Below are positions 1 to 37,413 of a stretch of DNA of 37,413 bases, one piece after another. The notes below the pieces were generated by a model that searched no databases, was not told the origin of the DNA, and worked only from the letters and a program-made list of their open reading frames with translations. This DNA comes from Deltaproteobacteria bacterium RIFOXYA12_FULL_58_15. Its GTDB lineage: Bacteria; Myxococcota; XYA12-FULL-58-9. The stretch lies in contig MGST01000218.1 in assembly GCA_001798605.1 (NCBI GenBank), positions 1 through 37,413 on the forward strand, in the 5' to 3' direction. A program made the position numbers and the translations under genes. The stretch's first letter is position 1. Every line of letters begins with the position of its first letter.

Positions 1-1
1 C

Positions 2-1144
2 GGTCAAACTTTGATGGTCAACACCTCTGCAACCAAAGGCACTGGCATCGATGAGCTTCTCGAGACGATCGTGTTGCAGGCAGAGATCCTCGAGCTCAAA
101 GCGAATCCAAATCGTCCCGCTGAAGGTGTCGTCATTGAGGCCAATCTGGACAAGGGTCGCGGACCGGTTGCCACAGTGCTCGTTCAGCGCGGCACGTTGA
201 GGCGGGGTGATGCAGTGGTCGTGGGAGGCACCTACGGCAAAGTCCGCGCAATGTCTGATGCCAAGACTCAGCAGCGCAAGGAGGCTGGTCCGTCGTCGGC
301 GGTAGAGATCACGGGTCTCGACAGTGTGCCTGAGGCCGGTGACCCGTTGAATGTGGTTGAGAACGCGGAGAAGGCTCGCGAGGTCGCAGAGCATCGTCGG
401 GAGTTGACGCGCTCACAAGAACAGACCACGACGCCCAGGATGACCCTCGAAGACCTGATGGCGCGAATGAAGGGCAATGAAACCCTCGAGCTCAGAGTGG
501 TGCTCAAGGCCGACGTCAAAGGTTCCGTCGAGGCAGTTCAAGAAGCGCTCGAGAAGCTGTCGACCGATGAGGTCAAGGTCAACGTTATTCAGGGTGGGGT
601 CGGTGCCATCACCGAGTCGGACATCATGCTTGCGGCCGCGAGCCAAGGGTATGTGTTTGGTTTCGGTGTGCGCCCAGATGCCAATGCCCGGCTGGTGGCA
701 GATCGAGAAGGGGTCGATGTGCGCACCTATACCATCATCTACGAGATGGTCGATGCGGTGAAAAAGGCGATGGAGGGACTTCTGACTCCCGAGTCGAAAG
801 AAAAGGTTGTTGGTCACGCCGAGGTACGCGAAGTATTCCGCGTCTCCAAGGTTGGTACAATCGCAGGCTGTCGGGTCACCGACGGTAAAGCCATGCGGGC
901 AGCCAAAGTGCGAGTGTTGCGTGATAGTGTTCAGGTTTACGAGGGTAAGGTCAGCTCGCTCAAGCATTTCAAAGACGACGCCCGCGAAGTCGACTCGGGC
1001 CTCGAGTGTGGTGTGGGTGTCGAGGGATTCAACGACGTCAAACAGGGTGACGTTCTGCAGTTCTTCCAGGTCGAGGAAATCGCCCGCACTCTCGAGTCAA
1101 CACAAGGCGGCAAGCGTTCGCCAGGTGCAGAGGCACATCCCTAA
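2..1144 (+). CDS. infB: Translation initiation factor IF-2, C-terminal part (5' end outside window)
   Basis: IF-2 is the GTPase that places initiator tRNA on the 30S subunit. The reading frame is open to the left edge of the window, so this is the 3' part of the gene; the first visible residues (GQTLMVNTSA) already belong to the end of the G domain, and the following GTGIDELLETI segment matches the end of the IF-2 GTPase domain. Domain II follows (DKGRGPVATVLVQRGTLRRGD), then the linker, the domain III core (VLKADVKGSVEA, STDEVKV, GVGAITESD) and the C-terminal fMet-tRNA binding barrel (GTIAGCRVTDGK, YEGKVSSLKHFKDD, GVEGFNDVKQGD). All are in the standard order, with no break. About 380 residues are visible. 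The short tail after ARTLES (about 18 residues) is slightly longer than in E. coli. A DUF503 gene follows, as in many infB operons. Confidence 0.97.
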   Translation, partial: GQTLMVNTSATKGTGIDELLETIVLQAEILELKANPNRPAEGVVIEANLDKGRGPVATVLVQRGTLRRGDAVVVGGTYGKVRAMSDAKTQQRKEAGPSSAVEITGLDSVPEAGDPLNVVENAEKAREVAEHRRELTRSQEQTTTPRMTLEDLMARMKGNETLELRVVLKADVKGSVEAVQEALEKLSTDEVKVNVIQGGVGAITESDIMLAAASQGYVFGFGVRPDANARLVADREGVDVRTYTIIYEMVDAVKKAMEGLLTPESKEKVVGHAEVREVFRVSKVGTIAGCRVTDGKAMRAAKVRVLRDSVQVYEGKVSSLKHFKDDAREVDSGLECGVGVEGFNDVKQGDVLQFFQVEEIARTLESTQGGKRSPGAEAHP

Positions 1145-1222
1145 TCCCTCGTCGGGTGCGCGCCTCCCGCCACGAGGTTGGCGGCGGCTCTTCGCGGCCC
1201 GCCGGGTGGCTTAAGGTTCAAC

Positions 1223-1510
1223 ATGGTCGTAGGTGTAATGGAGCTGCATTTCGCGCTCATTGACAACGACTCTCTTAAGCAGAAGCGGTCTGTGGTCAAG
1301 CGGATAGTTCACCGCTGCCGCAACAACTTCAACGTTTCTGTTGCGGAGGTTGAGGACCAGGACTTCACCGATCGGGCCACCATTGGAGTGGTCGCAGTGG
1401 GGAACGACGCCCGCTACATTGGCGGTTTGCTCGACAAGTTGGAAGGATTCGTCGACCGATTGGCTTTGGCGGAGCTCTTGGACGCTCCGAAAACGATTGA
1501 GCGTTATTGA
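1223..1510 (+). CDS. DUF503 / YlxP-like small protein
   Basis: A 95-residue protein of the DUF503 family, usually found next to infB and rbfA and suspected to act in ribosome assembly, though its role is not established. Visible family features are the N-terminal strand (MVVGVMELHFAL), the basic helix SLKQKRSVVKRIVHRCRNNF, the highly conserved NVSVAEVEDQD and the VAVGNDARYI segment, followed by the final helix. The ATG at 1223 is chosen over an in-frame ATG at 1178 because family members begin at this strand and the extra 15 residues (Ala, Arg, Gly and Pro rich) look like translated intergenic DNA. The gene lies 78 bases after infB, same strand. The usual next genes, rbfA and truB, are absent; the following gene is on the other strand. 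Confidence 0.9.
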   Translation: MVVGVMELHFALIDNDSLKQKRSVVKRIVHRCRNNFNVSVAEVEDQDFTDRATIGVVAVGNDARYIGGLLDKLEGFVDRLALAELLDAPKTIERY

Positions 1511-1524
1511 GTATTTGCCCAGGC

Positions 1525-2247
1525 CTAGTTGTATTTGCGCCGTTTCTTCTTGCCGCGCGGATCGTCGGCGACTGATGGATTTGGCAAATCATTGGGGAGA
1601 GGTGGTTCCAGGCGGGCTGGCTCCTTGTAGGCGGGTGGGGGCAATTCAGTTGTGGGCTTGTTCTTGGCCATCAAGACGATTGCCAACATGGCAATCAGCA
1701 ATATTGTCTGCAATATTGCTAATACTGTGAGTAGACCCTGCCGTTTGTTGCCCTGAGATGCTTGTTCCTCGACAAAATCGAGGCGTTCGGTCAGCGATTC
1801 CCGTCCTGACATTCCAACGGCCACGGGTTGTTGGGCTGCAGTCGCTTCCGTAACAGCGCGGACCTCTGCAAACCCTGCGTGCATCTCGTCCTGAAAGTCT
1901 GAGAAAGTTTGAGCCAAGGCGTTCACTGCGTCTTCGAGATGCGCGAGACGCAAGGTTTGTTCCGACGATTGCTGTAGTACCTCTTCGACTGAGTCAACAA
2001 CGCCGCCGGTCTCACGCCGCTCTTGTTTTTTCGGTGCAGTGGTTGGCACTGGTGGATCGTTTTCGGGGGATGGAATCTTGAGTGATGCCTCCTGTTCAAT
2101 AGCTATCCTAGTGAGTTCAGGGGACACCGCCTGTCGGATTGTGACTCGTGGTTCCGGCAGGACAGGTGACGGTGGAGGGGCGGCTGCCGGCTCGCTTGCG
2201 TCCTCGGGGGCGTTCGGGTCGAGATTGGGGACCGGAGGTAATGCCAT
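1525..2247 (-). CDS. Hypothetical single-pass membrane protein with proline-rich and coiled-coil regions
   Basis: A 240-residue protein that I do not recognise as a family. It starts with a proline- and alanine-rich, probably disordered segment (about residues 1-75), followed by a predicted coiled coil (about 85-165: VEEVLQQSSEQTLRLAHLEDAVNALAQTF and onward, with heptad-like leucines), then one strong membrane segment (about 172-193: LLTVLAILQTILLIAMLAIVLM), a second proline-rich stretch and a very basic tail (GKKKRRKYN). There is no signal peptide. The layout suggests an inner-membrane protein with a large, soluble, oligomeric N-terminal part. It lies 52 bases downstream of the tryptophanase on the same strand and could be co-transcribed, but nothing links the functions. 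The start has only a weak ribosome binding site. Confidence 0.75.
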   Translation of the reverse strand: MALPPVPNLDPNAPEDASEPAAAPPPSPVLPEPRVTIRQAVSPELTRIAIEQEASLKIPSPENDPPVPTTAPKKQERRETGGVVDSVEEVLQQSSEQTLRLAHLEDAVNALAQTFSDFQDEMHAGFAEVRAVTEATAAQQPVAVGMSGRESLTERLDFVEEQASQGNKRQGLLTVLAILQTILLIAMLAIVLMAKNKPTTELPPPAYKEPARLEPPLPNDLPNPSVADDPRGKKKRRKYN

Positions 2248-2299
2248 GCCGACATTCTACCTGTCGATCGGGAGTCGGAACAACACCCAGATCAGACGC

Positions 2300-3682
2300 T
2301 CACTCTGCCGCTGTGGGTTCGAAGCGGGCCGTGAAGTGACGAAGCGCAAGCGCCTGCTCGACGATCCTGTACGCAGGGAGGTCTCTGTTACGGCGATAGA
2401 CTTCCGTGACCACTTCGATGACGTAATCGATGTGACTCTGCGTGTACACGCGTCGAGGTATCGCCAGCCGAACGAGCTCTCGGGGACCCGGGTATTCTTC
2501 GCCGGTTTTGGGATCGCGTCGGCCAAACATGACAGTACCAATTTCCACAGATCGTAGTCCACCGAGGACGTAGAGAGCAACGCAGACAGCGATACCAGGT
2601 AGCTGGAGCGCACTCAAATGGGGAGCGAAGGACGCGGCGTCGATGTAGATCGCGTGTCCACCGGGTGGGGTGATGATCGGAACACCTGCGGCTGTCAGGT
2701 GCTCACCAAGGTACCGGGTCGAAGTCAGGCGGTAGTGGAGGTAGTCCTCGTCGCACCCCTCAACCAAACCCTGGGCGATGGCCTCGAGATCGCGACCCGC
2801 GAGTCCGCCGTAGGTCGGAAATCCCTCTGTCAGGATGAGTAGGTCCTTCTCTGCTTTTGCCACATCGTCGTTGCGGGTGGCGAGGAAGCCGCCGATGTTG
2901 ACGATGGCGTCTTTTTTTGCCGACATGGTGCAGCCATCGGCCAGATCACACATTTCGTGCACGATATCGCAAACCGGTTTGTTTGCGAACCCAGGCTCAC
3001 GCAGCTTGATGAAATAGGCATTCTCGGCAATTCGGCATGCGTCGATGTAGAGAGGGGTGTTGTGCTCCCTACAAACTTCGGCGATGTCACGGACGTTGGC
3101 CATCGATACCGGCTGTCCACCACCCGAGTTGTTGGTGACTGTCACCATGACCAGCGGAATTCGATCGGGACCGTATTCCTTGAACGCGCGGCGCAACCCG
3201 TCGATGTCCATGTTCCCCTTGAACGGGGCTGACTCCCGTGACTTGGACGCAACAGAGGGGAGATCGAGCGCAATTGCGCCCCGCGCCTCGACGTTGGCGC
3301 GGGTTGTGTCGAAGTGTGTGTTGTTGGGGACGACGTCGCCCTCCTTGCACATGACTGAGAACAGGATGCGCTCGGCGGCACGCCCCTGGTGCGTGGGAAT
3401 GATGTGCTGGAAACCGGTGAGGTTCCTTACGGCTGTCTCAAATCGGTAAAAAGAGGGACTGCCTGCGTAAGATTCATCACCTCGCATCATGGCAGCCCAC
3501 TGCTCAGAGCTCATGGCACCTGTGCCGCTGTCGGTCAAAAGATCGATGATGACGTCTTCGGATCGAAGTAAGAAGACATTGTAGCCCGCGTCTTTGACTT
3601 TCTTTTCCCGCTCTGCGGGCGTAGTCATCCGTATGGGTTCGACAGACTTGATACGAAATGGCTCAATGATGGTTTTGAACAC
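2300..3682 (-). CDS. tnaA: Tryptophanase (tryptophan indole-lyase), PLP-dependent
   Basis: Beta-eliminating lyase that splits L-tryptophan into indole, pyruvate and ammonia. The 460-residue protein is collinear with TnaA and tyrosine phenol-lyase (TPL): EPFRIKSVEP, LLTDSGTGAMS, MMRGDESYAGS, IPTHQGRAAE, GGQPVSMAN, and the PLP lysine in MSAKKDA (about residue 257). Two places that separate the two enzymes read as tryptophanase: LRSVEIGT, where TPL has Met and Arg around the Glu, and LRHFTARF near the C-terminus, where tryptophanase has His and TPL has Phe. The N-terminal half, however, looks as close to TPL as to TnaA. The GTG at 3682 is preferred over the upstream GTG at 3745 because an AGGAAGG motif sits 8 bases ahead of it and the length then fits the family. 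No TnaC-like leader was found in the 96 bases before it. It is transcribed away from the adenosine-deaminase gene. Confidence 0.9.
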   Translation of the reverse strand: MFKTIIEPFRIKSVEPIRMTTPAEREKKVKDAGYNVFLLRSEDVIIDLLTDSGTGAMSSEQWAAMMRGDESYAGSPSFYRFETAVRNLTGFQHIIPTHQGRAAERILFSVMCKEGDVVPNNTHFDTTRANVEARGAIALDLPSVASKSRESAPFKGNMDIDGLRRAFKEYGPDRIPLVMVTVTNNSGGGQPVSMANVRDIAEVCREHNTPLYIDACRIAENAYFIKLREPGFANKPVCDIVHEMCDLADGCTMSAKKDAIVNIGGFLATRNDDVAKAEKDLLILTEGFPTYGGLAGRDLEAIAQGLVEGCDEDYLHYRLTSTRYLGEHLTAAGVPIITPPGGHAIYIDAASFAPHLSALQLPGIAVCVALYVLGGLRSVEIGTVMFGRRDPKTGEEYPGPRELVRLAIPRRVYTQSHIDYVIEVVTEVYRRNRDLPAYRIVEQALALRHFTARFEPTAAE

Positions 3683-3778
3683 CCAAACCGCCTTCCTTGC
3701 TCCGGGGTTCGCCAAACATGACTCCGAGATTAAACTGAGATACACCTAACAGAACCGCAATCGCAATATGGAGGGCTC

Positions 3779-5008
3779 GTGGTCGAAGAAAAGATAACAA
3801 CTGCGTTTATCCGCGACCTGCCGAAGACCGATCTACATGTCCATCTCGATGGATCGATCCGCATTCCCACTCTTATTGAGTTGGCCAAACAGGCACACAT
3901 TGCGCTGCCCAGCCAAACTGAGGGCGGTTTGCGGGAGCTGGTATTCAAGGACCGATATCAGAACCTCAGCGAGTATTTGCACGGATTTGGCATGACTGTC
4001 TCCGTGATGCAAAATGAGGCAGCACTGGAACAGGTCGCCTACGAGTTCGCTCAGGATAACTATGATGAGGGTGTTCGGTATCTGGAGGTGCGCTTTGCTC
4101 CGCAGTTGCATATGCACAAGCACCTCAACGCCATCATGGTCCTCAAGGCGGTGGACCGTGGAATGAATCGGGCGCGGCGAGAAGCCAATGCTCGACCGGA
4201 GGTCGCAAGTGGCAGTGAGCCGCCGTTCGAATATGGCATCATCTGTTGTGCCATGCGCATGTTTACGGCAGGTTTCAGCGAGTATTACGGCGACTTGATA
4301 CATGCCCACCGCTACACCCCACCGAAAGAGGTGTACGGCATGGCATCGATGGAGCTCGCGCGCGCCGCCGTGAAGGCCCGTGATGAACACGGCCTGCCGG
4401 TTGTGGGCTTTGATCTCGCCGGAGAGGAATCTGGTTATCCTGCGGGTGATCACTACCGCGCTTTTGAGTATGCCCACAGGCAGTTTCTCAAAAAGACAGT
4501 TCACGCCGGTGAGGCGTACGGCCCTGAGAGCATCTTCCAGGCAATCACGGACCTGCATGCCGACCGCATTGGCCACGGTACCTATCTACTGGAGGCCGAC
4601 GCCATCCGCGATGAGGAGATAGCCGACAAGGAACAGTACGTGCAACGGTTGGGCGAGTATATCGCCGACCGCAGAATCACCCTCGAGGTGTGTCTTACCA
4701 GCAATCTCCAGACCAATCCGAATGTTGTGAGCCTCGATGATCACAACTTCAGCAAGATGCGAAAACATCGCCTGTCGACGACAATTTGTACCGACAACAG
4801 AACAGTGAGCAACACCACGGTGACTCGAGAGTTGGAGCTCGCGGTGCGTCATATGAAGCTCAACCGCCATGACCTCAAGTCGATCATTGTCTATGGGTTC
4901 AAGCGTGCCTTTGGTCCAGGCACCTACCTTAATAAGCGTGACTTCGTTCGCCGCATCATCGACTACTACAAAGTGATCGAAAAGAAGCACTTCGGCGAAG
5001 TGGCCTGA
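3779..5008 (+). CDS. add: Adenosine deaminase-like amidohydrolase
   Basis: A 409-residue metal-dependent deaminase of the adenosine/AMP deaminase family, expected to turn adenosine into inosine in purine salvage. The metal and catalytic motifs are in order: DLHVHLDGS (His20, His22), HAGEAYGPES (about residue 242), RIGHGTYL (about 266) and the C-terminal TICTDNRTVSNT (about 338). In many family members the last motif reads TDDP; here the second Asp is Asn, a variant I recall from actinobacterial adenosine deaminases, so activity is not excluded. CLTSN replaces the usual CPTSN. The protein is longer than the roughly 340-residue norm, with extra sequence around residues 130-150 and in the RDEEIADKEQYVQRL helix. 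The GTG start at 3779 has GGAGGG a few bases upstream. Substrate could also be another aminopurine nucleoside. Confidence 0.85.
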   Translation: MVEEKITTAFIRDLPKTDLHVHLDGSIRIPTLIELAKQAHIALPSQTEGGLRELVFKDRYQNLSEYLHGFGMTVSVMQNEAALEQVAYEFAQDNYDEGVRYLEVRFAPQLHMHKHLNAIMVLKAVDRGMNRARREANARPEVASGSEPPFEYGIICCAMRMFTAGFSEYYGDLIHAHRYTPPKEVYGMASMELARAAVKARDEHGLPVVGFDLAGEESGYPAGDHYRAFEYAHRQFLKKTVHAGEAYGPESIFQAITDLHADRIGHGTYLLEADAIRDEEIADKEQYVQRLGEYIADRRITLEVCLTSNLQTNPNVVSLDDHNFSKMRKHRLSTTICTDNRTVSNTTVTRELELAVRHMKLNRHDLKSIIVYGFKRAFGPGTYLNKRDFVRRIIDYYKVIEKKHFGEVA

Positions 5009-5023
5009 GACCGGCGGTCGGGG

Positions 5024-5530
5024 TCAGAAGGTCACCGTCACGACGAGCTCAGGGTACACGAAGCTGCAGGAGTTGGCGTTACATTCGCTGACATACTGCT
5101 CGTAGACGACGCCGATGCCCAACGAGAACGCCCGATCGCTGCCCCACACAACGCCACCGCGGGCACCCATTGTGTCAATGTCGGCGTAGTTGCCACCGAC
5201 GAACCAATGACGGTAGAAAACACCTGCGTAGGGCTGCAATACCGGAACGAAGTGAAACACGTAGCGGATGCCGGGGCTCACCCGGGTCACGCTGGGGGAG
5301 CCGCCGAGCCAGAAGTCTCCGGCGACGCTCGCCTCGAGACCGTCGAAGACGAAATAGCCCACCCCTGCGCCAACGACGAAATATTGATGTTCGAAGCCGC
5401 TGGCCATGCCAAGGGCAAGGTTGATGCGAATCTTGCCCTGGTCAAACGGGGTGTCAGCCGATGCGGGAGCGGCAAGCAACAGAACCGCTCCCAAGAGGCA
5501 AGAGGGTGCAACTCGTCGTAGGTTGTTCAT
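5024..5530 (-). CDS. Outer-membrane beta-barrel protein, small
   Basis: A 168-residue exported protein. The N-terminus is a clear Sec signal peptide (MNNLRR, then the hydrophobic core LLGAVLLLAAPASA, cleavage probably after ASA at about residue 25). The mature part alternates hydrophobic and polar residues in short Gly-rich strands (FVVGAGVGYFVFDG, LEASVAGDFWLG, VSPGIRYVFHF, LQPYAGVFYRHWFVG, GARGGVVWG, FSLGIGVVYEQYV) and ends in the strand VYPELVVTVTF with a terminal Phe, the classic outer-membrane assembly signal. It resembles the OmpW/OmpA-type eight-strand barrels often left as hypothetical in Myxococcota. Two Cys close to each other (ECNANSC) may form a loop disulphide. It ends 15 bases from the convergent deaminase gene. 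The precise role is unknown. Confidence 0.8.
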   Translation of the reverse strand: MNNLRRVAPSCLLGAVLLLAAPASADTPFDQGKIRINLALGMASGFEHQYFVVGAGVGYFVFDGLEASVAGDFWLGGSPSVTRVSPGIRYVFHFVPVLQPYAGVFYRHWFVGGNYADIDTMGARGGVVWGSDRAFSLGIGVVYEQYVSECNANSCSFVYPELVVTVTF

Positions 5531-5666
5531 CGGTTACCTCTCATTTGTCAGCCTCTCACTATGTAGCGTTGTCACCGCAAGAGGACAACTCGTTTTGCAA
5601 GTCTTTGTGTAGCCCTCCGTTCTAATGCAGGTGTTCGTCCGTCGCGTTTGTGATAATTGATGGCCA

Positions 5667-5951
5667 ATGGACGACGATTTCGCTCAAGTCAGTATTCTCA
5701 TCATGGGCCAGGTGCAGGGCGTGTTCTTTCGCGCTTCGGCCCTTGAGCAAGCACAGAGTCTCGGTCTCAACGGCTGGGTCAAGAACCTCGGAGATGGCTC
5801 GGTGGAGATTGTGGCTGAGGGGCGCAAATATGCATTGGAGCAATTCGCCGACTGGTGCCGTCAAGGCCCCGCCGGGGCTCGGGTCGAGGATGTGATCGTG
5901 CGTTGGAGCGCTTATCGAGACGAGTTCCGAACCTTCATGATCGTCAGGTGA
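5667..5951 (+). CDS. acyP: Acylphosphatase
   Basis: A 94-residue acylphosphatase, which hydrolyses acyl phosphates such as acetyl phosphate or 1,3-bisphosphoglycerate in the cytoplasm. The signature GQVQGVFFRASA carries the phosphate-binding loop and the catalytic Arg (Arg22), and NGWVKNLGDGSVE carries the catalytic Asn (Asn40); both match the family, and the length is the normal one. The ATG at 5667 begins a protein with the usual N-terminal extension before the first strand. The giant regulator gene starts 13 to 46 bases after its stop codon, depending on the start used, so the two may be co-transcribed. Confidence 0.93.
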   Translation: MDDDFAQVSILIMGQVQGVFFRASALEQAQSLGLNGWVKNLGDGSVEIVAEGRKYALEQFADWCRQGPAGARVEDVIVRWSAYRDEFRTFMIVR

Positions 5952-5997
5952 CAGTGGCACCAAGGTGTCACGCGATAGGCGCGGAGGCAACGAGGGG

Positions 5998-8900
5998 ATG
6001 ACTGCGACCATCTTGGGGGGGCGCTATCGGGTCACCGGTGCCTTGGGGGCAGGTGGACAGGGCGAGGTTCTGTCCGCCGAGGATACTTGGTGTGCCAACA
6101 GCCAAGTGGTCCTCAAACGTGTGTTGCAGACTGCCCGTGAATCACTTCGAGCTGAGTTTTCTGCGCTCCGGTCGTTGGTTCATCCTGCTTTGGTGGAAGC
6201 ACGCGATTTCGGCGTTTTTGCGGGTGAGTGCTATCTCGTTGAGGCATTTGTGTCCGGCGTCGAGTTGGCAGTTTGGGCCCAGGGGCGGTCGGCCCGAGAG
6301 GTCGCCCTGGCCTTGGCCCCGGTGGCACACGCCTTGGCGCATCTGCATGCGAGAGGTCTCGTGCACATGGACCCGAGCCCTGCCAACATTCTTATGGCAG
6401 ATGCCTCCGCTGTGCTGCTCGACCTCGGACTTGTTCGACCCATGGGGGTGGCCGGTGCCGCTGGGACGGTGGGCTTTGTTGCTCCGGAGGTGCTGGCGGG
6501 GGAGTCGGTTGCTGCCGCAGCTGACGTGTACGGACTTGCGGCAACGATGGCGTTTGTTCTCGGCGGCTCGGCACCGCAAAGTCACCGTTTGTTTGAGCTG
6601 TCGAAGATTGAAGACGGGGAAGTTCGACGGATCTTGGCTGATTGCCTGAGTCACTCACCTGCTTCGCGGCCAACGGCGTTGGAACTGTCGAGGCAGCTGA
6701 CTGAGTTGGGTGGAGCGAACCGGGCACCTTGGGCGCGACCATTGATGCAGCTGCCATTGTGCGGACGGGAAGGTGAGGCGTCTGATTTCGAGCGATGGCT
6801 GTCCGAGGGAACGGGAGCGTTTGTCATCGGCGGCAACTCCGGCTCGGGAAGAACCGCATTTGCCGATGCCTGCGCCGACCGTGCGCGAATATCAGGGTTC
6901 GCCGTTCTTGCCGTCTCGGCTGACGACCCCCGTGCTCTAGAACGGCTTGTGGGGCAGGCCATGGCCGTGGCGGCAGCGAGCTCTATTGGATTTGGGGATC
7001 TGAACGCCGCGCTCGGCGACTTTGTCAGGCACACGCTTTTGTCTGCAGATGCGCAGCGAGTGCGAACAGCGACAGAGAATGCTGAACTTGCCGTCTTGGC
7101 CTTGGATACATTGGGAAGAGCGACACCCACCTTGGTCGTTGTCGATGAGACGGCCGCCGCTGACGAGGCGTTGACCCGAGCCATTGCTATCTGGCGCGCG
7201 CGGCGGGTCGACGTGGGGTCAAGGTTCCTGTTGGTGGTTGACTCACTTGCCGACGTGAACGTCGAGATGACGCCGCTCTCGGAGTCGGCCGTTCGGCAAC
7301 TGCTCCATTTGTCGTTTGCCGAGGAACGTCCCACCGCAGAGGCGGAACATTTGTTGAACGTCTTTGGGGGTACGCCTCGCCTGCTCTTGGGCGCCCTGCA
7401 ACGGCTCGGTCGCGATGGAGGGAGACTACTAGATCTCGATGCGGGCACGTCTGAAGTTGTTATCGAACTACCACCGGGACTTGCTCCTTTGGCGCTGACC
7501 CGGGAAGCCGTTCCCGAGGCCGTTGTGCGTGAGCTCATCGGCGACGATATCTATGCCACGTTACAGCTGGCATTGCACAGTGGTGCCTTGCGTTTGCAGC
7601 GCACCGGCGATGGAGCATCCTATCTGGTGCCAGAGTCTGTGCGTCTGCCGCTCTTGCGACTTGCCAAGGCTTCAGATCACGCGATGTTGGCGACGGCTTT
7701 CGAGTCAGCCAATTTGCACCTGAATGCGGCATCGAGCTGGGCTCAGGCCGGTGACTTGTCTCGGGCGATCCGGTTGCTGCAATCAACCGTGGGGGCTAGA
7801 GCGGATGAAAGGTTGCGGGCGATTTCCGGGGTCGCGGCGCACAGCGAGGACTTGCCGCAGAAGTTGGTCGAGGAGTGGGCTCGCCTCGCCTCGGCGGCGG
7901 CCAACGTTGAAGCCATGGGGGCGGCTGCCGCCATGCTCAAGCGATTGGGTCAGGCAAAACAGGGGCGACGCCTGATGGCGGCGTGCCAGGTGAAGCTCGG
8001 CAGGTACCGAGAGGCTCTGGCGACTCTTGATGGCTGCGAGTTGGACGACGAGGGCAGAGCGGTGAAGGCCCGTGCGCTTCTTTTCTGTGGCAAAGCCAAA
8101 GAAGCAATGCAGATTGCGTCAACATGGCGTGAGGCGAACGTAGAGGCGCGCGCAGATATGCTCGATGTTCTCGGGCACAGTGCCTTTGCCACGGGAGATG
8201 TGGAGGCCGCAAAGGCTGCGTTGGGTGAGGCACTGGCGCAGGCGGAGGCCGTCGGCGATCCCATCGCCCGCGCGCGGGCGCAAAACGGACTTGGCATCGT
8301 CATGCAACGGACCGGGGAGTATGAGCAGGCCCTTGAGCTGTATCGGGCAGCCTTGCGCAATGCAGGCACGCTGGGCCGTGTGACCAGAACCGCAAATCTT
8401 GCCACCTTGTTTCAGGACATGGGAATGATGGTCGATGCTAGGGAGCAATACACCCAGGCTCTATCTGAAGCCGTGGCGTTGGCGAACGTAAGGGAACAGG
8501 TCCGGGTCGGTGTCAATCTTGCCAATCTCATGGTGCTGCTCGGCGAGCTGGGGTCGGCGATCCAGCTGGCACAGCAGACCCTGCAGTTGAGTGTGGCGGA
8601 TGGCTCTGACCATGCCGCAGTCATGGCTTGCTTGGTACTGTGTGAGGCACGCCTGGAGCGTCAGGATCACCAGGCCGCGGGTGAATCTCTGGAAAAGGCA
8701 GTTGAGCTCATTGGCGGCGTAGAAGATCGGGTTGCGCGGGCCGAGCTCGATCTGCTTCGAGTGCGGTGGCATGTGGCACGAGGCGAGCTGGAATTGGCAG
8801 CAGCCCATCTCGGCCAGGTGGACGTTGCGGCAGGTGCAGCGCACTTAGCTCGTCAAATCGCCTTTTGGCGCTCATACATTTGTCTCGCAAGCGGACAGCC

Positions 8901-10800
8901 GAATCCAGAGCAAGCAAGACAAGCCTATGAGTTGGCGGTTCGGGCCAAGGACGACGAACTCAGGTGGCGGGCTGCGGCGCTTTGGTGCCGCGCTTGCGAC
9001 CGAACGGGCGACGAGTACGGACCTGAATGTCGGGTTCTGGCACAAGGTGCGCTGGACGCTTGGCTTGATCGTCTTCCACCCAATCTGCAGACGAGCTATC
9101 TCGCCTGCGCATCCCGTAAAGAACTTGCCCAGTGGGTGAGGAGTGTTGCCATGCCAGTCAGTCAGGTTGGGCCGGTGGCGTATCGGCGCATCCTCGGAAT
9201 CAATCGTCGTTTGGCCCGTGAGCACGAGGTTGGGCCTCTGTTGGAGCTGATTGTCGACGCCGCCATCGAGTTGCTGGGCGCTGAGCGAGGTTTCGTGGTG
9301 TTGCGTGACGGTGACGGAGTGCGGGTCGCGGTGGCACGCCAATTTGACAAACGCTCCCTTGAGGACGGGCGACAACGAATCAGTCGATCAATCGCGCTCG
9401 AGAGCCTTCGTACCGGCGAGGCCATTCTAACGACCAACGCCCAACAGGATGACCGTTTCGCAAACATAGCCAGCGTGGCCATGCTCAAGGTTCGTTCGGT
9501 GGTCTGTGTTCCTCTCAGAGGCATGGCGCGAGAGGATGATCCGGTTATTGGTGCCCTCTACCTCGATCATCGCTTTCAAGAGAGAGCTTTCACCGATGAT
9601 GATGTCGAGTTTTGCGAGTCGTTTGCCGATCAAGCAGCAATAGCTCTCGAGAACGCGCGGCTGTTGGAGAGGACACGGGAACAAGAACGGCGACTGGCGG
9701 CACAGAACGAGCGTCTCGAACGGCTCAACAAACAATTGCAAAATGAGGCGGCTCAATACGCGGCCGAAGCGGAAGATGCGCTGCGCCGATTACGTGAGGA
9801 GGGACCGACTGTTGGTGTAGGCAAGGGATTCGAACGGATGGTGGGCAGATCAGACAAGCTGCGAGAAGCACTGCGCATGGTCGACCGTTTCGCCGACACC
9901 GATGTGCCCGTGGTCATTTTTGGTGAATCGGGGACTGGCAAAGAACTTATCGCACGCGCAATTCACGAGCGATCGAGTCGTGCCAACAAACCCTTTGTCA
10001 GTATCAACTGCGGTGCCATTCCGGAAAACCTCATTGAGAGTGAGCTCTTCGGTTACAAGCGGGGAGCTTTCACCGGTGCTGTTCGTGACAAAGCAGGACT
10101 GCTCGCGGCGGCGAATCACGGAACTCTGCTGTTGGACGAAATTGGGGAGATGCCCCTGACGATGCAGGTCAAGATGCTCAGGGTATTGCAGGAACGAGAA
10201 TATCGACCCGTGGGAGCTACCGAGAGTGTTCCAGCCAATGTGCGAGTGGTGAGCGCTTCCCACGAGAACCTGGAAGAGATGGTGGCGAACGGCCGGTTCC
10301 GCGAGGATTTGTTCTACCGATTGCGTGTTGTGGAGATTTGCGTCCCACCTTTGCGGGAGCGGCGGGAAGATATCCCGGCGCTCGTCGACCATTTTTGCCG
10401 ACAGGTCGGTGGCAAAACCGGCGAGGAGTGCTTCTCGAACGCTGCCCTTGCACGGCTGCTTGGTTACGACTGGCCGGGGAACGTTCGCGAGCTCGAAAAC
10501 GAAGTGAGGCGTGCCTTGGCACTCTCCGACGACGTCGTCGATCTCGGCGGGTTGTCGGAACGGTTTCAAACCATCCGTGCCGCGGGGGCCGCGACCTTGG
10601 CGGACACAGCGCGCGGGTCTCTCAAGGACATCGTCGAGGGGTTTGAATGTCAGGTCCTGCTGGCGACTCTTGGAAGAAATGGCTGGAACGTCCGACAAGC
10701 AGCCAAAGACCTCGGACTGTCGCGGGCCGCATTCTACACGCGGCTCAGCAAGTATGGCATCACCCGTGAGGGCCATTCGTTGCCGACTGTGGGGCGATGA
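5998..10800 (+). CDS. Multidomain Ser/Thr kinase - AAA ATPase - TPR - GAF - sigma54 activator fusion
   Basis: A 1600-residue regulator. In order: a Hanks-type kinase (about 4-240) with Gly loop GALGAGGQGEV, Lys40, Glu53, HMD in place of HRD (Asp125, Asn130) and DLG in place of DFG (Asp142); a STAND/AAA_16-like NTPase whose P-loop reads GNSGSGRT (279-286), with Arg where Lys is expected; an alpha-helical region with TPRs (about 600-1000, clearest at 720-900); a GAF domain (about 1075-1230); a coiled coil; a sigma54-interacting AAA+ domain (from about 1281) with GESGTGKE (1309-1316), GAFTGA (1356-1361) and LLLDEIGEM; and a Fis-type helix-turn-helix at the C-terminus. It should activate sigma54 RNA polymerase in response to ligand sensing and/or phosphorylation. 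The ATG at 5998 is preferred because kinase domains usually start close to GGRYRV; an in-frame GTG at 5965 is possible. Kinase output and ligand are unknown. Confidence 0.93.
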   Translation: MTATILGGRYRVTGALGAGGQGEVLSAEDTWCANSQVVLKRVLQTARESLRAEFSALRSLVHPALVEARDFGVFAGECYLVEAFVSGVELAVWAQGRSAREVALALAPVAHALAHLHARGLVHMDPSPANILMADASAVLLDLGLVRPMGVAGAAGTVGFVAPEVLAGESVAAAADVYGLAATMAFVLGGSAPQSHRLFELSKIEDGEVRRILADCLSHSPASRPTALELSRQLTELGGANRAPWARPLMQLPLCGREGEASDFERWLSEGTGAFVIGGNSGSGRTAFADACADRARISGFAVLAVSADDPRALERLVGQAMAVAAASSIGFGDLNAALGDFVRHTLLSADAQRVRTATENAELAVLALDTLGRATPTLVVVDETAAADEALTRAIAIWRARRVDVGSRFLLVVDSLADVNVEMTPLSESAVRQLLHLSFAEERPTAEAEHLLNVFGGTPRLLLGALQRLGRDGGRLLDLDAGTSEVVIELPPGLAPLALTREAVPEAVVRELIGDDIYATLQLALHSGALRLQRTGDGASYLVPESVRLPLLRLAKASDHAMLATAFESANLHLNAASSWAQAGDLSRAIRLLQSTVGARADERLRAISGVAAHSEDLPQKLVEEWARLASAAANVEAMGAAAAMLKRLGQAKQGRRLMAACQVKLGRYREALATLDGCELDDEGRAVKARALLFCGKAKEAMQIASTWREANVEARADMLDVLGHSAFATGDVEAAKAALGEALAQAEAVGDPIARARAQNGLGIVMQRTGEYEQALELYRAALRNAGTLGRVTRTANLATLFQDMGMMVDAREQYTQALSEAVALANVREQVRVGVNLANLMVLLGELGSAIQLAQQTLQLSVADGSDHAAVMACLVLCEARLERQDHQAAGESLEKAVELIGGVEDRVARAELDLLRVRWHVARGELELAAAHLGQVDVAAGAAHLARQIAFWRSYICLASGQPNPEQARQAYELAVRAKDDELRWRAAALWCRACDRTGDEYGPECRVLAQGALDAWLDRLPPNLQTSYLACASRKELAQWVRSVAMPVSQVGPVAYRRILGINRRLAREHEVGPLLELIVDAAIELLGAERGFVVLRDGDGVRVAVARQFDKRSLEDGRQRISRSIALESLRTGEAILTTNAQQDDRFANIASVAMLKVRSVVCVPLRGMAREDDPVIGALYLDHRFQERAFTDDDVEFCESFADQAAIALENARLLERTREQERRLAAQNERLERLNKQLQNEAAQYAAEAEDALRRLREEGPTVGVGKGFERMVGRSDKLREALRMVDRFADTDVPVVIFGESGTGKELIARAIHERSSRANKPFVSINCGAIPENLIESELFGYKRGAFTGAVRDKAGLLAAANHGTLLLDEIGEMPLTMQVKMLRVLQEREYRPVGATESVPANVRVVSASHENLEEMVANGRFREDLFYRLRVVEICVPPLRERREDIPALVDHFCRQVGGKTGEECFSNAALARLLGYDWPGNVRELENEVRRALALSDDVVDLGGLSERFQTIRAAGAATLADTARGSLKDIVEGFECQVLLATLGRNGWNVRQAAKDLGLSRAAFYTRLSKYGITREGHSLPTVGR

Positions 10801-10824
10801 CTCGATTCGAATGCCTCACGCCAA

Positions 10825-11628
10825 TCAGGAGGGGTGCGGCACACCGTTGTGGTGGTGCTGTTGTCGTGGTGCGACCGCCCGCTCGGGATCGCCGCCTGCG
10901 CCGCCGATGTCTCGGTGCAGGGCGATGAGGTTGGATCGGACATCCCGTACGAGCACCTCGAGATCGGCCTTGGTGTAACCTGCTGTGGGAATGGGCCTGC
11001 CAATACGGGCACGAACGAGGCCTGGTCTGAGGTGGAGGCCGCCTGGCGGCAACACGCGATGGGCCCCTTCGATCGCGACGGGGACGATCGGTACGCCAGA
11101 GTTTAGCGCCACCACGAAGATACCCTTCTTGAAAGGTTTGATGACGCCGTCAGTACTGCGCGTGCCCTCGGGGAAGGCGATGATGTTGGCTCCCGCGCGT
11201 ATCTGTTCCCCGGCCTTGTTGAGGCTGCGGATTGCCTGTCGGCTATTGCCTCGATCGACAAACACCATGCCGGTGGCCCACATGTACCAACCCAGAAAGG
11301 GCACGAAGGCAAGGGCCTTCTTGGCGACAAACCTTAACCCCACCGGAATCGCCACGAAGCCGACGCAGATGTCGGCCATGGATTGGTGGTTGAGCACGAA
11401 AATGTGCGGCTGTGTGAAGTCGACTTGCTCTCGGCCCTCGACTTCAAGATGCAAGCCTGAAATCCAAAACAGACCTGGCGACCAGATTACGCGGGGTACA
11501 GCGAGGGCGAGCTTCTGGCTGAATGTGAGCAGCAGGAGCACCAACGACAACACCGCACACAAAACGGTCCAGACGCACAAGAACACTCCCTGCAGGGAGT
11601 TGAGCAAAAGCCAGCCTAGATTGCCCAT
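10825..11628 (-). CDS. plsC: 1-acyl-sn-glycerol-3-phosphate acyltransferase family protein
   Basis: A 267-residue membrane acyltransferase of the PlsC/LPLAT family, which adds the second acyl chain to lysophosphatidic acid during phospholipid synthesis. The N-terminal 40 residues are one or two hydrophobic helices. The catalytic motif is NHQSMAD (His81, Asp86), followed by the GMVFVDRG block (about 120-127), the FPEGTRS motif (152-158) and VPIVPVAIEGA (the fourth conserved block). After the catalytic domain there is a short tail rich in His (QQHHHN). The ATG at 11628 is chosen because it opens the hydrophobic helix; the reading frame is open a further 163 codons upstream, but that part overlaps the helicase gene on the other strand and has no family similarity. 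It converges on the giant regulator (24 bases apart) and is divergent from the helicase. Confidence 0.9.
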   Translation of the reverse strand: MGNLGWLLLNSLQGVFLCVWTVLCAVLSLVLLLLTFSQKLALAVPRVIWSPGLFWISGLHLEVEGREQVDFTQPHIFVLNHQSMADICVGFVAIPVGLRFVAKKALAFVPFLGWYMWATGMVFVDRGNSRQAIRSLNKAGEQIRAGANIIAFPEGTRSTDGVIKPFKKGIFVVALNSGVPIVPVAIEGAHRVLPPGGLHLRPGLVRARIGRPIPTAGYTKADLEVLVRDVRSNLIALHRDIGGAGGDPERAVAPRQQHHHNGVPHPS

Positions 11629-11714
11629 GGCCCTGAGGATATACGAAATCTTCAAGTTTGCATCAATATTCGAATCAGTCGTTGGACAAAGACTGAGACT
11701 GGGTAACAGCGGCG

Positions 11715-13370
11715 ATGACGACGACGTTCGAGCTGCGCGACTACCAACGACAGTGCCTCGAGGCGATTTGGGCGCACTATCAAGCTGGCGTGCGTCGGCA
11801 ATTGGTGTGCTTGCCAACAGGGACTGGCAAAACAATCGTCTTCGCCAATTTCCCCTCATTTTTTCGCATGCGCAAAAGGATGCTCGTGTTGGCCCATCGA
11901 GAGGAGCTTCTTTGCCAAGCCCGCGAAAAGGTGATGCGTGCGAATCCGCATCTAAGGGTAGAGATCGAGCAGGGCACACAACGAGCGAGCGACGACTGTG
12001 ACGTAGTGGTCGCCAGTGTGCCCACACTGGGGCGGCATGACCCCAAGCGCCTGGAGCGTCTCGGGCCCGACAACTTCTACCTCGTGGTGGTCGATGAGGC
12101 ACACCATGCGGTGGCACAAACCTATCACCGTGTTCTCGATCGTCTCGGGGTGTTCGAAAAAGATACCCCTAAGCTCCTGGTCGGCTTCACCGCTACTCCC
12201 AAGCGTGGGGACAAGGCCGGTCTCGATACAATCTTCGAGTCGATAGTGTTCTCTCGGAATTTGCCAGACATGGTGGACGCTGGCTACCTGGCGCCGGTTG
12301 CGGGTTTTCGCGTCGAGACAGAGGTCGACCTCTCCCGCGTTGGGAAACGCATGGGGGACTATGTCGCCTCGCAACTCTCCAAGGCAGTGAATGTCGCTGC
12401 CCGCAACGAGCTGGTTGTGCAAGTCTGCCGTGAGCGATTGGCCGACAGGCAGACCCTGGTATTCTGCGTCGACGTAGCTCACGCCAAGAGCCTCGCGGCA
12501 ACCTTTGAGAGGACAGGGGTCCCCACCGCCTGCGTGACAGGTGAGATGCCGGGTGAAGCCCGGCGCGAGGCATTGGCGAAGTTTTCCAGGGGTGAGGTGC
12601 AGGTCCTCACCAATTGCATGGTCTTGACCGAGGGGTACGACGAGTCGTCGGTGTCTGGGATTGTCCTGGCCCGGCCGACGCGCTCGGCGTTGCTGTACAC
12701 ACAGATGATTGGGCGCGGCACGCGTTTGCATCCTGGCAAGGAGGATGTGAAGGTCATTGATGTGGTCGATGTGACCCGTGACAACGCATTGGCAACATTG
12801 CCGAGCCTGTTCGGACTTTCACCCAACTTTGACTTGGAAGGCAACACGACCCAAAGGGTGCAGGATGCATTGCATTGGACTCAGCACAACCGGCCGTGGG
12901 TGCGAGCGGACTTGGCTACGTCCATGAGTGACTTGCGCTATCGTTGTCAACGAATCAACCTGCTCGACCTCGAACTTCCCCAGGAGCTCGGCGGCCACGT
13001 TGACTTTGCCTGGACCGCAGTGGCCAAGGACACCTATCGTTTGGGATTAGGAAAAGCGGAGTCGCTCGTGGTCGCGTCGACAATCCTTGATCGCTGGGAG
13101 GTGGCGTTGCACTCCTCCTCGAGCCCCAAAATTTTGTCATTGGGCAAGGATGCCCGCGATGCAATTCGGCGAGCCGAACAATGGGTGAGTGAGCAACGTC
13201 CAACGGCCGTCGGTCTGGTTCGACGGGATATGCGTTGGAGACGAGCGCCGGCATCACCGAAACAACTGGAGCTCTTGGGGAAAAAAGGAATTGACGTGCC
13301 AAAGGGGCTCACCAAGGGGCAGGCGAGCCACTTGATTGCGATGATTGGCCGTACCAACCGCACCAGTTAG
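11715..13370 (+). CDS. SF2 DEAD/DEAH-box helicase, RadD/SSL2-like
   Basis: A 551-residue superfamily 2 helicase. Visible motifs: LRDYQRQCLEAI (Q-like motif, residues 7-18), LPTGTGKT (motif I, 33-40), VVVDEAHH (motif II), VGFTATPKR (motif III), TLVFCVDVAHAKSL (motif IV), LTNCMVLTEGYDESSVSGI (motif V) and YTQMIGRGTRLHPGK (motif VI). The N-terminal two-thirds resemble E. coli RadD (YejH) and other SSL2-type ATPases that act in DNA repair. The C-terminus lacks an obvious Cys zinc finger; instead it ends with PASPKQLELLGKKGIDVP and LTKGQASHLI, a small helical motif that I recall from the ends of several helicases and nucleases. The last 62 bases overlap the convergent PilZ gene. Whether it is RadD by function cannot be decided from sequence alone, so no symbol is given. 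Confidence 0.92.
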   Translation: MTTTFELRDYQRQCLEAIWAHYQAGVRRQLVCLPTGTGKTIVFANFPSFFRMRKRMLVLAHREELLCQAREKVMRANPHLRVEIEQGTQRASDDCDVVVASVPTLGRHDPKRLERLGPDNFYLVVVDEAHHAVAQTYHRVLDRLGVFEKDTPKLLVGFTATPKRGDKAGLDTIFESIVFSRNLPDMVDAGYLAPVAGFRVETEVDLSRVGKRMGDYVASQLSKAVNVAARNELVVQVCRERLADRQTLVFCVDVAHAKSLAATFERTGVPTACVTGEMPGEARREALAKFSRGEVQVLTNCMVLTEGYDESSVSGIVLARPTRSALLYTQMIGRGTRLHPGKEDVKVIDVVDVTRDNALATLPSLFGLSPNFDLEGNTTQRVQDALHWTQHNRPWVRADLATSMSDLRYRCQRINLLDLELPQELGGHVDFAWTAVAKDTYRLGLGKAESLVVASTILDRWEVALHSSSSPKILSLGKDARDAIRRAEQWVSEQRPTAVGLVRRDMRWRRAPASPKQLELLGKKGIDVPKGLTKGQASHLIAMIGRTNRTS

Positions 13371-15141
13371 GAAAGGCTGTGCCTTGCAGCCGGTTGGAAT
13401 ATCCAGTTTCCACTACGACAGGTTGTACGCCGACAAGGGTGGTGATGGCTGTGTCGAGTCCGGGCCAGAGAGGCTCTTCGCTGGTTAGCACCACGGAAGC
13501 GAGATCCCGGTGCCCCAGCCCGTTTGCGGTGAGGATGCGTTCACACATGAGAGCGATGCGCTCATTGGCGACAGTGAGCCAATCACCGAGGACGTCAGAC
13601 CCAACTTCGATGGGGGCACCCGCAACCGTCAACTGCCATGGTGCACCGGATTGGCCATTCCGTCGCAATGCGCCGATCTGTTGAATGAGATGGCTTTTGA
13701 GAGTGGGGTCGTCGTCGACATCGAGCGTGTGCAGTCGTAGAAAGGCCGTCGCGGCGACATCTGCAACGAGCATGTCGATATCGTTGAAACCGAGGTCTGG
13801 GGCGCTGTGGACGGTTACGACCTCGGCTGGGCCCCGGATCAGAGAGGCTCGAGTCTCCGAAAAGGATGCGTCGACCACCAGTCCGAATGCCCCTGCGCTC
13901 AATCCTGTTGCCAAAGTCGCAAGGGTTGCAATTGGATCTGGGATGAGCTCCACCGCTCGAACTCCGGCTGCCAACAAATGCTTGCGCAGGGATTCGCCGG
14001 TGGCCGCGGGAGTCGTTGCTGGGAGAATGACTCTGACACGCGTCACTGGCGTCTGAGGCAACTGCATGGTCATTTGCTCGAAGAGGATATTGACAACCTG
14101 ACTGAGCGCGACGGTGGTTTCGCCGACCGTTATTGCCAAGTGGTTATCGCAAGGCGACAGGGAGATGCCGAGGCGGCGAGTCGCTGCTATTGAGTGTGCG
14201 GAGGGCCATGGTCGTCCTGCCCAGGTCAGCAGAGCGGGAATGAGCATACCTTCTGCACTTGGAATGACTCGGTCATTGTCTACGCCGATGCGCAACTCTG
14301 ATGCAAAAATCTCAAGGGAACCATCGCCGACCGCTCGACCGCTGAGAAGAGCGGCACCACATGCGTCGAAGATCCAATCGCCAGCAGACAGAGCCGCCGC
14401 CAACATGGGCGCAGGAGCAATTTGAGGCTCCTCTTCTTCGAATGCGCCAAGTGCTTCTGTGACTTCATTATCTGAGCGCTCGGCAGTTTTCTCCCTTGTC
14501 GTTTCGTCGAGTGGGTCGAACGCAACATCGACAGCAACTTCCGCATCGACTGCCAAATCGAAGTGCTCATTGGATGCTTCCGTGCTCAATTCATCCGGCG
14601 CACCCATATCGGCGAAGGAATCTTCCAGAATTGAGTCGAGGGCACTTTGCTCCTCCGCATCCAAATTCGCCTCTTCGACCGATGCGAGAGGCGTCTCTGT
14701 TGTTCTTGTTTCGGCTGGGTGCCCGTCGGTTGGAGGGACAGATTTCTGCCGCTGCGGTGCCCGCTCGCCATCGCCCCGCTCGGCCACGATCTGATGGATG
14801 AGCTCATCGGTCTGTGGATCGAGGTCGATGAACTCCAGTCCCATTCCAGGGGGGGTGTCCGGGGTTGCGGTGTCGGCACGGCGGGCCCAGCGAACGATGC
14901 CGAGGCCACGGAGGATGCGGGAGTTGTCTGCCAGACGGTATTCGAAACTGATTCTGCTTCCCACAGGCGCAGGATCCGCGGTCCGCACGAAGATGCCCGT
15001 TCGAGAAAGATTTTGGGCAAACCTCTCAACGAAAGTTTCTCGGTCCGGGTACTTGAGGTTGACCTTGATCTTCACGTCAACCCGCTTGTTACGGCCCGGG
15101 CTGGGGGCGTTTCCTGGCACGGGCGAATTAACTCCTGGCAC
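13309..15141 (-). CDS. PilZ domain fused to a degenerate Hsp70/actin-like domain
   Basis: A 610-residue protein in three parts. Residues about 17-122 are a PilZ domain of the type common in Myxococcota: ETFVERFAQNLSRTGIFVRT contains the N-x-S-x-x-G motif (Asn44, Ser46, Gly49), and it closes with GMGLEFIDLDPQTDELI; the first Arg motif of c-di-GMP binders is only partly present (Arg17, Arg20). Residues about 125-245 are an acidic, disordered linker. Residues about 255-590 follow the order of an Hsp70 nucleotide-binding domain: IPSAEGMLIPALLTWAGRP, VRVILPATTPAATGESLRKH, AVELIPDPIATLATLA, FGLVVDASFSETRASLI, DLGFNDIDMLVA and DLASVVLTSEEPLWPGL. The phosphate loops are altered: no DLGTTNS, DASFSET for DLGGGT, TSEEP for GGSTR. 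It is probably a non-hydrolysing scaffold. The GTG start overlaps the stop of the upstream PDZ gene by one base. Confidence 0.85.
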   Translation of the reverse strand: MPGVNSPVPGNAPSPGRNKRVDVKIKVNLKYPDRETFVERFAQNLSRTGIFVRTADPAPVGSRISFEYRLADNSRILRGLGIVRWARRADTATPDTPPGMGLEFIDLDPQTDELIHQIVAERGDGERAPQRQKSVPPTDGHPAETRTTETPLASVEEANLDAEEQSALDSILEDSFADMGAPDELSTEASNEHFDLAVDAEVAVDVAFDPLDETTREKTAERSDNEVTEALGAFEEEEPQIAPAPMLAAALSAGDWIFDACGAALLSGRAVGDGSLEIFASELRIGVDNDRVIPSAEGMLIPALLTWAGRPWPSAHSIAATRRLGISLSPCDNHLAITVGETTVALSQVVNILFEQMTMQLPQTPVTRVRVILPATTPAATGESLRKHLLAAGVRAVELIPDPIATLATLATGLSAGAFGLVVDASFSETRASLIRGPAEVVTVHSAPDLGFNDIDMLVADVAATAFLRLHTLDVDDDPTLKSHLIQQIGALRRNGQSGAPWQLTVAGAPIEVGSDVLGDWLTVANERIALMCERILTANGLGHRDLASVVLTSEEPLWPGLDTAITTLVGVQPVVVETGYSNRLQGTAFPNWCGWYGQSSQSSGSPAPW

Positions 15142-15809
15142 TAATCGGTGATCGTGTAGGTGAGCACCAGCTCTTTCTTTTTGCGCATCACCTTCAGTGT
15201 GGTGGGGTTCTTCCCCTGTCGCAGAGCAGCCATGAGCTCCTCCACAGAGGCGATGGCAGTCCCATTGGCTTCCATGACCACATCATTGTTCTTGAGGCCC
15301 AGTTGGTCAAACAAGGAAGCGGGTTTGAGGCCACGAACCATGACGCCACCATTCTTGGCCGGGGCGAATTTTGGCCCCTTGCCACCGACTGCTGCTGCCG
15401 CGTGCAGTTGACGCAGCAGCCACTTGGAGCTCACCTTGAGGTTGTCGCCATCGGCTTTGACTCCCGATTCATTGATGCCAAGGACAACGGCCGCGTCTGC
15501 CCATGGGTCGAACGTGGGGGACGTACCTTTGGCGGGTGCAGCGGCAGCGCCTTTGGAGACCTCACGTTGGAAGAACTCCATCATTTCTTCCATCTTCTTG
15601 AGCGACTCGGTGGTAGACACTTCGAAGCCAGAGAGTCTTTGGTCCAGTGCTGCAACATTCGTGTTGATATCACCAGCGGCGTCGGCGGCACCCTGCATCT
15701 TTTTGACCTGAGCATCGAGGGCGTTGAATCGCTCCTCAGAGATCCCGCCGCAGCCGATCAACATGGTCACTGTAGCCACGCCGAACAATCTCGCCGTCCA
15801 CCGGTCCAT
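15141..15809 (-). CDS. PDZ-domain lipoprotein, GspC-like C-terminus
   Basis: A 222-residue exported protein. The N-terminus (MDRWTARLFGVATVTMLIGCGG) is a lipoprotein signal with Cys in an LIGC lipobox, so it should be lipid-anchored. A coiled coil follows (about residues 25-85), then a linker rich in Ala and Lys, then a C-terminal region (about 105-222) like the PDZ half of GspC of type II secretion: SSKWLLRQLHAAAAVG, GGVMVRGLKPASLFDQLGL, NDVVMEANGTAIASVEELM and TTLKVMRKKKELVLTY. No other type II secretion gene is in the window. The ATG at 15809 is preceded by AGGAGG at good spacing, which decides against the ATG at 15836. Just upstream of that site the minus strand can form a hairpin (15822-15853). 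Its stop codon overlaps the GTG of the PilZ gene (TAGTG), so the two proteins are likely translationally coupled. Confidence 0.88.
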   Translation of the reverse strand: MDRWTARLFGVATVTMLIGCGGISEERFNALDAQVKKMQGAADAAGDINTNVAALDQRLSGFEVSTTESLKKMEEMMEFFQREVSKGAAAAPAKGTSPTFDPWADAAVVLGINESGVKADGDNLKVSSKWLLRQLHAAAAVGGKGPKFAPAKNGGVMVRGLKPASLFDQLGLKNNDVVMEANGTAIASVEELMAALRQGKNPTTLKVMRKKKELVLTYTITD

Positions 15810-15821
15810 CTGTGCCTCCTT

Positions 15822-15853
15822 GCACAATGAATGCATAGCAAAATGCTTTGTGC
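15822..15853 (-). repeat. Inverted repeat next to the ribosome binding site of the PDZ gene
   Basis: On the minus strand, GCACAA (15853-15848) pairs with TTGTGC (15827-15822), and inside it AGCA (15847-15844) pairs with TGCT (15840-15837) around an AAA-type loop, leaving a 9-base bulge on one side. The 3' arm ends directly before the AGGAGG of the PDZ lipoprotein gene. It may influence translation of that gene or simply be chance; the stem is AT-rich and short. Confidence 0.3.
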
Positions 15854-15921
15854 CCCCTCATGTTAGAGCGCTTGACAGCGGGAAGCAAAATTTCTCCAGG
15901 GCCAGGTTTGCCATTCTGGCG

Positions 15922-18900
15922 TCAACCATCGGCGACGATAGAGGAAAGCTGTTCGAAAAGCTTTTCCAGATCATCTGGTTGGCTGCCGCCCGCCTGTGCG
16001 AGCTCGGGCTTGCCGCCGCCACGTCCACCGATAATTGGCGCGAGATCTTTGACCAGCTTGCCCGCCTGGAAGCGTTTGGTGAGGTCTGTTGTGACCGCAA
16101 TCAGGAGGGTTGCCTTGTCAAGGTCGCGTCCGCCGAGACAGAGGATTCCGGACTGCATGCGATCGCGTAGCTTGTCGGCGAGCTCTCGCAGCTCTTTGCC
16201 ACCGATGCCGTCGACCCGCGTGGCGATGACACGGACCCCAGAGACATCCTTCGCTCTTGCAAGCAAGTCGCCTGCTGCATCGGTGAGCTGGCTGAGCTTG
16301 GCGTTGTCGAGTTTCTTCTCGTTGTCACGGTTGGTCTTTTCCAAAGCCGCGAGGGCCGTGAGAATGCCGCCGGTATCAACGCCACGAAACCTCTCGGCGA
16401 TGGCATCCACTTCAGTGGAGCGAGCGTTGCTGATTTGCACGGTGGCATGCCAACAGTCGCGCACGGTCTGCGCTGCGGATGCTGTGAACCCTTCTTTGAG
16501 GCATGGAGCTTCGACGTCACCCACCACGAACGGCGTCGGCTCAATGTTGAGCTCCCCGAGCTCCTGTACGAGCTGATTGTTCTGGCGGATCTTTTTCGCG
16601 ATTGTGCGTAGTGTCGGTTGGTCATTGTCTGCCTGTGGCTGGTCGGGATGTTGCAACATCGACTCCAATCGGCCCAGCCAACCTGCGAGTCGAAGTGCAC
16701 GCTGCCGCGCCGGATTGCCAACCTCCGCTTCGATGCGGCGGACGCCGGAGGCCACGGCCTCCTCGTTGGTGATGAGGAGCATGTCGATGTCAGCGGTGGA
16801 CTTGGCGTGGGTGCCGCCACAGAATTCGATTGAAGTGCCCATCGTCAGCACGCGAACCACGTCGCCGTATTTCTCACCGAACAGGGCCATTGCTCCCTTC
16901 TTCTTGGCCACATCAAATGGTAGGACCTCGGTGATGACTTCGTTGGCTTCGGCAATTCGATTGTTGGCGTCGTCTTCGACCGCTCGCAGTTGAGCCCATG
17001 TCGGTGCCTCGAACTGAGCGTAGTCAAACCGGAGGTGCTCAGGATCAACCAGAGAGCCTTGCTGCTTGACGTGATCACCGAGCACCCCACGCAACGAAGC
17101 ATGCAAGAGGTGTGTGGCGGAATGGTGGGCACGTGTGAGCTTTCGGACATCGGGCTCGTAACCAGCCCACACTTTGTCGCCGAGACTCAAGGTCCCATCG
17201 AGAATTCGACAGTGACAAACTGTGAGACCCTCAATGGGTCTTTTCACATCGACCACTTCAATCACCAGATTGTCGTTGACGATCATACCCGAGTCGCCGA
17301 CCTGCCCACCGGACTCGCCATAGAACGGTGTCGGATCGACAACCAAGGCGACCTCACCGGCGTCGGCTTTGTCGACCTCGACCCCGCCCTGGACAATCGC
17401 GCGGATGGTCGCGTGTGCCTCAATATAATGGGTGCCGTCTGCGTCCCGTTTGCGCCAATGTCCGGTTCGGGATTCTAGGGGCTCATCCTCGTGGGGATAA
17501 CCGATGAACTCGACGCTGCCGAGTCTTTGGCTCAGCGCTTTGTAAACATCAGCCACCGCGGTGGTGCCGACTTTGGAGCCCTTGCTGCCTTCCTTCTGTT
17601 TCTTTACGAGCTTTTCGAAACCGTCGAGATCAACACCAAGGCCGTTTTCTTCGGCAATGACCTCGGTGAGATCGGGTGGGAACCCGTAGGTATCTTTGAG
17701 GGTGAAGGTGTCCTCGCCAGTTACCACCTTGCCGCCGTTCTTTTGGGTTTGCGCGATACGGGCGTTGAGAAGCTTGAGACCGGTGTCGATGGTACGGCGA
17801 AAACCCTTCTCTTCTGTCTGTGCGACCAAGCTGATGAGAGATTGGGAGTCCCCGAGCTCCTCAAAAACGTCGCCCATGATTTCGACGACTTTGGCGCAGG
17901 CGTGATGCAAGAACAGCTCATTCTCGAAGCCTAGTTTTTTGCCGTGGCGAACGGCGCGCCGCATGATGCGGCGCATGACGTAGCCGCGGGCGGTGTTGCT
18001 CGGCTGCACTCCGTCTGCCACCAAAAATGCGGTGGCACGGGCGTGATCGGCGATGACCCGCATGCTGACATCATTATCGCTGTCGCCGCCGCAGTAGGGC
18101 TTGCCGACTGTTTCGGCGACCACATCGATGATCGGTTGAAACAAGTCGGTGTGATAGTTGGAGCTCTTGCCCTGTAGCAGGGCTGTCAATCTCTCCAGGC
18201 CCATGCCGGTGTCGACGCTGGGCTTGGGCAATAACACCATCTCGTCCGCCGATTTGCGCTCGTACTGCATGAAGACGTTATTCCAGATCTCCATGACGCG
18301 GCCGGTTTCGAAGTCCTCGGGGGTCGGTTCGCCGTCGCCACCTTGGTCGTAATGAATCTCGGTGCAGGGGCCGCACGGGCCGGTGGGACCCATGGCCCAG
18401 AAGTTGTCCTTGGCACCCATGCCGAGGATACGCTCATCGGACAGGCCGGAAATCTTGCGCCAAAGGTCCCTTGCTTCGTCATCGGGGCCGAGGTCACCTT
18501 CACCGCCAAACACGGTGACCCACAAGCGGTTCGGGGCGAGCCCGATCTCCTTGGTGACGAATTCCCAAGCCAGCTTGATGGCTTCTTCTTTGAAGTAATC
18601 GCCAAAGGAGAAGTTGCCGAGCATCTCGAAGAGGGTGTGATGCCTAGCGGTGCGGCCAACCTCACCGAGGTCGTTGTGCTTGCCGGCGACGCGCATACAC
18701 TTTTGTGACGAAGTGGCCCGGTTGTACGGCCGTTTCTCCGCACCGACGAAGACGTCCTTGAATTGCACCATGCCGGCATTGGTGAACATCAGGGTCGGGT
18801 CGTTGGCTGGAACCAACGAGCTTGACTTGACCACAGCGTGTCCGTGCCCGGCAAAAAAGTCGATGAAGTGCTGTCTGATTGCTTTGGATGATTCGCTCAT
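15922..18900 (-). CDS. alaS: Alanyl-tRNA synthetase
   Basis: Attaches alanine to tRNA-Ala. The 992-residue protein shows all expected parts: the class II catalytic core starting MSESSKAIRQHFIDFFAGHGH, VKSSSLVPANDPTLMFTNAGM, GMGLERLTALLQGK, the tRNA-recognition domain with ARGYVMRRIMRRAVRHG, the editing domain with the zinc ligands in HHSATHLLH and CGGTH, and the C-terminal domain ending in GGRGGGKPELAQAGG. The ATG at 18900 is chosen because the family starts at SSKAIRQHF; the frame is open another 24 codons upstream. It is over 100 residues longer than E. coli AlaRS, and much of the excess (about 80 residues) lies in the helical linker between editing and C-terminal domains (about 730-885). 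The PDZ gene follows 112 bases downstream on the same strand. Confidence 0.97.
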   Translation of the reverse strand: MSESSKAIRQHFIDFFAGHGHAVVKSSSLVPANDPTLMFTNAGMVQFKDVFVGAEKRPYNRATSSQKCMRVAGKHNDLGEVGRTARHHTLFEMLGNFSFGDYFKEEAIKLAWEFVTKEIGLAPNRLWVTVFGGEGDLGPDDEARDLWRKISGLSDERILGMGAKDNFWAMGPTGPCGPCTEIHYDQGGDGEPTPEDFETGRVMEIWNNVFMQYERKSADEMVLLPKPSVDTGMGLERLTALLQGKSSNYHTDLFQPIIDVVAETVGKPYCGGDSDNDVSMRVIADHARATAFLVADGVQPSNTARGYVMRRIMRRAVRHGKKLGFENELFLHHACAKVVEIMGDVFEELGDSQSLISLVAQTEEKGFRRTIDTGLKLLNARIAQTQKNGGKVVTGEDTFTLKDTYGFPPDLTEVIAEENGLGVDLDGFEKLVKKQKEGSKGSKVGTTAVADVYKALSQRLGSVEFIGYPHEDEPLESRTGHWRKRDADGTHYIEAHATIRAIVQGGVEVDKADAGEVALVVDPTPFYGESGGQVGDSGMIVNDNLVIEVVDVKRPIEGLTVCHCRILDGTLSLGDKVWAGYEPDVRKLTRAHHSATHLLHASLRGVLGDHVKQQGSLVDPEHLRFDYAQFEAPTWAQLRAVEDDANNRIAEANEVITEVLPFDVAKKKGAMALFGEKYGDVVRVLTMGTSIEFCGGTHAKSTADIDMLLITNEEAVASGVRRIEAEVGNPARQRALRLAGWLGRLESMLQHPDQPQADNDQPTLRTIAKKIRQNNQLVQELGELNIEPTPFVVGDVEAPCLKEGFTASAAQTVRDCWHATVQISNARSTEVDAIAERFRGVDTGGILTALAALEKTNRDNEKKLDNAKLSQLTDAAGDLLARAKDVSGVRVIATRVDGIGGKELRELADKLRDRMQSGILCLGGRDLDKATLLIAVTTDLTKRFQAGKLVKDLAPIIGGRGGGKPELAQAGGSQPDDLEKLFEQLSSIVADG

Positions 18901-19035
18901 GATGGCAGGCCTGGTAGCACACCGGCCCTGTCCGCGGCAATGTTCTCTTGCGTCAATGGGATGCTCAGGCATCGATCCTGTCCTTGGGGATGTTGTTGCA
19001 GGTGGACCGTCCTTGCCATGCGGCGTCGAAAACCC

Positions 19036-19064
19036 TTGACACTGTGACGCGGTGTGTTAAGCCT
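19036..19064 (+). promoter_or_regulatory. Candidate sigma70-type promoter for the phasin-like gene
   Basis: A perfect TTGACA (19036-19041) lies 16-17 bases before a weak TAAGCC/AAGCCT element, about 25 bases ahead of the ribosome binding site GGAGAGG of the gene starting at 19091. The -10 element is poor, so this call rests mainly on the -35 match and position in the divergent alaS/phasin intergenic region. Confidence 0.35.
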
Positions 19065-19090
19065 GCCAAAATTCTGGTTGGAGAGGTGCC

Positions 19091-19483
19091 ATGACAAAGA
19101 CAGCAAAGAATCGAGCTGAGGACTTGTTTCACGGTCTGCAGAAGAAGGCCAAGGCCTTCGCAGAGGCTGAGGAAGGGGTGGTCCACACAGCCAAGGATTT
19201 GATGCGCAACGGCTTGAGCGCCGCCGACGTGACCTCCAAGCTTGAGGAACTGGTTGGCAAAGTCAAAGCCAATGCAATTTTAGAAAAGCTCGATCCCCAG
19301 GGTGCCTTGGCTGCCTTCAACGGGTACCGTGACGACGTTGAAAGACGTGTCGACGAAGTGATTAGGGGGGTGTTGGGCTCATTGCCAGTTGCCACCAAGG
19401 TCGATTTCAAGGGGCTGCAGAAGGAAGTCGTATCCCTGCGGAAAAAAGTTGAAACCCTAAAAAAACAGGTAACTAGACAGTAG
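19091..19483 (+). CDS. Phasin-like coiled-coil protein
   Basis: A 130-residue, highly charged, all-helical protein with no signal peptide or membrane segment. The N-terminal part is amphipathic (AEDLFHGLQKKAKAFAEAEE) and the C-terminal part reads VDFKGLQKEVVSLRKKVETL, a leucine/valine heptad coiled coil preceded by LGSLPVATK. This arrangement, a short linker with a Pro followed by a coiled coil, is like polyhydroxyalkanoate granule-associated proteins (phasin family), which coat storage granules. No PHA synthase gene is in the window, so the assignment is tentative; a general coiled-coil or ribosome-associated protein is possible. The ATG at 19091 has GGAGAGG at good spacing. It starts 190 bases from the divergent alaS. 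Confidence 0.7.
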   Translation: MTKTAKNRAEDLFHGLQKKAKAFAEAEEGVVHTAKDLMRNGLSAADVTSKLEELVGKVKANAILEKLDPQGALAAFNGYRDDVERRVDEVIRGVLGSLPVATKVDFKGLQKEVVSLRKKVETLKKQVTRQ

Positions 19484-19531
19484 ACAGAAGCAAAGGATCG
19501 TCTGGCGCAAATTGAGTGCCTGTCAAAGGTA

Positions 19532-19616
19532 GGTCCCGGTGGGAGAAATACCCACCAACCGCTTGAACAACCAGGGATTCCCGGTCGTCCCACACGTGTG
19601 AAGACGAATGGGGACC
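19532..19616 (+). promoter_or_regulatory. Possible structured RNA leader upstream of the lytic transglycosylase gene
   Basis: Within the 269-base gap between 19483 and 19753 the plus strand can fold into a closed multibranch shape. GGTCCC (19532-19537) pairs with GGGACC (19611-19616) to enclose an 85-base region. Directly stacked on it, GGTGGG (19538-19543) pairs with CCCACC (19551-19556) over a 7-base loop. A third stem, TCGTC (19585-19589) with GACGA (19603-19607), holds an inner CAC/GTG with loop ACGT. I cannot match it to a known riboswitch; it may be an unnamed RNA element or chance pairing. Confidence 0.35.
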
Positions 19617-19621
19617 AAACA

Positions 19622-19750
19622 ATGAGAAGTCTGTCCTCCCTGGTTGTTGGGCTGATCAGCGCAACGTCTTGCTGGATCTTGCCGACAACCACTCGTGTCC
19701 CCACTGTTGCGATGTGCTTCCAATTGGGGGAGCGAAACAGCGAGTGTTGA
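19622..19750 (+). CDS. Possible 42-residue leader ORF before the lytic transglycosylase
   Basis: An ATG at 19622, only 6 bases after the putative RNA structure, opens a 42-codon frame whose N-terminus is signal-like (MRSLSSLVVGLISATSC, then WILPTTTRVP) and whose TGA lies two bases before the ATG of the transglycosylase at 19753. It could be a leader peptide that couples translation, a tiny lipoprotein, or noise. No good ribosome binding site is seen, and I recognise no family. Confidence 0.25.
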   Translation: MRSLSSLVVGLISATSCWILPTTTRVPTVAMCFQLGERNSEC

Positions 19751-19752
19751 AT

Positions 19753-20481
19753 ATGGATAAACTCTCAACAATGGGTACTGAGAGCAGTCGGAATTGGCTC
19801 CGCGTGGTAGGGGCTGTCTTGCTGCTTGGCTTGGGAATGGGGTCCACCCATGCCGTGGCCGACGAAGTTGCGGTACTGTTGGCGTCCCGCACATCACAGG
19901 TCATGATGACTCCTCGGGATCCATTGGCGTTCATGGGTGAGCTCGATTACGTCCTCCCGCGTCCGGTGGTGGTGATGAGCCGACGGGATGCCGTGGCTCA
20001 GGAATTGCTCCACTATTCGCGGACAATGAGCGAGAAAGATGCGCTGCGCACGGCACGGGCACTCTGTGATGAGGCCGGGGCGCTCGGCTGGGATCCCTTC
20101 ATGTATGTGGCGGTGATCCATGTGGAGAGTTCCTACAACCATCTAGCAGTCTCTCCCGTGGGCGCAGAGGGGCTCATGCAGTTGATGCCCTTCACCGCGG
20201 AATGGATGGCAGAACAAATCGAGCTCGAGTTTGCCCAGGGCAACAGTTTCGACCCAGTTATCAATGTTCGCCTCGGCACCCACTATCTCGAGCATTTGCG
20301 CACTCGGTTTGATCGCATGGACCTGGTGTTAACCGCTTACAATCGTGGGCCCACCGCCACTCGGTACATTTTGGCGCACAACAAGGGTCTGCCCCGTAAC
20401 GTTCGGGATTTCTACGCTACCAAGGTCCTCGAAAAATACAGTGTGTTGCGATCGAAATACCGGCACCTGCCACTTGGTTGA
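19753..20481 (+). CDS. Lytic transglycosylase, SLT family (membrane-anchored or exported)
   Basis: A 242-residue exported murein lytic transglycosylase, which cuts peptidoglycan strands to form 1,6-anhydro ends. After a short polar start, residues about 17-36 form a hydrophobic signal/anchor (LRVVGAVLLLGLGMGSTHAVA; cleavage possible after AVA). The catalytic domain starts near residue 80 and has the SLT motifs: the catalytic Glu125 in HVESSYN, then SPVGAEGLMQLMP, then NVRLGTHYLEHLR and LTAYNRGP. The order matches the MltC/Slt70-type family. The ATG at 19753 is used because it gives a short positively charged N-terminus; the ATG at 19771 is an alternative. No clear ribosome binding site is visible. 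The leader ORF and the structured region lie upstream. Confidence 0.88.
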   Translation: MDKLSTMGTESSRNWLRVVGAVLLLGLGMGSTHAVADEVAVLLASRTSQVMMTPRDPLAFMGELDYVLPRPVVVMSRRDAVAQELLHYSRTMSEKDALRTARALCDEAGALGWDPFMYVAVIHVESSYNHLAVSPVGAEGLMQLMPFTAEWMAEQIELEFAQGNSFDPVINVRLGTHYLEHLRTRFDRMDLVLTAYNRGPTATRYILAHNKGLPRNVRDFYATKVLEKYSVLRSKYRHLPLG

Positions 20482-20519
20482 CTCGCTCCACTCGATTTAT
20501 CCGGCAATTGAAGGATAGA

Positions 20520-20552
20520 CAATGGCATGGCGGATTGCACCCGATGCCATTG
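20520..20552 (+). repeat. Perfect 9-base inverted repeat upstream of the glg operon
   Basis: CAATGGCAT (20520-20528) and ATGCCATTG (20544-20552) form a perfect 9-base palindrome with a 15-base spacer, in the 117-base gap between the transglycosylase and glgC. No T-run follows, so an intrinsic terminator is not well supported. It could be an operator for the glg operon or a hairpin that limits readthrough. Confidence 0.45.
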
Positions 20553-20598
20553 ACCAGCCGCCCGGCGTTCCGTAGGTTCGCACACGGGGGGCGATCAT

Positions 20599-21843
20599 AT
20601 GCGGGGTTGTGTGGAACCACTAGCGATTCACCCTGATGTCATCAAACAGGTGCTCACCCTGATACTTGCTGGTGGGCGTGGCGAGCGTCTTGACCCCTTG
20701 ACCCGCCACCGCTCAAAGCCGTCGGTGCCGTTTGGAGGTACTTTCCGCATCATCGATTTCGTTTTGGCCAACGCGGTCAATTCTGGCCTGCGGCAGATCT
20801 GTTTGCTAACTCAGTACAAAGCAACTTCGTTGATGCGTCACATCAACACCGGGTGGAACATCCTGTCTGCCGAGCTAGGGGAGTTCATTTACACCATACC
20901 CCCACAGCTGCGTGTGAGTGACCATTGGTACCTTGGCACCGTCGACGCCGTGTACCAGAATGTTTACACCATTGGAAAGGTGCGACCATCCTATGTTCTG
21001 GTGCTCTCCGGTGATCATGTCTACCGCATGGACTATCGTGAGTTGATTGCAGAGCACATTGCCAAACACGCAGAGCTGACTCTGGCGGTCACCAATGTTC
21101 CAGCGGCTGACTCAGCAAGGTACGGTGTGGTGGAGCGATCGGCGGAGGGTTGGGTCACGGGATACAAAGAGAAACCAAGCTTGGTTGGTGGTGACGAGAT
21201 CACCGCCAATATGGGCATCTTTCTTTTTGATACCAATTTGTTGATCGATGCGGTCAGCAGGGATGCGAGTCGCCAAGATTCGCGCCACGATTTTGGCCAC
21301 GATCTTATTCCTGAGCTCTTGCAACGGGGTGCGCGGGTCTACGCGCATCGGTTCAAGAGTGCTGGGAGCAAACCCGAGCCCTATTGGCGCGACATCGGCA
21401 CCCGAGATGCCTACTACGAAGCAAACATGGATTTGGTCTCGGTCTCGCCACATTTCAGCCTTTACGATCGCACGTGGCCGATTCGCTCTGCGCCCATTCA
21501 AGCGCCGCCTGCGAAGTTTGTTTTTTCCGGAGGTGAGCTGAATCGAGTGGGGCAGGCCCACGATTCCCTGGTCTCGCCGGGGGTGGTTATAAGTGGTGGC
21601 AGCGTTAGGGGCACCATTTTGGGGCCCAATTGTCGTGTGAATTCCTGGGCGACGGTGGAAGAGTCGATTCTCATGGATGGTGTTGATGTTGGGCGCCACA
21701 GCATGGTGCGCAGGGCGATCATCGACAAATACGTGGTCTTGCCGCCCTATTCGAGAATCGGGGTTGATGCGGACCGCGACCGAGAGCGTTTTACTGTGAC
21801 GTCGAGCGGTATCGTCATCGTCCCGCGCGACGCGGTATTGTAG
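20599..21843 (+). CDS. glgC: Glucose-1-phosphate adenylyltransferase (ADP-glucose pyrophosphorylase)
   Basis: Makes ADP-glucose from glucose-1-phosphate and ATP, the committed step for glycogen or maltose-1-phosphate synthesis. The 414-residue protein has the complete catalytic set: GGRGERLDPLTRHRSKPSVPFGG (nucleotide loop from residue 25, Arg30 kept), RIIDFVLAN, WYLGTVDAVYQN, LSGDHVYRMDY (catalytic Asp), YKEKP (glucose-1-phosphate site) and YWRDIGTRDAYYEAN (metal Asp), followed by a left-handed beta-helix C-terminal domain (VSPGVVISGGSV, ILGPNCRVNSWATVEESIL). The length is close to E. coli GlgC. The ATG at 20599 follows a GGGGGG-type ribosome binding site. It is the first of three closely spaced genes; the next starts 9 bases after its stop. 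Confidence 0.95.
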   Translation: MRGCVEPLAIHPDVIKQVLTLILAGGRGERLDPLTRHRSKPSVPFGGTFRIIDFVLANAVNSGLRQICLLTQYKATSLMRHINTGWNILSAELGEFIYTIPPQLRVSDHWYLGTVDAVYQNVYTIGKVRPSYVLVLSGDHVYRMDYRELIAEHIAKHAELTLAVTNVPAADSARYGVVERSAEGWVTGYKEKPSLVGGDEITANMGIFLFDTNLLIDAVSRDASRQDSRHDFGHDLIPELLQRGARVYAHRFKSAGSKPEPYWRDIGTRDAYYEANMDLVSVSPHFSLYDRTWPIRSAPIQAPPAKFVFSGGELNRVGQAHDSLVSPGVVISGGSVRGTILGPNCRVNSWATVEESILMDGVDVGRHSMVRRAIIDKYVVLPPYSRIGVDADRDRERFTVTSSGIVIVPRDAVL

Positions 21844-21852
21844 GAGCCATTG

Positions 21853-23133
21853 ATGCGCAAGACAGTCGCAATCGTGTTTGCGGGCGGGCGGGCGGAGGAG
21901 CTCTCCGTGTTGACCCAGCGTAGGCCCAAGTCTGCCATTGTGTATGGCGGGGCCTATCGGATGATCGATTTTGCTCTGACCAATCTGGCCAATACCGAGG
22001 GTATCACCAATGTCGGCATTCTTACGCAGTACCGGCCGTCATCTTTGATAGACCATGTGGGCATTGGATTGCCTTGGGATTTCGTTGGCACACGGCGCGG
22101 CGTACGAATACTGCCTCCCTACACAGGGCCTCAAGGGGCCCAGTTCTATCGCGGTACGGCGGATGCGTTGTATCAAAACATAGACTACTTCGATCTCTAT
22201 CAGCCCGATGATGTCCTCATCGTCTCGGCCGATCATGCCTATCACACCAGCTATGAGCCGCTCCTACGGTTTCACATGGAGCGCGCCGCAGATGCAACCT
22301 TGGCATTCACGCCGGTCGCGCACAATCCCTCTCGTTTTGGCATAGGTGAGCTCACCGCCGACGGTCGGATGGTTAGCTATGCAGAGAAACCCGAGCATCC
22401 TCGCAGTAACTTGGCGTCGATGACCGTCTACGTGTTCAAGCGGGAGGTGTTGGTCGAGGAGCTCAAGAGACACGCCGAGAGTCAGGAGAAGCCTCGGTCA
22501 TTCCATATCTACGACGAGATACTGCCGCGGATGATGGAGCGCCGCCATGTCTTTGGCTGGGTCTATCACGGAGACTGGGAGTATGCTCGGACGCTGGATG
22601 CCTATTTTGAAGCGCATCAGGGGCTTTTGGGGGAGAACCCGCGTTGGGATCAAAACGTCGCCAAGGTCCGTACCAACTCCATGGAGGGTCGGGCAGCGAC
22701 ACCGCCACCCGCAAAGGTGGGTCCCGGCGGCAGCGTCATGGATTCCATCATCACTGGCGGTTGCAATATTGCCGGTGCGGTGGAGCGTTCCGTTTTGTCG
22801 CCAGGCGTGGTGGTCGAGCCTGGAGCGGTGGTGCGCGACTCCGTGCTGTGGGACAACGTCGTCGTCAGGTCGGGCGCGATCGTCGATCGGGTTATCTGTG
22901 ACAAGAGATGTGTGATCGCAAGTGGTGCCCACGTTGGGTTGGGCGAGCTGTTTCCGTCCAATGAAGAGCTACCTGGTTCGCTCTCCTGTGGCGCGACGGT
23001 GTTGGGAATGGATGTCCATGTCCCTGCTGGTGCGAAGATCGGACGTAATTGCATCATTTATCCGCGGGCGGCGGCGGCGGATCTTTCCGCACCGGTCGCC
23101 TCGGGGACAACGGTGCACATCGATGAGTTCTGA
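21853..23133 (+). CDS. GlgC paralogue, GlgD-like, probably catalytically impaired
   Basis: A 426-residue homologue of GlgC with the same fold and order, from FAGGRAEELSVLTQRRPKSAIVYGG to a beta-helix C-terminus. Key changes suggest it is not a good catalyst: the nucleotide loop reads GGRAEELSVLT, so the Gly and Arg of GGxGTRL are gone, and the metal-binding WRDIGT block is replaced by WEYARTLDAYFEAH, so that Asp is lost. The Asp of SADHAYHT and the Lys of YAEKP are retained. It is therefore comparable to GlgD of Firmicutes, a regulatory partner that forms a heterotetramer with GlgC; this is inference. AGGAG at 21842 sits 6 bases before the ATG at 21853 (a TTG at 21850 directly precedes it). 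It is 9 bases after glgC and 12 before the glycosyltransferase gene. Confidence 0.88.
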   Translation: MRKTVAIVFAGGRAEELSVLTQRRPKSAIVYGGAYRMIDFALTNLANTEGITNVGILTQYRPSSLIDHVGIGLPWDFVGTRRGVRILPPYTGPQGAQFYRGTADALYQNIDYFDLYQPDDVLIVSADHAYHTSYEPLLRFHMERAADATLAFTPVAHNPSRFGIGELTADGRMVSYAEKPEHPRSNLASMTVYVFKREVLVEELKRHAESQEKPRSFHIYDEILPRMMERRHVFGWVYHGDWEYARTLDAYFEAHQGLLGENPRWDQNVAKVRTNSMEGRAATPPPAKVGPGGSVMDSIITGGCNIAGAVERSVLSPGVVVEPGAVVRDSVLWDNVVVRSGAIVDRVICDKRCVIASGAHVGLGELFPSNEELPGSLSCGATVLGMDVHVPAGAKIGRNCIIYPRAAAADLSAPVASGTTVHIDEF

Positions 23134-23145
23134 TTCGAGGCGGCC

Positions 23146-24312
23146 ATGAAAGCGACGATCATTTCCAAGGAGTATCCGCCTCACGTTTACGGTGGCGCTG
23201 GGGTGCACGTGAAGTTTCTCACGCGTGAGCTCGCCAAACGCATGGCTGTGGAGGTGCGCTGTTTTGGTGAGCAGAAGCTGGAAGACGGTAATCTCCAGGT
23301 GTCGGGGTATCGGACGTGGGCGCGCATGTGGGAAGGGGATGAGCGCCGATTCAACTCAGTCTTGGGAACCCTCTCGGTTGATCTGTCGGTCGTCCGTGAT
23401 CCCATCGACAGTGACATTGTTCATACCCACACCTGGTATGCGGCGTGGGCGGGGTTTTTGGCCAAGAAGCTCTATGGGATCCCGTTGGTCTGCACTGTCC
23501 ACAGTCTCGAGCCCTTGCGGCCGTGGAAGGAAGAACAGCTCGGTGCGTCGTATCGGCTGTCGTCGTGGGCAGAGAAGGTGACGCTGGAAAACGCCGATCG
23601 CATAGTTGCGGTGTCGCATGGATCCAGAAAAGACATCATCGACTTGTTTGACGTCAACGAGAGCCGCGTCGAGGTCATTCACAACGGTATCGATCTCGAT
23701 CTTTATCGACCCGTGAATACCGACGGGACCCTCAAAGCCTATGGAATCGATCAGGATTACATTCTGTTTGTCGGTCGGGTCTCCCGACAGAAAGGCATCG
23801 AACACTTGATCGATGCAGTAGACATGATCGCCCCGTCGGTGAAAATTGTCCTGTGTACCAGCGCCCCCGATACCAAGGAGTTGCAAGCGGAGATCGCGGC
23901 GAAGGTCGCAGCGCAGCCGCGCATCGTCTGGATCAATTCTTTGCTGCGGGAAGACCAATACGTCGAATTGTACGCGCAGGCACGCTTGTTCGTATGCCCG
24001 TCGGTGTACGAGCCCTTCGGTATCATCAACCTAGAGGCGATGGCCTGCGAGACTCCGATTGTGGCGAGTCGCATAGGGGGAATTCTCGAAACCGTTGTGG
24101 ATGGCGAGACCGGCATACTCGTCGAACCAGGCAGTCCTGTTGCCATTGCCGACGCAGTCAATCAACTGTTGAAGAACCCAGAACGAGCGGCACAATTTGG
24201 CAAAAACGGTCGCAAGCGGGTCGAAGACCATTTTTCCTGGCCGCACATCGCTGATCAAACGGTGGGAATGTACGAACGCGTTGTGGAACAGTGGCGTTCG
24301 CGCGCGGAATAG
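23146..24312 (+). CDS. glgM: GT4 glycosyltransferase, GlgM-type (ADP-glucose-dependent glycogen/maltose-1-phosphate synthase)
   Basis: A 388-residue retaining GT-B enzyme of family GT4. It begins MKATIISKEYPPHVYGGAGVH, has HTHTWYAAWAG, TVHSLEPLRPWKEEQLG, ENADRIVAVS, VEVIHNGIDLDLY, ILFVGRVSRQKGIEHL, SVYEPFGIINLEAMACETPIVAS and a final helix, FSWPHIADQTVGMYERVVEQ. These are the motifs, nearly residue for residue, that I recall for the mycobacterial enzyme (Rv1212c, GlgM), of almost identical length. GlgM joins ADP-glucose to glucose-1-phosphate to give maltose-1-phosphate, or extends glycogen. E. coli-type GlgA is GT5 and about 90 residues longer. As the last gene of the glg operon it would use the ADP-glucose made by the first. 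The partner GlgE is not in the window. Confidence 0.93.
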   Translation: MKATIISKEYPPHVYGGAGVHVKFLTRELAKRMAVEVRCFGEQKLEDGNLQVSGYRTWARMWEGDERRFNSVLGTLSVDLSVVRDPIDSDIVHTHTWYAAWAGFLAKKLYGIPLVCTVHSLEPLRPWKEEQLGASYRLSSWAEKVTLENADRIVAVSHGSRKDIIDLFDVNESRVEVIHNGIDLDLYRPVNTDGTLKAYGIDQDYILFVGRVSRQKGIEHLIDAVDMIAPSVKIVLCTSAPDTKELQAEIAAKVAAQPRIVWINSLLREDQYVELYAQARLFVCPSVYEPFGIINLEAMACETPIVASRIGGILETVVDGETGILVEPGSPVAIADAVNQLLKNPERAAQFGKNGRKRVEDHFSWPHIADQTVGMYERVVEQWRSRAE

Positions 24313-24335
24313 CCGGTTGCCAGGTTGGATAGGCC

Positions 24336-24761
24336 TTATTGTCCGCGCCGCATCTTCGCTACGGCATCTTTCATATCGCGAAGGCGAAGCGCTCGTTCGA
24401 CGGTGTCCACCAAGTCATCGACGCGCCAGGGTTTGGCAACGACGTGGGCGATGAGCCCTCGGTCTTGGGCCTCGAAAACATCTCTGAGCTCGGGATAACC
24501 GGTGACCATGACGCCGATGATTTCAGGGTTCTTCTTCTTGGCTGCCTCGAGGAACTCGACGCCATTCATTTTGGGCATGGAGAAGTCTACGAGCGCGACG
24601 TCGACATGACGATCATCGAGGATTTTCAAGCCCTCAGAACCCGAGAGTACGGTGATGACATCGAATCGATCTTTTCGCTTGAACACGCGTGCCATCAGAT
24701 CATTGTTGTGCGTTTCATCGTCAACGCTGAGAAGCACGATCTTGGTCTGTGGAGACGTCAT
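24336..24761 (-). CDS. Single-domain response regulator (CheY/PilZ-free receiver), tail of the signalling cluster
   Basis: A 141-residue stand-alone receiver. Acidic pair in SVDDE (Asp14, Asp15), phospho-acceptor Asp59 in VALVDFSMPKMNG, Thr in VMVTGYPE and Lys in VVAKPW are all present, so it should be phosphorylated. No output domain. The ATG at 24761 overlaps the last four bases (ATGA) of the histidine kinase gene, which indicates coupled translation and makes the kinase its likely partner. Just after the receiver there is a short amphipathic tail. The next gene on the other strand, glgM, ends 23 bases away, convergently. Confidence 0.92.
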   Translation of the reverse strand: MTSPQTKIVLLSVDDETHNNDLMARVFKRKDRFDVITVLSGSEGLKILDDRHVDVALVDFSMPKMNGVEFLEAAKKKNPEIIGVMVTGYPELRDVFEAQDRGLIAHVVAKPWRVDDLVDTVERALRLRDMKDAVAKMRRGQ

Positions 24762-26092
24762 CGATCCTCGGCCGTACTCGTTTGGTTGTCGCCAATGGGG
24801 AGCCATACCGTGAATGTAGAACCCTGGCCCACGGTGCTTTCGGCCGTGAGGCTGCCGCCGTGTGCGTTGACAATTGAATAGGAGATCGACAGTCCCAGTC
24901 CCGTCCCTTTGCCCACGGGCTTCGTGGTGAAGAACGGGTCGAACACCTTGAGGAGGTGTGCTTCTGGTATGCCGGGGCCGTTGTCGGCCACCCCTATGGC
25001 AACACCATTCTCCCTGCGCGAAGCGGAGATGGAGACCGTGCCATTGCCATCGAGTGCCTGGACCGCGTTGGCGATGAGGTTCATGAAGACCTGATTGAGC
25101 TGCCCCTCATTGGCCATAATTGTCGGCACGTCTGTGCCGTAATTCTTGTCTATCGTTGTGCCCTTGCGGGTCTCGTGGCTCAACAAGCTGAGTGTCGTGT
25201 CGATGCAGGCGCGCACGTCAACTGGGCCGCGATCGGTCACACCGCTGTGAATGAAGCGACGAAGGTCTTGAATGATCTTGGAAGCACGCTCCGCGCCATT
25301 CCGAATCGAATGCAATAGTTTGCTGGTGTCGGCGCGGATGTACTCGTAATCGAGGTCAGCCTTGAGCGTGCCGATCTTGGTCGCATCCTTCTGCTGCAGC
25401 GTGCAGGCGTCGTATTTCTCAATGATCTGTTGGAAAGTGCCGACGTAGGTATCCAAAAAATCCAAATTTCCGTAGATGAAGTTTATCGGGTTGTTGATCT
25501 CATGGGCGATCCCAGCCACCAGTTGTCCGAGTGATGACAACTTCTCCGATTGGATAAGTTGCGCGCGTGTCTGGCGCAATTCGCGGAGGGATCTTTCCAG
25601 GTCGGCGGTTCGGAGCTTGACCTCCTCCTCGAGGGTGGCTGCTCGTTGGCGTTCCCGCTCGAGCAACCCTTTGTATCGCTCCTGGATACGGGCTTCTGCC
25701 GTGACGTCGCGGTAAACTTCGAGAACGGCAAGGGTCTCGCCATTCTCTGTGATGGGGACCGCTGTGACGATGAGGGTGCTATCCTCTGCCGAACCCAGCG
25801 GGGAAGAACCGCGAATCTCGTCGACCCGAAAGGCGCGCCGCGACGACATCGTGCGTTTGGCCAGGCAAGCGGACGAACAGATGCCTAGGCGGAAAAGGTC
25901 GTTGCAATGGGTGTCGTCTTGCCGAGCGAGCCCAAGCAAGCGCCGTGGACGAACTCCTACGGCGTGCGCGTACGCTGCATTCCAAGCGAGAACACGCAAC
26001 TCTGTGTCGACGATGACTGCCGCATCAGCAAGACCGTCGAGCAGCGCGGCAACTTGGGCGATGGCCGGACTGGAAATCTCTGCCGTTTGCAT
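24758..26092 (-). CDS. PAS-domain sensor histidine kinase, cytoplasmic
   Basis: A 444-residue histidine kinase without membrane segments. Residues about 12-135 form a PAS domain ([19 protein letters not shown]) with a Cys-bearing segment, [19 protein letters not shown], typical of redox or metal-sensitive PAS-4 domains. A coiled coil (about 140-185) leads to the phospho-acceptor His197 in [14 protein letters not shown], and the ATPase domain has [10 protein letters not shown] (N box), VADNGPGIP (G1), and [13 protein letters not shown] (G2). It should autophosphorylate and pass phosphate to receiver 24336-24761, whose start overlaps its stop. Its ATG abuts the stop codon of the STAS-like gene with no gap, so the three or four genes are one unit. 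Substrate of the PAS domain is unknown. Confidence 0.93.
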
Positions 26093-26569
26093 TTACGTGC
26101 CCGCGTCAAGAAATGCAAAATAGCTATCCTCAATATCGTCAAAAACCATCTCGTCGTGGCATTTACCGCAGGTGGTTCCGGTGAGCTCCGGGAAGGTGCC
26201 GTCTGCAACGTTCAGAATACGCTCTTCTTCGTTTCCACACGAGTCACAGATGAACGGAGCGACCACGGACACGATCTTGGCGTGTCCTACAAAGTTGCTG
26301 ATCATGTTCAACTGGGACACAACCACCGGCGAGCAATCCTCCAACTCGATCTGAATCTCAGCAGGTATTTCGCGAACGAAATTCACCCATTCGCGCACTC
26401 CGCAGGAATTGAGTGCGCCAATTCCTTTGAGACTGATGACCACGTGTTGGCGTGTCTTGATCGTGGCGAGTAGCGATTCGAAGTCGGCGTCTTCATTGAC
26501 AGAGCCTTGAAGAACAATCCGCATGGTGTTCTCAACGTCTGTTGCCGTCCAAGTCAACGAGGTGCTCAC
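26093..26569 (-). CDS. Stand-alone STAS-like / zinc-ribbon module
   Basis: A 158-residue protein. Residues about 15-105 resemble a STAS domain, the fold of anti-sigma-factor antagonists: [38 protein letters not shown] (with Ser at the place of the phospho-Ser motif DSSG; Asn54-Ser55-Cys56-Gly57) and a conserved Trp61. The final strand leads to FICDSCG (Cys108, Cys111) and TTCGKCHDE (Cys134, Cys137), a likely zinc ribbon. Two more copies of the same pair occur in the kinase at 28149-30323. The GTG at 26569 overlaps the upstream stop (GTGA), which fixes the start; upstream codons in the same frame cover the preceding gene. It is expected to be the antagonist partner of the ATPase domain protein just upstream, but this is inferred. 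Confidence 0.8.
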
Positions 26570-27525
26570 GGGTTCCGCTCCTGGAGAAAGATGTTCAATG
26601 ACTTCGGGCGTTCCGCAAAATCCCGGAAGGAGCCAGAGATATCCATGACTCCGATCATTTCTGTACGGTATTCGGGCGAAAGATTGATGATGAATTGGTT
26701 CAAGGATTCGAAGATGTAGTAGAGCCCCAAACCGGCACCGCCGTCTTTGGTATCGATTTGGTCTATGCCCTTCGAGAAGCATTTGCGCAAATACGCGAGG
26801 ACGGTCGCTCTTTCCATTCGGCCGAAGTTGTCTCGAACCGACATGACAAACGATCTGCCGTCACATGCGTAACGAAAAAGGACATGCTCATTGGGTTCGA
26901 GAGAGATTTTTTCAGCACGAGATATTGACGCGTACTTGGGGTTGCCGTTGGCATCCGCCGGTGCGTTGTAAACGGCATTCATGATGAACTCATCGGCGAC
27001 GCTGCGTGCACGATTGATAAGGCGTCGGTTGCAACCAATGCGGTCGAGATAATGCTCCAACGCGTTCAATTGTGTTTCTTTGTCTTCGCAGGAGTTGGTT
27101 ATCGTATTTTCGATGATCTCGGCACCCCACGTCAGGTATTTCTCGAGACCGAACACGTCGTTCTTGATGATTTTCTGCACAGTCACGACGAGCTCATTGC
27201 CGCTCAGATCATCGGTTTTGGCAATGAGGTTGGTGAGCACCTGGTTGTCGAGCAGATCGAGGAAGGATTCTCTGTCCTTGCTCGAGGTGACCACCAGCAC
27301 GGGTGGGGGTTTCTCTTGTTTGGCGAGTTCTTTCAGCAACTCCTGCCCCGTTTGATCAATGAAGTCATAGTCGAGAACGATCAGCTGATAGCGACCGTCA
27401 AAAGATGCGTTCGGCTTATCAAATTCGACATCAGCGCCAGTGGCACAAAGCACCTTAAAAAGAGCTTGTCGTTGTTTTGCGTTCCCCCACAGGAGGAGAA
27501 TTAGCCTGTCGTTGTTGTCAACCAA
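26566..27525 (-). CDS. Receiver-like domain fused to RsbW-type HATPase domain
   Basis: A 319-residue protein. Residues 1-125 look like a receiver (LIVLDYDFIDQTGQELL with Asp52/Asp54; VLVVTSSKD; LIAKTDD) but the usual acidic pair near residue 10 is missing (LILLLWGN), so phosphorylation is uncertain. Residues about 150-305 are a GHKL ATPase domain of the anti-sigma kinase type: N box ADEFIMNAVYNAP (Glu179, Asn183), G1 VRDNFGRM and G2 GGAGLGLYYIFESLNQ. There is no histidine phospho-acceptor domain. Such proteins phosphorylate STAS partners, and the STAS-like gene overlaps its end by four bases (GTGA). TTG at 27525 is the start because GGGAG lies 6 bases before it. It is the probable core of a partner switch. 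Confidence 0.88.
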   Translation of the reverse strand: MVDNNDRLILLLWGNAKQRQALFKVLCATGADVEFDKPNASFDGRYQLIVLDYDFIDQTGQELLKELAKQEKPPPVLVVTSSKDRESFLDLLDNQVLTNLIAKTDDLSGNELVVTVQKIIKNDVFGLEKYLTWGAEIIENTITNSCEDKETQLNALEHYLDRIGCNRRLINRARSVADEFIMNAVYNAPADANGNPKYASISRAEKISLEPNEHVLFRYACDGRSFVMSVRDNFGRMERATVLAYLRKCFSKGIDQIDTKDGGAGLGLYYIFESLNQFIINLSPEYRTEMIGVMDISGSFRDFAERPKSLNIFLQERNP

Positions 27526-27631
27526 CTTTCACTCCCATGAGTACCAAACTCCAATGCCTACGAAAGCTCACAGGAGCCATGTAGTCAAGTCCCACTGAGG
27601 GAGACGCCCGCACAGTAGGTAACAACCCATT

Positions 27632-28027
27632 TCAGACACCATATTTCGCCGCTTGGGGCACCAGCTCGAGAGCCGCCTCGATCACGGCGACGAGTTTTTC
27701 TGCTTTGACTGGCTTGACCAAATAGTGGTTGATTCTGCACACATTGATCGCACTGAGGATGTCGGCTGTATCCGTGTAGGCACTGAGGATGATCTTCACG
27801 GCCTTGGGGTTGATCGCAATACTCTTCTTGAGAAGTTGCGTTCCGGACATTCCCGGCATGCGCTGGTCGGTGACAATCACATCAACCCGGTTGTCGCGAA
27901 GGAGTTGGACTGCTTGCTGGCCGTCGTCGGCGCGAAGGATCTTGTATGCCTTGAGGATTCGCTCAAGAAGATCGAGGTTGTTGACGTCGTCATCGACAAT
28001 CAAAACAACTTTGTCCGCGTTCGACAT
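27632..28027 (-). CDS. Single-domain response regulator with canonical receiver
   Basis: A 131-residue receiver with every classic residue: acidic pair in IVDDD (Asp12, Asp13), Asp54 in VIVTDQRMPGMSG, Ser82 in ILSAYTD and Lys105 in YLVKPVK. It has no output domain. The ATG at 28027 has AGGGAG at a spacing of about 5 bases. A promoter with a perfect TTGACA lies about 45 bases upstream, so it and the following genes may form their own unit. The HATPase gene starts 106 bases downstream; the kinase gene lies 121 bases upstream. No DNA-binding partner is obvious, so it may be a phosphate relay or a protein-interaction switch. Confidence 0.93.
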   Translation of the reverse strand: MSNADKVVLIVDDDVNNLDLLERILKAYKILRADDGQQAVQLLRDNRVDVIVTDQRMPGMSGTQLLKKSIAINPKAVKIILSAYTDTADILSAINVCRINHYLVKPVKAEKLVAVIEAALELVPQAAKYGV

Positions 28028-28049
28028 CTATGCTCCCTGGCAGTCCGAT

Positions 28050-28078
28050 CGAGTATTCGCCTTTGCGTGGGTTGTCAA
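28050..28078 (-). promoter_or_regulatory. Candidate promoter for the receiver gene 27632-28027 and downstream genes
   Basis: On the minus strand TTGACA (28078-28073) is followed after exactly 17 bases by TACTCG (28055-28050), which shares only the first TA with TATAAT. It lies in the 121-base gap after the STAS-kinase gene and about 23 bases before the start codon at 28027. The -35 and spacing are good, the -10 weak. Confidence 0.45.
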
Positions 28079-28148
28079 GTTAGAGGTAGACCAATTGGTT
28101 CCCTGGCGTACGTTCCTTGCCCTTTTCGCCCAATCGGCACGAATCGAG

Positions 28149-30323
28149 TTACGTTTGCTGGATGCTGGCTGCCCGCAATCGAAAGAATTGAGCGATTGGT
28201 TCAGGGTCAACAGTGTGAAGAGCGTCAACAAAACTGCTTGCGCCTTTGCCCATGAAAAACTCATTTTCGAATTGTAATTCGTGACTGTACAACTCGCGGG
28301 CAAAGCTGCTGAGATCAGTGGGGCCGCCGATTTTCAAGGCTGCCCGTCGCAACGCATCTTCGAGGGTGGCTGCATTCTCAAAACGCTTGTCGGGCTGTTT
28401 GTCCAGACAACGGTCAATAATCTTGGCGAGACGCCGGGGAACCTTTGAACCAAACCAAGGCCGTTTGATTTTTTCGTCGAGGATGGCGTGCGCTGTGGCC
28501 TCGATGCTCGAGCGGTGGAACGGGACGGTTGCGGTGAGCATGGCTTGCAGTAGCAAACCCACACCCCAGATGTCTGTTTGTGGCGTGGCCTCTTTGCCAC
28601 GGTACACTTCGGGGGCAACCCAGGGGGGACTACCCAAAATGGTGCGTCGATCCCATTTGGAACGACGATATCCGGCCAGTCCAAAATCGACGAGCTTCAC
28701 AGTTCCGTCGAAGCTGACCAGTACGTTGTTGGGAGTGATGTCGCGGTGAACCAACACACGCCCGACGGTATCCGGCGCGTGTGCTCTCGCCAGCCCACGT
28801 GCCAGATCCGCAGCGATATTGGCGGCAAGGGCAGGGGTGACGGTTCGACTTTTTGAGACCAACTCGGACATGATTTGTGCAAGGCTTCTGCCATGCACAT
28901 ACTCGAGCACCATGTAGAGTGATCCGTCTGAACGACCGAGGTCGTAGACACGAATGATGTTGGCGTGATCCAATCGGGCGGCGAGCTTCGCTTCGTCGAG
29001 AAACAGACGGACCATCCGGTCGTCGGTGAGGAGCTCCGGGCGAATCTTCTTGATGACGGCGAGGCGTCGAAAGCCCATAGGACCATGTTGCCTGACCAGG
29101 AAGACTTCGGCCATGCCGCCTTCGGCGAGCTTGCACAGCACCTCGTACTTGTCAGCGAAGCTCTCGGCTACGGCGACTGGTTCCGGCCGCTCAACCGTCG
29201 GCTGGGGAATGGCGGGCGCTGTCGAAGCGACCTGGAGAGAGTCTCTTTGGGACGCCGCTGCGGCGAACGCACGCCAGTCGGCGGCTCGATCCTTGACGGC
29301 CAATGGGGTGTCGCACCGAGGGCACTTTGGCGGGCTTTTCAGGGCGCTTTCAATTGACTGCAGCGGAATCGTCGAACGAACCAGTTGTTTGCATTTGCCA
29401 CATTGTGCGGCGAGTCTGAGGCTCGTCACTTCGGCACCGGCGACGAGTGAGGGGTCGTTGACAAACTGACGCAGTACCGGCGGCGGGCACCCCACCAGGG
29501 ATACTCCACCATCATTTGCCAATTGGCGGATATCTTTGCGCCAGGTGTCGAACCCCGAAGGATCGAAATGGGTAACGTGGCCGAGTGCAAGCACGACGCG
29601 CTGGCCGCTCGACGCGAAACGCAACGGCGAGAATGCATCGGTAATCATTCCGGAAAGCTCGAAACGTGGCACAGAGGATTCCGTGGATTGCCGTGCTGCG
29701 AGCCGGACTCCAGGTACTTCCTGAATCCAGCTCTCTGACTTACGCAGCAGGCCAATCACGCTCGCCGGTGGTGGGGTGTATGTGGTCGACCGCACATACT
29801 CGAATAGCACCGATGGGTCATCGTCGAGTTCTGCGTCGTTACCACACAAACAGCATTGACGAACCGGAGCCTCACCGGAATGGAATGCTTCCTGATCTAG
29901 TTGGGCATCAAATAGGGATGCGGACTGTTCACCGCACGTGTCGCACTCGTAATAAGCCTGGAAGGTCAAAAGGGTGCCGCCACCATCGAAACCCACCACC
30001 ATATTGAACTGGTCGGTGATTCGAGGAGAGCAACGGACGAAATACACACCTTCCACGCGCCCACGAATCGCATTGAGGGCTTGGATCCAATCCCTCACGC
30101 CAAAAGAGGCCACATGGGTAATGTGTGCCAGGTCAAAAACAATGTGTTTGGCGTCCCCGGGGTCGAGCAGTGCTGGATCGAAACCCTCATCCAGCCGTCC
30201 GCGCAGACCTCGGAGAAGGGCTTCCTCATGTCGGATCTCGCGCCACGCTTGCAGGCCAACCATATGAGCATGAACAGAACCCAGGTGGGACGTCCAGTCA
30301 AGTCCTTTGCCACGATCCGCCAC
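28149..30323 (-). CDS. Ser/Thr protein kinase with two N-terminal STAS-like/zinc-ribbon modules
   Basis: A 724-residue protein. Module 1 (about 33-180): STAS-like core with VASFGVRDW (72-79), CSPRITDQFNM, then Cys127/Cys130 (YECDTCG) and Cys157/Cys160. Module 2 (about 219-345): HFDPSGFDTW (252-261), CPPPVLRQF, then Cys308/Cys311 (AQCGKCK) and Cys334/Cys337 (PKCPRCD). Module 1 resembles the stand-alone protein at 26093-26569, including a downstream DD and F-x-Y. Residues about 393-665 form a full Hanks-type kinase: AEGGMAEVF loop, Lys425, Glu444, VHRDITPNN (Asp528), VDFGLA (Asp546) and APEVYRGKEATPQTDIWGVG, so it should be active. No membrane segment. The GTG at 30323 has no good ribosome binding site; ATG at 30263 is an alternative that keeps all domains. 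It lies 172 bases after the PEP carboxykinase gene. Confidence 0.88.
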   Translation of the reverse strand: MADRGKGLDWTSHLGSVHAHMVGLQAWREIRHEEALLRGLRGRLDEGFDPALLDPGDAKHIVFDLAHITHVASFGVRDWIQALNAIRGRVEGVYFVRCSPRITDQFNMVVGFDGGGTLLTFQAYYECDTCGEQSASLFDAQLDQEAFHSGEAPVRQCCLCGNDAELDDDPSVLFEYVRSTTYTPPPASVIGLLRKSESWIQEVPGVRLAARQSTESSVPRFELSGMITDAFSPLRFASSGQRVVLALGHVTHFDPSGFDTWRKDIRQLANDGGVSLVGCPPPVLRQFVNDPSLVAGAEVTSLRLAAQCGKCKQLVRSTIPLQSIESALKSPPKCPRCDTPLAVKDRAADWRAFAAAASQRDSLQVASTAPAIPQPTVERPEPVAVAESFADKYEVLCKLAEGGMAEVFLVRQHGPMGFRRLAVIKKIRPELLTDDRMVRLFLDEAKLAARLDHANIIRVYDLGRSDGSLYMVLEYVHGRSLAQIMSELVSKSRTVTPALAANIAADLARGLARAHAPDTVGRVLVHRDITPNNVLVSFDGTVKLVDFGLAGYRRSKWDRRTILGSPPWVAPEVYRGKEATPQTDIWGVGLLLQAMLTATVPFHRSSIEATAHAILDEKIKRPWFGSKVPRRLAKIIDRCLDKQPDKRFENAATLEDALRRAALKIGGPTDLSSFARELYSHELQFENEFFMGKGASSFVDALHTVDPEPIAQFFRLRAASIQQT

Positions 30324-30471
30324 CTGGCCCGATGGGGCACCATACGCTGCGGCGGCACATTTGAGTCGTGGCGAACGGATCCAGATAGAGCATCAGACCA
30401 GCGAACGCGGTCAAGCCCGCTTTCGTCGAGTTTTTGTGGCGAAGAATAGACCCGCGACTTTGTGACCGCTT

Positions 30472-30495
30472 CCGTTTGACGGATCAGGCAAACGG
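30472..30495 (-). repeat. Inverted repeat directly after the PEP carboxykinase stop codon
   Basis: Reading the minus strand, CCGTTTG (30495-30489) pairs with CAAACGG (30478-30472) over a 10-base loop, starting at the base after the TAA stop of the PEP carboxykinase. A 3' hairpin at this place could stabilise or end the transcript, but the stem is only 7 pairs and no T-run follows, so a strong terminator is not supported. Confidence 0.35.
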
Positions 30496-32157
30496 TTACA
30501 ACGTCGGTTGGCCCAATCGTTTGGGGCCAGCAGCCGTTACCTCAGGGGCGCAGCCGGAAGCAAACAGTGCGAAATTATCAATGAAGCGTGCTGCCAGAGC
30601 GTCGTATTTCTTGAAATACTCGTCGCGATTGCCCCAAGCACGGGCAGGATCGAGGATCTCATGTGGAACTCCCGGACAACTGCGGGGTACCTCGAATCCG
30701 AACACCGGATCGATGCCGAACTCGACGTTGTTGAGGGCACCGTCGAGTGCTGCGTTCAATAGAGCACGGGTGTGGCGGATGCTGATTCGTTTGCCTATGC
30801 CAAAGGAGCCGCCAGTCCATCCCGTATTCACGAGCCAACAGCGAGCACCGTAGCGAATCATCTTGCTGCGCAGCATGTTGGCGTAGGTGTTCGGGTGGTG
30901 GACCATGAAGGGCGCACCGAAGCACGCGCTGAAGGTTAGCTCAGGTTCGATGCCCAGACCCACCTCGGTACCGGCGATCTTCGAGGTATAGCCAGAGATG
31001 AAATGGTACATCGTTTGTTCGGGACTCAAGCGCGAAATCGGCGGCAGGACGCCCGTCGCATCACAGGTTAGCAGGATAATATTCTTCGGGTGCGATGCGA
31101 CCATTTTCTCGGGCACTGAGTTGTTGATGAAATCGAGAGGATACGCGGCGCGGGTGTTTTCTGTGATCTGATCGTCGTCGAGGTCGAGATTGCGAGTCGC
31201 TTCGTCATAGACCACATTCTCGATGACCGTGCCAAAGCGGCGGGTGCAAGCGTGGATCTCGGGTTCGTGCTCCGGGGACAGGCGTATAACCTTGGCGTAG
31301 CAGCCGCCTTCGAAATTGAAGACACCGTTGTCGCTCCAGCCGTGCTCGTCGTCACCGACGAGACGGCGGTTGGGATCGGCAGACAGCGTGGTCTTGCCAG
31401 TGCCGCTGAGGCCGAAAAACAGCGCTGCGTCATTGTCACGGCCGACGTTGGCGGAGCAGTGCATCGGTAGGACCTCGCGCGCAGGCAAAAGGTAGTTCAT
31501 CACCGTGAAGACCGCTTTTTTGATCTCGCCGCCGTATCCAGTGCCACCAATGAGAGCAAGGCGGTCGGCAAAGTTGATGATGATGAATGTCTCGCTATTT
31601 GTGCCGTCGAGGCGGGGATCAGCGCGGAAGGACGGCACAGCGATGAGGGTGAACTCGGGGACGTGCTTCTTGAGGGCGTCTAGGTTCTTGTGGGGAATGA
31701 ACATGCAGCGGGCAAACAGGCTCTGCCATGCGAGTTCGGTCACCACGCGGATGGGCATCTGGTATTCGGGGTCTGCTCCGGCGAGCATGTCCTGGACGAA
31801 CACGTCCTCACCCTGCAAGTAGGCTTGCACTCGCGCAAATAGACCTGCGAACTTCTCGGGGTTGTACGGTCGGTTGTACTCCCCCCACCAGATTTTGGCT
31901 TCGCTGCTCAGTTCACGTACCACCGCCTTGTCGGCGGCCGCCCTTGCAGTATGAGCTCCGGTGCGCACAACCAGCGGGCCTGCGGTCGAGATGCGGGATT
32001 CACCGCGGAAAATTGACTCTTCGTAAAGCGCTGGTTCCGGAAGATTCCAGTAGACGCGACCGAGGTTCCTCAGGCCCTGGCTCTCCAGCGGAAAGCTTCC
32101 GGCCAGATCATTGGCGTGGGCCGCGGTGGGCGACGAGAGCAGTTTAACCTTCTTCAT
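30496..32157 (-). CDS. pckA: Phosphoenolpyruvate carboxykinase (ATP)
   Basis: Converts oxaloacetate and ATP to phosphoenolpyruvate, the first step of gluconeogenesis. The 553-residue protein has the ATP-type signature: the P-loop GLSGTGKTTLSADPNR, the second motif GDDEHGWSDNGVFNFEGGCYAK, RADPRLDGTNSETFIIINF, IGGTGYGGEIKK (Lys at the metal site), and FSACFGAPFMVHHPNTYA. The length is normal for the family. The ATG at 32157 overlaps the aminotransferase stop by four bases (ATGA), so both are translated together. The open frame continues 38 codons upstream but inside the previous gene. The hairpin at 30472-30495 follows the stop. Confidence 0.97.
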   Translation of the reverse strand: MKKVKLLSSPTAAHANDLAGSFPLESQGLRNLGRVYWNLPEPALYEESIFRGESRISTAGPLVVRTGAHTARAAADKAVVRELSSEAKIWWGEYNRPYNPEKFAGLFARVQAYLQGEDVFVQDMLAGADPEYQMPIRVVTELAWQSLFARCMFIPHKNLDALKKHVPEFTLIAVPSFRADPRLDGTNSETFIIINFADRLALIGGTGYGGEIKKAVFTVMNYLLPAREVLPMHCSANVGRDNDAALFFGLSGTGKTTLSADPNRRLVGDDEHGWSDNGVFNFEGGCYAKVIRLSPEHEPEIHACTRRFGTVIENVVYDEATRNLDLDDDQITENTRAAYPLDFINNSVPEKMVASHPKNIILLTCDATGVLPPISRLSPEQTMYHFISGYTSKIAGTEVGLGIEPELTFSACFGAPFMVHHPNTYANMLRSKMIRYGARCWLVNTGWTGGSFGIGKRISIRHTRALLNAALDGALNNVEFGIDPVFGFEVPRSCPGVPHEILDPARAWGNRDEYFKKYDALAARFIDNFALFASGCAPEVTAAGPKRLGQPTL

Positions 32158-33371
32158 AACCAGTCCCTCACGAGCTTTCGCCCGCCCATGTACAGCTCGT
32201 TGGGCGCGTTGGGATCCAACGCCCAGCGGATGCGCTCCATGCCTTCTTTGATGTCTTTGATCGAGCCGCAATAACTAATACGGATGTGGCCTTCCATGCC
32301 GAACTCTTTGCCTGGCACTACAACTACGCGCACCTTGTCGAGGAGGAAGGCGGCGAGCTTCTCCGAACTCTTTTCCCACGCAGAAAAATCGGGAAAGGAA
32401 TAGAAGGTGCCGTGTGGCACCACCAAATTAACGCCATCGAATGCTCTGAGACGGTCAACCAAGACGTTGCGATTGTTCTCGAGGGTGAGTCGAAGACTTT
32501 CGACCCCCGACTGTGGACCGTTCATCGCGGCGACGGCAGCACATTGTAGCAACGCTGAGGGTCCAGATGTTTGTTGGCCCTGGATCACCGTCATGGCTTC
32601 AATGAGCTTCTTGTTGGCGACTGCCCAGCCAATGCGAAAACCGGTCATCGCATATTGTTTCGATACGCCGTTGACGACGATGATCTTGCAGCTCTCCGAT
32701 AGATCCTTGGCGTATTGGTAGCAACTCTCGGGACGACGCCCATCAAACAACAGGCGATGATAGATGTCGTCCATGATGAGGTAGAGCCCGCGCTTCTCAC
32801 ACAACTCCACCACAGCGCTAACCAACTCAGCGGAGTAGGTCACACCGCTCGGGTTGTTAGGGCTGTTGAGAATGATGAGCTTGGTGTACCGGCCCACATG
32901 TTCTTCGATTTCCTCGATGCGAGGCTCGAAGCGGCCATCCTCCGGAGTGATGGCGACTGGAATAGCGCCACAGAGCTTGGCCATCTCTGGGTAGCTAACC
33001 CAATAGGGTGCGGGGAAGATGACTTCGTCCTGCGGGTTGAGCACCGCCTGCATGGCGCACATGATCGCTTGTTTGGCACCCGATGAAGCCATGACATTCG
33101 CGGGCTCGACCAAGCGGCCGTAGAATTCCTCGGTGTAACGAATGATCGCCTTCTTCATCGCCGGGATGCCATCGGCGGGGGTGTAGCGCACCTCGCCACT
33201 CGACAGCATGCCGGCACCTGCAATCAAAGCCTCGATGGGTGCCTTGCTCTTGGGTTCACCACCACCGAGATGGATGACCGGCTCACCCTTGTCACGCAGC
33301 CTTGCTGCTGTCTCGTTGAGCTTGAGCGTTATTGATTCGTGGATGTTGCGGGCGATGAAACTGAGTGTCAT
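32154..33371 (-). CDS. Class I/II aminotransferase, aspartate aminotransferase-like
   Basis: A 405-residue PLP enzyme of fold type I. Visible: the N-terminal helix ARNIHESITLKLNETAARL, LGGGEPKSKAP, YTPADGIPAMKKAI, the SSGAKQAI loop, NSPNNPSGVTY, DDIYHRLLFDG, the PLP lysine in GVSKQYAMTGFRIGW, and the substrate Arg in HIRISYCGS. The pattern fits the subfamily of bacterial aspartate aminotransferases (AAT Ib) that work on aspartate and prephenate, but specificity cannot be told from sequence. Coupling to PEP carboxykinase by the ATGA overlap suggests it makes oxaloacetate from aspartate. The ATG at 33371 has no ribosome binding site; a TATATT element lies just 7 bases upstream, hinting at a leaderless transcript. 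Confidence 0.92.
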   Translation of the reverse strand: MTLSFIARNIHESITLKLNETAARLRDKGEPVIHLGGGEPKSKAPIEALIAGAGMLSSGEVRYTPADGIPAMKKAIIRYTEEFYGRLVEPANVMASSGAKQAIMCAMQAVLNPQDEVIFPAPYWVSYPEMAKLCGAIPVAITPEDGRFEPRIEEIEEHVGRYTKLIILNSPNNPSGVTYSAELVSAVVELCEKRGLYLIMDDIYHRLLFDGRRPESCYQYAKDLSESCKIIVVNGVSKQYAMTGFRIGWAVANKKLIEAMTVIQGQQTSGPSALLQCAAVAAMNGPQSGVESLRLTLENNRNVLVDRLRAFDGVNLVVPHGTFYSFPDFSAWEKSSEKLAAFLLDKVRVVVVPGKEFGMEGHIRISYCGSIKDIKEGMERIRWALDPNAPNELYMGGRKLVRDWL

Positions 33372-33378
33372 GGCGCGG

Positions 33379-33408
33379 AATATACGGGACCTTTTCCTTT
33401 CAGAGCAA
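33379..33408 (-). promoter_or_regulatory. Candidate promoter for the aminotransferase/PEP carboxykinase pair (leaderless?)
   Basis: On the minus strand TTGCTC (33408-33403) is followed after 18 bases by TATATT (33384-33379), close to consensus. The ATG at 33371 is only 7 bases further on, about where transcription would begin, and no ribosome binding site lies between. This would give a leaderless mRNA. The call is from pattern only. Confidence 0.4.
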
Positions 33409-33566
33409 GACCCCTGGAAAAACAGGAGCTTTGGTCCACAGCGCCGGCAGGACCGACAGGATGTGGCCAATGCATCCGCGGAGCTGTTTGTCCTCTGTCA
33501 ATGTCACGAACACTCCTTCTCTCTCCCTATTCCATATCTGTTGGAGGGGATGATAGCCTTTGGTCA

Positions 33567-35084
33567 ATGGCCGCTGATCAGACTCCGGAGCACAAATCCG
33601 ACGCCGATATCATAGTCGTATCGGACCTGCACATGGGGCGCGGCACCAATTTCGAAACCGGCCGCTATCACAACCTCGAGGCTTTTTTTTACGATGAGGA
33701 CTTTGCGAGTTTCTGCCGTTATCTGTGTGATGACGCGCGTGCGCGTTCGTCGCGCTTCACCCTGGTTCTCAACGGCGACGTTTTTGATTTGGTCCGCATC
33801 GATCCGGATGTCGAAGCTGCAGACAGCGAGATAGAGCGCCGCTACGGAGCAGCCAGCACCCCGGAGAATGCGCCTCGAGTGATGCGACAGATACTCGAAG
33901 GGCATCCCCTCTTCGTCGGAGCACTCGCCCAAGTCCTCGCGCAGGGGCATGTCGTAGTGATCCTGGCGGGTAACCACGACATCGAGACACAGTGGCCGCC
34001 TGTCCGCGAAGTGATCCGCGACGCCATCGCTGAGGCGCTGGAAAAGAATGCCGCGCAACGCAATGCCATCGACGGCTTGCGGTTTCGCTCATGGTTTCAT
34101 TACGAAGCGGGGCGGGTTTGGATTGAGCACGGCTGTCAATATGATCCAGCGAACTCCTTCCACTACCTGTTGAGAGGAAATCTCACCGACGTGAACTCGG
34201 CTGTGTACGCTGCTGAACACGATATGCCTCTTGGTAACTTTTTTCAGCGCTATCTCTACAATGGTTTTGGACACATCACCTTCATTGTTCCTGATGCCAG
34301 TGCTAATGCGCGCTACGTTCGCTGGTTTCTGCTCAATGAGCCGCGATTATTGACTCGAGTCTTGATTAGCCACCTCCCCTTTGCGGCACAGGTGTTGCGG
34401 CGCATCTCCAAGTCCGCCGACCCAGCGCGGCAACAACTGGAAGCCGCACACAAACAAGCTATCGAACGGATAGCCGAGAGCACTGGACTCGGCGATGATC
34501 TGTACAAGATTGATGGGCTCAAAGAAGCGCGCGGTGATGCTTCACAAGCGGTGCGGACTGTGGGCAGACAGTTGCTCAAGACCACTGCCATTGGCTTGGC
34601 TGCAGTGTTAACCGCTGTGGTGTTATGGTTCGTTGGTTTTCTCGCCATTGGTGAGCTGCAAACCGGGTATGGAATGCGCGCCCTCCTATTTATCACCCTC
34701 AACGTTGTCATGCTCGCGATCGCTGCCGTGGTGGTCATGTGGTCGCTTTTGCGTGGAGGTCGGCCCTGGCGCGGCAGGCCACTTGTGCGAGCCGCGCAAC
34801 GCATCGTTGACATTCTCGATGTACCCATTGTGGCGTTTGGACACACTCATGTTGAGAACGTTGTGGCCTTGAATCGCAAAGGCGGCGAGCGGGCTTGGTA
34901 TTTCAACACAGGTACGTGGATCGCGGTATTTCGACACGACGAACTCGTGCCTCGTGAGAGAGTTCAGTACACTTTCTTACGCGTACGTGGCAGTGAGGCC
35001 GAGCTCGTGCAGTGGAGCCCAGGTCGCGGTCAGCCGTTTAAGGTGATTTTGCTAGATGAACCGCCGCCACTCGAGCCCAACTGA
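33567..35084 (+). CDS. Calcineurin-like metallophosphoesterase with an internal membrane hairpin
   Basis: A 505-residue protein of the metallophosphoesterase superfamily. Metal motifs appear in order: VVSDLHMG (Asp20, His22), LNGDVFD (about residue 70), LAGNHDIE (about 135), EHGCQYD (about 188) and finally AFGHTHVEN (about 425). Between the last two lies a long insertion that holds two membrane segments (about 333-362 and 371-397), so the metal site is assembled from sequence on both sides of a membrane hairpin. The rest of the insertion (about 200-330) is helical. LpxH-like or other phosphohydrolase activity is possible; the substrate is not evident. The ATG at 33567 is used because the frame upstream overlaps the divergent aminotransferase gene and lacks similarity; its ribosome binding site is poor. 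Confidence 0.87.
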   Translation: MAADQTPEHKSDADIIVVSDLHMGRGTNFETGRYHNLEAFFYDEDFASFCRYLCDDARARSSRFTLVLNGDVFDLVRIDPDVEAADSEIERRYGAASTPENAPRVMRQILEGHPLFVGALAQVLAQGHVVVILAGNHDIETQWPPVREVIRDAIAEALEKNAAQRNAIDGLRFRSWFHYEAGRVWIEHGCQYDPANSFHYLLRGNLTDVNSAVYAAEHDMPLGNFFQRYLYNGFGHITFIVPDASANARYVRWFLLNEPRLLTRVLISHLPFAAQVLRRISKSADPARQQLEAAHKQAIERIAESTGLGDDLYKIDGLKEARGDASQAVRTVGRQLLKTTAIGLAAVLTAVVLWFVGFLAIGELQTGYGMRALLFITLNVVMLAIAAVVVMWSLLRGGRPWRGRPLVRAAQRIVDILDVPIVAFGHTHVENVVALNRKGGERAWYFNTGTWIAVFRHDELVPRERVQYTFLRVRGSEAELVQWSPGRGQPFKVILLDEPPPLEPN

Positions 35085-35129
35085 TTGCCAGCGTTTGATC
35101 CGTAGGCCGCAATGCGGAACCGCTCGGGA

Positions 35130-35570
35130 TCAATCTCGGTTTGCACGATTCTCCGGACCTGCGAGTTGGGGGAGAGGGAGGCCGCAGTTCACCACCGTTT
35201 GACTGATCGCATTGAGGATCTTCGTGGAGGTCTGTGGGCGGGCACGCAAACGCACCTGAGTCGCGGCCGCCTTCTCCAGCTCGAGGCGAAGGGCCGGGAT
35301 ACCGGCGGGGTCGGTCACCACCTCGTTCAGTTGCACAACAGCCCGCTCCCCGACAAAGATGGTTGTGTCTGAGACAACGATATCGATGATCTCGGGATTG
35401 TGCGCCGCTGGATTAGCGCCCTCCAGGCAGTTGTTGAACGTAAAAACGTAGAGGAGCCCGACAAAACCTGCTGCACCGATGACCAATCCGACAGAGCTTG
35501 CGACGCTCGTTCCGCGTCGGCATTTGCGACGTCGCTCTCGCCGCCGGTCTCGGATGTCATCAATCTGCAT
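35130..35570 (-). CDS. Hypothetical membrane-anchored protein
   Basis: A 146-residue protein that I do not recognise. A very basic start (IRDRRRERRRKCRRG) precedes one membrane segment (about residues 24-45: VASSVGLVIGAAGFVGLLYVF), so the rest should lie outside the cytoplasm by the positive-inside rule. The outer part has a beta-rich stretch, IIDIVVSDTTIFVGERAVVQLNEVV, that may be a small Ig-like or binding domain, followed by a helix. Two Cys (NNCLEG and VVNCGL) could form a disulphide. Its ATG lies 11 bases inside the end of the DUF1460 gene, so they are likely co-transcribed and translationally coupled. Confidence 0.72.
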   Translation of the reverse strand: MQIDDIRDRRRERRRKCRRGTSVASSVGLVIGAAGFVGLLYVFTFNNCLEGANPAAHNPEIIDIVVSDTTIFVGERAVVQLNEVVTDPAGIPALRLELEKAAATQVRLRARPQTSTKILNAISQTVVNCGLPLPQLAGPENRANRD

Positions 35571-36486
35571 CGCGCGAACTGTTTGGTGGTAGCGGGCGAG
35601 CCAACATCAGACCAAGTCGGTACGGACGGCCCGCAAGATAGCTGGCAATGCTGCTGGAAGTGAGGAGCACTCGCTTGTGGTGGCTGGAGGCGTGCAGAAG
35701 GCGTGGCGTGCCCTTTTCGCTCACGTCAACAAATCCGATGTGGCCGACGAGCAACCCAGGTTTGCGATTGCTGACCACCGCAACAATGTCCCCATCATGA
35801 AACTGTGGCTCAGCCTTGGCGACCAAATCCCGAGATAGCACATAGTGGCCATTGGCACTCAGGCGTTCCTCGATTGTGCGGATTTCCCTGGCGACGTCAG
35901 GCGCTGCGAGCGCCGGGTAGAATCGTGGATGTTTGGACATGAAATCGAATCGGTGCGAGACAGGCTGGCCGCCAAGCAGAGCGGTGAGCAAGGTATATCT
36001 GCCGCGTCGTTCGTTGTCGCTGAGCCAATCAGGGGCATAGTGCAGACGGGATGCGAAGCCGTCCATCTTGCCGTCGCGATAGCGCATCGATTCGATCTCG
36101 CGGACAAAGCACTGCTCGGTGGCATGGTTCTGCCAAACACATGAAGCTACGGCCAACGACGATTCCACCAGTGAGACACACTGAAACTGCGTCAAGTCAA
36201 CGCGCAATACTTCTGGCTCACTGCTCTGTGGTGACTTGTCGTACGGTTTGCCAAGTTGAATGCGTGCGGCCCGAACTACGAGCGCACCAAAAGCCTCTTC
36301 GTCGCGGCGCTCACCGAGGTCACGATACCAGGCCAAAAGGATGGTGAACTGTTCGACGGGCAGGGCCGCTGTGCGAGCGGTGGTTGGCGACGTGGGAGCA
36401 TCCGCAGCATGGACGACATTGTCCTGTTCGCAGGTGGAAACTCCGAGGAGCAGAGGAAACCAGAATGTAACTTTGGGAATCAGCAT
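35560..36486 (-). CDS. DUF1460 family, N-acetylmuramoyl-L-alanine amidase-like exported protein
   Basis: A 308-residue protein with a signal peptide (hydrophobic core TFWFPLLLGVS, possible cleavage near HAADA, residue 30). It matches DUF1460, a family in the NlpC/P60-like papain fold, some members of which are peptidoglycan amidases. Visible motifs: ARIQLGKPYD, VDLTQFQCVSLVESSLAV with the likely catalytic Cys103, RYRDGKMDGFASRLHYAPDWL, FMSKHPRFYPAL, FHDGDIVAVVSNRKPGLLVGHIGFV (likely catalytic His) and LLHASSHHKRVLL. The last motifs fit well, so it is probably an active cell-wall hydrolase. The small membrane-anchored gene overlaps its end by 11 bases. The region 36487-36637 upstream holds no gene. 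Confidence 0.88.
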   Translation of the reverse strand: MLIPKVTFWFPLLLGVSTCEQDNVVHAADAPTSPTTARTAALPVEQFTILLAWYRDLGERRDEEAFGALVVRAARIQLGKPYDKSPQSSEPEVLRVDLTQFQCVSLVESSLAVASCVWQNHATEQCFVREIESMRYRDGKMDGFASRLHYAPDWLSDNERRGRYTLLTALLGGQPVSHRFDFMSKHPRFYPALAAPDVAREIRTIEERLSANGHYVLSRDLVAKAEPQFHDGDIVAVVSNRKPGLLVGHIGFVDVSEKGTPRLLHASSHHKRVLLTSSSIASYLAGRPYRLGLMLARPLPPNSSRDAD

Positions 36487-36637
36487 TGGGGGCTACACAT
36501 TTTCCAATTGCCCATGGGTCTGCATCCAGTGTTGAAACCAACTGTAGACCAGACGCTGCAATGCGGTTGGTCACGATCTCCGGTTGAAGTGGGCCTATTC
36601 TTGGCGAGGTGAGAGGACAAGCCTCGGGATGTCCCGG

Positions 36638-37413
36638 TTAACGTTTGATCTCTTGACCGTAGCCGTGCCAGTCGGTGAATAGGAACATGATCGCCGCTGA
36701 AAGTGCAAGGCCGCCGGCTGTGGCATAGGAGACATTGGCGAGCAGGGCGTTGTTGTTAGCGTCGTTCTCGTAATCGACGAGGACTTTGCCTTGGATGATG
36801 CCTGAGCCAGCAGCCGTGGTATTGAATTGGCTCTCAGCGTTGTTGGCGAGTATGCCGAATAGGCCGCCCGCGGCGGCTGCGGCCACCGCTAGGCCGGCGA
36901 CGGTGTAAAATGACCAAGGTGGCAAAGGTGGCGGGTCGAGGCGCAGTGCCACCTCTTCCGCGACGCCCCGCGACTTGCCTTCGCGCAAAGCACGATCGGC
37001 GTAGAGCTCCTCCACGGCGGGTCCAATGGCCAGGAGAAATTCTTGGCCGGTGCCGGCCTTCAGACGTTGATTGAACGTGCCAACGACTTTGGCCTGACCT
37101 TGGTCGATGCGACGAACGAGCATGACGTGCCCGTCGGCGGCTTTCGAGAGTTTGCCCGTGACCAGGTCATCGACACCGAGGGCACCGGCAATCTCAGCCA
37201 AGCATGATTCGTCACTCTCACAGCCAAGGAACTGCTTGTTTGCCTCATGGGACAGCATATCGCGAATCTCGTCCATGCCGATGACTGAGACGCCTTCGAG
37301 CTTGCGCAGTTCAGAGACAAGGCTGTCGGTGACCACGGTCCCGATGGCGGGGCCAATATCCTGAAGCTCAAGGTCGTAGACCGCCACGCGCTTCGCTTGA
37401 GCGAGGTTGGTCG
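36638..37413 (-). CDS. Hypothetical envelope protein with two C-terminal membrane helices (5' end outside window)
   Basis: The frame is open to the right edge of the window and reads NLAQAKRVAVYDLELQDIG, so it probably begins further right, with NLAQA the end of a signal peptide; a GTG at 37387 is unlikely to be the start. About 258 residues are visible. The first 150 (RVAVYDLELQDIG, GVSVIGMDEIRDMLSHEANKQ, LAEIAGALGVDDLVTGKL, GHVMLVRRID) resemble the domain of CsgG/TolB-like lipoproteins and 'FlgO'-type proteins that bind periplasmic partners. Two Cys (GCESDESC) are close together. Two hydrophobic segments follow (about FYTVAGLAVAAAAAGGLFGILA and the last YATAGGLALSAAIMFLF). Such proteins are frequent in Myxococcota and of unknown role. 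Confidence 0.75.
   Translation of the reverse strand, partial: TNLAQAKRVAVYDLELQDIGPAIGTVVTDSLVSELRKLEGVSVIGMDEIRDMLSHEANKQFLGCESDESCLAEIAGALGVDDLVTGKLSKAADGHVMLVRRIDQGQAKVVGTFNQRLKAGTGQEFLLAIGPAVEELYADRALREGKSRGVAEEVALRLDPPPLPPWSFYTVAGLAVAAAAAGGLFGILANNAESQFNTTAAGSGIIQGKVLVDYENDANNNALLANVSYATAGGLALSAAIMFLFTDWHGYGQEIKR

What the first reader, a model, noticed from the sequence alone, without database searches (positions are those of the whole stretch)
24336..30323. Six-gene signalling locus that mixes a Ser/Thr kinase, partner-switch parts and two-component parts
Seen: minus-strand order kinase with two STAS-like modules, receiver, receiver-like plus RsbW-type ATPase, STAS-like module, PAS histidine kinase, receiver. 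The last four genes overlap (GTGA, ATGA) or abut with no gap. Known: RsbW-type ATPases phosphorylate STAS proteins; histidine kinases phosphorylate receivers. Inferred: the locus couples His-Asp relay to a Ser-based partner switch, with the Hanks kinase as a further input or output. I know of no named system with this set and order.
Basis: partly seen in the sequence, partly recalled or inferred. Interest (0 to 1): 0.8.

Follow-up and report, generated by a model that had tools for sequence, protein, structure and literature searches.

The report
Zinc-STAS partner switch with Hanks kinase
A run of six bacterial signalling genes encodes a protein-kinase switch whose parts (an RsbW-type kinase, zinc-ribbon STAS proteins, a eukaryote-like kinase and a histidine kinase) recur together across predatory and social bacteria, suggesting that several signalling languages are wired through one switch; this wiring has not been tested in the laboratory.

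Summary
The six genes are real and the cluster is not chance. The ATPase (26566-27525) is an RsbW/SpoIIAB-type kinase behind a receiver fold that has lost its acidic pair. In 22 genomes this rare module lies within 3 kb of such an ATPase at 24 of 42 loci (0.12 expected), and four relatives carry both in one chain. The Ser matching the SpoIIAA phospho-acceptor is kept in 14/14 first STAS modules of the Hanks kinases and 47/48 free modules, but in 2/14 second modules. Relatives add the missing SpoIIE phosphatase; the gene after the STAS protein is a PAS-histidine kinase or a PAS-GGDEF enzyme. Five of six genes keep their order in a relative of another family; receiver 27632-28027 is dispensable, and a same-family genome lacks the ATPase gene at this place. 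Best reading: a partner switch whose clients are a Hanks kinase and a PAS enzyme rather than a sigma factor. The switch core is well supported; client control and direction are inferred. Related mechanisms are known (LvrB-LvrC, HsbRAD, SiaABCD, SypE-SypA), and STAS-kinase fusions were noted in Sorangium in 2010. New variant of a known kind.

The parts
28149..30323 (-). Hanks Ser/Thr kinase with two N-terminal STAS-CxxC..CxxC modules (724 aa)
   Evidence: kinase K425, H526-R527-D528, D546-F547-G548 invariant in 12 relatives; model kinase domain matches PknB
29784..30251 (-). first STAS + four-cysteine module of the kinase (about residues 25-180); putative phospho-acceptor Ser73 (codon 30105-30107); Cys 127, 130, 157, 160
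   Evidence: Ser invariant in 14 of 14 kinase relatives; four Cys invariant
29289..29705 (-). second STAS + four-cysteine module (about residues 207-345), Ser position replaced by Pro; Cys 308, 311, 334, 337
   Evidence: Ser kept in only 2 of 14 relatives
28350..29150 (-). protein kinase domain (about residues 392-658)
   Evidence: Pfam PF00069 3.2e-43
27632..28027 (-). stand-alone canonical receiver (131 aa); not found at this place in any relative locus
   Evidence: D-D, D, S, K all present; absent from L048
26566..27525 (-). pseudo-receiver + RsbW/SpoIIAB-type ATPase (319 aa)
   Evidence: invariant E179, N183, D232, G235, G263, G265, G267
27151..27525 (-). degenerate receiver domain (residues 1-125): acidic pair replaced by W-G; Asp, Thr and Lys kept
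26569..27150 (-). Bergerat-fold kinase domain (residues 126-319)
26093..26569 (-). free STAS + CxxC..CxxC protein (158 aa); putative phospho-acceptor Ser55 (codon 26405-26407); Cys 108, 111, 134, 137
   Evidence: 37% identical over 164 columns to the STAS half of the natural fusion in L112
24758..26092 (-). PAS (Cys-rich) histidine kinase (444 aa), HisKA and HATPase_c
   Evidence: 48% identical to its counterpart in L048; PAS plus linker 41% identical to a PAS-GGDEF protein at the same place in L085
24336..24761 (-). stand-alone canonical receiver (141 aa)
   Evidence: 47% identical to its counterpart in L048

Best explanation
The locus encodes a partner switch whose clients are signalling enzymes rather than a sigma factor. 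The ATPase (26566-27525) is the switch kinase. It binds and phosphorylates the free STAS-zinc-ribbon protein (Ser55) and the first STAS module of the Hanks kinase (Ser73), and the two STAS partners compete for it. A SpoIIE-type phosphatase, encoded elsewhere in this genome but inside the cluster in relatives, resets the Ser. The state of the switch sets the activity or partners of the Hanks kinase and, through the free STAS protein, of the PAS histidine kinase with its receiver (24336-24761); in relatives the PAS enzyme is a GGDEF protein instead. Shown by sequence: domain content, motif conservation, linkage, fusions, enzyme swapping. Inferred: the phosphotransfer, the competition, and that the PAS enzyme is controlled by (rather than feeding) the switch.
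For: STAS-zinc modules lie within 3 kb of this ATPase family at 24 of 42 loci in 22 genomes against 0.12 expected. Four natural chains carry pseudo-receiver, ATPase and STAS-zinc together. The fusion fold is confident (pLDDT 84.8) and matches SpoIIAB and SpoIIAA. The Ser equivalent to SpoIIAA S58 is kept in 14/14 first STAS modules, 47/48 free, 4/4 fused, and lost in 12/14 second modules. The ATPase N-box Glu and Asn are invariant. SpoIIE phosphatases lie within 8 kb of 23 of 106 ATPase loci, overlapping the ATPase gene in Bdellovibrionota L147/L155, whose order is phosphatase, ATPase, STAS, PAS-HK, receiver. STAS-STAS-kinase genes sit beside the ATPase in 11 loci. The PAS of 24758-26092 has 8 of 18 relatives within 3 kb of a STAS-zinc gene against 0.07 expected, with HK or GGDEF outputs swapped behind the same PAS. 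No sigma factor family appeared among the commonest neighbours.
Against: No phosphatase gene in this locus. In the same-family genome G001 the ATPase gene is absent between kinase and STAS genes, and the kinase frame is interrupted there (L166), so the arrangement is not indispensable. 56 of 106 ATPase loci have no STAS-zinc gene nearby, so the ATPase family has other partners. No complex was modelled or measured. The Ser could be kept for structural reasons. The neighbour scan cannot exclude single sigma-factor genes.
Confidence: 0.58

Rival explanations
1. Ordinary anti-sigma switch: the ATPase is an anti-sigma factor like LvrC, the STAS proteins are its antagonists, and an unlinked sigma factor is the output. 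The Hanks kinase is an extra antagonist or an input.
For: [quoted passage not shown] RsbW and SpoIIAB are anti-sigma factors.
Against: No sigma factor family among the commonest neighbours of 85 scanned genes. STAS modules are fused to or followed by signalling enzymes, as in systems with non-sigma outputs.
Confidence: 0.18
2. The histidine kinase is the input: it phosphorylates a receiver of the locus, which then steers the ATPase or an unlinked phosphatase, and the Hanks kinase is the only output.
For: Both stand-alone receivers are canonical; His-Asp input into such switches is known in Lvr (PMC13269768) and in the HptB-HsbR-HsbA cascade (PMC5085249).
Against: The receiver fused to the ATPase lacks the acidic pair here and in nearly all relatives. 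The PAS enzyme at this position is often a GGDEF protein, which cannot be a phosphate source.
Confidence: 0.22
3. The STAS-zinc modules are metal or redox sensing and docking domains, and the Ser switch is a relic: the four Cys bind zinc and hold the enzymes together as a scaffold.
For: Four Cys invariant in both STAS modules of all aligned kinases although the second module lost its Ser; the PAS also has conserved Cys/His.
Against: Bdellovibrionota relatives lost the Cys but kept the Ser and the gene order; linked SpoIIE phosphatases imply a live phospho-switch.
Confidence: 0.08

Closest known systems
LvrA-LvrB-LvrC of Leptospira (PMC13269768, structure 9QIH)
   Same: Receiver fused to an RsbW-like Bergerat domain, partnered with a histidine kinase; best structural match of the fusion model. 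Leptospiraceae homologues L149, L151-L153, L158 sit next to a histidine kinase gene.
   Different: LvrC's receiver is canonical and is phosphorylated by LvrB; no STAS, Hanks kinase or phosphatase is described in the passages read. Here the receiver is degenerate and STAS proteins are present.
SiaABCD of Pseudomonas aeruginosa (PMC7647112)
   Same: PP2C phosphatase, switch kinase, STAS-like target and diguanylate cyclase form a partner switch with a non-sigma output. L112 (Cache-HAMP-GAF-SpoIIE, ATPase-STAS, PAS-GGDEF) has the same logic.
   Different: No Hanks kinase, histidine kinase or zinc-ribbon STAS mentioned in its abstract.
HptB-HsbR-HsbA-HsbD of Pseudomonas aeruginosa (PMC5085249, PMC6482189)
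   Same: His-Asp signalling reaches a STAS protein that binds a diguanylate cyclase.
   Different: Different gene set; no Hanks kinase and no STAS-kinase fusion in the abstract.
SypE-SypA of Vibrio fischeri (PMC8256260, PMC10120452)
   Same: A response regulator with serine kinase activity phosphorylates a STAS protein on Ser56.
   Different: SypE is a dual kinase and phosphatase; no Hanks kinase (own knowledge).
STAS domains fused to eukaryote-like kinases in Sorangium cellulosum (PMC2887360)
   Same: COG1366 (STAS) domains fused to Hanks-type kinases in a myxobacterium, noted in 2010.
   Different: No ATPase partner, phospho-site, zinc ribbon or mechanism in the passages read; a genome-level remark.
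SpoIIAA-SpoIIAB / RsbV-RsbW of Bacillus
   Same: Same two folds, same phospho-Ser position, same kinase N-box.
   Different: Clients there are sigma factors; no four-cysteine tail and no kinase fusion (own knowledge).

Membership tests
Partner-switching module (RsbW-RsbV-PP2C type) | Bergerat-fold switch kinase with N-box Glu and Asn and glycine-rich lid | tested here: met
   Invariant E179, N183, G263, G265, G267 in 18 relatives; fold match to SpoIIAB
Partner-switching module (RsbW-RsbV-PP2C type) | STAS substrate with phospho-acceptor Ser/Thr | tested here: met
   Ser55 and Ser73 at the SpoIIAA S58 position, kept in 47/48 free and 14/14 first kinase modules; phosphorylation itself not measured
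Partner-switching module (RsbW-RsbV-PP2C type) | PP2C (SpoIIE/RsbU-type) phosphatase that resets the STAS protein | tested here: inconclusive
   None in the locus; two strong SpoIIE proteins elsewhere in the genome; linked in 23 of 106 relatives
Partner-switching module (RsbW-RsbV-PP2C type) | Client exchange between partners dependent on phosphorylation | not testable with these tools
   Needs biochemistry
Anti-sigma factor switch | Cognate sigma factor | tested here: inconclusive
   None among the 25 commonest neighbour families; single or unlinked cases could be missed
LvrC-type Rec-regulated anti-sigma factor | Canonical phosphorylatable receiver fused to the Bergerat domain | tested here: not met
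   Acidic pair is W-G; Asp, Thr, Lys kept
Two-component system | Histidine kinase with HisKA and HATPase_c, plus canonical receivers | tested here: met
   receivers 24336-24761 and 27632-28027 canonical; phosphotransfer not tested
Hanks-type Ser/Thr kinase | Catalytic Lys, HRD and DFG motifs | tested here: met
   PknB-like fold

The most novel reading that the evidence does not exclude
STAS-zinc-ribbon modules are a general phospho-switch adaptor that places a Hanks kinase (by fusion) and PAS-controlled enzymes (histidine kinase or diguanylate cyclase, by neighbourhood) under one RsbW-type kinase and SpoIIE phosphatase, so that Ser/Thr-kinase, His-Asp and cyclic-di-GMP signalling meet in one switch across Myxococcota and, in part, Bdellovibrionota.
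Probability: 0.45. Interest if true: 0.78.

Novelty: new variant of a known kind. Interest (0 to 1): 0.58.

Why it matters
Myxobacteria hold very many Hanks kinases (96 in M. xanthus and 315 in S. cellulosum, PMC2887360), and how they are controlled is largely unknown (own knowledge). A STAS module with a conserved phospho-Ser, fused to the kinase and encoded beside its presumed switch kinase, gives a direct, testable control mechanism. If the PAS enzyme is also a client, the same switch would join Ser/Thr-kinase, His-Asp and cyclic-di-GMP signalling.

Tried and rejected
Chance clustering: rejected by co-localisation counts. A single-protein genome scan with the ATPase found nothing; repeated with a small alignment it gave 80 loci. 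An alignment of nine sequences was too diverse for the genome scan, and the viral scan found none. Longest-ORF gene calling failed in GC-rich relatives because antisense frames won; replaced by domain-guided calling. The large kinase at 5965-10800 was checked as a possible kinase-SpoIIE protein like those beside the ATPase in L051 and L087; it is instead a kinase, AAA, TPR, GAF, sigma-54-activator protein and is not counted as part of the system. A profile search of the PDB with the ATPase alignment gave almost only receivers; fold comparison was needed. The sigma-70 promoter scan found none. No model of a two-chain complex could be made with these tools.
Full report
OBSERVATION. The six minus-strand genes exist as described and the overlaps are exact. 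Pfam gives clear kinase, receiver, PAS, HisKA and HATPase_c matches, and weak STAS and HATPase_c_2 matches for the two key proteins. The window is part of a 6.37 Mb, 381-contig draft genome. It lies in the same order as G004, whose contig matches a record titled Myxococcota bacterium in contig length and locus, so Myxococcota is inferred.

ANATOMY. The STAS parts are more than STAS: each of the three modules (two in the kinase, one free) ends in CxxC...CxxC, with all four Cys invariant in the aligned sets. I call this STAS-zinc; the metal is inferred. The SpoIIAA Ser58 position is Ser in 14/14 first kinase modules, 47/48 free modules and 4/4 ATPase-fused modules, but in 2/14 second kinase modules. 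The Hanks kinase keeps its catalytic motifs and models as a PknB-like kinase. The ATPase has an invariant N-box Glu and Asn. Its receiver domain has W-G in place of the acidic pair, and only 1 of about 100 aligned relatives scored as canonical; the Leptospiraceae ones were cut short at that end of the alignment, but the start of L149 reads VEDSES, as a canonical receiver would. The two stand-alone receivers are canonical.

RELATIVES. The ATPase was matched in 21 of 58 relatives and 77 of 195 phylum genomes, many of these matches covering only the ATPase domain. A genome-wide scan gave 80 loci, mostly titled Myxococcota or Deltaproteobacteria, then Bdellovibrionota, with SAR324, Leptospiraceae and a few others. 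In G004 (L048) the order is kinase, ATPase, STAS, PAS-HK, receiver: five of six genes, without 27632-28027. In the same-family genome G001 (L166) kinase, STAS and PAS-HK are adjacent, but the ATPase gene is missing between them and the kinase frame is interrupted. In Bdellovibrionota L147 and L155 the order is HAMP-SpoIIE, ATPase, STAS, PAS-HK, receiver, with the first two overlapping.

LINKAGE STATISTICS. In 22 genomes, nearly all chosen for having the ATPase, STAS-zinc modules form 42 loci; 24 lie within 3 kb of an ATPase, against 0.12 expected under uniform placement. About seven of the 24 loci supplied seeds of the STAS model; leaving those out still gives about 17 of 35. Of 106 distinct ATPase loci, 50 have STAS-zinc within 3 kb or fused, 11 have STAS-kinase within 3 kb and 23 have SpoIIE within 8 kb. 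These counts depend on my own domain models and gene calling. Four chains fuse pseudo-receiver, ATPase and STAS (L055, L057, L059, L112). For L112 the fold is confident and matches LvrC, SpoIIAB and SpoIIAA.

OUTPUT SWAPPING. The PAS and linker of 24758-26092 are 41% identical over 160 residues to a PAS-GGDEF protein that follows ATPase and STAS in L085. PAS-GGDEF proteins lie near the ATPase also in L087, L093, L094 and L112. Outside the window, 8 of 18 relatives of this PAS lie within 3 kb of a STAS-zinc gene, 0.07 expected.

MECHANISM. The simplest reading is a partner switch with enzyme clients: the ATPase phosphorylates free STAS and the first kinase STAS module, a SpoIIE phosphatase resets them, and the two STAS partners compete. 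In this genome the phosphatase would act from elsewhere; two strong SpoIIE proteins exist. Enzyme outputs of STAS proteins are established in SiaABCD (PMC7647112) and HsbA-HsbD (PMC5085249). Rivals are an LvrC-like anti-sigma role (PMC13269768) and a histidine-kinase input. No sigma factor family stood out among 85 neighbours, but single cases could be missed.

WHAT IS KNOWN. STAS fused to eukaryote-like kinases was remarked on for Sorangium in 2010, along with a few phosphatase-kinase gene links (PMC2887360). Receiver-RsbW combinations are known (SypE, LvrC). In eight searches of an open-access library I found no description of the STAS-zinc module or of this gene set; absence from that library is weak evidence.

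VERDICT. New variant of a known kind; interest 0.58.

Noticed in passing
window 5965-10800 (+): 1611-aa protein joining a Hanks kinase domain, AAA ATPase, TPR, GAF and a sigma-54 activator with Fis-type HTH.
   Followed up: partly
window 25672-26053 (-), and L080, L085, L087, L094, L112: The PAS domains share a Cys pattern (CH or CN, then C, then C three or four residues on) in both histidine kinases and GGDEF proteins; a metal or redox sensor is possible.
   Followed up: partly
L051:3533-8839 (-), L087:2382-7535 (-), L093: About 1700-aa proteins with a Hanks kinase at one end and a SpoIIE phosphatase at the other, with an AAA ATPase between, encoded close to the ATPase gene.
   Followed up: partly
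L065:3612-4901 (+), G000 contig C341: A paralogue of the ATPase in this genome is fused to a PilZ domain and flanked by receiver genes, suggesting a cyclic-di-GMP link.
   Followed up: no
L146, L147, L148, L155: Bdellovibrionota STAS proteins kept the Ser and the gene order but lost the four Cys.
   Followed up: partly
L166:7950-10118 (-), G001 contig C29: In the same-family genome the kinase gene is broken in frame and the ATPase gene is absent from the locus; assembly error and decay were not distinguished.
   Followed up: partly
L083, L084: The ATPase gene follows a TPR protein and a short exported protein in two MAGs; phosphonate-binding-like proteins recur among ATPase neighbours.
   Followed up: no
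L094: Record titled Bifidobacterium breve carries a cluster of this kind; probably a mislabelled or mixed bin.
   Followed up: no
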